A stretch of DNA of 64,000 nt, taken from positions 62,001-126,000 of the forward strand of contig NZ_JAEQBW010000008.1 in the NCBI RefSeq assembly GCF_016679925.1, in the 5' to 3' direction. A program made the translations under genes and the position numbers. This document shows positions 1-64,000 of this stretch, piece by piece. The notes beneath the pieces are model-generated. The model did not search any database. It had not been told where the DNA came from and saw nothing but the letters and a program-made list of their open reading frames with translations. The first letter of the stretch is position 1. Every line of letters begins with the position of its first letter. The stretch comes from Marivirga aurantiaca. Its GTDB lineage: Bacteria > Bacteroidota > Bacteroidia > Cytophagales > Cyclobacteriaceae.

Positions 1-1118
1 ATAGTGGAAGCCGAAGAAATAAAATAAGCTTTACTAAAGCCAATATGCTCTGATAAGGCAATCAATAAAGTGTAATAAAGAATTAGGGCGAGTCCTACTA
101 AGGTGTATTGTAGTGGGTGAATTTTATTCTTACCAATAATTTCCATTAAAAACATGGAAAGGAAGCTTAAAACTATGATGAGTAATGCATATTTAGCAGT
201 GCGGGTGCTTTTCTGATATTGATCAACCGGCATGTTGAGCGTTAAGCCGAAGCTTGATTTTTCCAGATTCGGCATGTTGTTGACAAATTCCTGTCCGAAG
301 GGTCTATTAAAATGTAGTACTTTCCATTCGCCTTCAAATCCGCTTTCTGTTACATTTCTGTTTTCCGGTATAAAGTCACCCTGGAAACTAGGTGAATTCC
401 AATCTCCTTTTAAGTTTACGGTTGTGGTTTTACCGATTGGGGTAAAAAACATTCCTTTGCTTCCTTTTAAAGCAAGCTTACAGGAAAACTGAATGGCATC
501 CATTTCTTCATTGCCTTCCAAATCTACTACCAGCCCGGATAAATTATTGATGTCATCATGGTAAGGTTCTGCTACTTTTTCCTTTCCATTCACTATGATT
601 TTTGTGTTTTCTCCAATGCCTCTCATATCACTCAGGCTCACATGCATTTTAAGTTTGTCCCAGTTTACATTGGCAGCATCAATGCCCAATGCTGTCAGAT
701 TGGCTTTTGTAAAATTTCCTTTCAGGTTAAGGTCGGAATTATACACCACCACATCGAAAATACCTCTGTGAAGCGATTTTCCGTCCACATTGCCATCTAT
801 ACTTAAAGCTTGAGGAAAGAAGTATGCTGTTTTATGTTCTTTAACATATTTGAGTTCCTTCTCCACCATTATTTCTTTGATGGTATAAAAGGGCAATGAT
901 AGGTACGGGCCAATAAGTGTTTGTTGTCGCGACCATTTTTCCGTGACCTCCTGCTCTACCTCAAATTGACGTACCTGCCTTTCCCTTATCAAGTCGCTAA
1001 TAAATGATTGAGGGATAAGCAGCATTAAAATAATGAAGCCAATTGTGAGTAATTTTAGACTTACTGACTTGTTTGTCCATTCTTGAAGTTTTTCGAGTAC
1101 TGATTTTGATTCTTCCAT
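1..1118 (-). CDS. creD: CreD-family inner membrane protein (3' end cut by window edge)
   Basis: The minus strand is open from an ATG at 1116-1118 to the left edge (about 372 codons), so the C-terminus is missing. After a short cytoplasmic stretch there is one N-terminal membrane helix (LLTIGFIILMLLIPQSFI), a long extracytoplasmic region containing LSLPFYTIKE and GDFIPENR, and then hydrophobic helices beginning near ALLIIVLSFLSMFL. That layout matches the CreD/inner membrane stress-tolerance family. It lies 55 bases downstream of a winged-helix regulator and a small membrane protein on the same strand, an arrangement seen in other Bacteroidota, so the three genes are probably one operon. The cellular role of CreD in this phylum is not well defined. 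Family assignment is fairly sure; function is not. Confidence 0.82.
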   Translation of the reverse strand, partial: MEESKSVLEKLQEWTNKSVSLKLLTIGFIILMLLIPQSFISDLIRERQVRQFEVEQEVTEKWSRQQTLIGPYLSLPFYTIKEIMVEKELKYVKEHKTAYFFPQALSIDGNVDGKSLHRGIFDVVVYNSDLNLKGNFTKANLTALGIDAANVNWDKLKMHVSLSDMRGIGENTKIIVNGKEKVAEPYHDDINNLSGLVVDLEGNEEMDAIQFSCKLALKGSKGMFFTPIGKTTTVNLKGDWNSPSFQGDFIPENRNVTESGFEGEWKVLHFNRPFGQEFVNNMPNLEKSSFGLTLNMPVDQYQKSTRTAKYALLIIVLSFLSMFLMEIIGKNKIHPLQYTLVGLALILYYTLLIALSEHIGFSKAYFISSAST

Positions 1119-1173
1119 AGTTAGTTATTGATTTAAAAGTGCTTTGTATTTCAAAGTAAAAAATTAAATTTTT

Positions 1174-1467
1174 TTAGTTTTTGTTTTCTTTAATAAGATT
1201 TTCCAGGAAGGAAAGATGTGCCTGAAATGCTTCTTTTCCTGATGGAGTAGCTTTGTAAGTGGTTTGCGTTTTTCTGCCTACAAAGGATTTCTGTACGGTA
1301 ATAAATTCTTGCTTTTCCAGCGATTTCAAATGCGAGGCAAGATTCCCATCAGTCACTTCTAAAAGTTCCTTAAAGGAATTGAAGTCGTACTCTTCATTTA
1401 CCATCAATACAGACATGATACGAAGCCGCACAACATTTTCAAACGCTTTGTCAAATTGTTTTTTCAA
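1174..1467 (-). CDS. Winged-helix transcriptional regulator (HTH_34/MarR-like)
   Basis: This 97-residue protein has the whole pattern of the short winged-helix family: FENVVRLRIMSVL, then a recognition-helix region TDGNLASHLKSLEKQ and a wing with KSFVGRKTQTTYKATPSGK. The start is a TTG that directly follows the TAA stop of the upstream membrane protein gene, which implies translational coupling. The first internal ATG (codon 18) would remove helix 1. The protein probably controls its own operon, which includes the upstream membrane protein and creD, but no operator is evident. The ligand or signal is unknown. Confidence 0.88.
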   Translation of the reverse strand: MKKQFDKAFENVVRLRIMSVLMVNEEYDFNSFKELLEVTDGNLASHLKSLEKQEFITVQKSFVGRKTQTTYKATPSGKEAFQAHLSFLENLIKENKN

Positions 1468-2082
1468 TTATCTGTCGTATTTTAAATACATAGTAATACC
1501 ATACACAATGTGCAAAACGCCAAAACCAAGCGACCAGAAAATTAAGCCGTAACCAGGGAAGAAAGCAGATAATATTCCCAATGCAATTTGGCAGTAAGCC
1601 AGGTATTTGATATCGCTTAACGTAAAATGAGAAGCATTTAATAGCGCCATTCCATAAAATATGAGTGTAGCCGGAGCAACTATTATAAGATAGCCTCTTA
1701 AAATAAGTGCTAAGGTAAAAAAGCCACCTACAATTATTGGTATGAATAAGGAGAAAAGGAACCTTTTGCTGGTAGTGCTCCAAAACTTAGTATTGTTTTT
1801 TTGAGTTTTCTTTTTGGTAAGGTAAATTCCTGTACCTACGGAAAGCACTAAAACGATGATAGCAGTAACAATAAGCTTCAGCAATATTTGCTCATCATTT
1901 ACATAGGAAATCCTGAAACCAAAAGGAGAATTGGGGTAATACACCCAATAGTAAGCCAAAGCTGAGGCTATTAAAGCATAAATACCTGCCATTACACCGG
2001 ACATTCCGCTGAGAGAAATAAAGCGGGTGCTCCTTTCCATAATGGCTTTTATTTCAGATAATTCTTTTTGAGGTGTGTTCAT
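1468..2082 (-). CDS. Small polytopic membrane protein, first gene of the creD operon
   Basis: This 204-residue protein has about five or six hydrophobic segments (for example SGVMAGIYALIASALAYYW, LIVTAIIVLVLSVGTGIYL and FSLFIPIIVGGFFTLALIL). The N-terminal soluble stretch reads MNTPQKELSEIKAIMERS. Proteins of this type are commonly encoded just before a short winged-helix regulator in Bacteroidota. The stop codon abuts the TTG start of that regulator. I recognise no catalytic motif. It may sense a membrane signal for the regulator, but that rests only on context. Confidence 0.8.
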   Translation of the reverse strand: MNTPQKELSEIKAIMERSTRFISLSGMSGVMAGIYALIASALAYYWVYYPNSPFGFRISYVNDEQILLKLIVTAIIVLVLSVGTGIYLTKKKTQKNNTKFWSTTSKRFLFSLFIPIIVGGFFTLALILRGYLIIVAPATLIFYGMALLNASHFTLSDIKYLAYCQIALGILSAFFPGYGLIFWSLGFGVLHIVYGITMYLKYDR

Positions 2083-2378
2083 TGCAAAAGTACTTTGAAA
2101 AACAAAGTAAGTATAATAGTTTTATATTTACAAGATTGTTTAAAAGAATTTATAGATGACACCAATCTTCAACGAATACAGACTGCAGATTTCTTTACCT
2201 ATTATAAATCCTGTTAAAATTACTGGAAGAAGATACTTTTAGTGAAAATTAGAATAGGAGGTTGATAAGAGTAAGTGAGATAGAAGCTCCAGGAGGGTAT
2301 CTAAAGCTGAGAGAACCGATCTGGTTTGTAGATTGATCCGTGATTTTAAAACACCTTTCATTCTCCAAAACCCAAAAA
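2083..2378. other. Intergenic stretch without a recognised gene
   Basis: These bases lie between the start of the small membrane protein gene (minus) and the displaced tRNA-fMet 3'-end copy. I see no credible reading frame, RNA or strong hairpin here. The promoter of the creD operon should be at the left end, but I could not identify a convincing TAnnTTTG box. Confidence 0.5.
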
Positions 2379-2434
2379 GCACAAAAAAAAGGTTAACCAT
2401 TTCTGATTAACCTTTTGTAGTAGCTAGAGCAGGA
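2379..2434 (-). repeat. Displaced copy of the tRNA-fMet 3' end plus its terminator
   Basis: This 56-base segment matches 2839-2893 except for one extra A and two substitutions. It carries the last 14 or so bases of the tRNA (end of the T arm, acceptor strand and discriminator, with one change in the acceptor) followed by the same hairpin and T-run. It is not a functional tRNA. It sits just beyond the GIY-YIG gene, so the two copies flank that gene in direct orientation like the ends of an element inserted at a tRNA 3' end. Confidence 0.85.
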
Positions 2435-2496
2435 TGCTGACGAAGCAAAGCTTGTCAGCATCAAGACAATTTCTGCCAATAGCAGAAATTCGTCTT
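2435..2496. repeat. Two adjacent inverted repeats next to the displaced tRNA end
   Basis: The first arm pair is TGCTGAC (2435-2441) with GTCAGCA (2454-2460), with a further short palindrome AAGCAAAGCTT inside. The second is AATTTCTGC (2468-2476) with GCAGAAATT (2482-2490), extended by AAGAC and GTCTT around a one-base bulge. They lie between the GIY-YIG stop codon and the tRNA-end copy. They could fold in RNA transcribed from the tRNA/GIY-YIG side or mark the end of an inserted element. No open frame covers them. Confidence 0.7.
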
Positions 2497-2522
2497 GGCT
2501 CGGACAGTGTTAATAATCAAGA

Positions 2523-2822
2523 CTAAGTCAGCTTTTGTAGGAACAATAATATCTCCTGTTCAGCTATATCTTCCTTATACTTAAGCATGAAGCGAATAAG
2601 CCTTTCTCTTGAAAGATTTTTTAATTTAGTTTCCAATTTTAGTGATTCAGACCGGGTTTCTTTAATTGTAGACCACATCAATCTCCATGGAGTGCCGTTT
2701 TGGGTAAATTTTTCAATACCCTTATTATGTCTTTTCAATCTGTCATTTAAATCTTTTGTTTGACCCCGATAGAATTGATCAATTTTTTCAGAATAAAGGA
2801 TATAAACAGTATACTTTACCAT
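2523..2822 (-). CDS. GIY-YIG (URI) endonuclease-domain protein
   Basis: This 99-residue single-domain protein has the GIY-YIG fold pattern: YTVYILYSEKIDQFYRGQT (with Arg in place of the usual Ile of YIG), RLKRHNKG, then TPWRLMW and a conserved glutamate near KLETKLK. UvrC-like GIY-YIG domains cut one or both DNA strands; the stand-alone forms are poorly characterised. It starts 22 bases after the tRNA-fMet terminator and is bracketed by two copies of the tRNA 3' end. This placement suggests that the nuclease is, or was, the mobility enzyme of a very small element, but that is inference. The catalytic residues appear largely present. Confidence 0.88.
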   Translation of the reverse strand: MVKYTVYILYSEKIDQFYRGQTKDLNDRLKRHNKGIEKFTQNGTPWRLMWSTIKETRSESLKLETKLKNLSRERLIRFMLKYKEDIAEQEILLFLQKLT

Positions 2823-2838
2823 TTTCTAAAAATAATAC

Positions 2839-2879
2839 GCACAAAAAAAGGTTAACCGTTTCTGATTAACCTTTTGTAG

Positions 2880-2893
<14 letters not shown>
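2839..2893 (-). repeat. tRNA-fMet 3' end plus terminator (intact copy of a direct repeat)
   Basis: This segment is the functional partner of 2379-2434: the last 14 or so bases of the initiator tRNA, its terminator hairpin and the T-run. Similarity begins inside the T arm and ends just past the T-run. It defines the right end of a repeat pair about 460 bases apart that encloses the GIY-YIG gene. Confidence 0.85.
2844..2875 (-). terminator. Rho-independent terminator of tRNA-fMet
   Basis: Read on the minus strand, AAAAGGTTAA pairs with TTAACCTTTT around a ten-base loop and runs into seven T. It follows the tRNA within a few bases. The same hairpin is present in the displaced copy at about 2384-2415. 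Confidence 0.8.
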
Positions 2894-2952
<59 letters not shown>

Positions 2953-3017
2953 ATATAAACGCCTTTGATTTCTACACCTTTTCACATAATATCTTGATGT
3001 TTCCCTCAAAAGGAATA

Positions 3018-3047
3018 CAAAGGTAACTCAAAGTTTCGAAAAATCAA
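3018..3047 (-). promoter_or_regulatory. Bacteroidota-type promoter of tRNA-fMet
   Basis: On the minus strand a TTG at 3045-3047 is followed after 19 bases by TACCTTTG (3018-3025). This matches the -33 TTG and -7 TAnnTTTG consensus of the phylum's primary sigma factor. Transcription would start about 60 bases before the tRNA. Confidence 0.6.
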
Positions 3048-3048
3048 G

Positions 3049-3056
3049 TACCTTTG
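3049..3056 (+). promoter_or_regulatory. Candidate -7 box for era
   Basis: TACCTTTG on the plus strand, just outside the -33 of the divergent tRNA promoter, fits the TAnnTTTG consensus. No clear -33 element lies 19 bases upstream. It would give an era leader of about 110 bases containing the hairpin at 3091-3117. Confidence 0.4.
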
Positions 3057-3090
3057 CAAAAGAAATTTTAATTTCGATTAGTTAAGGCAA

Positions 3091-3117
3091 TTTTCCTTCT
3101 CTCTTGGAGAAGGAAAA
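3091..3117 (+). repeat. Hairpin in the era leader
   Basis: TTTTCCTTCTC (3091-3101) and GAGAAGGAAAA (3107-3117) form an 11-base-pair perfect stem with a five-base loop. The downstream bases AAGGTTGAGG do not form a U-run, so it is not a standard terminator. It resembles short palindromic intergenic repeats of this phylum, though a genome-wide search would be needed to call it a repeat family. Confidence 0.55.
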
Positions 3118-3174
3118 AAGGTTGAGGTTTAAAACAAAAGCTTAACTAAACGAAATTGAAAGAATTATTTATTA

Positions 3175-4059
3175 ATGGAAGAAAAAACACATAAAGCCGG
3201 CTATGTCAGCATTGTAGGAAAACCTAATGTAGGAAAATCTACTTTGATGAATGCCTTGGTAGGGGAGCGACTCTCCATTATCACATCAAAAGCGCAAACT
3301 ACCCGGCACAGGATCATGGGCATCCTCAGTGGGGAAGATTTTCAAATCGTTTATTCTGATACACCGGGTATATTGAAACCACAGTACGAGCTGCACCAAT
3401 TCATGATGCGTTTTGTGAAAAGCTCTCTGGAAGATGCTGATGTATTACTTTTCGTAACGGATTTGTACGAGAAATACGAGGAAGGCGATACTTTAATTGA
3501 CACTATTGCCAATGCGGACATTCCCACTATTTTGATCATGAATAAAATTGATCAGTCAAAGGGAAGTCAGGCAGAGGATAAAATGAAATACTGGGCTGAA
3601 ATTATTAAGCCGGATCATCAGATAATGATTTCTGCTTTGGAGGAAATTAATATCAATGAACTATTTAAGATGCTGCTTGATTTAATGCCTGAGCACCCGG
3701 CTTATTTTCCTAAAGAAGAACTGACAGATAAACCTGAAAAATTTTTCGTGGAGGAAATAATCAGGGAAAAGATTTTTAAAAACTATAAAAAAGAAGTGCC
3801 CTACAGTTGTGAGGTAGTGGTTACTGAATTTAAGGAGGATGAAAAAATCATCCGGATAAGAGCGGAGATTTATGTAGAGCGTAAATCGCAGAAAGGAATA
3901 ATAATAGGTAAAGGGGGAGAAGCTCTTAAAAAAGTTGGGATTGAGTCAAGAGGAGAGCTTGAAACATTCTTTGCCAAACAGGTGCACCTGGAAACTTTTG
4001 TAAAGGTAGAGCAGGACTGGAGAAAAAAAGACCTGAAGTTAAAAAGATTCGGGTATTAA
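3175..4059 (+). CDS. era: GTPase Era
   Basis: This 294-residue protein has the expected length and both Era domains. The N-terminal GTPase has the P-loop GKPNVGKST (residues 15-23), a switch II DTPG and the NKID specificity motif. The C-terminal KH domain has GIIIGKGGEALKKVG. Era binds the 3' end of 16S rRNA during assembly of the small ribosomal subunit. It is followed by a four-helix-bundle gene and then by der, another ribosome-assembly GTPase. The three are on the same strand, but gaps of about 70-110 bases leave co-transcription uncertain. Confidence 0.97.
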   Translation: MEEKTHKAGYVSIVGKPNVGKSTLMNALVGERLSIITSKAQTTRHRIMGILSGEDFQIVYSDTPGILKPQYELHQFMMRFVKSSLEDADVLLFVTDLYEKYEEGDTLIDTIANADIPTILIMNKIDQSKGSQAEDKMKYWAEIIKPDHQIMISALEEININELFKMLLDLMPEHPAYFPKEELTDKPEKFFVEEIIREKIFKNYKKEVPYSCEVVVTEFKEDEKIIRIRAEIYVERKSQKGIIIGKGGEALKKVGIESRGELETFFAKQVHLETFVKVEQDWRKKDLKLKRFGY

Positions 4060-4079
4060 TTACTAATTGATAATGAGAG

Positions 4080-4091
4080 AATTACGAATTA
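4080..4091 (+). repeat. Left inverted-repeat arm beside the four-helix-bundle gene
   Basis: AATTACGAATTA here is the exact reverse complement of TAATTCGTAATT at 4574-4585. The pair brackets the four-helix-bundle gene, and both sides are rich in related AATTA/TAATT motifs. Its low complexity makes chance similarity possible. Confidence 0.5.
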
Positions 4092-4166
4092 GTTGATTGG
4101 AAGATTGAAGTTTTATTTTAATATTAGAATACAGAGTCTTAATCTTAATTTAGAAACTTCAGGGAA

Positions 4167-4523
4167 ATGAAATCAAATAATGTAATTCAAGAAAAAAGTT
4201 ATCAGTTTGCACTTGATATAATTAAAATAGCCCAATTGTTGAAGAAGGATACTCACTTTGAAATTTCAACTCAACTTTTGAAAGCAGGAACATCTATTGG
4301 AGCTAATGTGGAGGAAGCGATTGGTGGGCAATCTAGAAGAGATTTTTTTGCTAAGCTAGCTATCTCTTATAAGGAATCAAGAGAATCACATTACTGGCTA
4401 AGATTGATAAGAGATTCAGGATTTTTAGAATTAACCCGAGCAAATGAGATGATCTTAAGATGTGAGGAAATAATGAAGATTATAGGCTCAATTCAAAAAA
4501 CAATGAAAGAAAAGGGATTGTAA
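4167..4523 (+). CDS. Four-helix-bundle protein (23S rRNA intervening-sequence protein family)
   Basis: This 118-residue, all-helical protein matches the four-helix-bundle family first found in 23S rRNA intervening sequences. Diagnostic pieces are SYQFALDIIKIAQLLKK, AGTSIGANVEEAIGGQSRRDFFAKL and SYKESRESHYWLRLI. The family forms pentamers and has no established enzymatic role. Here it is a stand-alone gene between era and der, bracketed by short inverted AATTACGAATTA repeats, which suggests it arrived as a small insert. There is no rRNA nearby. Confidence 0.9.
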   Translation: MKSNNVIQEKSYQFALDIIKIAQLLKKDTHFEISTQLLKAGTSIGANVEEAIGGQSRRDFFAKLAISYKESRESHYWLRLIRDSGFLELTRANEMILRCEEIMKIIGSIQKTMKEKGL

Positions 4524-4573
4524 TTCAAATGTAATTTTTATAATGATGATCAAATTCCTAATTAAAAAATTAA

Positions 4574-4585
4574 TAATTCGTAATT
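4574..4585 (+). repeat. Right inverted-repeat arm beside the four-helix-bundle gene
   Basis: TAATTCGTAATT is the exact reverse complement of 4080-4091. It lies about 50 bases after the four-helix-bundle stop codon and just before the der start. Same caveat of low complexity. Confidence 0.5.
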
Positions 4586-4592
4586 AAATAGA

Positions 4593-5897
4593 ATGTCAAA
4601 TATAGTAGCAATAGTGGGTAGGCCCAATGTAGGTAAATCTACCTTTTTTAATAGATTGGTTGAAAAGAAGCAGGCCATCATGGATAATGAATCGGGTGTG
4701 ACCCGTGACAGGCAATATGGTGAAGCTCAGTGGAACGGCAAAAAATTCACTGTGATTGATACAGGTGGATATGTGACCGGATCCGAGGATGTTTTTGAAT
4801 CTGAAATTAGAAAGCAGGTATTGGAAGCATTGAATGAGGCGGCTGTCATTTTATTTATGGTGGATTGCCATACAGGCTTGACAGGACTTGATAAAGATTT
4901 TGCCAGGATAGTGCGCGAAGTAAACAAACCTGTTTTTGTGGTGGCCAATAAGGCAGACAGCCTTGAGAAAAGCTATACAGCCGGGGAATTTTACGCCATG
5001 GGATTTGATGAGGTATTTCCTATTTCATCTGCCAGTGGATCAGGTACAGGGGAAATTTTGGATGAGGTAGTCAAGATTCTGGAGTCAGATCATGAAGACC
5101 CGTACGAAGGAATACCGAGAATTGCCATTCTGGGAAGACCTAACGCAGGTAAATCATCTTTTTTGAATGCATTGGTAGGCAGGGAACGCACAATTGTAAC
5201 CGACATTGCAGGTACTACAAGGGACTCCATTAATACGCATTATAAGCTATATGGTAAAGATTTCATCCTCACAGATACCGCAGGTTTAAGAAAGAAAACT
5301 AAATTAAAAGATGATATAGAATTTTATTCTACCATCAGGGCCATTCAGGCTTTACAGGATAGCGATGTTTGTATAGTTGTGATTGATGCAGAACGAGGTT
5401 TCGAAGCACAGGACATGCAGATCATTTCATTGGCCCATAAATACAAGAAAGGGATCATGATTATGGTGAATAAGTGGGATTTGATTGAGAAAGATGGCAA
5501 AACCCATGATAAATTCAAGAAGGAGATTCAGGAAAAATTAGGGCCACTGAATTATATTCCCATTATTTTTACTTCTGTTATTCAAAAACAAAGAATTTTC
5601 CAGGCGATAGAGATGGCAATGAAAATTTGTGAAAGCAGACATGAAAAAGTAACGACTTCAGCACTTAATGAGGTGATGTTGAAGGAAATAGAAAAGTACC
5701 CGCCACCGGCTTTAAAAGGGAAGCATATTAAAATAAAATATATTACCCAATTGCCAACTTATACGCCATGTTTTGCATTTTTCTGTAATTTGCCTCAATA
5801 CATCAAAACTCCGTATGAGCGTTTTCTGGAAAACAGATTAAGGGAGAATTTTGACTTTGAAGGGGTACCTATCAAACTTGTGTTTAGAAAAAAATAA
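4593..5897 (+). CDS. der: GTPase Der (EngA)
   Basis: This 434-residue protein has two tandem GTPase domains, the hallmark of Der. The first P-loop GRPNVGKST is at residues 9-17, followed by DTGGY and NKAD; the second P-loop GRPNAGKSS is followed by DTAGLRKK and NKWD. The C-terminus carries the KH-like domain (KHIKIKYITQLPTYTPCF and a final FEGVPIKLVFRKK). Der acts in maturation of the 50S ribosomal subunit. Its length and motifs are normal. The upstream four-helix-bundle gene separates it from era. Confidence 0.97.
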   Translation: MSNIVAIVGRPNVGKSTFFNRLVEKKQAIMDNESGVTRDRQYGEAQWNGKKFTVIDTGGYVTGSEDVFESEIRKQVLEALNEAAVILFMVDCHTGLTGLDKDFARIVREVNKPVFVVANKADSLEKSYTAGEFYAMGFDEVFPISSASGSGTGEILDEVVKILESDHEDPYEGIPRIAILGRPNAGKSSFLNALVGRERTIVTDIAGTTRDSINTHYKLYGKDFILTDTAGLRKKTKLKDDIEFYSTIRAIQALQDSDVCIVVIDAERGFEAQDMQIISLAHKYKKGIMIMVNKWDLIEKDGKTHDKFKKEIQEKLGPLNYIPIIFTSVIQKQRIFQAIEMAMKICESRHEKVTTSALNEVMLKEIEKYPPPALKGKHIKIKYITQLPTYTPCFAFFCNLPQYIKTPYERFLENRLRENFDFEGVPIKLVFRKK

Positions 5898-5929
5898 CTC
5901 AACAATTCACAAATGTTTGAATATTTATA

Positions 5930-5937
5930 TACCTTTG
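5930..5937 (+). promoter_or_regulatory. Candidate -7 box for the acidic lipoprotein gene
   Basis: TACCTTTG matches TAnnTTTG and lies 31 bases before the ATG at 5968. No TTG is found at the ideal -33 spacing, so support is partial. Confidence 0.4.
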
Positions 5938-5967
5938 GATCATTATAAACCATAATCCGATTAAACT

Positions 5968-6219
5968 ATGAAAAAGTTATTCACAATGTTTATGCTTGCT
6001 GCTTTCACATTTGCAGTAGTTGCATGTGACAACAAAAGCGAAAAAGAAGAAGCTGCTGATCAAATTGAAGAGTCAACTGAGGAAATCGGTGACGCTATCG
6101 AAGATGCAGCTGAAGAAACTGGTGAGGCTATCGATGAAGCTGCTGAGGAAACTCAAGATGCAATCGAGCAAGGAGCTGATACTATTCAAAATGATACTGA
6201 AGAAGTTATCGAAGAGTAA
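5968..6219 (+). CDS. Small acidic repeat lipoprotein
   Basis: This 83-residue protein begins with a lipoprotein signal ending in the lipobox VVAC (Cys20). The mature part is almost entirely Glu, Ala, Asp, Thr and Ile in imperfect repeats such as EEIGDAIEDAAEETGEAIDE, which should form one long acidic amphipathic helix. Similar short EA-rich proteins occur widely in Bacteroidota, but none that I know of has an assigned function. It has its own likely promoter and a strong terminator, so it is probably a single-gene unit. A basic 72-codon frame inside it (6020-6238) is an overlap artefact. Confidence 0.85.
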   Translation: MKKLFTMFMLAAFTFAVVACDNKSEKEEAADQIEESTEEIGDAIEDAAEETGEAIDEAAEETQDAIEQGADTIQNDTEEVIEE

Positions 6220-6240
6220 GATCATCTTGAAATTCTAATA

Positions 6241-6270
6241 AAAAAGCCGAAATTAATTTCGGCTTTTTTT
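6241..6270 (+). terminator. Bidirectional terminator between the acidic lipoprotein and ilvA
   Basis: AAAAAGCCGAAA and TTTCGGCTTTTT form a 12-base-pair stem with loop TTAA and run into T on the plus strand. Because of its symmetry it also ends in a T-run on the minus strand, where ilvA ends at 6316. It can therefore serve both convergent genes. Confidence 0.85.
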
Positions 6271-6315
6271 GTGCCCTTTTCAATGTTAAGAAATTGTATT
6301 TTTTAAATATTGGCT

Positions 6316-7581
6316 TTAAACCAATAAATTCATCAGGTATTCTTTGCTGTTTAAATAATCACCATAAAATCCTGACGCTTTCATTCTACTTACTAGCTGC
6401 TCAAAATCTTCGGATCTTTTCAACTCAATTCCCACTACAGCAGCGCCTGTCTCCCTGGAATTCTTTTTAGTATATTCAAAATGAGTAATGTCATCATCAG
6501 GCCCTAAAACATGTCCTACAAATTGCTTCAATGCCCCGGCTCGTTGAGGGAATTTCACGATGAAATAATGTTTTAAACCTCTGTAAAGTAAAGCTCTTTC
6601 CTTTATTTCTTCAGTACGGGTAATGTCGTTATTGCTTCCACTTATTACGCACACTACATTTTTGCCAACTATTTCCTCCCGATATTGCTCCAGCACAGCT
6701 ATTGATAATGCACCTGCGGGTTCTACCACTATGGCATCTTTATTATACATTTGAAGAATGATTTCACAAATTTTCCCTTCATCTACAGTAACAACTTCAG
6801 AAAGGTTTTTTTGGCAAATCTCAAAATTTAAGTCCCCCACTTTCTTAACAGCTGCCCCATCAACAAATTTTTCAATCTGATCCAGTTCTGTATTATAACC
6901 ATTTTCAAGAGATTTTTTCATGGCCGGAGCACCTGCCGGCTCTACTCCAATAATTTTAGTGTCAGGTGAAAAGGCTTTGAAAATTGTGCTTACACCAGCC
7001 GATAATCCGCCACCACCAATTGGCAGAAATAAATAATCAATAGTTGATTCAGTTTGATCCAATATTTCCAAGCCTACGGTAGCTTGTCCCTCAATTACCT
7101 TGGGATCATTGAATGGATGGATAAACAAGGTATTCTCTTTTTTGCAATGTTCTCTTGCAGCAAAATAGGCGTCATCAAATGTGTCTCCAATAAGTATGAT
7201 CTCTACATAATCTTCACCAAACATTCTTACCTGCTCAATTTTTTGTTTAGGGGTAGGGGCTGGCATGAAGATAGTGCCTCGCACTTTCAAAAGCTGACAA
7301 GAAAATGCCACCCCCTGAGCGTGATTTCCGGCACTTGCACAAACAATTCCTTTCCCCAATTCCGATTGATCTAAAGAACTGATTTTATTATAAGCGCCTC
7401 TTATTTTGTAGGAGCGTACGGTTTGTAAATCTTCCCTTTTAAAAAGTATATTGGCATTATAAGCTTTGGACAAAGCAATATTTTGCATCAAAGGTGTGTG
7501 CAATGCTACACCTTTTAATTTATCAGCTGCTTTTTGTATGTCCTTTATATGAGGATAGTAGCTTGTTGATGTTTCAATCAT
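6316..7581 (-). CDS. ilvA: Threonine dehydratase, biosynthetic (IlvA)
   Basis: This 421-residue enzyme deaminates threonine to 2-oxobutanoate, the first committed step to isoleucine. The PLP lysine lies in SYKIRGAYNK (Lys59), and the phosphate-binding glycine loop is GGGGLSAGV. The C-terminal 90 or so residues (from about HYFIVKFPQRAGALKQF) form an ACT-like regulatory domain typical of the biosynthetic form. It is the last gene of the leu/ilv run, 93 bases after ilvC with a strong hairpin in the gap. Biosynthetic rather than catabolic function is supported by both the domain and the operon. Confidence 0.95.
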   Translation of the reverse strand: MIETSTSYYPHIKDIQKAADKLKGVALHTPLMQNIALSKAYNANILFKREDLQTVRSYKIRGAYNKISSLDQSELGKGIVCASAGNHAQGVAFSCQLLKVRGTIFMPAPTPKQKIEQVRMFGEDYVEIILIGDTFDDAYFAAREHCKKENTLFIHPFNDPKVIEGQATVGLEILDQTESTIDYLFLPIGGGGLSAGVSTIFKAFSPDTKIIGVEPAGAPAMKKSLENGYNTELDQIEKFVDGAAVKKVGDLNFEICQKNLSEVVTVDEGKICEIILQMYNKDAIVVEPAGALSIAVLEQYREEIVGKNVVCVISGSNNDITRTEEIKERALLYRGLKHYFIVKFPQRAGALKQFVGHVLGPDDDITHFEYTKKNSRETGAAVVGIELKRSEDFEQLVSRMKASGFYGDYLNSKEYLMNLLV

Positions 7582-7616
7582 TTGAAAATATGTTGAGTAT
7601 TAATCGATGACCTTTT

Positions 7617-7642
7617 CCTGTCTACCTTTTGAGGCAGACAGG
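7617..7642 (-). repeat. Intercistronic hairpin between ilvC and ilvA
   Basis: CCTGTCTACCT (7617 onward) pairs with AGGCAGACAGG (ending at 7642) with one mismatch or wobble and a short loop. It is not followed by a T-run on either strand, so RNA processing or mRNA stabilisation is more likely than termination. It could also be a short palindromic repeat. Confidence 0.55.
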
Positions 7643-7674
7643 AATGGAATCTATATAATTTGAAATTGTATCTG

Positions 7675-8721
7675 TTAAGCATTCTCAGGCCTCAGCTTTC
7701 TTACAGCCGCACCAGCCTGCCACATTTCAGAATCCTTCAATTCCCTCAATTCTTTTTCCAGCTCCACTCTGTAATCTTCTTTTTCGTTGGCAGTAATGGT
7801 TAGTTTGGCTTCATTTCCAGTTTCTACACTATCATATAGTTCTTCAAAAACAGGCTTAACGGCATCACGGAATTTTTTCCACCAATCCAATGCACCACGC
7901 TGGGCAGTGGTGGAGCAATTAGCATACATCCAGTCCATTCCGTTCTCAGCTACTAAAGGATAAAGTGATTGGGTAGCTTCCTCTACCGTTTCGTTAAAAG
8001 CTTCTGAAGGGGAATGTCCCTTTGAGCGTAAAAGATCATACTGAGCAGCAAATAGTCCCTGAATAGCTCCCATTAAGCTTCCTCTTTCTCCGGTTAAATC
8101 GCTATAAACCTCTTTCCTGAAATTGGTTTCAAATAAGTAGCCGGAGCCTACTCCAATTCCAAGCGCCAAACATCTTTCCAATGCTTTTCCTGTAGCGTCC
8201 TGGTGGATGGCGTAACTGGAGTTTAAGCCGCTCCCGTTCACAAATAATCTGCGTAAACTGGTGCCGGACCCCTTGGGGGCTACTAATATTACATCCACAT
8301 CTTTAGGAGGAACTATGCCGGTTTGATCTGAATAAGTAATGCCAAAGCCATGAGAAAAATATAAGGCTTTACCAGGAGTTAAATGTTTCTTTACTGTTTC
8401 CCATTGGGCAATCTGTCCTGCATCTGATAATAAATATTGTAAGATGGTGCCTTTTTCAGCAGCTTCTTCCAGTTCAAAAAGTGTTTTTCCGGGAATCCAG
8501 CCATCTTCCACTGCTTTGTCCCAGGTTTTGGAACCTTTACGCTGGCCTACAATTACGTTAAAGCCATTGTCTTTTAAATTTAGTGCTTGCCCGGGACCTT
8601 GCACTCCGTAACCTAAAACGGCAATGACCTCATCTTTCAAAACCTCCTGTGCCTTTTTTAAGGGGAATTCCTGACGAGTCATTACATTTTCTTCTATTGT
8701 TCCGAATTTTAATTTTGCCAT
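7675..8721 (-). CDS. ilvC: Ketol-acid reductoisomerase (IlvC)
   Basis: This 348-residue enzyme carries out the Mg2+- and NAD(P)H-dependent isomeroreduction of acetolactate and acetohydroxybutyrate in valine and isoleucine synthesis. The N-terminal Rossmann fold has GYGVQGPGQ (residues 37-45) followed by GQRKGSKTW in the cofactor-selecting loop. The C-terminal knotted helical domain contains DLTGERGSLMG and the metal-binding carboxylates. It follows ilvN by 78 bases within the leu/ilv run. Confidence 0.96.
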   Translation of the reverse strand: MAKLKFGTIEENVMTRQEFPLKKAQEVLKDEVIAVLGYGVQGPGQALNLKDNGFNVIVGQRKGSKTWDKAVEDGWIPGKTLFELEEAAEKGTILQYLLSDAGQIAQWETVKKHLTPGKALYFSHGFGITYSDQTGIVPPKDVDVILVAPKGSGTSLRRLFVNGSGLNSSYAIHQDATGKALERCLALGIGVGSGYLFETNFRKEVYSDLTGERGSLMGAIQGLFAAQYDLLRSKGHSPSEAFNETVEEATQSLYPLVAENGMDWMYANCSTTAQRGALDWWKKFRDAVKPVFEELYDSVETGNEAKLTITANEKEDYRVELEKELRELKDSEMWQAGAAVRKLRPENA

Positions 8722-8799
8722 TGTTCTTATGTTTTAATATATAGTGAATGATTACTTCTTATTGATTTTATTTTTTGTTCCTGTCATCTTTTCAGTTAT

Positions 8800-9330
8800 T
8801 TATAGCCTGGAGGCTTTCTCTACTTCCGAGTAATAGTCCTGGAATTCCTTCATGCGTTTAGAGATTGAAATTCTTCCCGAACGAACAAACTCCAAAATGC
8901 CATGAGGTTTGAGTTGTTCGAAAAGATCTTGCGTTTCTTCTTTAAAACCGGTTTTCTCTATAATGGTAAACTCCGGCTCTACAGCCAATAATCGCGCGTG
9001 GTGTTTTCTTACAATTTGCTCCACCTCGCGTGTTTGCGACAAAATATTGGTAGGCATTTTATATAATGCCATTTCCTGGTAAACAATATCTTCGTTACGA
9101 TGATAGAAAGCCTTGAAAATTTCGATTTGCTTTTCAATTTGCTTTACTACATTTTTTACATTTACCTCTTCCTCAGTGATAACAACTGTATATCTGTGGA
9201 TACCACTCACTTCACTTTCTGAGGCGGTAATACTCTCAATATTGATATGCCTGCGGGTGAAAATAGTAGTCACGCGATGCAGTAAACCAATCATGTTTTC
9301 CGTGTATATCGATATCGTGAATTGTTCCAT
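8800..9330 (-). CDS. ilvN: Acetolactate synthase small (regulatory) subunit
   Basis: This 176-residue protein starts with an ACT domain (FTISIYTENMIGLLHRV, then RRHINIESITASESEVSG), the binding site for branched-chain feedback inhibitors in this family, followed by the usual C-terminal activation domain. It should bind the large subunit encoded just upstream and confer valine sensitivity. A gap of about 140 bases separates it from ilvB, larger than elsewhere in the operon. I saw no separate promoter. Confidence 0.94.
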   Translation of the reverse strand: MEQFTISIYTENMIGLLHRVTTIFTRRHINIESITASESEVSGIHRYTVVITEEEVNVKNVVKQIEKQIEIFKAFYHRNEDIVYQEMALYKMPTNILSQTREVEQIVRKHHARLLAVEPEFTIIEKTGFKEETQDLFEQLKPHGILEFVRSGRISISKRMKEFQDYYSEVEKASRL

Positions 9331-9471
9331 ACTGCCTTAATTTAAGTTTCTTTAATTTTATTTTTTCCGATTGATTTTACTACCATTTGCATTTTACTTT
9401 TTGTCTACTGACTACTGCTATTGTCAACTGTTAGGCTACTATCGATCGGACTTTATCTTGTTTCCAGGTTC

Positions 9472-11199
9472 TCATTCTAGTCGTATTTCAGAGACCGAAG
9501 CACCTGTCGGAATCATGGGGAATATATTGTTTTCCTTCCCTACCAGTACTTCCAGTAAAAAGCTGCCGTCATGGGAAAGAAAGCGATGAATAGCACTTTC
9601 CAAATCTTCCCTTTCAGTTACTTTCTCAGCTGTAATGCCATATCCTTTTGCTATGATTTGAAAATCAGGATTAACCATGTCCACGGAGGAATAACGTTTT
9701 TCGAAAAAGAGATCCTGCCACTGCCGTACCATGCCTAAAAACTCATTATTGAGAATGAGGATTTTTACATCAACTCTGGTTTGAAACAGGGTGCCTAATT
9801 CCTGGATAGTCATTTGAAAGCCTCCATCTCCAATTACTGCAATAACCTGTCGGTGAGGAGCACCGAATTTAGCTCCTATGGCTGCCGGAAGAGCAAATCC
9901 CATAGTCCCCAATCCACCTGATGTTACATTGCTTTTCCACTGTCTAAAATTGTAGTAGCGTTGAGCAATCATTTGATGCTGACCTACATCGGTCACTATG
10001 ATGGCGGCTCCTTTGGAAATATCGGAGATTCTGCGGATCACTTCTCCCATGGTTATTTTATCATTCTCAGGAGGGAAAAGTTCATCTTTGATGACCATTT
10101 CATTCTCTGTAGTAATTAATTCCTTTGCCCTATGGAGCCAATCAGGATATTCCTTCGGAGTAATTGCTTTCGTGAGTTGATCTAATGATTCTTTGCAATT
10201 TCCTAAAACAGCCACATCAACCGTCACATTTTTGTTGATTTCAGCAGGATCTATTTCCAAATGAATGATTTTTGCCTGCTTTGCATAACGTGATACATCA
10301 CCCGTTACACGGTCGTCAAAGCGCATGCCCACTGCAATTAAAACATCACATTCATTGGTCATGATATTAGGCGCATAATTTCCATGCATTCCCAACATGC
10401 CAATATTTAGTGGATGATCAGTGTTAAGGGCAGATAATCCCATGATAGTCCATGCAGCAGGAATACCGGTTTTTTCAACAAATGCCTGAAATTCTTTTCT
10501 GGCATCAGCCAGCAGAATCCCATGGCCAAAAACAATGAGCGGCTTTTTAGCCGAATCAATTACTCTGGCTGCCAATTCAATGGCTTTTGAATCTATTTGC
10601 GGATTAGGTACATAGCTTCTGATGTGATGACATGGCTCATAGGTAAATTCAAAAGTCTCAAACTGGGCATCTTTGGTGATATCTATTAATACTGGTCCGG
10701 GCTTGCCACTTTTAGCTATATAAAAAGCTTTTGCTATAGCTGCAGGAATGTCTTTGGCTTTTGTAATTTGAATGTTCCATTTCGTCACTGGCATAGAAAT
10801 ACTTACTATATCAGTTTCCTGGAATGCGTCAGTGCCTATCATTTTGCTGGAAACCTGTCCTGTAATACATACTATGGCAGTTGAATCCAGTTGAGCATCT
10901 GCCAAACCTGTAATTAAATTGGTGGCTCCGGGACCTGATGTAGCCAGACAAACTCCGACCTTTCCGGATATGCGGGCATAGCCCTGAGCAGCATGAGTGG
11001 CACCTTGTTCATGTCGTGTCATAATGTGCTTTAACTCTTTTTCATAATAATAGAGCGCATCATACACAGGCATAATGGCACCACCCGGGTAGCCAAATAT
11101 AGTGTCCACCTTTTCTGCAATCAATGCTCTTACTAAAGCTTCCGCACCGGTAATAGTGGTTTTCTTTACTTGCGTTTTTGTTAATTGTGTGGGTTCCAT
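9472..11199 (-). CDS. ilvB: Acetolactate synthase large (catalytic) subunit
   Basis: This 575-residue protein has the three-domain thiamine diphosphate enzyme layout. The N-terminal part contains GYPGGAIMPVYDAL and the catalytic glutamate in RHEQGATHAAQGYAR. The TPP/Mg2+ motif is GDGGFQMTIQELGT with NNEFLGMVRQWQ. It condenses pyruvate with pyruvate or 2-oxobutanoate in valine/leucine and isoleucine synthesis. The ATG lies one base after the ilvD stop codon, so translation is probably coupled. The regulatory subunit gene follows downstream. Confidence 0.96.
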   Translation of the reverse strand: MEPTQLTKTQVKKTTITGAEALVRALIAEKVDTIFGYPGGAIMPVYDALYYYEKELKHIMTRHEQGATHAAQGYARISGKVGVCLATSGPGATNLITGLADAQLDSTAIVCITGQVSSKMIGTDAFQETDIVSISMPVTKWNIQITKAKDIPAAIAKAFYIAKSGKPGPVLIDITKDAQFETFEFTYEPCHHIRSYVPNPQIDSKAIELAARVIDSAKKPLIVFGHGILLADARKEFQAFVEKTGIPAAWTIMGLSALNTDHPLNIGMLGMHGNYAPNIMTNECDVLIAVGMRFDDRVTGDVSRYAKQAKIIHLEIDPAEINKNVTVDVAVLGNCKESLDQLTKAITPKEYPDWLHRAKELITTENEMVIKDELFPPENDKITMGEVIRRISDISKGAAIIVTDVGQHQMIAQRYYNFRQWKSNVTSGGLGTMGFALPAAIGAKFGAPHRQVIAVIGDGGFQMTIQELGTLFQTRVDVKILILNNEFLGMVRQWQDLFFEKRYSSVDMVNPDFQIIAKGYGITAEKVTEREDLESAIHRFLSHDGSFLLEVLVGKENNIFPMIPTGASVSEIRLE

Positions 11200-11200
11200 A

Positions 11201-12880
11201 TTATTGGTCGGTTATACATCCCAATGATGCGGATGAAACAAGTTTTGCGTATTTGTATAATGTACCTGTATGTTTTCTGAGAGGTCTTTCAGCTAAATTT
11301 TCTCTTCTTTTCTCAAGTATATCATCAGCTACTTTCAAAGTGATGCTATTTTTGATTGCATCTATTCTGATGATGTCTCCATTTTCTACTAAAGCCAATG
11401 GACCTCCCAGGAAAGCTTCCGGGGAAATATGGCCTACTACAAAGCCGTGGGTGCCACCCGAAAATCTACCATCAGTGATCAGCGCTACGGAATCACCTAG
11501 TCCCTTGCCCATGATGGCAGAGGTGGGTTTTAACATTTCCGGCATTCCGGGACCTCCTTTTGGGCCTTCATAGCGGATGACCACCACATCTCCAGATTGA
11601 ATTTCTCCATTGGCAATACCATCGTTGGTGGCAAATTCGCCATCATAAACTCGTGCTGTCCCTTCAAAAATTTCTCCTTCCTTGCCTGTGATTTTGGCTA
11701 CAGCCCCTTCCGGTGCTAAATTTCCTTTCAGAATTCTTAAATGACCTGATGTTTTAATGGGTGTTTTAGCGGAGTGAATAATTTTCTGGTTTTCTCCTAA
11801 TTCAGGTAAATCCTTTAGATTTTCAGCTATGGTTTTTCCCGTGACAGTCATGCAATTGCCATCCAGCAAACCTTCTTTCAGCATCTGTTTCATTACAGCC
11901 GGCACACCGCCTGCTTTATGTAAGTCTTCCATCAGGTACTTACCGCTTGGTTTCAAATCTGCTAGATAGGGTGTTCTGGCACTTATTTTAGCAAAATCTT
12001 CTAAAGTTAAATTGATGTCAAATGCGTGGGCAACAGCCAATAAATGCAAAACAGCATTGGTAGATCCTCCTAATACAGTAACTAAAGCTATAGCATTTTC
12101 AAATGAAGCGCGTGTAACTATCTTTCTTGGGCTTAAATCAGTTTCCACCAAATGTTTAATAGCTTTTCCGGCTGCATTACATTCCGCTTTCTTTTCCGGG
12201 CTTTGTGCCGGATTGGAAGAACCATACGGCAGACATAATCCTAAAGCTTCAATAGCCGAAGCCATGGTGTTGGCAGTGTACATCCCTCCGCATGCCCCTG
12301 GCCCGGGACATGCATTGGCCACTATACCATTGAAATCTTCTTCCGAAATGGTTTTAGCTTGTTTCTTCCCAAGTGCTTCAAAGGCTGAAACAACATCTAA
12401 TGCTTCTCCTTTAAAACAGCCTGGAGCAATAGTTCCACCGTATATAATGAGTGAAGGTCTGTCCAGCCTGCCCATAGCTATTAATGCTCCGGGCATATTT
12501 TTATCACAGCCTGTTACAGCAATTAGTGCGTCATAAGCCTGGGCGTTTACCACCGTTTCCATTGAATCAGCAATAATATCCCGGGAAGGCAAACTGTACC
12601 GCATGCCTGCTGTGCCCATGGAAATCCCATCACTTACGCCAATAGTATTGAAAATGAGCCCTACCCACTCTAAAGCCTTTATGCCTTTTTTTACTTCTAC
12701 CGCCAAATCATTCAGGTGCATATTGCAAGGATTCCCCTCAAATCCTGTGCTGCCAATGCCAATCTGAGGTTTTTTCAAATCTTCATCCGTCAAGCCAATG
12801 GCATGTAACATAGCCTGTGCTGCGGGTTGAGTGGGGTCCTGAGTAACTACTTTGCTATATTTATTGAGCTCTTGAGCCAT
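11201..12880 (-). CDS. ilvD: Dihydroxy-acid dehydratase (IlvD)
   Basis: This 559-residue iron-sulfur dehydratase converts dihydroxy acids to 2-oxo acids in valine and isoleucine synthesis. Cluster cysteines are visible in [20 protein letters not shown] and [16 protein letters not shown]. The C-terminal part has [17 protein letters not shown]. Length and motifs are normal. It starts 6 bases after the ilvE stop codon, consistent with one transcript downstream of the attenuator. Confidence 0.96.
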
Positions 12881-12886
12881 AATTTC

Positions 12887-13777
12887 TTATATGATAGTTT
12901 GATTCTGTAAATCGTTGTATTGTACCTTTTGCCTATACATTTGGTAAAGGTTGTAGCCCAGCGAATCTTCCCAGTGTAGAGGAAAGGTAGTCTTGTCAAC
13001 GCTTGCAATGGGTGCAACTTCAGCAGCAGTACCAGTGAAGAAAGCACAATCGGCATCCAATAATTGAGATTTTGTAATTGGCTTTTCTGTTAGTTTGATT
13101 CCCAGTTCTCTGGCTAAGTCTATTACTGTTCTGCGTGTAATTCCCGGAAGTATATTTCCTCTGGAAGGGGTGAATAATTCACCATTTTTTTCAATAAAAA
13201 TATTGGCTCCTGATCCTTCAGATACATGACCTGTGTGATCTAAAAGAATAGCTTCATCATATCCGTTCTTCTTAGCTTCTGTTGTGGCTAAAATGGAGTT
13301 GGTATAATGGCCAACAACTTTGGCTTCCACATGTTGTGAGGCAGGATGGATCCGCTGATAGGAGGATATTTTGGCTTTTATAGGATTGTTGCCTAAATAT
13401 TTTTCCCACTTCCATGCACAAATAAATACATTTACTTCCTTTACCGGCTCCAGGGCCATATTGGCTCCTAAATAAACCAGAGGACGTATGTAGGCATCAG
13501 TTAAATTATTTTTATCTAATAATTCATAACTTATGCTTACCAATTCATCTACCGAATAGGGGAGGTCAATGTGCATTAATTGGGCAGAATAATGCAGCCT
13601 TTCAAAATGTTCATGTGCTTTGAAAATGTTAAATCCCACATCATTTTTATAGGCTCTTATCCCTTCAAATACACCATTTCCATAATGTAAAGTCTGACCA
13701 TATAAGCTGGTATTAGCTTCTTTCGCAGGAAGCCATTGACCATTTAAGAATACAAAAGTGTTATTGTTGTAGTACAT
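12887..13777 (-). CDS. ilvE: Branched-chain amino acid aminotransferase (IlvE, class IV)
   Basis: This 296-residue fold-type IV PLP enzyme carries out the last step for leucine, isoleucine and valine. Family signatures include LHYGNGVFEGIRAYK, the region around the PLP lysine (EAKVVGHYTNSILA) and DEAILLDHTGHVSEGSGANIF. It is the first gene after the attenuator; its ATG lies about 30 bases beyond the terminator T-run. ilvE and everything downstream to ilvA should therefore respond to charged-tRNA supply. Confidence 0.95.
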   Translation of the reverse strand: MYYNNNTFVFLNGQWLPAKEANTSLYGQTLHYGNGVFEGIRAYKNDVGFNIFKAHEHFERLHYSAQLMHIDLPYSVDELVSISYELLDKNNLTDAYIRPLVYLGANMALEPVKEVNVFICAWKWEKYLGNNPIKAKISSYQRIHPASQHVEAKVVGHYTNSILATTEAKKNGYDEAILLDHTGHVSEGSGANIFIEKNGELFTPSRGNILPGITRRTVIDLARELGIKLTEKPITKSQLLDADCAFFTGTAAEVAPIASVDKTTFPLHWEDSLGYNLYQMYRQKVQYNDLQNQTII

Positions 13778-13808
13778 ATGCGTTGTGTTTGTGTCGTTAG
13801 ATTTTAGT

Positions 13809-13840
13809 AAAAAAAAAGCGCCATCCTGTGGGATGACGCC
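13809..13840 (-). terminator. Attenuator terminator before ilvE
   Basis: On the minus strand GCGTCATCC and GGATGGCGC form a nine-pair stem (one G-T wobble) around a CACA loop, followed by nine T (13809-13817). The stem's 5' half is complementary to the leader arm at 13870-13877. Confidence 0.9.
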
Positions 13841-13871
13841 TTCTCAAAAAAATATATTTATGAGTTTTCCG

Positions 13872-13925
13872 TCATCCTTTTTCTTTTAGGATAATGACTG
13901 TAATAATTGTGGTAATGACGTTCAT
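13872..13925 (-). CDS. ilv operon leader peptide
   Basis: This 17-codon frame encodes MNVITTIITVIILKEKG. Twelve of the residues from position 3 to 13 and their neighbours are Val, Ile, Thr or Leu, the end products or precursor of the operon. It ends in TGA inside the antiterminator arm. An in-frame ATG eight codons upstream (13947-13949) overlaps the leuB stop as TGATG, so a 25-residue form made by translational coupling with leuB is also possible. Too short for standard gene callers, but position, composition and RNA pairing together make it convincing. Confidence 0.85.
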   Translation of the reverse strand: MNVITTIITVIILKEKG

Positions 13926-13948
13926 TGAATTTTGGAAAATGGTGTTCA

Positions 13949-15034
13949 TCAATTTGCTAATGCTTTATTCTTTGAATAAATAAATGAAGCTATTCTATCT
14001 CCCACTTCTTCAGTGGTTTTAGCGTTCTCTTTAAAGATATCTTCAGTGGTAAAACCTTTATCAAGGGATTTTTCGACTGCTTCTTGGATTAAATTACTTT
14101 CCTCATGTAACTGAAAAGCATATTCCAGTAACATGGCAGCAGAAAGAATAGAGCCAATAGGATTTGCTTTGTTTTTTCCCGCTACTTCCGGATAAGAACC
14201 ATGAATAGGTTCGAATAAACTTTGTCTTGTGCCTAATGAAGCTGATGGTAGCATGCCCAGTGAACCAGAAATAACTGAAGCTTCATCAGTAATTATGTCG
14301 CCAAACATATTTTCCGTTAATACCACATCAAAATGTTTAGGATTTTGAATGATCTTCATAGCTGCATTATCCACAAACATGAAATCCAATTCTATTTCAG
14401 GATATTGTCTGGCCAGCTTAGTGACTGTTTCCCTCCATAAGCGAGAGGTAGCCAGTACATTGGCTTTATCGACTAAGGTTACTTTCTTGCGTCTTTTAGC
14501 TGCTGCCTGAAAAGCGTAATGCGCAATTCGTTCAATTTCATGTTTAGAGTAAACACAGGTGTCAAAAGCTTTGTCCCCATCTTCTGATCTACCTCGAGGC
14601 TCTCCAAAATAAATACCTCCTGTCAATTCACGAAACACCACAAAATCCACTCCTCTTATAATCTCTTCTTTTAAAGGAGATATAGATAAAAGTACTTCGT
14701 AGCTATTCACAGGCCGTACATTGGCAAACAATCCTAATTTCTTGCGCATACTCAGCAACCCTTGTTCCGGTCTTACTTTTGCACTTGGGTCATTGTCATA
14801 TTTAGGATGGCCAATGGCTCCAAATAAAATAGCATCAGTAGTTTTGCATACTTTTTCTGTAGCTTCCGGGAAAGGGTTTCCTGTTGCATCAATGGCAACA
14901 GCACCAATTAGTGCCTCGTGGTAAATAAATTGATGATTGAAAACCTCAGCCACTGCATCAAGGCATTTTATAGCTTGTTTGGTCACTTCAGGACCTATTC
15001 CGTCTCCGGCTAATATTGCTATTGATTTCTTCAT
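13949..15034 (-). CDS. leuB: 3-isopropylmalate dehydrogenase (LeuB)
   Basis: This 361-residue protein oxidises and decarboxylates 3-isopropylmalate to 2-oxoisocaproate using NAD+. It has AGDGIGPEV at the N-terminus, RELTGGIYFGEPRG in the substrate region and ENMFGDIITDEASVISGSLGMLPSASLG in the cofactor/metal region. It follows leuD by 137 bases of structured, unusually G+C-rich spacer. Its TGA overlaps a possible ATG of the ilv leader peptide. Confidence 0.96.
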   Translation of the reverse strand: MKKSIAILAGDGIGPEVTKQAIKCLDAVAEVFNHQFIYHEALIGAVAIDATGNPFPEATEKVCKTTDAILFGAIGHPKYDNDPSAKVRPEQGLLSMRKKLGLFANVRPVNSYEVLLSISPLKEEIIRGVDFVVFRELTGGIYFGEPRGRSEDGDKAFDTCVYSKHEIERIAHYAFQAAAKRRKKVTLVDKANVLATSRLWRETVTKLARQYPEIELDFMFVDNAAMKIIQNPKHFDVVLTENMFGDIITDEASVISGSLGMLPSASLGTRQSLFEPIHGSYPEVAGKNKANPIGSILSAAMLLEYAFQLHEESNLIQEAVEKSLDKGFTTEDIFKENAKTTEEVGDRIASFIYSKNKALAN

Positions 15035-15096
15035 TTCTTTTTAAAAATATTTGCAATTACATTTTTTACATTTCGATGGCCCGTCACCCCCTCCAT

Positions 15097-15133
15097 CCCC
15101 GAACTTCCAAACCATGAGCGAGAGGAAGTGGGG
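15097..15133 (-). repeat. G+C-rich stem-loop in the leuD-leuB spacer
   Basis: CCCC (15097-15100) and CTTCC (15104-15108) can pair with GGAAG (15124-15128) and GGGG (15130-15133), with an unequal internal bulge. The flanking 15078-15155 is richer in G+C than the neighbouring spacers. It looks like a dispersed intergenic palindrome rather than a leuB leader; no open frame or T-run is present. Confidence 0.45.
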
Positions 15134-15171
15134 ATTGAAAAGGGTTTAACCTAAACGGGTTAACAACATTC

Positions 15172-15759
15172 CTAAATTCTGCTTTCTTCAAAAGCCGTAA
15201 TTTCATTTGATTTATTGAGTAAAAAATCTATATCATCAAAGCCATTGATCATACAATATTTTTTGTAATTGTTGATTTCAAAGCTTTCAGCAATTTCTTC
15301 ATTTTCAATGCTGATTAATTGCTCCTCCAGATTGACTTGCATAATGGTCTCAGGATCTTTTTCTACTATTTCAAATATCTTGGTCAATATTTCATCACTC
15401 ACTTGTACAGGTAGCAAGCCATTGTTAAGGGCATTGTTCTTAAAAATATCGGCAAAGAAACTGGATATTATCACCCTAAATCCATAATCATATAAAGCCC
15501 AGGCCGCATGTTCACGGCTTGATCCACAACCGAAATTTCTTCCAGCGACCAATATTTCACCTGAAATACCTTTCTTATTTAGTATAAATTCAGGGTTAGG
15601 GCTATCATTTTCCAGATAGCGCCAATCCCTGAATAAATTATCCCCGAAGCCCTCTCTACTCACCGCTTTTAAAAAGCGGGCGGGGATAATTTGATCTGTA
15701 TCCACATCTTCCATCGGAAGTAAAACACATGTGGAATATAATCTTATGAATTTTTCCAT
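15172..15759 (-). CDS. leuD: 3-isopropylmalate dehydratase small subunit (LeuD)
   Basis: This 195-residue swivel-domain subunit pairs with LeuC to isomerise 2-isopropylmalate to 3-isopropylmalate. Signatures are [19 protein letters not shown] and [17 protein letters not shown]. The length is normal for the bacterial small subunit. It starts 3 bases after the leuC stop codon, so the two subunits should be made together. Confidence 0.96.
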
Positions 15760-15762
15760 CTT

Positions 15763-17163
15763 TCAGTCTTTTAATAAGTCCCTTACATCTGTAACTCTAC
15801 CTGTTAAGGCAGCTGCAGCAGCAGTCAAAGGACTTGCCAGCATTGTTCGTGCGCCAGGCCCTTGCCTTCCTTCAAAATTTCTATTGGAAGTAGATACACA
15901 ATATTTTCCTTTTGGGATTTTATCTTCATTCATACCCAAACATGCAGAACAACCGGACTGTCTTAATTCAAAGCCTGCTTCTTTTAATATCAGATCAATA
16001 CCTTCTGCAATAGCTTGTTGTTCCACCTGCCTTGAGCCGGGAACAATCATGGCCTGCACATGCGCTGCTTTCTTTTTACCTTTCACCATATCAGCCACCA
16101 ATCGCAAATCTTCAATACGCGAATTGGTACAGCTACCTATGAAAACAAAATCAATTTCATGGCCCAGTAATTGGCTTCCGCCCTGTAGTTCCATGTATTT
16201 CAATGATTTTTCCAATCCTGAGGAGGAAGTGCCATTGACTTGCGGAATAAACTGTGTAATTCCCATACCCATACCAGGATTTGTGCCATAGGTAATCATA
16301 GGTTCTATGTCCTCTGCTTTGAAATAATATTCAGCATCAAATTTTGCATCAGTATCTGTTTTCAGCCTTTGCCATTCGGCCAGTTTCTTTTCCCATTCAT
16401 TGCCAACAGGAGCAAATTGTCTTCCTTTAATGTATTCGAATGTTTTTTCGTCCGGTGCAATTAAACCACCTCTCGCCCCCATCTCAATACTCATATTACA
16501 AATGGTCATGCGTGCTTCCATTGATAAAGCCTCAATAGCAGATCCGCAAAATTCAATAAAGTGGCCAGTTCCCCCACTTGTGGTTAATTGGGAAATAATG
16601 TACAGCACTATATCTTTGGAAAGTACGCCTCTCTTAAGTTCACCATCTACCTGTATTTTCATGGTTTTGGGTTTACGCTGCAGCACACATTGAGTAGCTA
16701 AAACCTGCTCTACTTCGCTGGTGCCAATACCAAAAGCAATATTTCCAAAAGCACCATGGGTAGAGGTGTGGCTGTCTCCACAAACAATAGTCATTCCCGG
16801 TTGCGTAATCCCTAATTCAGGACCTATAACATGCACTATGCCTTGATAAGGATGTCCCAGGCCATATAATTCCACTCCAAACTCTTTGCAATTTCTAATT
16901 AAAGTGTCCACCTGATGCCTTGAGAGGACATCTTTGATAGGTAAATGTTGGTTTTCGGTAGGTACGTTATGATCTGCTGTGGCAATAGTATGTTCTGTTC
17001 GGTAAACAGGGATGCCTCTTTTCTTTAGTCCGGCAAAAGCCTGCGGGCTAGTTACTTCGTGGATAAAATGTTTATCAATGTAGAGTACTTGTGGTCCCTC
17101 TTCAACAGTGTGAACCACATGGGTATCCCATATTTTATCAAATAATGTTTTTGCTGCTGCCAT
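15763..17163 (-). CDS. leuC: 3-isopropylmalate dehydratase large subunit (LeuC)
   Basis: This 466-residue aconitase-superfamily protein carries the iron-sulfur active site of the leucine-pathway isomerase. Visible motifs are [24 protein letters not shown] and the paired cluster cysteines in [13 protein letters not shown]. It follows leuA by 16 bases and precedes leuD by 3. Length is as expected. Confidence 0.96.
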
Positions 17164-17179
17164 TTTTAACTTCCCTTAA

Positions 17180-18340
17180 TTATTTAGAAACTGTTGCGTA
17201 TTCTTTTACTAAGTATTGCAAATCATTGTCCTCTACTACTTTTATGCTGTCAGCCAATTCCAGGAATTTTTTGTAAGTATCTTCCAGCTCTTCTTTGCCA
17301 AGAAAAATATCAAGTTCTCCTAATCGGAAATTTAAGGCAGCTCTTCCGCTTCTGGCAGTTAATATGATGCTTGATTTATTGACTCCCACTTCATAAGGGT
17401 CAATGATTTCATAATTTTCTTTATTTTTAATTACTCCATCCTGATGGATTCCTGATGAGTGTGAGAATGCATTGGCACCTACAATGGCTTTGTTAGGCTG
17501 AACGGCCATATTCATCGTTTCAGAAACCATTTTACTCATTGGAAAAAGCTTCTCACTTTTGATCCCTGTATCATAGTTTAGCCAGTGATGTTTTCTTAAG
17601 ATCATAACCACCTCTTCTAATGCAGTATTTCCGGCACGTTCGCCTATTCCGTTAATGGTGCATTCAATTTGTCTGGCTCCGTTTATAACAGCTTCAATAC
17701 TATTGGCGGTAGCTAGACCCAAGTCATTATGACAATGGGTAGAAATGATGGCTTTATCTATATTGCTGACGTTATCAACCAAAAATTTTATTTTTTTACC
17801 ATACTCCTGTGGCAAGCAATAACCTGTTGTGTCAGGAATATTGACCACGGTTGCACCTGCTTTAATAGCGGCCTCAACTACCTGGGCTAAAAATTCATTG
17901 GAAGTTCTACCAGCATCTTCTGCATAAAACTCTACATCATCTACAAAATTTCTGGCATAGCTTACAGCCTCAATGGCTCTTTCTATTACTTGTTTTTTAG
18001 ATATTTTCAGTTTAGTGAAAACATGCTGATCGGATGTGCCTAAGCCGGTATGGATTCTGGGTTTGGCAGCTCCCTTTAATGCTTCGGCAGCACACTCGAT
18101 ATCTTTTTTTACAGCGCGGGAAAGTGCGCAGATGCTTACATCCCTGAGTTCGGCAGAAAGTAATTTTACTGATTCAAAATCGCCCGGACTGGAAACAGGA
18201 AATCCTGCTTCTATTACATCTACACCCAGTGATTGAAGAGCGGTGCCAATATGTAGTTTTTCTTTTTTTGAAAGCCCGCAACCAGGCACTTGTTCTCCAT
18301 CTCTTAATGTGGTGTCGAAAATTTGAATTCTGTTCTGCAT
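17180..18340 (-). CDS. leuA: 2-isopropylmalate synthase, short form (LeuA)
   Basis: This 386-residue HMGL-like TIM-barrel enzyme condenses acetyl-CoA and 2-oxoisovalerate, the first step to leucine. [13 protein letters not shown] provides the metal-binding Asp, and [11 protein letters not shown] provides the HxH ligands. Canonical LeuA is about 500 residues; this one lacks most or all of the C-terminal leucine-binding regulatory domain. Homocitrate or citramalate synthase would have similar motifs, but the adjacent leuCDB genes favour LeuA. It is the first gene of the leu/ilv run, with about 240 bases upstream to a divergent gene. Confidence 0.92.
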
Positions 18341-18584
18341 TGCTATTCAGTTTGCTGACTACTAATGAATTTGTTCTAATCTTTAACTTTTATAAAATCT
18401 AATGTAGGTGGAAACTTTAGCGGATGTAATGCCAAATATTTTTGTAATTACGATTTCTAATACTTAAATATGTTATGATTTTAATTCTCATAGAGAGCTA
18501 TTTTGTATAATTTATGCTCTTAATATAGGTTTTTGATTTAAATAAGGATGAATTAACTGCATATTAAATACATAAATAAATACG

Positions 18585-20135
18585 ATGGCAAAGGATAGAT
18601 CTGATCATTTATTTACGCTGGTGAAATCATTAAATAGGAGTGAGAAGCGCTACTTCAAATTATTTGTGAGCCATCATGAAGAAATGGGAGCTAAATACAT
18701 ACGGCTTTTTGAAATGATAGAAAAGCAAAACAAATTTGATGAAAATACTATCCTACAAAAGGAAACTTCTTTTGAGCCCGCTCAATTTTCTAATTTAAAA
18801 GCTCATTTATATAAACGGTTATTGCAAAGTTTAAGGCAATACGAGCTGGAGAAAATTGAAGAAATTCAGATAAGGGAGATGGTGGATTATGTTCAGTTAT
18901 TGTTTAACCGTGGCTTATATCAGCAAAGTGTGGATATGCTTGGCAAAGCTCATAAAAAAGTACGTAAAACTGATAATCTGGAATTGAAGTTGGAGCTTTT
19001 GAAATGGGAGAAAATTATTTTGAATAAAACCGTAGGAGCCTCTTTTCAACAGCGTGTGCACCGGATTATCGAACAGGTAGAAGATACCAATAGAAAAATT
19101 AACCTGATTAATAAGTTTACTAATCTTTCAGTGCAACTGAATGCTGTTTATCTTAAAACTGGCTATATTAGAAATGATGCACATTACCTCGAAATAAAAG
19201 AACTCTTTTATCATAATATGCCTGAACATAAGGAAGAGGAGTTATCGCTTTACGAAAAACTGAACCTTTATCGTCTGTACGTTAACTACTATTATTTCAC
19301 TGAAGAGATGGAATCGGGCTATGAATATGCCAAAAGGTGGCTGAAGCTATTTGATAAGAATCCGGAGTTGAGGCAATCGCAAATGGACGAATACTTAAAT
19401 GCGATTAACCAGGTGATGATAGCAGAATACAAGCTCTTTCATTATGCTGATTTTATGAAAACCCGAAAAAGATTGCAGGCACTGAATCAGCAAACACAGA
19501 AAATAGTCAATGAAAATATTCGCTACAGATTACTGAAATATGTTTTCGTGCATGAGTTCAACAGGATATTTATGTTGGGGAAATTCAATATCGGTGTCTC
19601 TCTTTTAGATAGAATAGGTGAGGATTTGGGTAAATTTATTGCTCGCTCTGATGAGCATTCCCGGATTATTCTATTTTATAAAATTGCCTGCTTGTATTTT
19701 GGGAATAGCCAATATAGTGAAGCTTTGGAATGGATCAATAGGGTTCAAAACGATGAAAATGTGGAATTGAGGGAAGACATCCACTCCTTTACAAGGATTC
19801 TAAGTTTAATTGCCCATTATGAACTGGGGAATATGGAGGTGATTGATTACTATATTCGTTCGGCCTATCGTTTCTTACTGAAAAAAGGGGATTTAAATTT
19901 ATTTCAGAAATATATACTACGGTTTTTAAGGAAACTAGCTTCTGGTTTTCAGGAGGAAGATTTGATCCCTGAATTCAAAAAGCTATTGGAGCAACTTATT
20001 CCTCTCCAGAGCATTAGATATGAAAAAAGAGCATTTATTTATTTTGATATTATCAGTTGGCTGGAGAGTAAAATTCAGCATCGAACTGTGCAGGAAGTAA
20101 TTCAGGAGAAAGCTAAAAAACAAATTTTGGGATAA
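18585..20135 (+). CDS. Conserved helical protein of unknown function
   Basis: This 516-residue protein has no signal peptide or membrane helix and is predicted to be nearly all helix. The N-terminal 90 residues (LFTLVKSLNRSEKRYFKLF, then NLKAHLYKRLLQSLRQYELEK) are characteristic of a family I have seen only as hypothetical in Bacteroidota. The rest contains TPR-like helical pairs such as IACLYFGNSQYSEALEWINRV. A cytoplasmic scaffold or adaptor is plausible. It diverges from leuA and converges with thrC, and neither tells its function. Confidence 0.8.
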   Translation: MAKDRSDHLFTLVKSLNRSEKRYFKLFVSHHEEMGAKYIRLFEMIEKQNKFDENTILQKETSFEPAQFSNLKAHLYKRLLQSLRQYELEKIEEIQIREMVDYVQLLFNRGLYQQSVDMLGKAHKKVRKTDNLELKLELLKWEKIILNKTVGASFQQRVHRIIEQVEDTNRKINLINKFTNLSVQLNAVYLKTGYIRNDAHYLEIKELFYHNMPEHKEEELSLYEKLNLYRLYVNYYYFTEEMESGYEYAKRWLKLFDKNPELRQSQMDEYLNAINQVMIAEYKLFHYADFMKTRKRLQALNQQTQKIVNENIRYRLLKYVFVHEFNRIFMLGKFNIGVSLLDRIGEDLGKFIARSDEHSRIILFYKIACLYFGNSQYSEALEWINRVQNDENVELREDIHSFTRILSLIAHYELGNMEVIDYYIRSAYRFLLKKGDLNLFQKYILRFLRKLASGFQEEDLIPEFKKLLEQLIPLQSIRYEKRAFIYFDIISWLESKIQHRTVQEVIQEKAKKQILG

Positions 20136-20211
20136 AAGATAGTATGGGAACCAGACGTCATTTTTAGATCTTCAGTAACTAACCACATAGTGAAAATTTA
20201 CATCAATTGAT

Positions 20212-21507
20212 TCAGCTTTCTAATAAAAAAGCCCTAAAAGCGTCATAATCAGGTTCCATTTTTATGCTTTTCTTCTCTTTGGATAAAAATTCATGGGCAG
20301 TATCAGGCATAATATTTTCCTTACTGATTTGTTTAACCGTATCCATAAATTTACAGGGGTGAGCAGTTTCTAAAATGATGCCTATTTCTCCTAAAGAAGA
20401 TTGCTGTAAATATTTTTCTATCCCACCGTAAGCCACAGCTCCATGTGGATCTAATAAGTAATTATATTGTTGATAGACCTGGTGCATAATTTCCAGTGTC
20501 TCTTCATCCGTAAAACTATAGCCTTTTATTACCTCTATCATTTTTTTATGATCGTTGTCAAATAGATTCAGCATACGCTGGAAATTACTGGGAGAACCCA
20601 CATCCATGGCATTGGATATAGTGGCAATTGTAGGTTTTGGTTCATAAGTCCCGCTGAATAAATATCTGGGAACAGCATCATTTCTATTAGAAGACGCTAT
20701 AAAATTACTTACAGGAAGTCCCATTCTTTGCGCAATTAAACCTGCTGTGAGGTTGCCATAATTTCCACTGGGAACTGAAAATGAAACAGTTTGTTGAGCT
20801 CCTAATACTTTAAAAGGGATATAATAGTAGATTGATTGTGGGATAAAACGGGCAATATTAATAGAATTAGCCGAGCTGATTTGAATTTTATCCCTCAACT
20901 CATTGTCCAGAAAGGCTGATTTTACCAATCTTTGGCAGTCATCAAAATCTCCTGAGATTTCCAGTGCAGTTACGTTCTTTTCATAAGTGGTTAATTGCTT
21001 TTCCTGTAAATCACTAACTTTTCCTGACGGGTAAAGTATAACGACTTCTATATTTTTGGTTTGTGAAAATGCAGCGGCAACAGCCCCTCCAGTATCCCCT
21101 GAAGTAGCAACCAATATAGTACATTTCTTATCGGCATCACGGTAAAAGTAATCCAGACATTGTGCGAGGAATTTAGCCCCAACGTCTTTGAAAGCATAAC
21201 TGGGCCCATGAAATAATTCCAGGGCATAGATGTTCTCTTTGATTTCAATTAAAGGGATATCAAAAGAGAGCGTTTTGTCAATTATATTTTGAAGTTCAGA
21301 AGCGGGGATTTCATCTCCGACAAAATGAGAAAGCACTTCATATCCAATTTCTTGTAAAGATATGTCGGTCAATGATCCAAAGAAGGTTTTAGGCAAAAGA
21401 GGGATATATTCAGGCATATAAAGCCCATTATCAGTAGGTAGTCCCTGGATGACAGCCTGACGGAAACCGGATTTTTTACTGGGATTTTTGGTGCTGTAGT
21501 ATTTCAT
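20212..21507 (-). CDS. thrC: Threonine synthase (ThrC)
   Basis: This 431-residue PLP enzyme converts O-phosphohomoserine to threonine. The PLP lysine is in HGPSYAFKDVGAKF, the serine/threonine phosphate site in VATSGDTGGAVAAAF, and the N-terminus reads MKYYSTKNPSKKSGFRQAVIQGLPTD (split here for length: YYSTKNPSKK then FRQAV). It supplies threonine to the nearby ilvA pathway but is transcribed separately. The gene upstream on the same strand ends in a strong terminator 59 bases before its ATG. Confidence 0.95.
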   Translation of the reverse strand: MKYYSTKNPSKKSGFRQAVIQGLPTDNGLYMPEYIPLLPKTFFGSLTDISLQEIGYEVLSHFVGDEIPASELQNIIDKTLSFDIPLIEIKENIYALELFHGPSYAFKDVGAKFLAQCLDYFYRDADKKCTILVATSGDTGGAVAAAFSQTKNIEVVILYPSGKVSDLQEKQLTTYEKNVTALEISGDFDDCQRLVKSAFLDNELRDKIQISSANSINIARFIPQSIYYYIPFKVLGAQQTVSFSVPSGNYGNLTAGLIAQRMGLPVSNFIASSNRNDAVPRYLFSGTYEPKPTIATISNAMDVGSPSNFQRMLNLFDNDHKKMIEVIKGYSFTDEETLEIMHQVYQQYNYLLDPHGAVAYGGIEKYLQQSSLGEIGIILETAHPCKFMDTVKQISKENIMPDTAHEFLSKEKKSIKMEPDYDAFRAFLLES

Positions 21508-21565
21508 TTCTTCTGCGATTTGAACATATTATGCTTTGGTTACCTCTTTCATTCTATAATTGAAC

Positions 21566-21597
21566 AAAAAAAAACCTCTTCCGGAAAGAAGAGGTTT
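21566..21597 (-). terminator. Rho-independent terminator between a membrane protein gene and thrC
   Basis: On the minus strand AAACCTCTTC pairs with GAAGAGGTTT around a six-base loop and runs into nine T. It ends transcription of the membrane protein gene whose stop is at 21620. I looked for a Thr-rich leader peptide that would make it a thrC attenuator and found none. Confidence 0.85.
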
Positions 21598-21619
21598 CGT
21601 AAGATTGTAAGTAAAATTT

Positions 21620-22384
21620 TTAAGGTGTCGATTGTACATTAGGCGTTTCACTCAAATCAGTAGCTTCTTTCAATTTAGCAATATGGAATGTTTTCCTTGC
21701 TTTATGTCCACAATATGAACATTTGAAATATTTCATCAATTCACCTTCTTCAGTAATGGTTGGAGATTTTATAATCTCTTCTTTCACAACTTTTAAAGTT
21801 TGATAGTTACATTCAGAGCACTGTAGTGCATGAAGGTGTCCGGAATACTTCTCGATTTTTGTGTAGCCTGTTTCTTCGTCAACCCAAACATCATAATCTA
21901 CAGAGAAGATGTCTTCTTCAGCTTGCATACCTTCATCCAGGTATACATCTTCTTCCTCTTCAGTTAATAGCTTCATAGGTTTTCCAGTTTTTGGGGAAAT
22001 CCTAGGGGTATATCTTAATTTTTTCAGTCTCTTTTCAATATGAAAAGGATAATAAAATCTAAGTATATTTTGGATGATCACACCAATGATTAGACCGAGC
22101 ATAGCTGAAACGAACACTTTTACAGAAAGCCATAAAAGTTCGGTTTCTCCAAACAAGGCATTGATCCACACTATTGCACCAATCAAAAGAATTACAGTAG
22201 ATCGCCATAAAGTGTCAATCTCATGTTTGTTAATGTAGTCATACTTTTGTTTAAAATCTTTCAAAGTCGCTAAACGCATATAATACAGTAAAACGAGCAA
22301 GACGGCTATACCAATAATACCCATGCCCACATAAGGGCCATACTGGTGTATCATGTCAAAGATGCTTTGGTTATTCTCTGCCAT
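21620..22384 (-). CDS. Membrane protein with C-terminal zinc-ribbon-like motif
   Basis: This 254-residue protein has three membrane helices in its first 110 residues (MGIIGIAVLLVLLYYM, STVILLIGAIVWINALF and FVSAMLGLIIGVIIQNIL). A charged cytoplasmic part follows, with an acidic stretch (TEEEEDVYLDEGMQAEEDIF). The C-terminus has two CxxC knuckles, CSEC and CSYC, about 40 residues apart, which could bind one Zn2+. I do not recognise the family. Nothing in the neighbourhood indicates its role. Confidence 0.78.
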   Translation of the reverse strand: MAENNQSIFDMIHQYGPYVGMGIIGIAVLLVLLYYMRLATLKDFKQKYDYINKHEIDTLWRSTVILLIGAIVWINALFGETELLWLSVKVFVSAMLGLIIGVIIQNILRFYYPFHIEKRLKKLRYTPRISPKTGKPMKLLTEEEEDVYLDEGMQAEEDIFSVDYDVWVDEETGYTKIEKYSGHLHALQCSECNYQTLKVVKEEIIKSPTITEEGELMKYFKCSYCGHKARKTFHIAKLKEATDLSETPNVQSTP

Positions 22385-22813
22385 AATTTATTTTTCTTTA
22401 ATGATGATTAATTTAGTTAGTTTTCGTTCTTATGTATTCTTTCAATTTATAAATGTAAATAAATTTACTATAAATCTGTATGCAATTTAAAATTTATTCT
22501 AATAATTTCTATCAGAAAAGTTATATTAATTATCTGAAATACCTAAAAAACAATTTGTGTACCTATCCTCATACTCCTGTAAAGATATATAAATGAGGCA
22601 AATAAACCTTTGTGTTAAAGGTATTTTAATTCTAAATGTAGATAATAATATTCTTAAAACAACCAACAAGGGTAAAAAAATAGTGGGTTTTTTGAAAATG
22701 ATTACAACCTTTTTAGCGTTAAGCGAGTCTATAACACAATGTCAGGAAAAGTGACCTGGCGTCAGTTAATATAATTTTAAATCAAAACAGAACAAAACAA
22801 AAACCAAAAAGCA
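22385..22813. other. A+T-rich divergent intergenic region
   Basis: This 429-base spacer lies between a minus-strand membrane protein gene and a plus-strand lipoprotein gene, so it should contain both promoters. I found no exact TAnnTTTG box. It contains CTGGCGTCAG (22756-22765), a ten-base match to part of the dyad upstream of amt (39015-39024), which may be chance. No open frame is credible. Confidence 0.5.
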
Positions 22814-23767
22814 ATGAGAAAATTATTTAGAAATGCAATGATGTTATCTGCAATGGCAGGTACCTTATTTTTCACAGCTTGTGATGGTGAGGGGGATGAA
22901 GACTTGTTGAATAGCCCAACAGTTACAGTTACAACTGATCCGGCTAATGGTGAAGTGGCAGTAGGTGAAGCTATTTCTTTCACTGCAGAAGTAGACGCTC
23001 CTGCAGGATTCAATACTTTAAGAATTGAATCAATTGAATCTGCGGATGCAACTATTACTTTAAGTGGTTATAAAACAGAATATACTAGAAATGATTTAGG
23101 GTTAGATGCAGGTGCTACAAGTGCTACAGTTGAATTTGAGCCTTTTTCTATTCCAGAAGCAGGTGAATATACTGTTGAGCTATTAGCAGTTGATGATGAT
23201 AATCAGCAAACTAATCAGGAATTCACTATTACAGTGACTGAAACAGGTGTTGTGATTTACACAGATATTTTGGTTTATGCACCAGCTGCAGATGGAACCA
23301 CTAATACATGGTTCTCTACTAATTTAGGTGAGACAGTTACTGAGGGTGAAGTAAATGCTGCCAGTGCACCAAATTCATCTGATGTGGATTTTGGTTATTA
23401 TTATGGAGCGGAAAATATGGCAAGTATTGCTTCTCCTAATGCTTATCCAACTTTAGGTGGTTCTATTGATATTTCAGACTGGACTACCAGAAATGCTACT
23501 GAGTTTAAATTGACTACAGTTTCTGATGAAGAGTATGTTGGTATTGTATCAGGTACTGATTTAGCAGAAATCTGGGATAGAGCGGATAATGTTAATGAAG
23601 GTGAGAGTATCACAAACTTATCTGTTGGTGATGTGGTAGCATTCCAATTGGATACTGACAATAAAGGTGGACTTTATGGAGTATTTAAAGTGCTTTCTGT
23701 TGAGCCAGGTGCAAACGTTGATGATTACATCGAAATTGAGGTAGTTGTTCAAGAAGAAGAAAACTAA
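22814..23767 (+). CDS. Secreted lipoprotein with an Ig-like N-terminal domain
   Basis: This 317-residue protein has a lipoprotein signal peptide (MRKLFRNAMMLSAMAGTLFF) with lipobox FTAC, so it should be anchored to the outer or inner membrane. The mature part is strongly acidic and beta-rich. Residues 35-150 (TVTVTTDPANGEVAVGEAIS to EFTITVTETG) resemble an Ig/PKD-like fold. The second half is rich in Asp, Asn, Gly and aromatics (VDFGYYYGAENMASIASPNA), with no family I recognise. The 5' context is open, and a strong terminator follows. Likely a surface lipoprotein. Confidence 0.82.
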   Translation: MRKLFRNAMMLSAMAGTLFFTACDGEGDEDLLNSPTVTVTTDPANGEVAVGEAISFTAEVDAPAGFNTLRIESIESADATITLSGYKTEYTRNDLGLDAGATSATVEFEPFSIPEAGEYTVELLAVDDDNQQTNQEFTITVTETGVVIYTDILVYAPAADGTTNTWFSTNLGETVTEGEVNAASAPNSSDVDFGYYYGAENMASIASPNAYPTLGGSIDISDWTTRNATEFKLTTVSDEEYVGIVSGTDLAEIWDRADNVNEGESITNLSVGDVVAFQLDTDNKGGLYGVFKVLSVEPGANVDDYIEIEVVVQEEEN

Positions 23768-23797
23768 TAAGCATTAAGCTTAAAGAAGTATAAAACT

Positions 23798-23835
23798 AAA
23801 AAACCCATTCTGGTAATTCGGAATGGGTTTTTTTA
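23798..23835 (+). terminator. Bidirectional terminator between the lipoprotein gene and tpx
   Basis: AAAACCCATTC and GAATGGGTTTT form an 11-base-pair stem with a ten-base loop followed by T on the plus strand. The mirrored A-run gives a T-run on the minus strand too. It separates the convergent genes ending at 23767 and 23852. Confidence 0.85.
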
Positions 23836-23851
23836 TGATTAATTTTTTTGA

Positions 23852-24352
23852 TCATTTTACTGCGGCCAGTGCTTTTTCATAATCAGGTTCGTTGGCTATT
23901 TCAGGAACCAGTTCGGTATAGCTTACCTTACCCTCCTTATTGACTACAACCACAGATCTGGAGTTGAGGCCTTTCATAGCACTGTCAATTAAGGTGACGC
24001 CATAGTTTTTGCCAAATGATTCATCCCTGAAATTGGAAAGAGGGATAGCATTTTTTATGCCTTCGGCCCCACAGAACCTTGCCTGGGCAAATGGCAAATC
24101 CCTGGAAATACAAAGTACTACAGTATTATCTAAAGCAGTGGCTTTTTCGTTGAATTCCCGAACTGACATTGCACATGTATTAGTATCAATGCTGGGGAAA
24201 ATATTGAGGATGATATTTTTGCCTTTATAGTCACTTAATGAAACTTCTGATAAATCTGTTTTCACTAATTTGAAATCCGGTGCTGTTTGGTTTACCTCCG
24301 GTAAGTTGCCTGAGGTATTTACTTCCTTGCCTCCTAATGTTACTTTTGCCAT
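23852..24352 (-). CDS. tpx: Thiol peroxidase (Tpx-type peroxiredoxin)
   Basis: This 166-residue atypical 2-Cys peroxiredoxin reduces hydrogen peroxide and organic peroxides with electrons from thioredoxin. It has the Tpx N-terminus (VTLGGKEVNTSGNLPEVNQ), the peroxidatic cysteine in FPSIDTNTCAMSVREFN and the resolving cysteine in FAQARFCGAEG. The length is normal. It is monocistronic by appearance, with a bidirectional terminator downstream and a long upstream spacer. Confidence 0.96.
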   Translation of the reverse strand: MAKVTLGGKEVNTSGNLPEVNQTAPDFKLVKTDLSEVSLSDYKGKNIILNIFPSIDTNTCAMSVREFNEKATALDNTVVLCISRDLPFAQARFCGAEGIKNAIPLSNFRDESFGKNYGVTLIDSAMKGLNSRSVVVVNKEGKVSYTELVPEIANEPDYEKALAAVK

Positions 24353-24559
24353 AATATTAAATTTTTAGTTTGTGTTTGAAACCTGATTTAAACATAATAG
24401 TTGCTCAAATGAAGTTATTTTATGAGTTTTTTTAATGTGACGGACTCTCTTTCTCAAGGAAGAAATAATAAGAGCATAAAACGTTGTGATCTGCTTTTTA
24501 TGTATGCCGTTATTGATTTCATTCTAAGGAGAGACACTACTTTGTCATATTCTTTTGCC

Positions 24560-24582
24560 ATGGTTCGTATCTCACGAACCAT
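24560..24582. repeat. Palindrome ATGGTTCGT/ACGAACCAT
   Basis: A perfect nine-base-pair inverted repeat with a five-base centre (ATCTC). Its layout GGTnCGTnTCTCACGnACC is shared with the palindrome 100 bases away, including the central TCTCACG. No T-run follows. Confidence 0.7.
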
Positions 24583-24664
24583 CCTAAAGGATTGTGTTTT
24601 ATCTTAAAATAAGATTTGCTTTGCTGGGCAAATAGATTGCGGATTCCTGAAATCATTTTAATAA

Positions 24665-24685
24665 AGGTGCGTGTCTCACGCACCT
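24665..24685. repeat. Palindrome AGGTGCGTG/CACGCACCT
   Basis: A perfect nine-base-pair inverted repeat with centre TCT. It is a compensated variant of the palindrome at 24560-24582: the stem differs but pairing and core are kept. That pattern fits a REP-like repeat or a binding-site family. Confidence 0.7.
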
Positions 24686-24722
24686 GGGCGTGGAAATATT
24701 ATTACAAGCTTAGCTCTATTAA

Positions 24723-25163
24723 TCACCTTTTTGCTTTACCGGCTTTGGTATTCAGGTACTTTACTATTTTGTCATATTCTGTATTCTCTTTGTTGGAAAG
24801 CTTAATGATTTTCTTCTTGCCATACAGAATTTTTGTTTCCCTGAATTCACCTTGCCTGGTTTTAACAACTTCCTCCATCCATGCTTTGATGTCTGCTACT
24901 GAAAGTTGAATTTTACTACGACTTATAAGGTAAGTAACTGAAATTTTATTGTTTCCGATCTTGATAACTTTGAGAGCAGCAATGAATTTTGTCAATACCA
25001 ATAATGCAATCACAAGAACAACAGGAGTTAAAATGATCTTGATAATGAAGTATTCAGCTGAATATAAAAGGCTATCAAGTAATAGGAAGAAAGATCCGAA
25101 TACGAGAACCAGAAAAACAGCTAAGGCAAAAATAGTTTGATAGCGTGGTTTGGATACAATCAT
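24723..25163 (-). CDS. Small membrane protein with a PH-like C-terminal domain
   Basis: This 146-residue protein has two membrane helices (FALAVFLVLVFGSFFLLL and FIIKIILTPVVLVIALLVL), followed by a soluble domain of about 80 residues. The beta-rich pattern KIGNNKISVTYLISRSKIQL and a final helix (NTEYDKIVKYLNTKA) suggest a bacterial PH-like fold. Its ATG overlaps the TGA of the upstream lipoprotein gene (ATGA), so the two are translated together. Function unknown. Confidence 0.78.
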   Translation of the reverse strand: MIVSKPRYQTIFALAVFLVLVFGSFFLLLDSLLYSAEYFIIKIILTPVVLVIALLVLTKFIAALKVIKIGNNKISVTYLISRSKIQLSVADIKAWMEEVVKTRQGEFRETKILYGKKKIIKLSNKENTEYDKIVKYLNTKAGKAKR

Positions 25164-25894
25164 TTTCCTTTATCTGTAAGTTTTAATTCTATTGTAGATA
25201 ATAATTTCAACTCGCCCTTTTCAAATTTAGCGGGGAGATGTTTTAAGTCAGCATTTTTGTCAGCTTTAAAATTATTATAATCCTGGAAGGTTATTCCTGC
25301 TATTTGTTGTGGATTGTAAGCTTCCCTAAACCTTATTCCACCACCTTCTGTTTGGTAAGAATAAGCAAAATAGTCCATTGAGAAGTCTTCGATGTCAAAC
25401 CAAAACACAAATTCATCTTCAAAATCTGTTCCACCACCTTCTGGTTCAAAGCCTATTTTTACCGTATAGTATTCCTTCTCTTTAATAGTGGTATTCTCCA
25501 GCTTTTCATTTAGAACAGCCGAATTATCTAATCCATAAGGAAGTAAGGCAAAATAATGTACTGAATTTACTGAATTGGCATAAGCAGCTGAATCTTTCGG
25601 TTGCAGCTGTACAGTTGAATCATTGATTTTTCTACTGAATCCCTCATTATTTAAAATATCAACTATTTGGTTGCCTGTAGAATCTTCGAACATGCGTTTA
25701 TATTCAAACTCACCATTATTGTGCGATAAAGCATATTCTTTATCCCTAAAAGTGAAAGCAATATTTGCTGTGTCATAAGCATTTCCCCCATGATATTGAA
25801 TGGCTTGATGAATGATTTCATCAGCTGTTTTTTCCTGCGGATTACAAGCAGTTAGGAAGGATATAATGGAGACAAATAGAAGTAAATTTTTCAT
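25160..25894 (-). CDS. Lipoprotein of the DUF6503-like family
   Basis: I place the start at the ATG at 25892-25894, because MKNLLLFVSIISFLTACNP is a clean lipoprotein signal with lipobox LTAC. An earlier in-frame ATG would add 16 residues before it. The 244-residue product contains ADEIIHQAIQYHGGNAYD, EYYTVKIGFEPEGGG and DYFAYSYQTEGGGIRFREAY, a pattern seen in a family of Bacteroidota outer-membrane-type lipoproteins without known function. It lies 17 bases after the arginase-fold gene and overlaps the next gene by 4 bases, so the three form an operon. Confidence 0.8.
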   Translation of the reverse strand: MKNLLLFVSIISFLTACNPQEKTADEIIHQAIQYHGGNAYDTANIAFTFRDKEYALSHNNGEFEYKRMFEDSTGNQIVDILNNEGFSRKINDSTVQLQPKDSAAYANSVNSVHYFALLPYGLDNSAVLNEKLENTTIKEKEYYTVKIGFEPEGGGTDFEDEFVFWFDIEDFSMDYFAYSYQTEGGGIRFREAYNPQQIAGITFQDYNNFKADKNADLKHLPAKFEKGELKLLSTIELKLTDKGK

Positions 25895-25911
25895 AATATA
25901 AGTGCTTGTTT

Positions 25912-27069
25912 TTAAAAGAGTTTGGAATGCATTGCTATCCAACGTTCCGGTAGTTCGCCTTTATTGGCATGTTCATAATCCGAATAACTACAAGGCACGA
26001 TGGTATTTCTGTGATACATTGTGTTTTTGGAGGGGTTAGGCACTTCCATCCACCACTTTTCACTGATCAGGCTTTTGTAGAAAACCAGTGTTTCCGGTTC
26101 GCTAGGCATTGAGACTACGTATTTCACATAATCATTGGAGCGGAAATCTTTGGAGTCTTTTCTGTGGTAAAAGCCTTCAATGAAATACCATACCATGGTT
26201 GCCAGCACTGCGGCCGATTTGCCTGACTGATCATCTAATTGAGGATCAAATTCATAAAACCCAGTTGCACTTAATTTTTCATTAATGCCTGCATACCAGC
26301 ATAGCTGGCAGGCTTCTTCTCCTGTTAGGCCAAAGGGCTGGGCTTGGGTAGTAGCAGGGAAATCGGAAGACCTGATGGCACTTAAATCGAAGCTTAACAT
26401 GTCTGCCTGCCTGATTACAGGTTCCATTTCTTTAATATCGTGACGTAATGCGCCAATTCTATGGGCTTCAAAATGAAGTTTTTCTAAAGTGGAAATTGCT
26501 TGTGGATTAACAAGGTAACTTTGATAAGCCAAATGACTATAATTAAAGAGATAATTGGGTTGGTGCATTAACAACTTCTGGATATGTTGTTTATTGGCAG
26601 GGGCAGAGCTGTCTTCCATATCCAGAAATGCGTCAATATTGATGAGACTTATGAGTTTCTCCATTTCTTCATAAGCCTGGTATTGGGCAAATGCCATCTC
26701 ATGGGAGCCTCCTATTAAAACAGGAAGTACATTGTTTTCCAGGCATGCCCTGCACACTTCCTGAACCCGCCCATAGGTCTGGTCTATATCAATGGCCTCG
26801 GAAATATTACCTAAGTCGACAATGTTATAAGTTCCTGTGCCTTTCATCAAACGATATAATTTTTTCCGTAGTGCATTGGCTCCATCTGCGATGCCTGAAC
26901 CTTCACTCATACTCCTGCCATCTGAAATTCCAATGAGGGCGATGTCAGCAGACTTATAATCAGGAAAAATTTCCTGATAGACAGTGATGCTTTTAAAGAA
27001 GCTACTCTGCTTACTAATATTTGCGAAAACAAATTCCGGTACGGGGCTAAAGAAAAGTCTTAAATCCAT
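25912..27069 (-). CDS. Arginase-fold protein (formimidoylglutamase-like) with altered metal ligands
   Basis: This 385-residue protein has the ureohydrolase fold: PVLIGGSHEMAFAQYQAY with His123, INIDAFLDMED (Asp146, Asp150) and MLSFDLSAIRSSDFP (Asp228). Compared with arginase and agmatinase, the histidine of the DAHxD motif is Phe148 and the second aspartate of SxDxD is Ser230, so only part of the two-Mn site remains. Related Bacteroidota proteins are often labelled formimidoylglutamase, but no hut genes are near. It may bind one metal, or have lost or changed activity. It heads a unit with two downstream membrane-associated protein genes. Confidence 0.85.
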   Translation of the reverse strand: MDLRLFFSPVPEFVFANISKQSSFFKSITVYQEIFPDYKSADIALIGISDGRSMSEGSGIADGANALRKKLYRLMKGTGTYNIVDLGNISEAIDIDQTYGRVQEVCRACLENNVLPVLIGGSHEMAFAQYQAYEEMEKLISLINIDAFLDMEDSSAPANKQHIQKLLMHQPNYLFNYSHLAYQSYLVNPQAISTLEKLHFEAHRIGALRHDIKEMEPVIRQADMLSFDLSAIRSSDFPATTQAQPFGLTGEEACQLCWYAGINEKLSATGFYEFDPQLDDQSGKSAAVLATMVWYFIEGFYHRKDSKDFRSNDYVKYVVSMPSEPETLVFYKSLISEKWWMEVPNPSKNTMYHRNTIVPCSYSDYEHANKGELPERWIAMHSKLF

Positions 27070-27216
27070 GATGTGAATTTAGTATTAAATGAGCTTTTAA
27101 AAATATTTCTGTAAATGAAATTGTTGAAAATACTCATTCTGGATAATTGAGATTGAAAAGTATATCTCTAGAAGGGTGTTTGAAGTTCAATTTTAAACAA
27201 AGCCTGTATCACCTCG

Positions 27217-27915
27217 CTATTTTACTCCTCTCACCATTTCTTTCTTCCCGGGAGGGCCTGGCAATGTTTCGACTTCAAAACCTGCACTTTTTAAATCCCT
27301 TTTTAATTGCCCTTTTGCACTGTAGGTTACAAACACTCCGCCTTTTTTAAGCAACTTATAGCATTTTTGAATAATAGAAAGCTCCCACAACTCAGCTTGT
27401 TTGTTGGGAGCAAAGGCGTCAAAAAATATAATATCGAAATTTTCAGAGGAGTTGAGATTATAGTCTTCCAGCTTAATTTGGTGTTTAGTTAACTCGAAAT
27501 AGGGATAAATCTCAACGGGTTCTTCCCATTTAACACTGTGAATGCGTTTGAAAGTGTTTTTTAAGCGGTCATCACCCGGAGCACCACTTTCCAATTGTGC
27601 TACGTAATTTAATTGGTCAATCGTGGCTTCCTCCAATGGGAAAGGTTCAACGCCTGTATATTCTATGCTGATGCCACTATCCATGGCAAACTGAGCTGCC
27701 AACAATGCATTTAGTCCGGTTCCAAGTCCTACTTCAAAAATCTTCAGAAAATCAGGCAATCCTTCTTTGGTGCGCCAATACCTCAAACCTTTATCAATAA
27801 ATACATGTCGCGATTCCTGTAAAGCCCCATGGAAGGAATGATAAGTCTCCTTTAAATCCTGGTGGTAGAGTGAGTGCGAACCGTCTTCGGTGGTAATGAT
27901 TTTTACTGAGCTCAT
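27217..27915 (-). CDS. mnmD: tRNA wobble-uridine methyltransferase (MnmD-type)
   Basis: This 232-residue protein matches the MnmC N-terminal (DUF752) family. TTEDGSHSLYHQDLKETYHS is the conserved N-terminus, FEVGLGTGLNALLAA the SAM-binding loop and DIIFFDAFAPNKQAELW the catalytic loop. It lacks the FAD oxidase half found in bifunctional MnmC, so the name MnmD fits. It should methylate nm5s2U34 to mnm5s2U34. It lies 12 bases downstream of ispF on the same strand. Confidence 0.9.
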   Translation of the reverse strand: MSSVKIITTEDGSHSLYHQDLKETYHSFHGALQESRHVFIDKGLRYWRTKEGLPDFLKIFEVGLGTGLNALLAAQFAMDSGISIEYTGVEPFPLEEATIDQLNYVAQLESGAPGDDRLKNTFKRIHSVKWEEPVEIYPYFELTKHQIKLEDYNLNSSENFDIIFFDAFAPNKQAELWELSIIQKCYKLLKKGGVFVTYSAKGQLKRDLKSAGFEVETLPGPPGKKEMVRGVK

Positions 27916-27927
27916 TAGTTTATATTC

Positions 27928-28440
27928 TCAATGTCCGTACTGGTTTTCAATTTTATTGCCATCAATTTTATAAATGAGTACTACTGCATGTGCATCTACT
28001 CCTTCTTCCCTGCCTACAAAACCCAGCTTTTCGGTAGTAGTGGCTTTAATGGATAAATCATCTTCCTTGATGTTCATTACTTTGGCCAGACACTTCTTCA
28101 TTTCCGGAATATGAGGATTGATTTTTGGTTTTTGCAGAGAAACTGTCACATCAATGTTCCCTATTTCATAACCTCTGGAGCGAATTAACGCAACAGTTTT
28201 GTCCAATAAGATTTTACTGTCTATGCCTTTATATTCAGGATCTGTATCTGCAAAGTGAAAGCCAATATCTCGTAAATTAGCAGCTCCTAATAGGGCATCG
28301 CAAATCACATGAATAAGTACGTCTGCATCAGAATGACCCACTGCGCCTTTGTGGTAATCTAATTTGATGCCTCCAAGCCAAAACTCTTCTCCATCTGCTA
28401 ATTGGTGCACATCATAGCCGTAGCCAACTCTTATATTCAT
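27928..28440 (-). CDS. ispF: 2-C-methyl-D-erythritol 2,4-cyclodiphosphate synthase
   Basis: This 170-residue enzyme of the non-mevalonate isoprenoid pathway has the zinc ligands Asp10 and His12 in GYGYDVHQL and His44 in HSDADVLIHVICDALLG. DIGFHFADTD is also typical. Its ATG overlaps the stop codon of the upstream M16 peptidase by four bases. The length is somewhat above the usual 157-160 because of a C-terminal tail. Confidence 0.96.
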   Translation of the reverse strand: MNIRVGYGYDVHQLADGEEFWLGGIKLDYHKGAVGHSDADVLIHVICDALLGAANLRDIGFHFADTDPEYKGIDSKILLDKTVALIRSRGYEIGNIDVTVSLQKPKINPHIPEMKKCLAKVMNIKEDDLSIKATTTEKLGFVGREEGVDAHAVVLIYKIDGNKIENQYGH

Positions 28441-29675
28441 TTTTTCGATTTATAATAAACGGTGGTACTATTTTCAGCTACCAATATATTCTTTGCAGCT
28501 TGCTTTATTTCCTCCTTGCTGACCGACTTGATCAGGTTGGTTTCTTCATTGACCAGATTAGGGTTGCCAATAACAGCTCCAAAAGCAATGCCCATTGCAC
28601 GATTGAGCAAATCTACTTCTCCGTAAACTATACTTGATATTGCCTGGTTTTTAACTTTTTCTATTTCCAGATTGGTCAATTCTTCTTCAAGGAATTTCTC
28701 AACAATTCCCTGAACGGCCAAATCTGCATTTTCAATGCTGATGCCATCAGATACCTGTCCGCTGATCATTAACAAACCAGGATCCAGTGAGCCGGTAACG
28801 TAGGCAGAAAGTGAAGAGAAAATGGCTTCATCTTTTACTAACTTCTGATGGAGACGTGAAGATTTTCCTCTTCCTAACAGATCGCTTACCAAATCTGAGG
28901 CATAATAGGCAGGATCAGTTTTTGCAGGCATATGATAGGCCTTGTAAAGAGCATCTACCGGCACATCAGAGGCTATTTCTAAAAATTTTGCTTTTTTCTG
29001 CTTAGGTTCCCGAGGCAAATTTCGTTCAGTTTTTTCACCGGTAGGAATTTCACCAAACCATTTTTCAGCTAATTTTTTAATTTCTTGAGTATCAACATTT
29101 CCCGCTATCACCATATAGGCATTGTTGGGCCTGTAGTGTTTGTAAAAGAAATCTTTCACATCTTCCATAGTGGCGTTTTCTATATGGGAAATCTCTTTTC
29201 CTATTGTGGCCCATTGGTAAGGATGTTTTTCATACACCAAAGGGCGTAGTTTTAACCAAAGATCTCCATAGGGCTGGTTGAGATAACGCTGCTTGAACTC
29301 TTCAATTACCACACTTCTTTGCACTTCCAGCACTTTAGGGTCAAAGGATAAAGACATCATTCTATCCGATTCCAGCCAAAAAGCAGTTTCAAGATTTTTG
29401 GCAGGCAAGGTAACATAGTAATTAGTAATGTCAGGACTCGTAAAAGCATTGTTTTCGCCACCTACACGTTGAAGAGGTTCATCATAATTAGGGATGTTTT
29501 TGGAACCTCCGAACATCAGATGCTCAAATAAATGGGCAAATCCTGTTTTATCCGGCTTTTCATCCCGCGATCCTACATCATATAGGATATTCAGTACTGC
29601 AAGTGGTGTGTTTTTATCTTCATGTACAAATACACGAAGTCCATTGTTCAATGTGAATGAATTATATTTAATCAT
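28437..29675 (-). CDS. M16-family zinc metallopeptidase (pitrilysin/processing-peptidase type)
   Basis: This 412-residue protein has the inverted zinc motif HLFEH (His48, Glu51, His52) in KTGFAHLFEHLMFGGSKN and two structurally similar halves, as usual for a one-domain-pair M16 peptidase. The later part (SDLLGRGKSSRLHQKLV) is the second-half signature. No signal peptide is visible, so a cytoplasmic or unclearly localised enzyme is likely. It overlaps ispF by four bases. Its substrate is unknown. Confidence 0.92.
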   Translation of the reverse strand: MIKYNSFTLNNGLRVFVHEDKNTPLAVLNILYDVGSRDEKPDKTGFAHLFEHLMFGGSKNIPNYDEPLQRVGGENNAFTSPDITNYYVTLPAKNLETAFWLESDRMMSLSFDPKVLEVQRSVVIEEFKQRYLNQPYGDLWLKLRPLVYEKHPYQWATIGKEISHIENATMEDVKDFFYKHYRPNNAYMVIAGNVDTQEIKKLAEKWFGEIPTGEKTERNLPREPKQKKAKFLEIASDVPVDALYKAYHMPAKTDPAYYASDLVSDLLGRGKSSRLHQKLVKDEAIFSSLSAYVTGSLDPGLLMISGQVSDGISIENADLAVQGIVEKFLEEELTNLEIEKVKNQAISSIVYGEVDLLNRAMGIAFGAVIGNPNLVNEETNLIKSVSKEEIKQAAKNILVAENSTTVYYKSKK

Positions 29676-29714
29676 AAGCTAATTTGAAATCAAAAATAAA
29701 AAATATAACGACCT

Positions 29715-29744
29715 TTTGCAGGTCGATGCTTTACTTTAATTTTG
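29715..29744 (+). promoter_or_regulatory. Candidate promoter for the E1 dehydrogenase gene
   Basis: TTTG at 29715-29718, an 18-base spacer and TAATTTTG at 29737-29744 fit the Bacteroidota TTTG/TAnnTTTG pattern. A start near 29751 would leave a leader of about 110 bases. Confidence 0.5.
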
Positions 29745-29861
29745 TGCGATGACAATTAATAATATGTAAAAGTAAAATATATTAAACGGCTTCTATTATT
29801 TACGCTAAAAAACATCTCTTTTCATCTTTTTAATGCACTTTTGTGCTGAACTTTTTTTACC

Positions 29862-31841
29862 ATGCAATTCGATAAACAAAAATTATCCAAAGAAAAACTA
29901 CTTAACCTCTACAGGCAAATATTGTTGCCCAGGTTAATTGAGGAAAAAATGCTGATTTTACTAAGGCAAAACAAGATCAGTAAATGGTTTTCCGGTATAG
30001 GTCAGGAAGCAATTTCCGTGGGAGCAACTCTGGCACTGCAGCCTGACGAATATATTTTGCCTATGCACAGGAACCTGGGCGTTTTTACTTCACGCGATAT
30101 TCCTCTTTCCCGTTTATTTGCGCAATTTCAGGGGAAAATGTCCGGTTTTACCAAAGGAAGAGATCGTTCTTTTCACTTTGGCACCAATGAATTCAGTATT
30201 GTGGGGATGATCTCTCACCTTGGGCCACAATTAGCAGTGGCAGATGGTATTGCACTTGCCAACAAAATGTCAGGAGAAGGAAAAGCCACATTAGTTTTTA
30301 GTGGTGATGGCGGTAGTTCCGAAGGTGATTTTCATGAAGCATTAAATGTAGCGGCAGTATGGGACTTGCCGGTTATTTTCATGATAGAAAACAATGGTTA
30401 TGGCTTGTCAACTCCAAGTGATGAACAATTTAAATTCAAGCATTTTATTGATAAAGGACCTGGCTACGGAATTGAGAGTATTCAGGTAGATGGGAATAAT
30501 ATATTGGAGGTGTATCATGCTGTGGATAATGCGGCAAAGAAAATCCGTAAAAACCCTAAACCTATCTTAATTGAAGCAATGACCTTCAGGATGAGAGGAC
30601 ATGAAGAAGCTTCAGGTACCAAATATGTGCCTCAGGAACTTTTTGATAAGTGGGCCAAAAAAGACCCAGTCAACAATTTTGAGAAATACTTATTGGATGA
30701 GAAAATCATTACTACTCAGGAAGTAGAGGCGTTAAGAAAAGAAATTAAAAAGGCAATTAATGATGGTTTAGACATTGCTTCAAAGGATGTGTATCCTGAA
30801 GTTGATGCCAATGGACAAATAGAAGATGTGTATGCGCCTTTTAAATCAGAGGAAATAGCTCCCGCTACAGATAATAAAACTACTAAAAGATACGTAGACG
30901 CTATATCTGACGGACTGAAACAGTCTTTGGAGAAGTTCCCCGAATTAACTGTAATGGGCCAGGATATAGCAGAATATGGTGGTGTTTTCAAAATCACTGA
31001 AGGTTTTGTAGAGAAGTTCGGTAAAGACAGGATTAGAAACACTCCTTTATGTGAATCGGCTATTATTGGTATTGGCTTGGGGATGAGTATTAAAAAGCGG
31101 AAAACTGTGATAGAAATGCAGTTTGCCGATTTCGTGACTTGTGGTTTTAATCAGATTATTAATAATTTAGCTAAATCTCATTACAGGTGGGCGCAAAATG
31201 CGGATGTCGTGGTAAGAATGCCTACCGGGGCAGGAGTGGCAGCAGGTCCGTTTCATTCCCAAAGCAATGAAGCCTGGTTTTTTCACACACCCGGTTTAAA
31301 AATAGTTTACCCATCTAATCCATATGATGCCAAAGGCTTGCTTACAGCAGCTATTGAAGATACTAACCCGGTAATGTACTTTGAGCATAAAATGCTCTAT
31401 CGTTCAATTTCTGAGGATATTCCTGATGATTATTATACGTTGGAAATCGGGAAAGCAAATCTTGTACAAGAAGGCAATGATATTACTTTAGTTACCTATG
31501 GTATGGGCGTGCATTGGGCTAAAGAAGTGTTAAATGATTTTCCGGAACTTTCTGTTGAATTAATTGATTTAAGAACTCTGTTGCCATGGGATAAAGAGGC
31601 AGTTGAGAAGAGTGTTCGTAAAACCGGTAAGGTGCTCATTTTTAATGAAGATTGCCTGACCGGAAGCATAAGTGGGGAAATAGCAGCCTGGATTGCTGAG
31701 CATTGCTTTGAGGCACTGGATGCACCTGTAATGAGGGAAGGCAGCCTGGATACACCAATTCCTTTCAACAAGGATTTGGAACAGGATTTTCTCCCTAAGC
31801 AACGAATTGCGGATAAATTGAAGGCTTTGGCCAAATTTTAG
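29862..31841 (+). CDS. Thiamine-dependent 2-oxoacid dehydrogenase E1, alpha-beta fusion
   Basis: This 659-residue protein fuses both E1 subunits of a 2-oxoacid dehydrogenase complex. Residues 1 to about 310 are the alpha part, with GDGGSSEGDFHEALNVAAVW and IENNGYG in the TPP site. From about 340 on is the beta part (RYVDAISDGLKQSLEKFPEL, GAGVAAGPFHSQSNEAWFFH and DLRTLLPWDKEAVEKS). Such fusions are common in Bacteroidota. The branched-chain 2-oxoacid (2-oxoisovalerate) complex is the likeliest, but pyruvate or acetoin cannot be excluded. The E2 and E3 genes are not in the window; lipA, for lipoate synthesis, is 3 kb away. Confidence 0.92.
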   Translation: MQFDKQKLSKEKLLNLYRQILLPRLIEEKMLILLRQNKISKWFSGIGQEAISVGATLALQPDEYILPMHRNLGVFTSRDIPLSRLFAQFQGKMSGFTKGRDRSFHFGTNEFSIVGMISHLGPQLAVADGIALANKMSGEGKATLVFSGDGGSSEGDFHEALNVAAVWDLPVIFMIENNGYGLSTPSDEQFKFKHFIDKGPGYGIESIQVDGNNILEVYHAVDNAAKKIRKNPKPILIEAMTFRMRGHEEASGTKYVPQELFDKWAKKDPVNNFEKYLLDEKIITTQEVEALRKEIKKAINDGLDIASKDVYPEVDANGQIEDVYAPFKSEEIAPATDNKTTKRYVDAISDGLKQSLEKFPELTVMGQDIAEYGGVFKITEGFVEKFGKDRIRNTPLCESAIIGIGLGMSIKKRKTVIEMQFADFVTCGFNQIINNLAKSHYRWAQNADVVVRMPTGAGVAAGPFHSQSNEAWFFHTPGLKIVYPSNPYDAKGLLTAAIEDTNPVMYFEHKMLYRSISEDIPDDYYTLEIGKANLVQEGNDITLVTYGMGVHWAKEVLNDFPELSVELIDLRTLLPWDKEAVEKSVRKTGKVLIFNEDCLTGSISGEIAAWIAEHCFEALDAPVMREGSLDTPIPFNKDLEQDFLPKQRIADKLKALAKF

Positions 31842-31875
31842 TAAATTGACAAAAAGCTAATGACATTTAATTTTT

Positions 31876-33252
31876 TTGATTAGATATACTCCATATCAAC
31901 TAAGATTCATTATTAAGAGTGGTTTATTCTTGCTACTGTTTTCTGCCTGCACTCTGGTTTCAGTGCAGGCACAGAAAGCCAATGATAAAAAATTGGAAAG
32001 TTCTGAAAAAGTAGCTCCCTCTAAAATGAATGAAAAGAAAGTTAAAACCAGTAGGAGGTCCAAAGCAAAAGGGAATCCTAATAAGGGAGGCAATAAAGTG
32101 ATTGTGACAAAACCTGCCAAATGGGATTGGAACAAAGTGATGTGGTTTAAAGCAAAGAAAAGCGATTACAAAACCAAAGATTATAATCCCAACAAGCGTA
32201 CAAAGAGAAAGCAGTATGACAACCCGCCAAACTATCAATCCGAAAATCGTCAGCCTGGGGATTCTGATGTGAAACTGAAAAAGCCATTAATCCCCTTTGA
32301 TTCCAGAACAGCAGATGAAGGACCGGTTTTGATTAAGAAAAGAAAACCTCAGAAATTGGATTTAAGTGCAGGTGGCCCTCAGGTGGAACAGCGACTCTTT
32401 GGTGAGATCCATCCTGATGAAACAGTTTCTAAAAAGCGGAAGGACAAGAAAGGAACAAAGATTGATGGAGATAAATTATATAACAAAAAGGATGGCTCCA
32501 AAAGAAAGCCTTATGATAACGATAAAGTGGAAACATCCAATCAGCCAGATTATTCAGGTAAAATGGATAATAAAAGGTTAATGATTTCAACGTCTCCCGA
32601 CTACAAATCAAACAAGATGGATGGTGAAAAGTTGATGACTATCAAAAAGGGTGATACTAAACCTAAGCCTTATGATAACAGTAAATTAATGGTGTCTAAT
32701 CGTCCTGACTTTAAGTCCAACAAAATGGATGATGATAAATTGATGACGATCAGAAAGGATAAAAGTAAACCAAAACCGTATGACGTTAGCAAATTGATGT
32801 ACGTGAAAGTATCAAAGCCTGAAAAGCAATCCTTGCACGATGATAAGTTGATGGTAAAAGTGCCTAAGATTGAGAGATCAAAATTACATGGAGATAAATT
32901 ACTCACCGTTCCTGAAAGACATTATCCCACTGCTACAATGAAACGAATTGCTGAGGATATTGCCAAATATGAAGGAGATTATGAGAGGAAAATAAAAGTG
33001 AGCAAGGACTCGCATCCGGCCAGCCGATATATGGCAGCAAAGAGCTATCGGGTTCCGTGGCTTAAAAGAACTCAAATTTCCCTTTCATTGTTTTGGTCAG
33101 GACTATGGGATTCCAATATACAGCCTTCATCTGTAACAGATAAAAAGCCGAAGCTCAGAAGAGATAAAAAAGAAGGACAAATTTGGGATAATACCGTACA
33201 TCCAAGTGAATGGAAGAAAACTGAAGAAAAAGCTGAGTCCGGCAATAATTAG
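31876..33252 (+). CDS. Secreted lysine-rich repeat protein of unknown function
   Basis: The frame starts at a TTG (no ATG precedes the signal peptide). MIRYTPYQLRFIIKSGLFLL and FSACTLVSVQA form an export signal, probably signal peptidase I type, although the embedded SAC leaves a lipoprotein possible. The mature part is very basic and low in complexity, with imperfect repeats built on KMDGEKLMTIKK, KPKPYDNSKLMVSNRPD and DYKSNKMD between about residues 190 and 350. The C-terminal 100 residues have a distinct aromatic part (SYRVPWLKRTQISLSLFWS). I recognise no family. It could bind anionic polymers. Confidence 0.78.
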   Translation: MIRYTPYQLRFIIKSGLFLLLFSACTLVSVQAQKANDKKLESSEKVAPSKMNEKKVKTSRRSKAKGNPNKGGNKVIVTKPAKWDWNKVMWFKAKKSDYKTKDYNPNKRTKRKQYDNPPNYQSENRQPGDSDVKLKKPLIPFDSRTADEGPVLIKKRKPQKLDLSAGGPQVEQRLFGEIHPDETVSKKRKDKKGTKIDGDKLYNKKDGSKRKPYDNDKVETSNQPDYSGKMDNKRLMISTSPDYKSNKMDGEKLMTIKKGDTKPKPYDNSKLMVSNRPDFKSNKMDDDKLMTIRKDKSKPKPYDVSKLMYVKVSKPEKQSLHDDKLMVKVPKIERSKLHGDKLLTVPERHYPTATMKRIAEDIAKYEGDYERKIKVSKDSHPASRYMAAKSYRVPWLKRTQISLSLFWSGLWDSNIQPSSVTDKKPKLRRDKKEGQIWDNTVHPSEWKKTEEKAESGNN

Positions 33253-33277
33253 AGTAGAATATTTATTTTTTGGAAAT

Positions 33278-33622
33278 ATGATCAATTGGAAGAAATTAAA
33301 TAATGTTGAGATGCTTCAATCCATTGCGGAGGATAAGTCTGATAAATCCATCATAATCTTTAAGCATAGTACCAGCTGCTCAATTAGTAGCATGGCTCTT
33401 AACAGATTGGAAAGAAGTTGGGATGAAAATGAAATGGCTCAGGTTGAGGCCTATTATCTGGATTTATTATCCTACAGGGATGTGTCAAACGCTATCGCAG
33501 AAAAATTTGGTATTGAACATCAATCACCACAAATACTTGTTATAAAAAACGGGTCATGTATTTATGACAATTCACATATGGGAATTAACTATCAGGCACT
33601 GAAGGAAGAAGCATTAGCTTAA
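33278..33622 (+). CDS. ytxJ: Bacillithiol system redox-active protein YtxJ
   Basis: I start it at the ATG at 33278, giving MINWKKLNNVEMLQSIAE and 114 residues; the longer frame overlaps the previous gene and adds unrelated residues. It matches the YtxJ (DUF2847) thioredoxin-fold family, with a single active cysteine in FKHSTSCSISSMAL and a cis-Pro loop QSPQILVIKNG. Its presence predicts that the organism makes bacillithiol. It is followed by a convergent osmC whose stop overlaps it by nine bases. Confidence 0.9.
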   Translation: MINWKKLNNVEMLQSIAEDKSDKSIIIFKHSTSCSISSMALNRLERSWDENEMAQVEAYYLDLLSYRDVSNAIAEKFGIEHQSPQILVIKNGSCIYDNSHMGINYQALKEEALA

Positions 33623-34027
33623 TTTTTCAATAGAAAAATTAATGTTTTGCTTGATGTCAGGATGTAAACTTTTAGCAACAGGGCAATTTAACCCCACTTT
33701 TTTCAATTTTTCAATTTCTTTTTCTGCTAAATTGGTTTTCCATTTAACATCAATTTGAATTTCGGAAATCCGTCTGGGATTTGCCGCCATTATTTTAGTG
33801 AGTTCACATTCAATATGGGTAAACTCAAGATTATTTTGATCAGCATATATACCCATAACAGTGAGCATGCAATTGGCAAGGGAAGTAGCGGCCAGGTCGG
33901 TAGGAGAGAAAAATGCACCCTGTCCATTGTTATCTACAGGAGCATCGGTGGTAATCATTACTCCGGAACGAAGATGGGTGGCATCTGTTTTAAGTAAAGG
34001 GCGGTATTTGATGTATGAAGTAGACAT
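33614..34027 (-). CDS. OsmC/Ohr-family protein
   Basis: This 137-residue protein has both thiol cysteines of the OsmC superfamily, in SLANCMLTVMGIYAD and LNCPVAKSLHPD, and the FFSPTDLAATS stretch. Members reduce organic hydroperoxides or act on thiol-linked stress. The form with VKWKTNLAEKEIEKLKK suggests the OsmC-like subgroup rather than Ohr. It overlaps ytxJ by nine bases tail to tail, another thiol-redox gene. Confidence 0.9.
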   Translation of the reverse strand: MSTSYIKYRPLLKTDATHLRSGVMITTDAPVDNNGQGAFFSPTDLAATSLANCMLTVMGIYADQNNLEFTHIECELTKIMAANPRRISEIQIDVKWKTNLAEKEIEKLKKVGLNCPVAKSLHPDIKQNINFSIEKLS

Positions 34028-34065
34028 AAACTATCAGTCTTTTTTATCGTTTGATTTTAAAAGTT

Positions 34066-34073
34066 TAAATTTG
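34066..34073 (+). promoter_or_regulatory. Candidate -7 box for the outer-membrane barrel gene
   Basis: TAAATTTG fits TAnnTTTG and lies 17 bases before the ATG at 34091. A TTTG is present upstream but at only 12 bases, too close for an ideal -33. Confidence 0.35.
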
Positions 34074-34090
34074 TACATTATTTGTAACTT

Positions 34091-34804
34091 ATGAAACGCC
34101 TTTTAATATTTTTGTTTGTCCTGATTTTGTCCTTTGATCAAGCTGTTGCTCAAGAGAACGATCCATTTGATTACGGACAGGAGTTTTTATTTGGGGTCTC
34201 CAAAAGTACAAATAGTGGATTAATATCAGGAGGCTTTTTCAGGTACAGTGCAAAGAAAAATGATAGGTTGTTTCAAACTTTTGGAATAGAAGTAGCCCAT
34301 ATCCGACATCCTCAGGAAAGAAGGGTAAGGAGCAATTTGTATTTTAATTCTTCTTCCTATTATTACGGGAAGGAAAAATATCTATTGAGTACCCGCCTGA
34401 TGTATGGCTATGATGCCTTATTATTTAGGAAAGCTGAACAAAAAGGGGTTCAGATTAATGGAGTGTTAACAGGAGGTCCTTCTTTTGGCTTTATTTCAAC
34501 TTACTATTTACGAAATGAAACAGGTCAGTTAACAACTTTCTCTGAAAGTCAAAACAGCCCGAACATTGTTGGTCCGGCCGGATATTTTGCCGGTGTTGGT
34601 GATATGGAAATGGCTATAGGATTACATGTGCGTGCTTCTTTATTATTTGAATTTGGTTCTTTTAAGAGTAATGTTACAGGATTTGAAGTGGGTTTTCTGG
34701 GAGAGATTTTCAATAAGGAAATAGAATTAGTTCCTACGGGAACAAAAAATTATAGATTTTATCCGGCTGCCTTTCTCAGCATTTTATTCGGATCAAGAAA
34801 GTAA
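34091..34804 (+). CDS. Predicted outer-membrane beta-barrel protein
   Basis: This 237-residue protein has a signal peptide ([20 protein letters not shown], cleaved before Q). Alternating hydrophobic and aromatic strands follow, such as [32 protein letters not shown] and [16 protein letters not shown]. The last strand ends [11 protein letters not shown]. The pattern is that of a small outer-membrane beta-barrel common in Bacteroidota without known substrate. It is separated from lipA by 22 bases, so the two may be cotranscribed. Confidence 0.75.
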
Positions 34805-34826
34805 AAATTATAAAGCAAGGATTGTT

Positions 34827-35714
34827 ATGATAGATTTACCGGTAGTAAGTCAGGAAGAAAAGAAAAAAGCTAAAAAACCCGATTGGTTACGGGTGAAATT
34901 GCCTATTGGTAAAGAATATGCAAAGGTAAGAAAGCTGGTAGATGAGCACAAATTACATACTATTTGCGAAAGCGGTAGTTGCCCTAATATGGGAGAATGC
35001 TGGGGAGCAGGAACAGCCACGTTCATGATCCTTGGAAATGTTTGTACCAGGAGTTGTTCTTTTTGTGCTGTAGCTACCGGGAGGCCGCCTGAATATGATG
35101 AGCAGGAGCCTAAAAGAGTGGCAGAGGCTATCTATAAAATGGGAGTGAAACATGCGGTTTTAACTTCTGTAAATAGAGATGAACTCAAGGATAGAGGTGC
35201 GGAAATCTGGTATCAAACAGTAGTTCAAACTAAACAATTATCTCCGGAAACCACCATAGAAACATTGATTCCTGATGTGAAAAGCAATTGGGATGCGCTT
35301 TACAGAATGATAGAGGCAGGGCAGGAAGTTGTTTCCCATAATGTGGAAACCGTGCCGAGTCTTTATAGAAGGGTAAGGCCGCAGGCGAAATATCAAAGAA
35401 GTCTTGATCAAATAAAACTGACCAAAGAATATGGTAAACGTACCAAGTCGGGGATAATGGTTGGCCTTGGGGAAACCAAAGAAGAAATGTTCAAATCAAT
35501 GGACGATTTGGTGGCTCATGGATTGGATATTTTAACCATTGGCCAATATTTACAGCCTACAAAAAGACACCATGAAGTAATTGAGTACGTTCATCCTGAT
35601 GTTTTTGACATGTACAGGGAAGAAGGTTTAAAAAGAGGGTTGAAATATGTAGAATCAGGCCCACTGGTTAGATCATCCTATCATGCTGAGAGACATGTGA
35701 ATGTCCCTATTTAA
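34827..35714 (+). CDS. lipA: Lipoyl synthase (LipA)
   Basis: This 295-residue radical-SAM enzyme inserts two sulfurs into octanoylated lipoyl domains. The radical-SAM triad is [13 protein letters not shown]. The auxiliary cluster cysteines are in [14 protein letters not shown] near the N-terminus, and the C-terminal SSYHAE serine motif is present. The fused E1 gene 3 kb upstream encodes a partner of lipoylated E2. A terminator follows. Confidence 0.96.
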
Positions 35715-35735
35715 TGGTTAGTATTTTTAAGGATT

Positions 35736-35784
35736 AATACCACATTCTTTTATAGAATTATAAAGGATGTGGTATTTGTTTTTG
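35736..35784 (+). terminator. Rho-independent terminator after lipA
   Basis: AATACCACAT with following bases (35736 onward) pairs with ATGTGGTATT ending at 35777 in a long A+T-rich stem with a few mismatches. TGTTTTTGG follows on the plus strand. It lies about 20 bases after the lipA stop. Confidence 0.75.
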
Positions 35785-35932
35785 GTTCTGATTGTATAAT
35801 AATCTGAATCTTCGTACCCATACTTGTGTTAGGGCTGCTGTTGATTATATTTTCATTTTGTGGAACCTTATATTCAACCTTTTTTTTAGAAATAACATTT
35901 TAATCTAAAATAGATTAGCATTTAAAATATTT

Positions 35933-37477
35933 ATGCAAGATAATTTAATCATCACGCTTGAGAACCTAAAACTTAAAAATTACCGTAGCTTAATTTCTTC
36001 GATGAAAAAGGCTTACGCAGGCTGGGACGATCTTTGGGAAGAAAAGCATATCAAATCTTTAATTGATAAATTTCCGGAAGGACAACTATGTGTTTTAGTG
36101 AATGGAAAAGTGGCAGGTTGTGCGCTTTCTATCATTGTGGATTATTCTGAATACGGGGATAACCATACCTACCAACAAATTACCGGTGAAGAAACTTTCA
36201 ACACTCATGATGATGAGGGAGATGTGTTATATGGTATAGATGTTTTTGTACATCCTGAATTTCGTGGGATGCGAGTAGGCAGAAGGCTTTATGATGCCAG
36301 GAAGGATTTGGTGGAACAACTAAACCTGAAGTCTATTATTGCAGGAGGAAGATTGCCTAGTTATTCAAAATATTCTGAAAAGTATACTCCTAAGCAGTAT
36401 ATCCAGAAAGTAATTGCCAAAGAAGTTTTTGATGAAACCTTGTCATTTCAGTTGTCAAACGATTTCCACGTAAAAAAGGTATTGAAGGGATATTTGCCTG
36501 GTGATAAACAATCATTGGAATTTGCGGCTTTAATTGAGTGGAATAATATATATTTTGAGCCATCCGATAAATATGTAAACCTGCCTAAAACAATTATTCG
36601 CTTAGGATTGGTGCAATGGCAAATGAGACCCACTCCTTCACTGAAGACCATGCAGGAGCAAATAGAGTTCTTTATTGATGTGTTAAGTGGTTATAAATGT
36701 GATTTTATTTTGTTTCCGGAATTGTTCAATGCGCCATTGATGGCTGAGTTTAATCACTTAGATGAAGCCAGTGCTATACGTGAATTGGCTAAGTATACTG
36801 AGCCTTTGAGGGAGATCTTTCAGGAATATGCTATTAACTACAATGTGAATATTATTACAGGTAGTATGCCTGTAATTAGTCGTGGTAAATTGTATAATAG
36901 AGGTTTTTTATGTCGTAGAGATGGTACTTTTGAAACCTACGAGAAAATCCATATGACACCGGCTGAAGTGAGTGCATGGGGAATGAGTGGAGGGAAAAAG
37001 ATTGAGGCTTTTGATACCGATTGTGGTAAAATTGGTGTGCTGATTTGCTATGATGTGGAATTTCCTGAAATGGGGCGCTTATTGGCTGACGATGGCGTAA
37101 AACTTCTTTTCGTACCTTTCTTAACCGATACCCAAAATGGCTATATGCGTGTTAGGCATTGTGCTCAGGCGAGGGCAATTGAAAACGAATGTTATGTGGC
37201 TATTGCCGGAAGTGTAGGCAACTTGCCAAAAGTAAACAACATGGATATACAGTTTGCACAATCCGGAGTGTTTACACCTTCTGATTTTGCTTTCCCAACC
37301 AACGGGGTGAAAGCAGAAGCTACACCAAACACTGAAATGACTTTAATAGCCGATGTAGATGTTAATTTGTTAAAAGAATTGCATACTTACGGGAGTGTGC
37401 GTAATTTGAATGATAGAAGAAAAGATTTATATTCGGTAAAAAGAAATAAACGAGCAGGTGCAGGTAGAAAAATTTAA
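35933..37477 (+). CDS. GNAT acetyltransferase fused to a carbon-nitrogen hydrolase
   Basis: This 514-residue protein joins two enzymes. Residues 1-190 are a GNAT acetyltransferase with the acetyl-CoA loop in IDVFVHPEFRGMRVGRRLYDA. Residues 220-514 are a nitrilase-superfamily amidase with the catalytic triad Glu263 (FPELFN), Lys338 (YEKIHMTP) and Cys372 (LICYDVEFPE). The same two-domain layout is widespread, but its substrate is not firmly known; deacylation or transfer on an amine-containing metabolite is a guess. The start codon is preceded by about 200 bases containing a terminator. Confidence 0.9.
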   Translation: MQDNLIITLENLKLKNYRSLISSMKKAYAGWDDLWEEKHIKSLIDKFPEGQLCVLVNGKVAGCALSIIVDYSEYGDNHTYQQITGEETFNTHDDEGDVLYGIDVFVHPEFRGMRVGRRLYDARKDLVEQLNLKSIIAGGRLPSYSKYSEKYTPKQYIQKVIAKEVFDETLSFQLSNDFHVKKVLKGYLPGDKQSLEFAALIEWNNIYFEPSDKYVNLPKTIIRLGLVQWQMRPTPSLKTMQEQIEFFIDVLSGYKCDFILFPELFNAPLMAEFNHLDEASAIRELAKYTEPLREIFQEYAINYNVNIITGSMPVISRGKLYNRGFLCRRDGTFETYEKIHMTPAEVSAWGMSGGKKIEAFDTDCGKIGVLICYDVEFPEMGRLLADDGVKLLFVPFLTDTQNGYMRVRHCAQARAIENECYVAIAGSVGNLPKVNNMDIQFAQSGVFTPSDFAFPTNGVKAEATPNTEMTLIADVDVNLLKELHTYGSVRNLNDRRKDLYSVKRNKRAGAGRKI

Positions 37478-37724
37478 AGACTTATCCTTATTTAAAAAGA
37501 TAAAGACCTTATATGAAGAGGGTGAATTTGTGACTTCAATTCGCTACTATAGGTATAAAGTCAATCTTTTTCTTTTATATGGCTACTATGTGGAGGCCTT
37601 TTATCATCCGAAAACAGATAGGATAGAGAAAATAATACCTTTCGAGAAGAATAATTCCCGCAACAAATTCTATACGGATCAAATCCGCTTGCCAGCCTGG
37701 GTTGCGAGCAATACTCCTGAATAA
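37458..37724 (+). CDS. Small conserved-looking protein of unknown function
   Basis: This 88-residue frame starts with GTG inside the last 20 bases of the GNAT-nitrilase gene and ends just before the threonine aldolase start. It has an EGEFVTSIRYYRYKVNLFLL helix/strand region and the pieces YVEAFYHPKTDRIEKI and DQIRLPAW. Small proteins of this type with many Tyr and basic residues occur in Bacteroidota genomes. The overlapping start and tight spacing on both sides favour a real gene. No function is assigned. Confidence 0.7.
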   Translation: MQVEKFKDLSLFKKIKTLYEEGEFVTSIRYYRYKVNLFLLYGYYVEAFYHPKTDRIEKIIPFEKNNSRNKFYTDQIRLPAWVASNTPE

Positions 37725-37728
37725 TTGT

Positions 37729-38751
37729 ATGATAGATTTACGCAGCGACACGATTACCCAACCAACCACTGACATGAAATCTGCCATGATGCATGCCAGA
37801 GTAGGCGATGATGTGTTTGGAGAAGATCCAACTATCAATGCCCTTGAGGAAAAGTCAGCTGCATATTTCGGAATGGAGGCTGGTATATTCTGCCCTTCCG
37901 GCACAATGACCAACCAAATTGCTATCAGAATCCATACAGAGCCCCAGACAGAAGTGATCTGCGATAAGAGATCGCATATTTATTTATATGAGGGAGGAGG
38001 AGTAGCCTATAATTCCATGGCTTCTGTACGATTGTTGGATGGAGACAGGGGCAGGATTACCGCAGAAATGGTGGCTGACAATATCAATAACCCGGATGAT
38101 ATACATGCGCCAGTGACTAAATTGGTTTCACTGGAGAATACAATGAATAAAGGTGGAGGGTGTTATTATGATTTTCGGGAAATAGAAAAAATGAGCAGCT
38201 TATGTCGTGAAAATGGATTGAAATTCCATTTGGATGGCGCCAGGTTATTCAATGCACTGGTAGCTTCCGGTGATGATCCAAAAAAATATGGTCAGCACTT
38301 CAATACGATCTCTATTTGCTTATCAAAAGGTTTAGGCTGTCCTGTAGGTTCTGTTTTGCTGGGTAGCAAAGAAGAAATAAAGAAAGCCAGAAGAATCAGG
38401 AAAGTTTTAGGGGGCGGTATGCGCCAGGCAGGATTTTTGGCAGCGGCCGGAATTTATGCTTTGGATCATCATATAGAAAGACTGGCAAAAGACCACCTGA
38501 GAGCAAAAGTACTTGGAAAAGTACTTATTGAACAACCCTATGTTGAAAGTGTGTTAGCAGTAGATACCAATATTGTTATTTTCACTTTAGCTAATAAAGT
38601 ATTGGCTGTAGAATTTGTTGCCCGCTTGAAGGATATCGGCATATTGGCTGTCACCTTCGGTAAGCATGATGTTCGTTTTGTAACGCACCTCGATTTTACA
38701 GATGATCAACTGGAGCAAGTGATTAAATTATTATCAAACCTATCTTTATAA
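37729..38751 (+). CDS. ltaA: Low-specificity threonine aldolase
   Basis: I start the gene at the ATG at 37729, which gives the typical MIDLRSDTITQPT N-terminus; a frame nine codons longer is less likely. The 340-residue fold-type I PLP enzyme has ARVGDDVFGEDP and the PLP lysine in ISICLSKGLGCPVGSVLLGS. It cleaves threonine or allo-threonine to glycine and acetaldehyde. It may share a transcript with the two genes upstream. The gene symbol is by family; L-allo specificity was not tested. Confidence 0.9.
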   Translation: MIDLRSDTITQPTTDMKSAMMHARVGDDVFGEDPTINALEEKSAAYFGMEAGIFCPSGTMTNQIAIRIHTEPQTEVICDKRSHIYLYEGGGVAYNSMASVRLLDGDRGRITAEMVADNINNPDDIHAPVTKLVSLENTMNKGGGCYYDFREIEKMSSLCRENGLKFHLDGARLFNALVASGDDPKKYGQHFNTISICLSKGLGCPVGSVLLGSKEEIKKARRIRKVLGGGMRQAGFLAAAGIYALDHHIERLAKDHLRAKVLGKVLIEQPYVESVLAVDTNIVIFTLANKVLAVEFVARLKDIGILAVTFGKHDVRFVTHLDFTDDQLEQVIKLLSNLSL

Positions 38752-39285
38752 TTTCTTCAATTAAACCGGCTAGTATGAGGCTGTTTTGTCAATACAGTAT
38801 AGCTTTTTATCGAATATTGGTCCTTCATAAATTACAGGTGTAAAGATTGTCATAACCTATTACAGCAAGTTACAGCAAGCTCGATTTTTCCACTAATAAT
38901 CTTTCCTCCATATGGACATACTTTTGCGAATCTTAAAGGGGTATAAAGTTCCACACTAAAATTAGCTACCAGGCTTCTGACGGTTAAAAACCGTCTGACG
39001 CTTTTCTGTATCATCTGGCGTCAGAAGGCTATAAGCCGTCAGACGCCTATTTAAGGATTAGCTGCACCTCTGGATTCTTGTATTATTTCCACCCACATTA
39101 TAGCTGGTAATTTTATATGTTTTAATTAAAATCAAATAAATGGATTAAAAAAATAATCATTTTTTAATTAAAATACATTATTTTTATACATATAGGGTAG
39201 AATTTAATCCTATAAATAATAAAATATCATATAATTTAATAAATTAGGGTTTGATAATGACTATAGTTTAATTAAAATTTATTTT
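38752..39285. other. Long spacer upstream of amt with a four-octamer dyad
   Basis: This 534-base spacer separates the threonine aldolase and amt genes. It contains the TCTGACGS array at 38976-39043; otherwise the last 190 bases are extremely A+T-rich, and I saw no open frame or exact TAnnTTTG box. It probably contains the amt promoter and control sites. Confidence 0.55.
38976..39043. repeat. Symmetric array of four TCTGACG(G/C) octamers
   Basis: Two copies lie on the plus strand (TCTGACGG 38976-38983, TCTGACGC 38994-39001) and two on the minus strand (GCGTCAGA 39018-39025, CCGTCAGA 39036-39043). The starts within each pair are exactly 18 bases apart, and the whole is symmetric about 39009-39010. 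Small local hairpins lie inside each half: ACGGTT-AAA-AACCGT and GGCT-ATA-AGCC. It could be a composite operator for a dimeric regulator of amt or a palindromic intergenic repeat. Confidence 0.75.
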
Positions 39286-40578
39286 ATGGAAGTTGTTTAC
39301 CTGATTATGAAACCGGTTTTATTGATGATTACCGAACTTGTCTCGCCCAGTGCCTCATTAAGTGATGAAGCCTTGAATATATTGACTGTCAACAATCTGT
39401 GGATGATGTTATGCATTGCATTGGTTTTTGTTATGCATTTGGGATTTGCTTGTTTGGAATCAGGCTTTACCCAGTCAAAAAACACAGTGAATATTTTGTT
39501 TAAAAATACTCTTACGCCTGCTATAGGCTTGGTTTCATATACTATCATTGGGTTTAATCTGATGTATCCGGAGTTTGCCAATGGGCCGGGGTGGTTCGAT
39601 TTCTCAGGCTTTTTCCTGAAAGATACGCTTGGCCTGGATTATAATATAGGCTACACTTATTGGACTGATTTTCTTTTTCAGGGAATGTTTGCGGCAACTG
39701 CTGCTACTATTGTGTCCGGTGCTGTTGCTGAAAGGATTAAAATTTCTGCTTATTTCATTTTTACAATTGTATTTGTGGGTTTTGTTTATCCTACCATAGG
39801 CAGCTGGCAATGGGGAGAGGGGGCGTTACATGCCATGGGTTTTTATGATTTTGCAGGTTCAACCCTGGTACATTCTGTAGGTGGATGGGGAGCATTGGCA
39901 GGAGTAATTATGCTCGGTCCAAGGTTAGGGAAATTTATTAATGGAAAAGTAGTGGAAAAACCAGGATCCAGTGTGCCATTGGCTACTATAGGTGTATTCT
40001 TGTTGTGGTTTGGTTGGTTCGGTTTTAATGGAGGGTCTGTTTTGTCAGCTGAGCCGGGAACTACTTCTTTGGTGTTGGTCAATACTTCATTGGCAGCGGC
40101 AGCAGGGGCTCTTGGAGGATTTGTAATGGGATATATAGTATTTAAACGATTGGATTTGGGAATGGTACTTAACGGCATATTAGCAGGTTTGGTTGGCATA
40201 ACTGCCGGAGCAGACTTAATGTTGCCGGGCTCTTCATTACTGATAGGTTTTATTGCAGGTTTATTGGTGGTTTTATCAGCTGTCACTTTGGATAAGTTAA
40301 AGTTAGATGATGCGGTAGGGGCAATTTCTGTCCATCTTACTTGTGGGGTATTTGGCACGCTGGCTGTAGGTATGTTTGGCGCCAAGGCAGGGTGGGATCA
40401 ACTGCTCAATCAGATTATTGGTATTGGTATTTGCGGAGCGGCTGCTTTTGGAGGAGCTATAGCAATATTTTTTCTTTTGAAGAAAACAATAGGTATGCGA
40501 GTATCAGCCGAGCATGAAGAGCAGGGTTTGGATAGTCATGAACATGGAATCAGAGGCTATACTATTACTTATGAATAA
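39286..40578 (+). CDS. amt: Ammonium transporter (Amt)
   Basis: This 430-residue polytopic protein imports ammonium through a trimeric channel. Signature regions are ACLESGFTQSKNTVNILFKN, VYPTIGSWQWGEGALHAMG and the twin-histidine pore: one in DFAGSTLVHSVGGWGALAG and the other in ISVHLTCGVFGTLAVGMFG. About 11 membrane helices are visible, and the C-terminal tail (RVSAEHEEQGLDSHEHGIRG) is typical. No glnK gene follows. The first few residues contain two other possible starts (Met8 and Met12). Confidence 0.95.
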   Translation: MEVVYLIMKPVLLMITELVSPSASLSDEALNILTVNNLWMMLCIALVFVMHLGFACLESGFTQSKNTVNILFKNTLTPAIGLVSYTIIGFNLMYPEFANGPGWFDFSGFFLKDTLGLDYNIGYTYWTDFLFQGMFAATAATIVSGAVAERIKISAYFIFTIVFVGFVYPTIGSWQWGEGALHAMGFYDFAGSTLVHSVGGWGALAGVIMLGPRLGKFINGKVVEKPGSSVPLATIGVFLLWFGWFGFNGGSVLSAEPGTTSLVLVNTSLAAAAGALGGFVMGYIVFKRLDLGMVLNGILAGLVGITAGADLMLPGSSLLIGFIAGLLVVLSAVTLDKLKLDDAVGAISVHLTCGVFGTLAVGMFGAKAGWDQLLNQIIGIGICGAAAFGGAIAIFFLLKKTIGMRVSAEHEEQGLDSHEHGIRGYTITYE

Positions 40579-40881
40579 TAGAATAATTGTTGTTTCAGTT
40601 GAAATGAGTTGATTGGATTCTGTAACGAAAATTACAGGCCAGTCAACCTTTCTTTTAAAAAAGTCTCAGGTTTAAATGCACCATAGTAATAGTAGTTGAG
40701 CAAGTTGAAGGCTCTATGATTAAATGGTGATTTTTTAATCCTTTGTATTGCCATTCCGTTTATCTACAAGTGATATATCAAATGGGGCTGCTGAAGATCG
40801 AAACCAGATGCTTTGCCCCTTTAATCTCTGTTTAATTTATCCTTAACTTTGGATTGTTAGTAATCAAAATGAAGTTATAAT
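40579..40881. other. Spacer upstream of the flippase gene
   Basis: This 303-base spacer holds a weak palindrome (CTGTAA/TTACAG near 40620-40637) and the candidate -7 box at 40844-40851. I see no gene. Confidence 0.45.
40844..40851 (+). promoter_or_regulatory. Candidate -7 box for the flippase gene
   Basis: TAACTTTG matches TAnnTTTG, 30 bases before the TTG start. No matching TTG at 19 bases upstream was seen. Confidence 0.35.
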
Positions 40882-42318
40882 TTGTCTACTCTTAAGAATC
40901 GCTCTGCCAAGGCATTTGCATGGAATATAGCAGGAACAATCCTTAGGCAGGGGAGTGGTTTTATTATCTCCATATTTTTGGCCCGTCTGTTGGAGCCCGC
41001 TGAATTTGGATTGGTGGGCATGGCTATGGTTTTTATTTCAGTTAGCCAGGTGTTTATAGATGTAGGTTTTGCTTCTGCTCTTATACAGAACAAGGACAAT
41101 ACCAATCTCACCTACAGCTCCATTTTCTATTTAAACTTTGCTGCGGGATTGGTTCTCACAGCAATTTTCTATCTAAGTGCTCCTTTCATTGGAGATTTTT
41201 ATGGTGATGCGGAGATTACTTCCCTCGTGAGATGGCTTTCCCTGATATTTGTTTTTAACTCCTTAAATCTGGTACAAACATCTATTCTTAAAAGAAAGCT
41301 CAACTTTAAAGTGTTGACACTGAGGAATGTGATAGCAAGTACTGTGGGTGGTGTTTTAGGGGTGATTTGTGCTTTTCTGGATTTCGGAGTTTATAGTTTG
41401 GTAGTGCAGCAGATAGTGACAGCCATCCTGGGCACTATTTTACTTTGGACTACTTCAGGATGGAAGCCGGATTTAAAGTTTTCCTGGTATGAGGTGAAAC
41501 GGCTTTCCGGATTTAGTGCTTTTGTGTTTTTTGATCAATTCACTTCTACCATTTTCCGAAAACTGGATATTCTATTAATTGGTAAAGTTTTCTCCGCTGC
41601 TACTTTAGGGTTTTATACCCGGGCAGTATCTCTTAAGGACCAGGTAATACTGTATACTACCACCAGCCTGGTGAGTGTATTCTATCCTGTTTTATCCGGC
41701 TTGCAGGACAATCATCAAGAATATAGCAGGGTTTATTTTAAAGTAATATCAGTAGTAGCTTTTGCCAGTTACGCACTCACAGGCTTGTTATATATAATGG
41801 GCGGTGATATTATTATCATACTTTTTGGAGATAAGTGGGAGCCATCTATCCCTATATTTCAGATATTGATCCTGGCTGTTTGTACAGCCCCGATTAACGG
41901 AATGATGGTGAATGCTTTTATGAGCAAAGGCAGGTCAAAGGAGAATTTCTATTTAGGGCTCATTCGGAAGTTGATCAAAGTCATTCCTTTGCTAGTTGCT
42001 TATTATTACGGTATATTTGAATTTACAGTGGCGGTAGTCATTGCGGAATATTTCCTCACTGCCATGAATATGTATTTCACGAAGAAGATATTAAAAATCC
42101 CTCTTTCAATTCATTTCAGAAAAATATTTGAAAGTATTATTCCATTAGCTATAGCAATTTTTTGTTTCCATTTTGTTGATCTGCCTCATATACTTTCAAG
42201 GGTGATGTTGGCATTTGGTTTTCTTGCTGTATACCTATTATATAACTATCTCATACAAACAGAAGGATTATTATTTGTTTGGGAGAATTTCAGGAAGTAT
42301 CTAAAAAATAGAAAATAA
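40882..42318 (+). CDS. Lipopolysaccharide/polysaccharide flippase (Wzx/WzxC-like)
   Basis: This 478-residue, roughly 12- to 14-helix MATE-like (MVF superfamily) exporter has the N-terminal pattern AFAWNIAGTILRQGSGFIIS and LARLLEPAEFGLVGMAMVF. The WzxC-type members move undecaprenyl-linked oligosaccharides across the inner membrane. It begins with TTG; no upstream ATG is in frame, and the first internal Met (M47) is inside the protein core. It is 3 kb from the sugar transferase and glycosyltransferase genes, which may make its substrate. Confidence 0.88.
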   Translation: MSTLKNRSAKAFAWNIAGTILRQGSGFIISIFLARLLEPAEFGLVGMAMVFISVSQVFIDVGFASALIQNKDNTNLTYSSIFYLNFAAGLVLTAIFYLSAPFIGDFYGDAEITSLVRWLSLIFVFNSLNLVQTSILKRKLNFKVLTLRNVIASTVGGVLGVICAFLDFGVYSLVVQQIVTAILGTILLWTTSGWKPDLKFSWYEVKRLSGFSAFVFFDQFTSTIFRKLDILLIGKVFSAATLGFYTRAVSLKDQVILYTTTSLVSVFYPVLSGLQDNHQEYSRVYFKVISVVAFASYALTGLLYIMGGDIIIILFGDKWEPSIPIFQILILAVCTAPINGMMVNAFMSKGRSKENFYLGLIRKLIKVIPLLVAYYYGIFEFTVAVVIAEYFLTAMNMYFTKKILKIPLSIHFRKIFESIIPLAIAIFCFHFVDLPHILSRVMLAFGFLAVYLLYNYLIQTEGLLFVWENFRKYLKNRK

Positions 42319-42386
42319 GATAGCTGTTATTATTTATTATCTGAGGCAATCTCTTTGTGTATAAGAATTAGCTACTTATAAAATAG

Positions 42387-42911
42387 TTATAGCTGTTTAC
42401 CCAATAACTCCACGCATAAATTATTAGGGCCTGAATAAAACTCCACAAATACAGTGTCAGCAGAAACCTCCTGCTCACTGGCAAAGTGTTTTAGTTCATC
42501 CAGCATGTCTTCAGGAGTGGGCATTACCAAAATATTGGCTTCTATGCATCCTTTCACACTTTTTGGGGCGGTGAAGTTTTTGTATTCCCAATAATCAGGA
42601 GTGGAACCTTTTATTTGGCCTGTTACATTGGCCCCTATAAAATTACTCACTTGCCCGGATTCTGTGTTGGCCTCACCAAAATAAGCAATAGCTATTGAAG
42701 TAGCATTTGCTTCTGTTTCCACTAAACCTCTTGCCTGCATAAAAAGCTTTTGTAATGAGTCTGATCCAATTTCTCCCTCATAGTGGGTTCCTAAAATCCT
42801 GATACTAGTATTTTCAACAAGCGCTTTTTCTACTGGTTTAAATCCTCCTAAAATATAATATATGAGGATTGCTAAAATAATGATAGAGGCAACTATAATG
42901 TATTTTTTCAT
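42387..42911 (-). CDS. Membrane-anchored protein of unknown function (possible GyrI-like domain)
   Basis: I start it at the ATG at 42909-42911, giving 174 residues with an N-terminal anchor (IIVASIIILAILIYYILGG). The longer frame adds 22 residues ahead of it. The extracytoplasmic part (about 145 residues) contains ILGTHYEGEIGSDSLQKLF and IGANVTGQIKGSTPDYWEY, which suggests a GyrI-like effector-binding fold, but this is uncertain. It lies convergent to the flippase and divergent from a small gene. Its function is unknown. Confidence 0.72.
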   Translation of the reverse strand: MKKYIIVASIIILAILIYYILGGFKPVEKALVENTSIRILGTHYEGEIGSDSLQKLFMQARGLVETEANATSIAIAYFGEANTESGQVSNFIGANVTGQIKGSTPDYWEYKNFTAPKSVKGCIEANILVMPTPEDMLDELKHFASEQEVSADTVFVEFYSGPNNLCVELLGKQL

Positions 42912-43107
42912 ATTAAGATAAGATGGATTGTCTTTGAATAAATCGGTAGGCTTCGAAATGCTATTTATTTTTAACACTTTGCCTTACCATTGAAAAACCA
43001 CCAGGTCATTTCTTTGAGGGTTAAAATTAACACTTGGCTTTGAATTTCCCTCCATATATTTCTAACACTTTCAGGAAGTATGCGTTATTTAGTCAAAAAA
43101 ATCCAAT

Positions 43108-43314
43108 ATGTCCATTTCAATTGAAACAGTAAGGGTAGGAAAGAAATACTATCTTAAAAATCATAGAGAGTACCATGAGTTTGTGGTGCTTAAAGCTATT
43201 GGACAGAATGATTTTGTTTGTAAAGATTTAAATTCCCTGGAAAGGTTCAGTTTAAATGAACTTACAGCTTATGGAAAAGGAAGTGATTATGAGTTTTTTG
43301 AATTGGAGAGCTAA
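43108..43314 (+). CDS. Small conserved protein of unknown function (68 residues)
   Basis: MSISIETVRVGKKYYLKNHR and VLKAIGQNDFVCKDLNSLE make up a compact all-beta-looking domain ending in GSDYEFFELES. Small proteins with this GKKYYL pattern are common in Cytophagales and look like SH3-like or KOW-like modules. I do not recognise a function. It is isolated: spacers of about 200 bases upstream and 500 bases downstream. Confidence 0.7.
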   Translation: MSISIETVRVGKKYYLKNHREYHEFVVLKAIGQNDFVCKDLNSLERFSLNELTAYGKGSDYEFFELES

Positions 43315-43849
43315 CTTTCCTGCGAGTGGTTGAGAAAGTAATTTTGTACTTTTCTACTTTACACCATTAAATCCAAAAAATTATAATTCTCAGTTTAAAC
43401 CCAGTTATTGTTTATTAATAGCATATTCGTAGAGTTCAGATAGATTACGCTTAGCTTTACAGGGTTTTCTATCGTTTTTATTCATAAAAAATCTCATTTT
43501 TTTAATTTTTCTTACACCTTGTTCCGTGCAAGGTTTTGGTACTTTTCTGGTGCCATTGTTTTAATCCATTTTTTTTCATCCTATGTAATATTCTTTACGT
43601 AAAAGTAAGAGTAGTAATGAGACAGACATAAGGAATGTCATAAAAAATGATTTAAAAAGCTTTTAGGGCAGTTTTGGAATTATAATGATAAAATGTTGAT
43701 AATGAAATATCCATTTTTAGAAACATAAAAATATTTATATTAAATACATTAATAATTACAAAATAGATACAAGTAATATTACTACTTTTGTTACAGTCAA
43801 AAAGTTTCATGAATTAAAATATGCGTAAAAATTGAATAAATTACATCAA
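43315..43849. other. A+T-rich spacer before the response-regulator gene
   Basis: This 535-base spacer has no credible open frame. It contains a short hairpin, ACCTTG (43516-43521) with CAAGGT (43529-43534), followed by TTTT, and a candidate promoter box at 43783-43790. Nothing else was seen. Confidence 0.5.
43783..43790 (+). promoter_or_regulatory. Candidate -7 box for the response-regulator/glycan genes
   Basis: TACTTTTG fits TAnnTTTG, about 60 bases before the response-regulator ATG. No good -33 element was found. If real, it would drive the response regulator and the coupled sugar transferase. Confidence 0.4.
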
Positions 43850-44230
43850 ATGAAGCATACAGTTTTAATCCTGGAAGATGATGAGCCCATGAGGTTTCTA
43901 TTAGACCATCTATTAAAGGATAAATACAATTTAGTATTTAAGAACGATGGCTTGGCGGGGATGAAATATTTGGCTGAAGGTAACATTCCATCCATTATTT
44001 TGTCCGATTTTGTTTTGCCAAAAATGAATGGATTCGATTTTCTAAATAGCTTGTCCCAAAGTGGCATGTTTTCAGATATTCCGTTCATCATGGTGTCTAG
44101 TAGATCAGATGACACATTCAAAAAGAGATGTATGGATGCGGGTGCTAAAGCCTTCTTGAAAAAACCTTTTGATCCATCTCAGTTACAGAAGTTATTAAAT
44201 ACAGTCATAAAAAGTACAGTTGAAAATTAA
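43850..44230 (+). CDS. Single-domain response regulator
   Basis: This 126-residue receiver domain has no output domain. The ATG at 43850 gives MKHTVLILEDDEP; a TTG six codons earlier is possible. The acidic pair is Asp10-Asp11, the phosphoacceptor Asp53 in LSDFVLPKMNG, the conserved Ser in MVSSRSDD and Lys105 in LKKPFDP. All activity residues are present. The next gene starts 4 bases after the stop and encodes a sugar transferase with its own degenerate receiver. Regulation of polysaccharide initiation through receiver-receiver contact is plausible but inferred. Confidence 0.9.
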   Translation: MKHTVLILEDDEPMRFLLDHLLKDKYNLVFKNDGLAGMKYLAEGNIPSIILSDFVLPKMNGFDFLNSLSQSGMFSDIPFIMVSSRSDDTFKKRCMDAGAKAFLKKPFDPSQLQKLLNTVIKSTVEN

Positions 44231-44234
44231 AACA

Positions 44235-45359
44235 ATGGAATCAGTAAACTATTTAATAAATTCAGATTTTGAGGATGTTTTGGTAAAACGGCCGGCAGCA
44301 TTCAATAAAACATTATTTAGTGTAAGTGGTGAGTACTATGATCCGGGCTTGCTCCATGATTTTAACACGGTTCAAAGATTTACTCCAAGCTCCTTGGTCC
44401 GTAGGTTAAAGGGCTTGAAATCATCCGAGGCTCCTGATGCCATCATATATTTTACTAATTATTTAGATGAGGTTTTCTTTGAACATCTTAGTCTAATTGG
44501 CCATACGATCAGGACTTTGGACTTAATCATACCAATAATAATAGTATCAGATAAAGTGGATGCTGAAAACAAGAAGAAAGTGCTTAAACATGGAGCGGAT
44601 GATTGTTTTCCCAAGGAGTTTAATTCTGAAAGGCTTAATTATTGGATTGACTTCCTCAAATTGTTTAAAAAACTGGCCAAGGAAGATGTAGAGGAGCATG
44701 AGGAAAATATCCCTAGCAAAGTTTCTACAACCAAAAGAGCATTCGATATACTGGTTTCCGGGATTTTACTTATTTGTTTATGTCCCCTGATGCTAATAAT
44801 TGCATTGATTATTAAGCTGGAATCAAGAGGGCCGGTATTTTATGTGTCCAAAAGAGCAGGCGTAGGATATAAAGTTTTTGATTTTTTGAAGTTTCGTTCT
44901 ATGTCTGCCGGAGCGGATCAGGAATTAAATAATCTTTCACACCTAAATCAGTATAATGGTAAGGGGGAGAACAAGGAGGAAAATGGAGAGAGTCCTGTCT
45001 TTTTCAAAATTAAAAATGATCCCAGAATTACCCGTTTTGGTAAATTTTTAAGAGATTCAAGCCTGGACGAATTGCCGCAGCTCATCAATGTGCTCCGTGG
45101 CGATATGTCTATTGTAGGCAACAGGCCATTGCCTTTGTATGAGGCCCAGCAATTAACAAAAGATCAATGTGCTATGCGTTTTATGGCTGCTGCGGGTATT
45201 ACAGGCCTATGGCAGGTGACTAAAAGGGGAAAAACAGAGATGTCTGAATCTGAAAGAATTGCTTTGGATATTTCTTATGCGAAGGAAAACTCTTTTATGA
45301 CAGATATGAAACTATTGCTCAAAACATTTCCTGCATTATTGCAAGAGGAAAAAGTTTAA
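44235..45359 (+). CDS. Undecaprenyl-phosphate sugar transferase with N-terminal degenerate receiver domain
   Basis: I start at the ATG at 44235, 4 bases after the preceding stop, which gives 374 residues. The C-terminal 210 residues are a bacterial sugar transferase: one membrane helix (FDILVSGILLICLCPLMLII), LESRGPVFYVSKRAG, FLKFRSM, SSLDELPQLINVLRGDMSIVG and GITGLWQV. This domain attaches the first sugar-1-phosphate to undecaprenyl phosphate. The N-terminal part (PIIIVSDKVDAENKKKVLKH and FPKEFN) has receiver-fold traits but lacks the acidic pair and a clear phosphoacceptor Asp. It sits directly behind an intact response regulator. Confidence 0.9.
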   Translation: MESVNYLINSDFEDVLVKRPAAFNKTLFSVSGEYYDPGLLHDFNTVQRFTPSSLVRRLKGLKSSEAPDAIIYFTNYLDEVFFEHLSLIGHTIRTLDLIIPIIIVSDKVDAENKKKVLKHGADDCFPKEFNSERLNYWIDFLKLFKKLAKEDVEEHEENIPSKVSTTKRAFDILVSGILLICLCPLMLIIALIIKLESRGPVFYVSKRAGVGYKVFDFLKFRSMSAGADQELNNLSHLNQYNGKGENKEENGESPVFFKIKNDPRITRFGKFLRDSSLDELPQLINVLRGDMSIVGNRPLPLYEAQQLTKDQCAMRFMAAAGITGLWQVTKRGKTEMSESERIALDISYAKENSFMTDMKLLLKTFPALLQEEKV

Positions 45360-45375
45360 TCTTAGAAGAATATAG

Positions 45376-45415
45376 TAGCCGTAAACCTATATTCCATGAG
45401 GTAGGTTTTCGGCTA
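45376..45415 (+). terminator. Probable terminator after the sugar transferase gene
   Basis: TAGCCG and AAACCTA (45376-45389) pair with TAGGTTT and CGGCTA (45402-45415), with one central mismatch, followed by TTTGTTTTTATT. It lies 17 bases after the sugar transferase stop. The T-run is interrupted, so efficiency is uncertain. Confidence 0.65.
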
Positions 45416-45531
45416 TTTGTTTTTATTATATGGATTCTAAAAATGAATCACACAAATATTCGCCATTTGATTCTTATTTTCAGGTAGTTACAAATAATTC
45501 TCGTGTAATTGCCTAGATGGGCTCTATTTAA

Positions 45532-46767
45532 TTGCAGATTATCAATTCTAAACTTTTTATTTTGAGTATATTATTAATTTGTCTGGAGGTAATTATAGCC
45601 ATTTACTTTGTATATGTAGCTCTGTACACTTTTGTTTTTGGCTTTGCGGGAAATTTTTATCGCATTCCCACGCATACCCTTTCTGAGAGGGAATCTAAAT
45701 TTGTTGTGCTAATACCAGCTTATAAAGAAGATAATGTGATCATTGATGTTGCTGAATTGGCGATTGCGCAAAACTATCCTTCAGATAAATTTGAAGTGGT
45801 AATTATTGCAGACTCATTTCAGGCCAAAACCATTGAGAAACTGAAAAAATTACCTGTTACCACTATAGAAGTGGTGTTTGAGAAGAGTACCAAAGTGAAA
45901 GCTTTAAACAAAGTGTTAGGTAGCTTTCCTGATGAGCATACTTATGATTATGCTGTAATTCTTGATGCAGACAATGTAATGGAGCCTGGATTTTTACGCA
46001 CAATGAACAGTCTTCATCAGCAGGGTTATAAAGCCATACAAGGACAAAGAGCTGCTAAGAATGAAAATACCACACTTTCGTTTCTGGATGGTTTAAGTGA
46101 AAATATCAATAATAATATTTATGGAAAGGGGAGCGTTGTGCTGGGCTGTTCAGCATCATTGAAAGGTTCCGGAATGTCTTTTGATTTCAATTTACTTAAA
46201 AATCATTTGGCAAAAATGGATTCAATAGGTGGGTTTGATCGCGAATTGGAATTAAGGCTGGTGAAATCGGGAATAAAAGTCCACTATGCAGAAAATGCTA
46301 TTGTGAAAGATGAAAAGGTGGAGAAGAGCGAGGTATTTGAAAATCAGCGTAAAAGATGGATTTCCAGCCAATACCACTACCTGAAAGCTTATTTTGGTGA
46401 GGGTGTTCGGGCGTTGTTTCAGGGCAATTTTGCATTATTTAATAGTGTCATACTTCGTAATATACAATTGCCGCGGCTTTTAAATATAGGCTTAGTGAAT
46501 GTGTTTTTTCTTGTGGCTGCTATTCTACACTTTTATTATCCTATCCTTTACCTGGACATATGGGTATGGTTATCTTTGGCCCTTTTGCTCGATCTTGGGG
46601 TCGCCTTTTCTATCTCCAGGGAGTATTTTAGCTTCAAATTGGTTAAATCCATTATTTTACTTCCGGGTATATTCTTGAAAATGATGCTTTTGATGTTTAA
46701 GTTAAAAGGTGCCAACAAAAAATTTATACATACTCCACATGGAAGCACTTCGGGAAATAAAGCTTAG
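45532..46767 (+). CDS. Membrane glycosyltransferase, family 2
   Basis: This 411-residue protein has one N-terminal helix and several C-terminal helices around a GT-A domain. The nucleotide-sugar site is VVLIPAYKEDNVI and the metal motif DADN lies in YDYAVILDADNVMEPGF; the acceptor motif is QRKRW (QRKRWISSQYHYL), typical of processive or hyaluronan-synthase-like GT2 members. The start is TTG; an ATG is not available before the membrane helix. It follows the sugar transferase with a likely terminator between, and its stop is 1 base before the next gene. Confidence 0.9.
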   Translation: MQIINSKLFILSILLICLEVIIAIYFVYVALYTFVFGFAGNFYRIPTHTLSERESKFVVLIPAYKEDNVIIDVAELAIAQNYPSDKFEVVIIADSFQAKTIEKLKKLPVTTIEVVFEKSTKVKALNKVLGSFPDEHTYDYAVILDADNVMEPGFLRTMNSLHQQGYKAIQGQRAAKNENTTLSFLDGLSENINNNIYGKGSVVLGCSASLKGSGMSFDFNLLKNHLAKMDSIGGFDRELELRLVKSGIKVHYAENAIVKDEKVEKSEVFENQRKRWISSQYHYLKAYFGEGVRALFQGNFALFNSVILRNIQLPRLLNIGLVNVFFLVAAILHFYYPILYLDIWVWLSLALLLDLGVAFSISREYFSFKLVKSIILLPGIFLKMMLLMFKLKGANKKFIHTPHGSTSGNKA

Positions 46768-46768
46768 T

Positions 46769-47689
46769 ATGAACAGGCCATTGATTTCAATAATAAGTGT
46801 TCATTTTAATGGTTTAAGTGTTACGGAAGCTTTTATACAAAGCATTTTGAGAATAGCGTATGCCCCGGTTGAAATAATTGTAGTTGATAATGGATCTCTA
46901 CATGAACCAATAGCACCTTTAATTGAGAAATACCCTTCCGTCAAATTTATTATCAGTGAGGAAAATTTGGGCTTTGCCGGAGGTAATAATCTTGGGATTA
47001 AAGAAGCTAATGGTGAGTACTTTCTTTTTATAAATAATGATACAGAAGTCCCTGAGGGTTTTTTAGAACCATTGGTGAGTCATTTCATTCACAATGAACG
47101 AGTAGGAATGGCATCTCCTGTCATAAAATATTTTGGTACTGATGTTATCCAATATGCCGGAAGTGGGGCAATTAACCACTATACAGGAAGGAGTGTGCGG
47201 AAGGGTTTCGAGGAGGTAGATAAAGGTCAGTATGACTACAGTTTTCCTACTGAAATGATCCATGGTGCAGCAGTAATGGTAAGAAGGAAAGTGATTGAGG
47301 AAATAGGTATGATGCCGGAACTTTTCTTTTTGTATTATGAGGAGCTTGATTGGTGTGCCCAGGCAAAAAAGGCCGGATATGAAATTTGGGTAGTGGGCCA
47401 ATCAAAAGTATTTCATAAGGAATCGATGAGTGTAGGTAGAGAATCTCCTTTTAAGCTGTATTACATGACCCGCAACAGAATATTGTATCTGCGAAGAAAT
47501 ACCCGTAATTTTCAAAAACTCTCCTGGATTTTATTTTTTATTTTCTTTACCATTCCCAAAAGCACCTTGCTTTATTTGGTGAAGGGGAATGTCGCTAATC
47601 TGAAATCTTTTTATAAAGGGTTACTATGGCATTTTAGGAACAATCTGAAGGAAGCAGGTACTAAGCGGCATTCGATTAGTAACTATTGA
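46769..47689 (+). CDS. Family 2 glycosyltransferase (rhamnosyltransferase-like)
   Basis: I start at the ATG at 46769, one base after the previous stop, giving MNRPLISIISVHFNG and 306 residues. It has IIVVDNGSLHEPIAPLI, NLGFAGGNNLGIKEANG, the metal motif FINNDTE and the acceptor region YYEELDWCAQAKKAGY. This signature is that of WbbL/rhamnosyltransferase-type GT2 enzymes; the actual sugar is not predictable. A short C-terminal hydrophobic stretch suggests membrane association. It is tightly coupled to the preceding glycosyltransferase. Confidence 0.9.
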   Translation: MNRPLISIISVHFNGLSVTEAFIQSILRIAYAPVEIIVVDNGSLHEPIAPLIEKYPSVKFIISEENLGFAGGNNLGIKEANGEYFLFINNDTEVPEGFLEPLVSHFIHNERVGMASPVIKYFGTDVIQYAGSGAINHYTGRSVRKGFEEVDKGQYDYSFPTEMIHGAAVMVRRKVIEEIGMMPELFFLYYEELDWCAQAKKAGYEIWVVGQSKVFHKESMSVGRESPFKLYYMTRNRILYLRRNTRNFQKLSWILFFIFFTIPKSTLLYLVKGNVANLKSFYKGLLWHFRNNLKEAGTKRHSISNY

Positions 47690-48001
47690 AGGGTGTAGTA
47701 TTGCTGCTTGCTTGAATTTCTATTTTGGTGAGTTAACAACTCTCGGAAATTTCAGTGCAAAAGCACCCTCAGGAAGCTACTCAGTTTCCTGTGTTCCCAA
47801 TTTAACATTTGCAGCGATTAATTTATTTCACATTTTTCGTTAAACATTGCACCTTTATATACTTTTGTTCGTTGTTCATCGATGTGTTAACTGTTTTTAC
47901 AGATAAAGTATTCAATTGTATATAATATTCATTTCAATTTGTTAATTGAATCAGACTTAATTTAATAATAATAGTGTAGTCCATTTAATAATGCTTACAA
48001 C
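47690..48001. other. Spacer upstream of the giant esterase/PKD gene
   Basis: This 312-base spacer contains no gene. A candidate promoter box lies at 47860-47867, which would leave a leader of about 125 bases. Confidence 0.5.
47860..47867 (+). promoter_or_regulatory. Candidate -7 box for the giant esterase/PKD gene
   Basis: TACTTTTG matches TAnnTTTG. The region 19 bases upstream (TTTCGT) is only loosely similar to TTTG. Confidence 0.4.
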
Positions 48002-51000
48002 ATGCAACATGCACTAAACTATCTCTTTAATAAAAACTCCGGAACATCTTCTACTAAATATTTCATCTTCTTCTTCATTTTCTTCGCAGTTTCTTATCAT
48101 GCAGCGTCTCAACAGACAGCCAAAAGAGATGTTGATGGGCGGGGATATCTTGAGTATCTACCACCTGGCTATAATGACAATACAGAGTTATACCCTGTAA
48201 TTATTTTTCTTCATGGACATGGGGAGCGGGGAGACGGATCACCTGGCGCACTTGAAGAAGTTAAGAAAAACGGACCACCTAAACTTATTAAAAATGGTCA
48301 CACCATGTGTTTCGAATACAATGGAACGGAAGAGTGCTTTATCGTTTTATCCCCACAACAATCCACCAATCGGCATGGATGGCTAGGGTATGAGGTAATG
48401 CCTTTTGTCAATAATGCGCTTTCAACCTACAGGATTGATCCCAACAGGATTTATCTTACAGGTTTGAGCATGGGTGGACAGGGAACCTGGCAGGCGGCTT
48501 ACAGTCCTGAAAACAACCCTAATGTTTTTGCAGCTTTGTCTCCCATTGCCGGCCGAGGAGACTATGACGATGCTTGCATTATAGCAGAAAATGAAACACC
48601 TGTTTGGGCTTTTCATGGCTCTAATGATAATGCTATTGGACTTAGCAGTGGTGAAAGACCTATAAATGGAATGATTGCCTGCGGTGCTGATCCTGCACCA
48701 ATATTTACCATTTACGATGGTGTGGGGCATGCCGGAACCTGGGATCGGGCCTACAAACCTGATAATTCACTTCATACGCCTAATCTTTACCAGTGGTTTT
48801 TGGCGCAAAACCTTGAAAATGCACCTACTATGCCACCTACTGTAAATGCAGGGACAGACCAGGAAATAACCTTGCCTGAAAACAGTGTGGAGCTGCAAGC
48901 TACTGCTAATGATAATGATGGCAGTATTTCTACCATACTTTGGACTCGAACCTCTGGTCCCAACAATCCCACATCCAGTGACCTTGACCAGCTGAACCTT
49001 CAATTGGATGACCTGATACAAGGTGTTTATATATATGTAATTACAGTTATAGATGATGATGGATTGTCAGCTTCGGATGAAGTGAAAATCACTGTGCTTC
49101 CGGAGCCAGCAAACGCACCTCCCGATGTTGATGCAGGCAGTAGTCAGAATATTACATTACCTGAGAATAGCGTAAGCTTGCACGGACAAGTTTCAGATCC
49201 TGATGGAAATATTGAAAGTACTCTATGGGAGCAGGTGGATGGTCCAAATTCTGCTGTTATTGACTCTCCCAATGATTTAAGTACATTGATTTCTGGCATG
49301 GAAGAGGGTAATTATACCTTTAGTTTAACAGCTGTTGATGACGATGGGGAAGAAGTATCGGATAATGTATCAATAACAGTGCAACCTGAACCAGCCAATG
49401 ATCCTCCTTCAGCCGATGCAGGTGATGACCAGGAAGTAACTTTACCGGACAATAGCATTACACTTGTAGGAAGTGGAACGGATTCCGATGGAACAGTAGA
49501 AAGTTATTTATGGAAGCAAACAAGTGGACCCACTACGGCCACTACTACCGATCTTTCATTAGCTGAATTGACAATTACAGAATTGGTACAGGGAGCTTAC
49601 GTTTTTAAGCTAACAGTAACTGATAATGATGGTGATACTGATAGTGATCATGTAACCATTAATGTTTTACCTGCTCCACCAAATGACCCCCCTGTTGCGG
49701 ACGCAGGGAGTGATGTAACAATAACTCTTCCTGAAAATTCAGTGGAACTTGTTGGATCGGGCTCAGATGCTGATGGTGAAATAGTGGATTATACCTGGGC
49801 ACAGGAAAGCGGGCCGGGAACTGCGGATTTTTATTCACCCAACCAACCCGAGACTCCAGTTTCCGGTTTAGAAGAAGGACTGTATGTTTTTTCTCTTTCC
49901 GTAACAGACAATGATGGTGATTCGGATATAGATAATGTTCAGGTGACAGTTTTGCCTGCCCCTCCCAATGAGCCTCCTACTGTAAATGCAGGGAATGATC
50001 AATTGATTACTTTGCCCACCAATATGGTGGAATTAACTGCTACCGCTTCCGATAGTGATGGTGAAATTGTAGAAATTTTATGGAAACAAAGCACTGGCCC
50101 TTCAACAGCTACTATAGATGATCCCAACAATACTTCCATCCTGGTAACTGATATGGAAGAAGGGATTTATCAGTTTACTGTAGTAGTAAAAGATAATGAT
50201 GGGGCTGAGGAATCGGATCAGGTAGAGGTGACGGTTTTCCCCAAACAAAATGAACCGCCCCTTGCAGATGCAGGTGGAAATATCAATATCACTTTGCCAG
50301 TAGATTCTACGATTCTCATGGGGAGTGCCACAGATAGTGATGGAGAAATTGATTCTTTTCTTTGGACACAAATAACTGGACCCTCTACAGCAACTATTGC
50401 CCATGCGAACAATAAAGAAACAAAAGTGTCCGATTTGGTAGAAGGAGTCTATAGGTTCAGGTTCACCGTAACTGATGATAAGGGGGCAGAAGATACGGAT
50501 CAAATGACATTAAGAGTGCTGCCGGAGCCTGCCAATATACCTCCAACAGCTGATGCCGGTGAGGACGTTTACCTTACGCTTCCGGAGGACAGTACAGTAC
50601 TGACGGGACAAGGAACAGATTCTGATGGAACTATTGTGGGCTATCGGTGGGAATTGATCAGTGGTTCAATAGCCGAATTAGGTGATTTGAACGGTCAGGA
50701 ATTAGAAGTGTCAGGACTAGTGGAAGATGTTTATATATTTAATCTTACAGTGGAAGATGATAGAGGAGCTACCGGAACCGATCAGGTACGGATTTTCGTA
50801 AATACTCCTAACCTGCCACCTATTGTTAATGCTGGTGAGGATATGACTATCACTTTGCCCACCAATTCTGTGGGTTTATCCGGAACAAGTTCTGATCCTG
50901 ATGGAGAAATATCCTACACCCTCTGGGAACAGGTGGATGGCCCAAATACTTCCGACATTTCTGATCCATTGGCTTTGGATGTAACAATTGATAATTTAGT

Positions 51001-53638
51001 GGAGGGGACCTATATTTTCATCCTTTATGCTGAAGATAATGAAGGATTGAATGAGACGGATGAAATCCGAATCACTGTGAATCCTGAACCTCCTAATAAC
51101 CCGCCAAACGTAAATGCCGGTCAGGATTTGCAATTGGTTTTGCCAGTCGATGAAGTAGTACTTAATGGGAATGTTAATGATTCTGACGGATCCATAGTAA
51201 CGTATGATTGGACACAATTAAGTGGGCCTAATACATTAACGGCTGAAAATATCGATAGCTTGAAGGTGACCTATTCGGGATTTGAGGAGGGTACTTATAC
51301 GATTAGATTAATCGCAACTGATGATGATGGTGCTCAGGGTTCAGACGATGTAAGAATAGTTGTAATGCACGCACCAGGCAACCAATTGCCTATAGCAGAT
51401 GCAGGAAGTAATGTCGAGATTATTTTACCGGATAATACTACTCAATTGAATGGTAATGCTTTTGATGTAGATGGAAGCATTGCTTCTTATCATTGGACCC
51501 AAAGGAGCGGGCCAAATAGCGCAGGAATAGTATCTCCAAATGAAAGTTCTACCGAATTGAATAATTTAACTGAGGGCATTTATACGTTTAGATTATCAGT
51601 AGAGGATAATGAGGGAGGAAGTGCATTTGACCAGATAAATGTAAGAGTGAAACCCGAGCCGGCCAACCAACCTCCTACAGTGACAGCGGGAAGTAATAAA
51701 GTGATTAGACAACCGACATCAAGTACTACACTTTCTGCTACTGCACAGGATAGTGATGGTACTGTTGAAAATGTACTATGGACGCAAATAAGCGGTTCAG
51801 GCGATGCAACACTTACCAATGCAGAAACCCTCAATTTAGGTATTGATGGATTAATAGTGGGAACTTACATATTTCGGATAACCGTAATTGATGATGATGG
51901 AGTCTCCAATTATGATCAGGCGAATATTCAGGTATTGGAAGCATTGGCCAACCAATCACCTATTGTGGATGCCGGGCCGAATCAGAGTATCACAGAACCC
52001 AAAAATAAGGTGTCATTACTGGGGAGCACTGAAGATTCAGATGGGACCATAATTTCCCATTCATGGGAGCAGATAAGTGGTCCGAATACAGCCACTATCT
52101 CTCATCCGGAAAATCTGGAGACTGAAATTAGTGGGCTCCAAATAGGTACTTATGTATTTGAGCTGAAGGCAATTGATGATCAGGGGCTCGAAGGTTTTGA
52201 TCAGGTAAACATTAGAGTCAATCCTCAAAATCCTAACCAGCCACCTGAAGCTGATGCCGGGGAAAACATCGTTTTGGTACTCCCAGATAATACTGCTACA
52301 CTATCAGCTATGGCTTCCGATCCGGATGGGAACATTCAATCAGTGGAATGGTCTCAGGAATTTGGCCCGGTTACAGCCAATTTGAGCGGGATCAATGAAA
52401 CAGAACTGGAAGTCTCCGGATTGGTGGCAGGTTTTTATGTTTTTCGCTTTTCCATCATAGATAATGAGGGAGCCACTGATTTTGATGATGTTTCCGTTAC
52501 CGTCAATGAGGCAACTCCTACATCTCCACCAATAGTCAATGCAGGTGCGGACCAAACTATTGTGTTACCTCATCCTTCTGTGAAATTGGTTGGTGAGGCC
52601 ACCAATATTGATGGAACCATTGAAGAGATTAGATGGGAACAATTATCGGGTCCATCAGAAACTGTCATAGCATCAGAAAATACATTTGAAACAGAAGTCA
52701 GCGGTTTTGAACCTGGTACTTATGTTTTCAGGTTAGTAGTATTGAATAGTGAAGGTCTTCAGAATTTTGATTTGGTAAACATATTAGCCAATGAAAATCA
52801 AATGCCTTTTGCTTTTGCCGGCAATGATACAACGATGGTATTTCCTGTTGAACATTTTGTGGCGGTTGGACAAGGTCTGGATAATGATGGTAGCATTGAA
52901 TCTGTGGAATGGTCGCAGGTTTCAGGGCCATCAGATGCTCTGTTAAATACTCCAAATGAGAACAAAACTAGCGTGGGCGAATTGGTGATAGGTAATTATC
53001 AATTTGTATTTAAAGTGACAGATGATAAAGGTGGAGAGGCAACAGATATCTTAAATGTTGAGGTTGTTACATATGCCGGAAACCAGCCGCCTGAAGCTGA
53101 TGCCGGAGAAGATATAATAGTGGAGTTGCCCAATAAATCTGCCATCTTATCGGGCTCTGGTGAGGATCCGGATGGGGAAATAGAAAACACGCAGTGGACA
53201 TTAATAGAGGGTTCTGATATCATGCTGTCAAAGCAAGGAAAAGACGAAATTTTAGTAGAGGGACTGGAACTTGGCGGATATGTCTTCCAATTATCCGTAA
53301 CTGATAATGGGGGACTCATGGCATATGATTCTGTGAGGATTACAGTGGTTCCCTCATCGGGGGAATCTTCATTAACTGTTAGCATGACAAAACTTTTCAC
53401 TCCAAATGGTGATGGTGTGAATGATCTGTGGGAATCAAATGCCCTCAATGAAATGGGGCCTTGTTCCATTCAAATATTCAACAGACTTGGTGTCAAAGTT
53501 TTTGCAAATAAGACATATGAAAATAATTGGAATGGAACGGATTCTAATGGGGTAGCCCTGGATGAAGGGGCGTATTTTTATATACTTTCATGTGATAATG
53601 GATTTCAGAGGAAAGGTGGAGTGAGAATTAAAAAATAA
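48002..53638 (+). CDS. Giant secreted esterase with 16 PKD-like domains and type IX sorting domain
   Basis: This 1878-residue protein has a signal peptide (FIFFFIFFAVSYHAASQQ). Residues 40-270 are an alpha/beta-hydrolase esterase (CE1/PHB-depolymerase-like) with Ser156 in GLSMGG, Asp209 in HGSNDNA and His243 in DGVGHAG. Sixteen tandem PKD/KIAA0319-like domains of about 90 residues follow, each starting with a variant of PPxADAGxDQxITLPxNS and containing DGxIxxxxWxQxSGP. The C-terminal 95 residues (LFTPNGDGVNDLW, IFNRLGVKVF, GAYFYIL) are the gliding-motility-associated sorting domain (type B) of type IX secretion. The stop overlaps the ATG of a PorP/SprF gene. Domain calls are from motifs; the substrate is unknown. 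Confidence 0.93.
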   Translation: MQHALNYLFNKNSGTSSTKYFIFFFIFFAVSYHAASQQTAKRDVDGRGYLEYLPPGYNDNTELYPVIIFLHGHGERGDGSPGALEEVKKNGPPKLIKNGHTMCFEYNGTEECFIVLSPQQSTNRHGWLGYEVMPFVNNALSTYRIDPNRIYLTGLSMGGQGTWQAAYSPENNPNVFAALSPIAGRGDYDDACIIAENETPVWAFHGSNDNAIGLSSGERPINGMIACGADPAPIFTIYDGVGHAGTWDRAYKPDNSLHTPNLYQWFLAQNLENAPTMPPTVNAGTDQEITLPENSVELQATANDNDGSISTILWTRTSGPNNPTSSDLDQLNLQLDDLIQGVYIYVITVIDDDGLSASDEVKITVLPEPANAPPDVDAGSSQNITLPENSVSLHGQVSDPDGNIESTLWEQVDGPNSAVIDSPNDLSTLISGMEEGNYTFSLTAVDDDGEEVSDNVSITVQPEPANDPPSADAGDDQEVTLPDNSITLVGSGTDSDGTVESYLWKQTSGPTTATTTDLSLAELTITELVQGAYVFKLTVTDNDGDTDSDHVTINVLPAPPNDPPVADAGSDVTITLPENSVELVGSGSDADGEIVDYTWAQESGPGTADFYSPNQPETPVSGLEEGLYVFSLSVTDNDGDSDIDNVQVTVLPAPPNEPPTVNAGNDQLITLPTNMVELTATASDSDGEIVEILWKQSTGPSTATIDDPNNTSILVTDMEEGIYQFTVVVKDNDGAEESDQVEVTVFPKQNEPPLADAGGNINITLPVDSTILMGSATDSDGEIDSFLWTQITGPSTATIAHANNKETKVSDLVEGVYRFRFTVTDDKGAEDTDQMTLRVLPEPANIPPTADAGEDVYLTLPEDSTVLTGQGTDSDGTIVGYRWELISGSIAELGDLNGQELEVSGLVEDVYIFNLTVEDDRGATGTDQVRIFVNTPNLPPIVNAGEDMTITLPTNSVGLSGTSSDPDGEISYTLWEQVDGPNTSDISDPLALDVTIDNLVEGTYIFILYAEDNEGLNETDEIRITVNPEPPNNPPNVNAGQDLQLVLPVDEVVLNGNVNDSDGSIVTYDWTQLSGPNTLTAENIDSLKVTYSGFEEGTYTIRLIATDDDGAQGSDDVRIVVMHAPGNQLPIADAGSNVEIILPDNTTQLNGNAFDVDGSIASYHWTQRSGPNSAGIVSPNESSTELNNLTEGIYTFRLSVEDNEGGSAFDQINVRVKPEPANQPPTVTAGSNKVIRQPTSSTTLSATAQDSDGTVENVLWTQISGSGDATLTNAETLNLGIDGLIVGTYIFRITVIDDDGVSNYDQANIQVLEALANQSPIVDAGPNQSITEPKNKVSLLGSTEDSDGTIISHSWEQISGPNTATISHPENLETEISGLQIGTYVFELKAIDDQGLEGFDQVNIRVNPQNPNQPPEADAGENIVLVLPDNTATLSAMASDPDGNIQSVEWSQEFGPVTANLSGINETELEVSGLVAGFYVFRFSIIDNEGATDFDDVSVTVNEATPTSPPIVNAGADQTIVLPHPSVKLVGEATNIDGTIEEIRWEQLSGPSETVIASENTFETEVSGFEPGTYVFRLVVLNSEGLQNFDLVNILANENQMPFAFAGNDTTMVFPVEHFVAVGQGLDNDGSIESVEWSQVSGPSDALLNTPNENKTSVGELVIGNYQFVFKVTDDKGGEATDILNVEVVTYAGNQPPEADAGEDIIVELPNKSAILSGSGEDPDGEIENTQWTLIEGSDIMLSKQGKDEILVEGLELGGYVFQLSVTDNGGLMAYDSVRITVVPSSGESSLTVSMTKLFTPNGDGVNDLWESNALNEMGPCSIQIFNRLGVKVFANKTYENNWNGTDSNGVALDEGAYFYILSCDNGFQRKGGVRIKK

Positions 53639-55041
53639 TGCGCAAGATCAGTTTAATTTTAGGCTGTTTGACAGCCATTCTATACGGGGGTTTAAATAGG
53701 GTAGTAGCTCAGGATTTGCCTGTCTATAATCAATTTTATTTTAATCCTTTTCTGTACAATCCTGCTTTTCTGGGAATTAATGAAGGGACTGAAATTAATT
53801 CTGTGTATAGGCAACAATGGCTGGGCATTGAAGATGCACCTATAAATAGTTCCTTTACTTTACAGCATACAGGCAATTCAAACGTTAGCCTAGGTCTTAC
53901 ATTGCAATATGAAAGTGCGGTTTTATTACAAAAGAATGCATTTTTAATCACTTATGGCTATAAGTTGCCTTTAGGGCATGAGCATTCACTTAGCTTTGGT
54001 ATTTCAGGAGGTATTGGCCGATATGGACTAGATCTTTCACAAATAGATACTTCTGACCCTGCTTTGCAAGGAGCAGGAAGCAACACTTATTATGCAGATG
54101 GGAATTTTGGTTTTTTATATGATAACAGGAGATGGCAGTTGAGCTTTGCTGTGAACAATATTTTTGATGCCAATCCATACTCTCAGGATAATCTGAGTAA
54201 TCTTAAATTTTCTAACCTGAAAAGTCTGATGGGGTCAGTAAGCTATGAATTTCTATTCAATAACCCTTCAATTGTTTTTAAGCCATATTTACTTTATAGA
54301 ACAGGAGGTAAGGATTTTCAGCAGGCTGAAGCAGCAGGTGTTTTTTATTATCAGGATAAAATATGGGCAGGAGGAGCCTATAGATATCAAAGTAATCCTG
54401 CATTATTTGTGGGATTTAATTTATTGGAAAATTTGAAACTAAGTTACAGTTATGAATTTCCTCCAGCTCAATTTGATGCTGTTCAGGCTGGTTCACACGA
54501 ATTAATGTTTAGCTATCATATTGGAAGTAAAGTAAAGAGGCGCGAATTGGAAGAAAGAGTTGCAGAAAAACAGTTGGACAAGAAAGATGCAAAGAAATTT
54601 GCTAAGATAAGAGCAGCTCAAAAATTGGAGAAAGACCTAAAGAGGGAAATTGAATTTGAACAGAAGGGAGTAGTGGATTCAGTTGCTGAAGTTGATAAAG
54701 AGAGCGTAATTCCGAATGACACACTAATTGTTGGACTGGAAGAGAAAATGGTGGAAAAATCTAATGAACCGGATAGTTCTTTTAATGAAAACACTGTAGA
54801 GGTACTTTCTAAGGGGTATTATGTAGTAATAGCTGTATTTAATTACCAGCAGAATGCAGTACGGTTTCAAGCCAAAATGAAAAAGGAAGGCTTTCATTTT
54901 AAAATGGGTTTAAATCCGGCAAAACAATTTTTTTATGTTTATAAAATATCAACGGATGATCTGGAGGAAGCAAATAGAATAAAATTAACTTACTCAAAAA
55001 TCAAACAGTTCTCGGATGTATGGATTTACAAGATGGAATAA
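53638..55041 (+). CDS. PorP/SprF-family type IX secretion outer-membrane protein with SPOR-like C-terminus
   Basis: This 467-residue protein starts with a signal peptide (LILGCLTAILYGGLNRVVAQ). The PorP/SprF pattern is YNQFYFNPFLYNPAFLG and YRQQWLGIEDAP, followed by beta-barrel strands to about residue 300. Then comes a charged, helical linker (ELEERVAEKQLDKKDAKKF) and a C-terminal module (YYVVIAVFNYQQNAVRFQAK) resembling SPOR-type repeats. SprF-like proteins are usually encoded just after a type-B sorted giant protein and are needed for its surface localisation. The TAATG overlap with the upstream gene fits exactly that partnership. Confidence 0.92.
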   Translation: MRKISLILGCLTAILYGGLNRVVAQDLPVYNQFYFNPFLYNPAFLGINEGTEINSVYRQQWLGIEDAPINSSFTLQHTGNSNVSLGLTLQYESAVLLQKNAFLITYGYKLPLGHEHSLSFGISGGIGRYGLDLSQIDTSDPALQGAGSNTYYADGNFGFLYDNRRWQLSFAVNNIFDANPYSQDNLSNLKFSNLKSLMGSVSYEFLFNNPSIVFKPYLLYRTGGKDFQQAEAAGVFYYQDKIWAGGAYRYQSNPALFVGFNLLENLKLSYSYEFPPAQFDAVQAGSHELMFSYHIGSKVKRRELEERVAEKQLDKKDAKKFAKIRAAQKLEKDLKREIEFEQKGVVDSVAEVDKESVIPNDTLIVGLEEKMVEKSNEPDSSFNENTVEVLSKGYYVVIAVFNYQQNAVRFQAKMKKEGFHFKMGLNPAKQFFYVYKISTDDLEEANRIKLTYSKIKQFSDVWIYKME

Positions 55042-55068
55042 CCAAGGTGCTCACCCCGGCATAAATAA

Positions 55069-55833
55069 TTAATTCTTTTCTGATAGCTCTTCGTAATGTT
55101 TTTTAGTCATGCAGTAGGTGTTAAGGTCGCCTGTTCCCGGTTCCAGCCCATTGGAATTAAAAGAATAGGCTGAGTAATCATATTGCTTCAGGAAATTATT
55201 TATTTTGTCTGTTAAGCTTTCAATAAGGAGGATAGGTTGATGTCTCTTAATGGTTTCCCTGGCTCCCATTAATACATTGAATTCAAATCCCTGTACATCT
55301 ATTTTGATAAAATAAGGATTCAGGTGGTAGCCATCCAGCTTTTTCACTTTGCAAACCACCCTTTTTATACTAAGGTGTTTTTGCCTGAATTTCCATAATC
55401 TGGTTTGTAGCCAGCCTTCGGCATCATCATAATTGAAAGATGACAAACCATCAAACATCCACTTTCTATAAAATGGAACGAATAAAGTCAACTCTTCATT
55501 GGTTTTACCTAAGCCAATATTATGGACAGTAATCCGACCATTATTTTTGATGAAATAATTCTTTGATAATTTCTCGAAGATCAATGGATTAGGTTCGAAA
55601 CCGATGATCTTATTCTCTAACCCTCTGTTCAATAACATGGATAAAATGGTAAGCCCCCGGTTAGCTCCAATGTCAACAAAAACCTGGTTTAAACCCGGTT
55701 TGAAGAATTTTATTGCTTTGAAGTCATTTTCAACAGGTTTTCTGCGGACCATTGTTTCCCATGATTTAACTGCAAACCTGTAATCTTGCAGGTATGGAAA
55801 CAATGTTTGGATGGATCTGAATACTTCTCTCAT
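55069..55833 (-). CDS. FkbM-family SAM-dependent methyltransferase
   Basis: This 254-residue protein has the FkbM pattern: FVDIGANRGLTILSML for SAM binding, IIGFEPNPLIFEKLSKN and KIDVQGFEFNVLMGA. FkbM enzymes O-methylate sugars or polyketides, and members in glycan clusters commonly methylate polysaccharide residues. It is convergent with the SprF-like gene and divergent from the acyltransferase gene. A role in decorating the polysaccharide made here is inferred from neighbours only. Confidence 0.88.
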   Translation of the reverse strand: MREVFRSIQTLFPYLQDYRFAVKSWETMVRRKPVENDFKAIKFFKPGLNQVFVDIGANRGLTILSMLLNRGLENKIIGFEPNPLIFEKLSKNYFIKNNGRITVHNIGLGKTNEELTLFVPFYRKWMFDGLSSFNYDDAEGWLQTRLWKFRQKHLSIKRVVCKVKKLDGYHLNPYFIKIDVQGFEFNVLMGARETIKRHQPILLIESLTDKINNFLKQYDYSAYSFNSNGLEPGTGDLNTYCMTKKHYEELSEKN

Positions 55834-56262
55834 GGTTGTAGTTTTTAGTGGTTGTTTTAGGTTGGTGGTGCTCTCATTGATATTATGTAAAGTTTAATTT
55901 CGAATTTTTATAATCTGCGGTTGTTGCTATGATCAACAACCTTGCCCTGTTTTTCCCTGTAACTGCCAGAGAGATTGTAGAAAATTGAGTATAAGTTGTA
56001 ACAGTTCAACAGTCTAGGTCAATAATTTTTTGGATTTAACAGAAACAAACGAATAATTAACCGTTAAGAGTAAATATAAACAAAATATTATGAAATATAC
56101 ACTTACGCAAGATACTTTTGTAATAAAATAATAAGAGTTTAGTTTAGCTCTGATCTTGCCGGATTTTCTCGTTCTATTTTGGTTCGCTCTGAATGATATG
56201 AGCAGAAAAATAAATAAGGACTACCATTGTTTGTCACTTTGGTTTTTACGTGTTATTAAAAT
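55834..56262. other. Divergent promoter region of FkbM and acyltransferase genes
   Basis: This 429-base spacer should carry promoters for both divergent genes. A TACTTTTG box lies on the plus strand at 56113-56120. I found no CAAAnnTA (minus-strand box) and no other structure of note. Confidence 0.5.
56113..56120 (+). promoter_or_regulatory. Candidate -7 box for the acyltransferase gene
   Basis: TACTTTTG matches TAnnTTTG, about 140 bases before the acyltransferase ATG. No -33 TTG at the ideal spacing. Confidence 0.35.
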
Positions 56263-57384
56263 ATGAAAGTATCCTATATCAAATCACTTGATGGCCTGAG
56301 AGGCATAGCAGTTCTATTAGTTATACTCTTCCATTTTTCTATGGTGCCTTTTGTTTCTTTTGGTTTTGAGGTAGGATGGGTTGGGGTGCAATTGTTTTTT
56401 GTGCTATCTGGTTTTTTAATCACGAGAATATTGATAGCGGAAAAGCGATCTTCATTTGGCTCATACATTAGGAAATTTTACTGGAGAAGGTCCCTGAGAA
56501 TATTCCCTTTGTATTTTCTGTATGTAGGTGTATTGTATGCACTTTATTTAGTCATAAATGAGCCTGAAAACTTTCCGGCAGTTTCTCCATTTCTACTGAC
56601 TTATACTTTTAATTATTATATTCTTTCACCTGAGTGGGAAGTGAGCCGCTTTTTTAGTCATTTATGGTCACTTTCGGTGGAAGAGCAATTTTACCTCATT
56701 TGGCCTTTTGTATTGTATTTTTTATCTGTGAGAAATTTTAAAAGGTTTACAATATTCCTGATTCTCCTGGTTCCGGTGCTGAGGTTGCTATTGGGTATAT
56801 TGTTTTTGGAGAAATTTCAATCTGAGGAAATGAGTGGGATAGCAGTTTATTTCATGACCATTAGCCATTTCGATGCTTTTGCAATAGGGGGATTGGTTTC
56901 ATTAATTGATGGGGAAACCCAGAGAAAATTCCTGAAATATTATTGGTATGTTGTGTCATTTGTTGTTTTGGCCGGGCTATTAAATCTCTATAATTATGTA
57001 GGGGAGATTAATATAAAAGACATCACTTCAATGGGATACCTTATCCATTCAATGGAAAATTACCAACATGTATGGTCATATTCATTGATCAACCTGTTGT
57101 GTGCTTTTATAATAATGAAACTGGCTCAAAAAGAGAGTAAATGGCTATGTTATGGACCTTTAGTTTATATTGGTAAGATCTCCTATGGAATGTATGTATT
57201 TCATATGTTGATAATAGGCATTTTTGCAAGTGTACTGGGCAAAGTGATTGTGAATGACTTCATTTCATTGCTCGTGATACTTATAGCTGTACTAGCCATT
57301 TCCTCTGCAAGCTATTATATGTTCGAAAGAAAATTTTTGTTACTAAAAAACTCCAGCGTCAGGAAGAAAAAATCATTTATTTAA
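56263..57384 (+). CDS. Acyltransferase family 3 (membrane O-acyltransferase)
   Basis: This 373-residue integral membrane protein has about ten helices and the acyltransferase-3 N-terminus IKSLDGLRGIAVLLVILFHF with the catalytic His. The second motif is FFVLSGFLITRIL, followed by YWRRSLRIFPLYFLY and SHLWSLSVEEQFYLIWP. The family acetylates or succinylates extracytoplasmic sugars, including O-antigen and exopolysaccharide. It likely modifies a product of the adjacent glycan genes, but no substrate can be named. Confidence 0.92.
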   Translation: MKVSYIKSLDGLRGIAVLLVILFHFSMVPFVSFGFEVGWVGVQLFFVLSGFLITRILIAEKRSSFGSYIRKFYWRRSLRIFPLYFLYVGVLYALYLVINEPENFPAVSPFLLTYTFNYYILSPEWEVSRFFSHLWSLSVEEQFYLIWPFVLYFLSVRNFKRFTIFLILLVPVLRLLLGILFLEKFQSEEMSGIAVYFMTISHFDAFAIGGLVSLIDGETQRKFLKYYWYVVSFVVLAGLLNLYNYVGEINIKDITSMGYLIHSMENYQHVWSYSLINLLCAFIIMKLAQKESKWLCYGPLVYIGKISYGMYVFHMLIIGIFASVLGKVIVNDFISLLVILIAVLAISSASYYMFERKFLLLKNSSVRKKKSFI

Positions 57385-57670
57385 ACTGCTGTTCACCTAC
57401 CCTCTTCCAATACTTCAACAGCTTGTCTCCTGAAAGATATATACAGCAAATATGTAAACAAAAGATACAAACTTTCGTATCAAAAAGCTATGAATAAAAT
57501 GACAATTATGTAATTACATTACATAGTTTAATACCAGAGTATCTATAAGGGAAAGAAGAGTTGTAACAATCTGATCACGTTTATTATGATTGTTTTTTAT
57601 AAAATATCACTTTTTAGAGGTTTTATTGTTTAGTTGTGTTCAGCGGGATAATCCATTTTTTTTGTTATTT

Positions 57671-60600
57671 ATGATGAGATATTACATCTTTTTTTTGATC
57701 TTCTCCACACTCACTTATGTGGGTTTTGCTCAAGAGTTTGTCCCCTATCAACATGGTGATGTGTTGGGCTGGGATACCTCTCCCTACTTATCTTATAGCT
57801 ACAGTTATAATAATAGTAACTCAAATAGAATTCCCTTTCGGATTATGTACCCGCCTTCCTATGATCAAAATGGAAGTGAGAAATATCCCCTCATTTTGTT
57901 TTTCCATGGTGCAGGAGAATCCGGTACCAATAATGAAATTCAGTTGGTTCATGGCGGTCAAAAAACAAGAGATAATATTAATAATGGGAATTTCCCCGGC
58001 ATTGCACTCTATCCTCAACACAATGCCGGGAATACCTGGGGTTCGTGGATTGACAGGGTTAAGCTTTTAGTAGATAAATTAATTGAAGACTATAATGTAG
58101 ATCCCAACAGGATTTATATACACGGATTGTCTTCCGGTGGAATTGCGGTATGGAATTTTGCTGACACTTACCCCGAGCTTGTTACCGCCATGCATCCTAT
58201 GTCTGCTGTTCCGGGCTTTAGTGATGAAGTTCCGGGCACACATTTTATTCCTATATGGCTTGCACAAGGCGGAAAAGATAATAATCCTACTGCAAAAAAC
58301 GGGAATGATACTGTAGACAAATTACGTGACCAATTTGGGGCCAGTATCCGGTATAGTTATTATCCTAATGGTGGACATGCCATATGGAATCAACAGTATA
58401 ATAAATCAGATTTTTTTTCCTGGTTTCTGGAAAAAAATAAAACTGATATTATAGTAAAATATGGACAAAGTTCTTTTTGTGAAGGAGACGATATTGATAT
58501 TATTGCAGGAGTTTCTCCCGGCTTTTCGGCCTATCAATGGGTAGAGGGAGATACAACAAGTACCAGCTATATAGATGCAGGAACAGAGCCTAACACTATT
58601 AATATCACTAGCCCGGGCACTTATTATGTGCGGTTCCAAAGAGGCACCACCTGGTCCAAATGGTCAAAGCCGCTGATAGTGGACAGAAATCTGGATGGAG
58701 CACCTCAACCCAATACTGAAATTGGCAATCAAAGCGTAAACCTGCCCACCTTATCGGGGCAGCAGTCCGTAGTAATTAGCGGGCCTGAAGACGCGGCTTT
58801 CTATCAGTGGTTTAGAAATTCCGCTGAAATTAGTGGAGCTACTTCTCCATCTTACTCAGCTTCCGGTAGTGGAAGTTATAGTGTAAGTGTAAGGCCGGAA
58901 CAAGCGCCTGCTTATGAGCCTGATGGAGTGACACCTACTGAGTTCCGTCCTGATCCACAACCTTGTTTTAGTGAACTCTCGGAGCCTGTCATTGTCACCA
59001 CTCAGAATGGATTAAATGTACCGGCAAAACCCACTAATTTTTCTGCCAATGTGCTCTCAGATAATAGTATTAAAATTAACTGGGATGATAATGCTGACAA
59101 TGAATTGGCTTTTGAATTATATAGAAGTACCCAAAGCGGCACAGCCTACAGTTTGATCGAAAGAATTCCTGCTACTTCAGCTTCTAATCCTATAGCCTAT
59201 ATAGATGAGCCAGTGAGTGCCAACACTACCTATTATTATAGAATGAGAGCTGTCAATAATGACGGAGGATCTGCTTATACTCCTGAAGTGAGTACTTCAA
59301 CTGCTGTAGATACTGAAGATCCTAATGCGCCAATTTTGTCCCTGGCAGGTTCCTCGAGTAATAGTATCAGTTTAAGCTGGACTGAGCCGGAAGATAATGT
59401 GGGAGTGACAGAATATGATGTGTATAGAAACAGTAATTTAATAGCCACTGTTTCAGAAACTGAATATATCAACTCAGGACTTCCCTCCAATCAAACATTT
59501 AGTTATACAATAAGAGCTAAAGATGCCAGCGGCAATATATCGGTGCCAAGTAATCAGATTACAGCAAGAACCATTAATACAGGACTATCCTATGCTTATT
59601 ATCATCATAGTAATTTCACTTCTGTCAATCAAATTGAATCCAGTGGCACACTTATCAGAACAGGCAATGTGAATAATTTCGACATCTCTATCCGTGATCA
59701 GGACGACCGCTTTGCTTTTATTTTTCAGGGATATGTGCTGATTCCTGCAGATGGTAACTACACTTTCTATACAAGTTCTGATGATGGATCCCGCTTGTTT
59801 ATCAACAATAATGAAATAGTTAACAATGATGGCACCCATGGTTGTCAGGAAAGAAATGGTACAGTTAATCTAACGGAAGGGTTTGCCCAAATTAGGGTTT
59901 TAATGTTTGAAAATGCCGGAGGGGAGTGTTTGCAGGTAAGGTGGAATGGCCCCGGGTTATCAAAACAATTAATTCCTGATGGAGTACTTTTTGAAAACGA
60001 ATTTGTGCCTTCCAACATCCCGGCCATTCCTTCCGACCTTGAAGCGCTGGCAGTCTCCAATACCCAAGTTGATCTGAGCTGGACAGATAATAGTAATAAT
60101 GAAAATAATTTTGAAATCTATAGGTCCCAAAACCAAAGCTCGGGCTACGAAATTGTACACCTTGCTGATGAAAATGCAGGAAGCTGGAGTGATACAGGAT
60201 TAGAAGGAAACACTACCTATTATTACAAAATAAAAGCCATCAATTTTAACGGAGGGTCTGATTTCGCAGGTCCGGTATCCGTAACTACAGTCGCAAATCC
60301 TGCTCCACCGCAAGCACCTTCAGACCTTTCATTGTCTTTGGGAACCGGGAATAATGTGCAAATTAGTTGGGTAGATAATTCTTCGTCAGAACTGGGTTTT
60401 GAAATTTACAGATCTACTTCCAACCAGGAAGCTAGTTTTACATTAATACAGACTACTTCTCCTGATGTAGAAACTTATACAGATACCCAAACTACAGGGA
60501 ATAGTACATATTATTACAGGATAAGAGCCAAAGGAGAAGGGGATTTTTCAGCTTTTACTGCTATTACCAGTATTTCAACGCCTAATAATGCTCCTGTGAT

Positions 60601-63600
60601 CGAACCTGTGATTGACAGGTCGGTAAAATACGGCACCACTCTCATCTTGGATGTAACAGTCGATGACCCAGATGGAGATCCCATTAGCTTTACTTTTACC
60701 GATCCGCTACCGGAATTTTTTAGTTTTGCCAGTAACGGTTATGGTCAGGGTCAATTTACCATATCCCCAGAAATTGAGGATGAGGGCCAATATACAATTG
60801 AATTTACTGTGGATGATGGCTCGGGGCTTACAGATATGGAAAATTTTACTATTACAGTAAGTGATAATGATAATCCTGTAATAGGTGGAATAGCCAATTT
60901 GACAATTATGGAGGGTTTTTCGGATACACTAAATGTGAGTGTTTCAGATGAAACTCTTGGGACTTTAACCTTGCAGGCTTCCAATTTCCCTCCTTTTGTT
61001 ATTTTCAATGATAATGGAAATGGAGAGGGTGATTTTATAATAAATCCTGATATTGGCCAGGCTGGGGTTTACAACAATATTAAGTTGTTAGCAGATGATG
61101 GAGAAGGTGGCTTTTCAGAAGCTACTTTTAACATAATTGTAGAAGAAGTAAACAGGAATTATTCTGTATTGATAAATTTTGGAGGAATTAGTGCATCATC
61201 TCCCTGGAATAATATTAATACCGGAGGAACATATAATTTGACTTCCAATGATGGTGTGTCCCAGGATGTTGTATTTCATGTGCCAGGCCAATGGTTTAAT
61301 GGGACAGCTACCTCTGGTTTGGAATCCGATCTTTACATTGATGAAGTAACTCAGTCTTTCAAAACAAAACCAGGAGGAAACGCCAATGTGGTATTGCAAA
61401 ACCTGAACCCCGGTCTTTCTTACGACTTAACTATGTTCGCAGGGGTTGCAACAGAAGATGCAAGCCTCTATGCGCAAACCAGGTTTACTATCAATAGTAC
61501 TATTAAGGATTTAAATCCGGTCAATAATACCAGTGAAACAGTTACTTATTCCAATATTAAACCCAATAGCAATGGGCAGATTGATATAGGGATTACCAGA
61601 AATGGTAATGGTACTTCCTATATTCTTAATTCCATGGTGGTGGATGTCTATTTTGAAGATGGATTGCCTCCTTCTGCCCCTTCCAATTTATCTCTGACAG
61701 CCATTTCGAATTCAGAAGTGGAAATTGGCTGGCAGGATAACTCTAACAATGAGCAACGTTTTGAAATATACAGATCGGAAGTAGCTGAAACCGGACCTTT
61801 TGATTTGGCAGGTACGGCCTTATTGAACCAAACCAGCTTTACAGACCAAAACCTGCAAGGAAGCACCTTGTATTATTATAAAGTGAGAGCTGTTAATTCC
61901 ACCGGAAATAGTGAAACACAGGTGGGTTTGGTTAATACTTTAAACAGTGCGCCTGAATTGGCAGCAATAGATAATGTAGTGATGAATGCAGGGGAGACAT
62001 TATCAATAGCTGTTTCAGCTACTGATGAGGAGGGAAATCCTATTACATTAACCGGTATTAAATTACCGGACTTCGCACAATTGATTGACAATGGTGATGG
62101 TACAGGGGAAATACTTCTGGAGCCTTTATCCAATAATGTGGGTTTCTATGGAACCAATACTATTGAAGCCAAAGACAACTTTGGCTCCGGAAACACAGCA
62201 CAATTCAATTTGCATATAACAGATCCGGTTTATGAAAACAATGTTTTTATCAATTTAGGAGCGGCTACCATTACATCCACTCCCTGGACTAACATCAACT
62301 CCAATCCGGCCAATCCCGGAACCTTTACCAACTTTAATGATGCACAGGGAAACCCTACTAACATTGGGCTGTCTGTTGATTCGGGATGGACCGCCCAGGC
62401 AAATGATGGCTTATCGAGTGGGGACAACAGTTTGGTTTTGGAAGATTTTGTGTTGCAAAGCTATTGGTATTCACAAAACCCAAATGCTTTTTTAACCTTA
62501 ACAGGTTTAGAGGCTGGAAAATATTATAATATAGATCTTTTGGCATCCATTAATCAGTGGCTTGATTCCGAAGCTACTTATACAGTTGAAGGTGTTTCAG
62601 AAATATTTAGTGCCACTTTTAATGAAGATAATTTATTGACCTTTAGCGGAGTTCAGGCAAATGCTTCAGGAGAAATCAGTATTTCTTTGAATGCCATGAC
62701 CAATACTGTGTCCATGTATTTAAATGCGATCATTATAAAACCTATTGATGAGCAGCTTCTGGAGGGTCCTATTGCACCTACCAAATTTAATGCAAGTGGA
62801 ATTTCCAATTCGGCTATCAGGCTCAGCTGGCAGGATAATGCCTATAGTGAAACCGGATTTGAAATATATACTACAGACGAAATAGGAAAAGCTTTCACAC
62901 TTCTCACTACTGTAGGGCCTGATGTAGAAACTTATACCCATACCGGTCTTCAACCCAATCAGGCAGTTATTTATAAAGTGAGGGCAATAGGAAGTGAAGC
63001 CAATTCTGCTTATACACAGGAGGTGACAGCTATTACAATTGACAAAAGAATTCTGGTGAACATCAATGTGAATGATCCTACTTACTTACAAGCTCCGGCA
63101 CCCTGGAACAACACCAATACCTATCCTGCAACAGGGGAAGAATTTACAGGTTTAATAGATGAAAATAGTAATCCTGCGGACATCAGTATTGTGATAGAAG
63201 ACATTGGAGATGGATATCCCAACAATACTGGAAATGTAACAGGAGATAATTCCGGGATTTATCCTGATGAGGTATTACAGGGGTATTATTATTTCAACCC
63301 TAATGCACAGCCGGGCAAATTCCGCATTAATAACTTAGATCCTGACTGGGAATATGACCTGACATTTTTTGGTAGTGAAAATGGAGCTTTTACTACAACT
63401 GAAACCCCAGGTATTTCTGATTTCACTGTAGGGAACAATACAGAGACTTTATATACTTATAAAAATACAGACAAAACTGTTAGTATTAATAACATCGCTC
63501 CGGATGAGCAAAATTCCATTTTATTCGAGGTAGATGCTTCCAATGAGAACAATGCACAATTTGGCTTTTTCAATGCAATGGTAATTAGTGTGCATCGGCC

Positions 63601-64000
63601 AGTAGATGTTGCCCTGGATGTTATTGCTCCAACTACCCCGCAAAACCTCTTTGCACAGAATATCACTGACAGTAGTTTAACATTGCTATGGGAAGCATCA
63701 ACAGACAATATTGCCGTAAAGGAGTACGAGATCTTCCAAAATGGAGAAATAATTGACACTACTATTTCCACTTCATTGGATGTTACTGGTTTATCTCCTG
63801 ATTTTAATTATGTTTTTACTGTGCGTGCTGTAGATCGAAACAACAACAAGTCAACATTTTCTGATGATCTGCCAGTTAAAACCGCACCACCATCTGAAGA
63901 TATAATTCCCTATTATTCCCTCGCTTCCGGGGATTTAGTGGATATAACTTCATGGAACTCTTCGGTAGATGGTACAGGAAACAGTCCTTCAAATTTCGAT
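57671..64000 (+). CDS. Giant secreted esterase with Ig-like, FN3, PA14 and repeated PWNN modules (3' end cut by window edge)
   Basis: The plus frame is open from ATG 57671 (or 57674) to the right edge, 2110 codons. Residues 1-19 are a signal peptide. Residues 30-250 are an alpha/beta-hydrolase esterase with Ser154 (GLSSGG), Asp203 (GGKDNN) and His236 (NGGHA). Then follow Ig-like (about 255-450), FN3 (about 450-635), PA14 (about 640-775, TFYTSSDDGSRLFINNN), more FN3, cadherin-like, and three modules of about 160 residues with a PWNNxN motif (near residues 1170, 1525 and 1795), each next to an FN3. Its esterase is a distant relative of the previous giant protein's. A C-terminal sorting domain, if any, lies outside. 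Confidence 0.9.
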   Translation, partial: MMRYYIFFLIFSTLTYVGFAQEFVPYQHGDVLGWDTSPYLSYSYSYNNSNSNRIPFRIMYPPSYDQNGSEKYPLILFFHGAGESGTNNEIQLVHGGQKTRDNINNGNFPGIALYPQHNAGNTWGSWIDRVKLLVDKLIEDYNVDPNRIYIHGLSSGGIAVWNFADTYPELVTAMHPMSAVPGFSDEVPGTHFIPIWLAQGGKDNNPTAKNGNDTVDKLRDQFGASIRYSYYPNGGHAIWNQQYNKSDFFSWFLEKNKTDIIVKYGQSSFCEGDDIDIIAGVSPGFSAYQWVEGDTTSTSYIDAGTEPNTINITSPGTYYVRFQRGTTWSKWSKPLIVDRNLDGAPQPNTEIGNQSVNLPTLSGQQSVVISGPEDAAFYQWFRNSAEISGATSPSYSASGSGSYSVSVRPEQAPAYEPDGVTPTEFRPDPQPCFSELSEPVIVTTQNGLNVPAKPTNFSANVLSDNSIKINWDDNADNELAFELYRSTQSGTAYSLIERIPATSASNPIAYIDEPVSANTTYYYRMRAVNNDGGSAYTPEVSTSTAVDTEDPNAPILSLAGSSSNSISLSWTEPEDNVGVTEYDVYRNSNLIATVSETEYINSGLPSNQTFSYTIRAKDASGNISVPSNQITARTINTGLSYAYYHHSNFTSVNQIESSGTLIRTGNVNNFDISIRDQDDRFAFIFQGYVLIPADGNYTFYTSSDDGSRLFINNNEIVNNDGTHGCQERNGTVNLTEGFAQIRVLMFENAGGECLQVRWNGPGLSKQLIPDGVLFENEFVPSNIPAIPSDLEALAVSNTQVDLSWTDNSNNENNFEIYRSQNQSSGYEIVHLADENAGSWSDTGLEGNTTYYYKIKAINFNGGSDFAGPVSVTTVANPAPPQAPSDLSLSLGTGNNVQISWVDNSSSELGFEIYRSTSNQEASFTLIQTTSPDVETYTDTQTTGNSTYYYRIRAKGEGDFSAFTAITSISTPNNAPVIEPVIDRSVKYGTTLILDVTVDDPDGDPISFTFTDPLPEFFSFASNGYGQGQFTISPEIEDEGQYTIEFTVDDGSGLTDMENFTITVSDNDNPVIGGIANLTIMEGFSDTLNVSVSDETLGTLTLQASNFPPFVIFNDNGNGEGDFIINPDIGQAGVYNNIKLLADDGEGGFSEATFNIIVEEVNRNYSVLINFGGISASSPWNNINTGGTYNLTSNDGVSQDVVFHVPGQWFNGTATSGLESDLYIDEVTQSFKTKPGGNANVVLQNLNPGLSYDLTMFAGVATEDASLYAQTRFTINSTIKDLNPVNNTSETVTYSNIKPNSNGQIDIGITRNGNGTSYILNSMVVDVYFEDGLPPSAPSNLSLTAISNSEVEIGWQDNSNNEQRFEIYRSEVAETGPFDLAGTALLNQTSFTDQNLQGSTLYYYKVRAVNSTGNSETQVGLVNTLNSAPELAAIDNVVMNAGETLSIAVSATDEEGNPITLTGIKLPDFAQLIDNGDGTGEILLEPLSNNVGFYGTNTIEAKDNFGSGNTAQFNLHITDPVYENNVFINLGAATITSTPWTNINSNPANPGTFTNFNDAQGNPTNIGLSVDSGWTAQANDGLSSGDNSLVLEDFVLQSYWYSQNPNAFLTLTGLEAGKYYNIDLLASINQWLDSEATYTVEGVSEIFSATFNEDNLLTFSGVQANASGEISISLNAMTNTVSMYLNAIIIKPIDEQLLEGPIAPTKFNASGISNSAIRLSWQDNAYSETGFEIYTTDEIGKAFTLLTTVGPDVETYTHTGLQPNQAVIYKVRAIGSEANSAYTQEVTAITIDKRILVNINVNDPTYLQAPAPWNNTNTYPATGEEFTGLIDENSNPADISIVIEDIGDGYPNNTGNVTGDNSGIYPDEVLQGYYYFNPNAQPGKFRINNLDPDWEYDLTFFGSENGAFTTTETPGISDFTVGNNTETLYTYKNTDKTVSINNIAPDEQNSILFEVDASNENNAQFGFFNAMVISVHRPVDVALDVIAPTTPQNLFAQNITDSSLTLLWEASTDNIAVKEYEIFQNGEIIDTTISTSLDVTGLSPDFNYVFTVRAVDRNNNKSTFSDDLPVKTAPPSEDIIPYYSLASGDLVDITSWNSSVDGTGNSPSNFD

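Follow-up and report, generated by a model that had tools for sequence, protein, structure and literature searches.

Ribosome-mediated attenuators control the trp, his, leu, ilvGMEDA and thr operons of enterobacteria, and the pheM attenuator is located inside the infC-rplT-pheST cluster of Escherichia coli. Here we analysed a 64,000-nucleotide stretch of DNA from Marivirga aurantiaca, referred to below as the window, which contains a putative attenuator between leuB and ilvE. The mechanism is classical and the layout is a variant. The element shares with the enterobacterial attenuators a leader that is rich in the products of the operon, alternative 2:3 and 3:4 pairing, a U tract and a stop codon near arm 2, but differs from them in that it is placed after leuB within a run of leu and ilv genes, the leader overlaps the preceding stop codon, and arm 1 is weak. 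With pheM it has in common that a leader-peptide attenuator is internal to a larger gene cluster, although, to our knowledge, pheM senses Phe and has no stop-start overlap with the gene that precedes it.

Leader genes in general are treated in PMC4833913. The published description of the ilvB-II motif of Corynebacterium and of the ilvB-OMG and ilvB uORF motifs places a BCAA-rich uORF before ilvB and draws ilvB-OMG from various phyla (PMC10272879). These motifs resemble the present element in having a conserved BCAA-rich uORF before an ilv gene and the same inferred mechanism, with a terminator stem in the case of ilvB-II; they precede ilvB, however, whereas ilvE is the leading gene here, and the window gave no Rfam match. 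Given the various phyla from which ilvB-OMG is drawn, an overlap with Bacteroidota members is possible. For Flavobacterium psychrophilum, a member of the same phylum in which leader-peptide attenuation has likewise been inferred, "strong clues" of such attenuation before amino acid operons have been reported (PMC9723704). The pheA and hisG elements are named there among those conserved in other genera, and the term "ilv" is absent from the main text of that paper (PMC9723704). Bacteroid-trp RNA (RF01692) has been presented as a cis-regulatory candidate of Bacteroidetes, by its name at trp (PMC2864571), and gave no Rfam match in the window or in the loci of 16 relatives. Small ORFs of Bacteroides thetaiotaomicron have been described as reminiscent of attenuating leaders (PMC7366714).

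Our literature search found no paper with a title or description that concerned an ilv attenuator of Bacteroidota, and the related statements for this phylum in the sources located were general ones, concerning one flavobacterium and sORFs in one Bacteroides; an earlier prediction in the 2010 comparative work of Lopatovskaya and others is possible. Scanning with Rfam at gathering score yielded one tRNA alone in the window, and likewise one tRNA for the loci of the 16 relatives. Matches at permissive E-values were rejected, being far under the family cut-offs (Thr_leader, RF00506, 15.3 bits versus 55).

The element between leuB and ilvE

The ten genes leuA, leuC, leuD, leuB, ilvE, ilvD, ilvB, ilvN, ilvC and ilvA all lie on the minus strand of the window (Table 1). 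On the same strand, a leader, an arm overlapping its stop codon, a terminator and nine U are present between leuB and ilvE, at 13809-13949. Each of these features had been described in a first-pass annotation made from the sequence, and their positions were confirmed to the base, as was the exact eight-base pairing that it had claimed between the arms.

Table 1 Genes of the leu-ilv run and parts of the putative attenuator, listed in the direction of transcription
Feature	Position	Strand	Remarks
leuA	17180-18340	minus	NCBIfam
leuC	15763-17163	minus	NCBIfam
leuD	15172-15759	minus	NCBIfam
leuB, 3-isopropylmalate dehydrogenase	13949..15034	minus	TIGR00169 above cut-off; last gene before the attenuator
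Leader ORF (probable), 25 aa, MNTIFQNSMNVITTIITVIILKEKG + stop	13872..13949	minus	Opens with the ATG within TGATG, which overlaps the leuB stop
Shorter leader of the first-pass annotation, 17 aa	13872..13925	minus	Start at the inner ATG, 13925-13923
Possible arm 1, GTCATTATCCT	13888..13898	minus	Over Val-Ile-Ile codons; weak pairing with arm 2
Last Ile codon, ATC	13890..13892	minus	Distance to arm 2 of 14 nt in the scan; predicted to be the last stall site at which arm 2 stays free
Arm 2 (antiterminator 5' arm), GGATGACG	13877-13870	minus	Contains the leader stop codon
Leader stop, TGA	13874-13872	minus	Inside arm 2
Terminator, GGCGTCATCCCACAGGATGGCGC	13840-13818	minus	5' arm includes CGTCATCC
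Arm 3, GGCGTCATCC	13831..13840	minus	Forms the antiterminator with arm 2 or the terminator with arm 4
Complement of arm 2, CGTCATCC	13838-13831	minus	Exact complement, eight exact pairs with GGATGACG
Arm 4 of the terminator hairpin, GGATGGCGC	13818..13826	minus	
U tract, nine U	13817-13809	minus	Directly 3' of the terminator hairpin
ilvE, branched-chain aminotransferase	12887..13777	minus	NF005146 and TIGR01122 above cut-off; first gene after the attenuator
ilvD	11201-12880	minus	NCBIfam
ilvB	9472-11199	minus	NCBIfam
ilvN	8800-9330	minus	NCBIfam
ilvC	7675-8721	minus	NCBIfam
ilvA, threonine ammonia-lyase	6316-7581	minus	NCBIfam

Folded alone, the terminator had an energy of -20.6 kcal/mol (z -6.1), arms 2:3 an energy of -16.6 kcal/mol (z -5.3), and arms 1:2 one of -6.1 kcal/mol (z -2.5). 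Compared with dinucleotide shuffles of its own upstream region, the 2:3 duplex of the window had a z value of -4.7, and the joined pattern of arms 2, 3 and 4 was found only once in the 5.0-Mb genome to which it belongs. Given these fold z values, the single genomic occurrence, and the absence of matches in the controls described below, the element is more than a product of chance.

Two start codons were considered for the leader. The inner ATG, from which the first-pass annotation had read a peptide of 17 residues, is missing from the congeneric loci L007-L010. The leaders of these four loci begin at the ATG that overlaps the leuB stop, with an extra ATG codon before that one in L008, and their sole other in-frame ATG is located three codons before the leader end. 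The leader of the window thus probably starts at the overlapping ATG and comprises 25 amino acids. Neither this longer reading frame nor the possible weak arm 1 had been noted in the first-pass annotation. In the window, TGATG joins the leuB stop codon TGA (13951-13949) to the ATG at 13949-13947, which is in frame with the leader. This overlap, to which the first-pass annotation had already drawn attention, is kept as TGATG or TAATG in five of the seven same-genus loci (the window, L007, L008, L009 and L010), regardless of the divergence of the leader body, which shows 20-25% identity with that of the window in same-genus loci. A 5-nt gap separates leuB from the leader in L005, and L006 has a longer spacer.

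Several other features of the region were recorded. LeuA has 386 aa and its model match is restricted to positions 4-385 of 516, and leuC begins 16 nt downstream of leuA; the COOH-terminal part of LeuA, which we take to be the leucine feedback domain, seems to be absent. The 137-nt gap between leuD and leuB (15035-15171, minus strand) contains G+C-rich stretches, and was rejected as a repeat because it is present as a single copy in the genome. An ORF of 516 aa that is divergent from leuA (18585-20135, plus strand) gave no Pfam match, and a related start region seems, by eye, to adjoin leuA in most of 12 relatives. A protein of the 23S rRNA-intervening-sequence type (PF05635; 4167-4523, plus strand) is flanked by two ORFs that look GTPase-like by eye.

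A terminator scan of the 500 nt before leuA gave no hit in the window or in 10 of the 12 relatives, and weak hairpins in the other two (L045, -7.5 kcal/mol; L051, -7.6 kcal/mol). Inspection by eye revealed in L050 a longer-looped terminator-like hairpin about 230 nt before leuA that the scan had missed, as well as a RATCGTAATTA-like motif before leuA (window 18445-18456, minus strand, and L039-L051) that is conserved in relatives. A stretch resembling this motif is also present upstream of the ilv leaders of L014 and L019. A search of the genome for the exact 13-mer gave a single hit, and matches with at most one mismatch did not outnumber those of a reversed-pattern control (13 versus 33); a transcription factor reading of the motif was set aside accordingly. 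Constitutive production of leuACDB, as suggested in the first-pass annotation, is a conjecture to be weighed together with this motif before leuA.

Leaders and terminators upstream of ilvE in relatives

Genomes for the comparison were picked by IlvE similarity, with a match required at an E-value of 1e-60. Such a match was obtained for 7 of the 10 genomes of the genus and for 39 of the 98 genomes of the family (with the own genome in each count); the other 3 same-genus and 59 family genomes therefore lay outside the survey. The 39 matching family genomes provided loci from 30, with 9 outside the survey. Beyond the window, 34 loci came from the genus and family searches and 80 from titled genome records, these being the highest-ranking among at least 594 stretches. 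Among the 115 ilvE loci (L001, L005-L038, L059-L138), 98 upstream regions were analysed, namely those of the window, 34 family loci and 63 loci from genome records, mostly of Bacteroidota; L122-L138 (mainly gammaproteobacterial, with a few others) and three paralogues (L002-L004) were left out. The 98 regions include one exact duplicate (L032/L083, identical over the last 160 nt before ilvE), five with less than 300 nt of upstream sequence, and L119, which begins inside ilvE and has no true upstream sequence; it yielded no terminator candidate, so that the finds are unaffected, and it adds to the controls.

Three same-genus genomes, G001, G002 and G007 (the last of them 86% complete), had no IlvE match at 1e-60, and IlvE has possibly been lost or replaced in them. 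The IlvE protein of L060, a record titled Candidatus Planktophila lacus, is 59% identical to the Bacteroidota protein of the window, and this locus is perhaps a mis-binned contig.

An attenuator was accepted if its 2:3 duplex ranked among the best 5% of 200 dinucleotide shuffles and if Ile plus Val made up at least 25% of its leader, the leader for each terminator being the ORF with the highest Ile plus Val share. Scoring of 118 terminator candidates upstream of ilvE gave 68 attenuators in 58 of the 98 regions, counts that represent non-independent events given that the loci are related by descent; the other 40 regions failed these criteria. When the survey was re-run with 100 shuffles, L080 (which contains an N) and L108 being skipped, 68 attenuators in 57 loci were obtained on the real strand, compared with none among 36 terminators on the reverse complement of the same regions and none among 24 terminators in all in three shuffled sets. 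Without selection for pairing, 87 attenuators in 68 loci were found with a mean 2:3 z value of -2.97, and 68 of these ranked in the best 5% of shuffles and 45 in the best 1%.

Within the family, 28 of 35 loci passed and 7 failed. A leader and a terminator are present in five of the latter, with a 2:3 duplex below the cut-off in L005, L013 and L036, and with an Ile plus Val content of 22.5% (9/40), also below the cut-off, in L032 and L035. No attenuator-like element was detected within 500 nt in L016, which has a leuB-ilvE spacer of 15 nt, or in L017.

The relation between arms 2 and 3 was evaluated with an alignment-free arm-swap test, in which each upstream region was paired with every arm 3. 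Pairing with the own arm 3 had an energy of -16.3 kcal/mol versus -11.0 kcal/mol for the arms of others in the family (n = 39) and of -14.9 versus -9.7 kcal/mol in the whole set (n = 87, including two false terminators of L037), and in neither case was a value as low reached in 5000 permutations. The own arm 3 of the window ranked first of 39 (-17.0 versus a mean of -7.5), and own arms were outright the best partner in just 8 of 39 family cases and 13 of 87 overall. These comparisons indicate that arms 2 and 3 coevolve across relatives. Pair counts were not drawn from a MAFFT alignment of 24 attenuators, because it put both arm 2 and the hairpin in the wrong place for L007-L010.

Tandem pairs were observed before ilvE in L020, L022, L024, L026, L028, L075, L087 and L089, as well as in the Tenacibaculum loci L071, L073, L074, L076 and L078. 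The Bizionia locus L079 has three terminators with one leader each and a nearly identical repeat unit, and L080 has three terminators, one of them with a clear leader; stacked terminators mostly carry an Ile/Val leader of their own. Hairpins of this kind are also found at the head of ilv units that have no leu gene within the 17 kb covered (L014, L019 and L027, in the stretches L055, L056 and L057).

These results bear on the possibility that the hairpin is a mere constitutive terminator of the leu operon, accompanied by a short ORF and a second arm by chance. A strong hairpin and a U tract after leuB are what such a terminator would look like, but the leader is conserved, the arms coevolve, the codons keep a fairly fixed spacing, and the controls gave zero; moreover, the interval between the U tract and ilvE is without a promoter-like site, and hairpins of this kind head ilv units with no leu gene in the 17 kb covered. 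We consider this explanation very improbable. The first-pass annotation had instead claimed an ilv attenuator after leuB with an Ile/Val leader and an arm overlapping the stop codon, and had named relatives as its test; relatives retain the hairpin and the Ile/Val codons jointly, and the arms covary, in agreement with that claim. Sequence and comparison show that the leader, its Ile/Val codons, arms 2, 3 and 4, and the U tract are present and have been maintained jointly in many of the related loci.

Codon register and amino acids probably sensed

Compared with the IlvE proteins of the same loci, the accepted leaders contained 26.1% versus 6.5% Ile and 12.3% versus 5.5% Val, figures that are inflated by the choice of ORF, whereas neither Leu (9.0% versus 9.2%) nor Thr (6.6% versus 5.9%) was enriched. 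An ORF with 25% Ile plus Val accompanied 86 of 116 real-strand terminators compared with 5 of 36 on the reverse strand. The Val codon GTC was strongly favoured in leaders (97 of 195 Val codons, versus 92 of 928 in the corresponding ilvE genes), with pairing of GTCATT with arm 2 as one candidate cause.

Leaders that sense more than one amino acid are known, as in the ilvGMEDA and thr leaders of E. coli, and the first-pass annotation had included Thr among the amino acids sensed. The 25 residues of the window leader comprise 6 Ile, 2 Val, 4 Thr and 1 Leu, the operon contains ilvA, and the Thr_leader family gave its match, far below cut-off, all of which would fit a multivalent leader that also senses Thr (or Leu) besides Ile and Val. 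The Thr and Leu contents of accepted leaders are nevertheless at the level of IlvE, and the leaders of the six congeners L005-L010 contain 0 to 3 Thr. The claim for Thr was thus unsupported, and sensing of an additional amino acid appears improbable.

The distance from the first base of the last Ile or Val codon to arm 2 had a median of 13 nt (n = 67, with L064 of the 68 skipped), and 76% of the 67 values fell at 9-16 nt. Shuffling of codon order gave a median of 7 nt and a mean of 30% at 9-16 nt, with 45% as the largest value of 500 shuffles. Given that the tightest of the 500 shuffles (standard deviation 3.4) matched the standard deviation of the actual distances (3.6), the evidence lies in the shift to 9-16 nt and not in the spread. 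For 56 of the 67, the leader stop codon was inside arm 2 or no more than 3 nt away from it. Footprinting has shown that a ribosome with the last codon in its A site extends about 12-14 nt beyond it, so that arm 2 would be just free at the stall and covered at the stop. Among the results, it is this register between codons and arm that, in our judgement, argues most strongly for ribosome stalling.

A metabolite- or protein-binding RNA, such as a riboswitch or T-box, would likewise possess a terminator with alternative pairing, as is present here. The conserved features, however, are those of a coding leader set in register with arm 2, and no cis-regulatory Rfam family was matched at gathering score in the window or the 16 relatives' loci; control by such an RNA in place of ribosome stalling is, in our view, extremely improbable.

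With regard to arm 1, pairing between leader and arm 2 in 66 attenuators was stronger than under synonymous resampling (-9.8 versus -8.3, Wilcoxon 4e-5), and that of the window leader was not significant in the same comparison (p 0.49). These values argue weakly for arm 1 as a full third hairpin.

Placement in the operon and proposed mechanism

In the family, leuB directly precedes ilvE in 14 of 35 loci, and a leader and terminator are present between the two genes in 13 of those 14. The position after leuB, described as unusual in the first-pass annotation, therefore recurs in 13 of the 35 family loci, and the placement is shared by the genus.

Promoter-like sites were scored out of 9 against TTG/TAnnTTTG, which we take to be the -33/-7 promoter consensus. 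The gap between the U tract and ilvE measures 31 nt, and the best match with its -7 box in this interval reached 5 of 9, so that transcription of ilvE must pass the terminator. In 29 of the 64 loci scored, a site with a score of 8 or 9 lay no more than 40 nt from the leader, versus 12 of 322 windows along the operon, and a promoter-like site was found by the leader in 10 of 16 scored family loci that have no leuB upstream. Within the same distance, the window and five congeneric loci (L005, L007-L010) reached only 5 or 6. Because no promoter-like site is close to the leader in these six genomes, the attenuator is probably internal to a single leu-ilv operon in them.

The attenuator may, on the other hand, be real and served by a separate ilv promoter inside leuB, in which case leu and ilv would form two units and the overlap of leader and leuB would be incidental. 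A promoter-like site is found near the leader in relatives with leuB upstream, for example L006, L011, L012, L013 and L018, with a perfect match 16 nt before the leader in L006, and the window itself has an 8-of-9 match within leuB, 82 nt upstream of the leader, a level reached in 30 of 322 90-nt windows. The low scores near the leader in the window, L005 and L007-L010, compared with at least 8 in 29 of the 64 loci, argue against this arrangement, as does the overlap of the ATG with the leuB stop, which is kept in five of seven same-genus loci despite leaders at 20-25% identity. We consider a separate promoter in leuB rather unlikely.

We propose, on the basis of sequence and comparison, that the element is with high probability a ribosome-mediated transcription attenuator, which would respond to charged Ile- and Val-tRNA and thereby determine whether transcription of leuACDB continues into ilvEDBNCA. 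Under a shortage of Ile or Val, a ribosome would come to a halt at the Ile/Val codons, its front edge immediately short of arm 2; arms 2 and 3 would then pair, the terminator would be blocked, and the polymerase would enter ilvE. When both amino acids are ample, the ribosome would reach the stop codon within arm 2 and mask this arm, and pairing of arms 3 and 4 would terminate transcription about 140 nt past the leuB stop, so that the mRNA would cover leuACDB alone. Termination may also be favoured by the weak 1:2 hairpin when the leader goes untranslated. Ribosomes that finish leuB probably re-initiate at the overlapping ATG of the leader in the window and the loci closest to it, because no promoter-like site is close to the leader in those genomes.

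A more extended reading, to which we give tentative credence at somewhat less than an even chance, is that the leader is read by termination-reinitiation from leuB and that the switch integrates leuB translation with the charging of Ile- and Val-tRNA, such that a leu-only mRNA would be made when both suffice. According to this scenario, the arrangement would have arisen in the genus by loss of an ancestral ilv promoter adjacent to the leader, with leu and ilv units fusing around a widespread and often tandem class of ilv attenuators that is absent from Rfam.

The type of switch is classical, and it is the placement inside an operon together with the spread among relatives that is worth cataloguing. 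The findings would add a class of Ile/Val attenuators that occurs in loci from records titled as several groups of Bacteroidota and is unmatched by Rfam in the loci scanned. The geometric rule that the last sensing codon lies about 13 nt before arm 2 may serve in searches of the phylum for attenuators that respond to other amino acids. The loci also appear to provide a natural series, which leads from loci with a promoter plus attenuator before ilvE to loci in which the attenuator is enclosed by two sets of genes that have fused.
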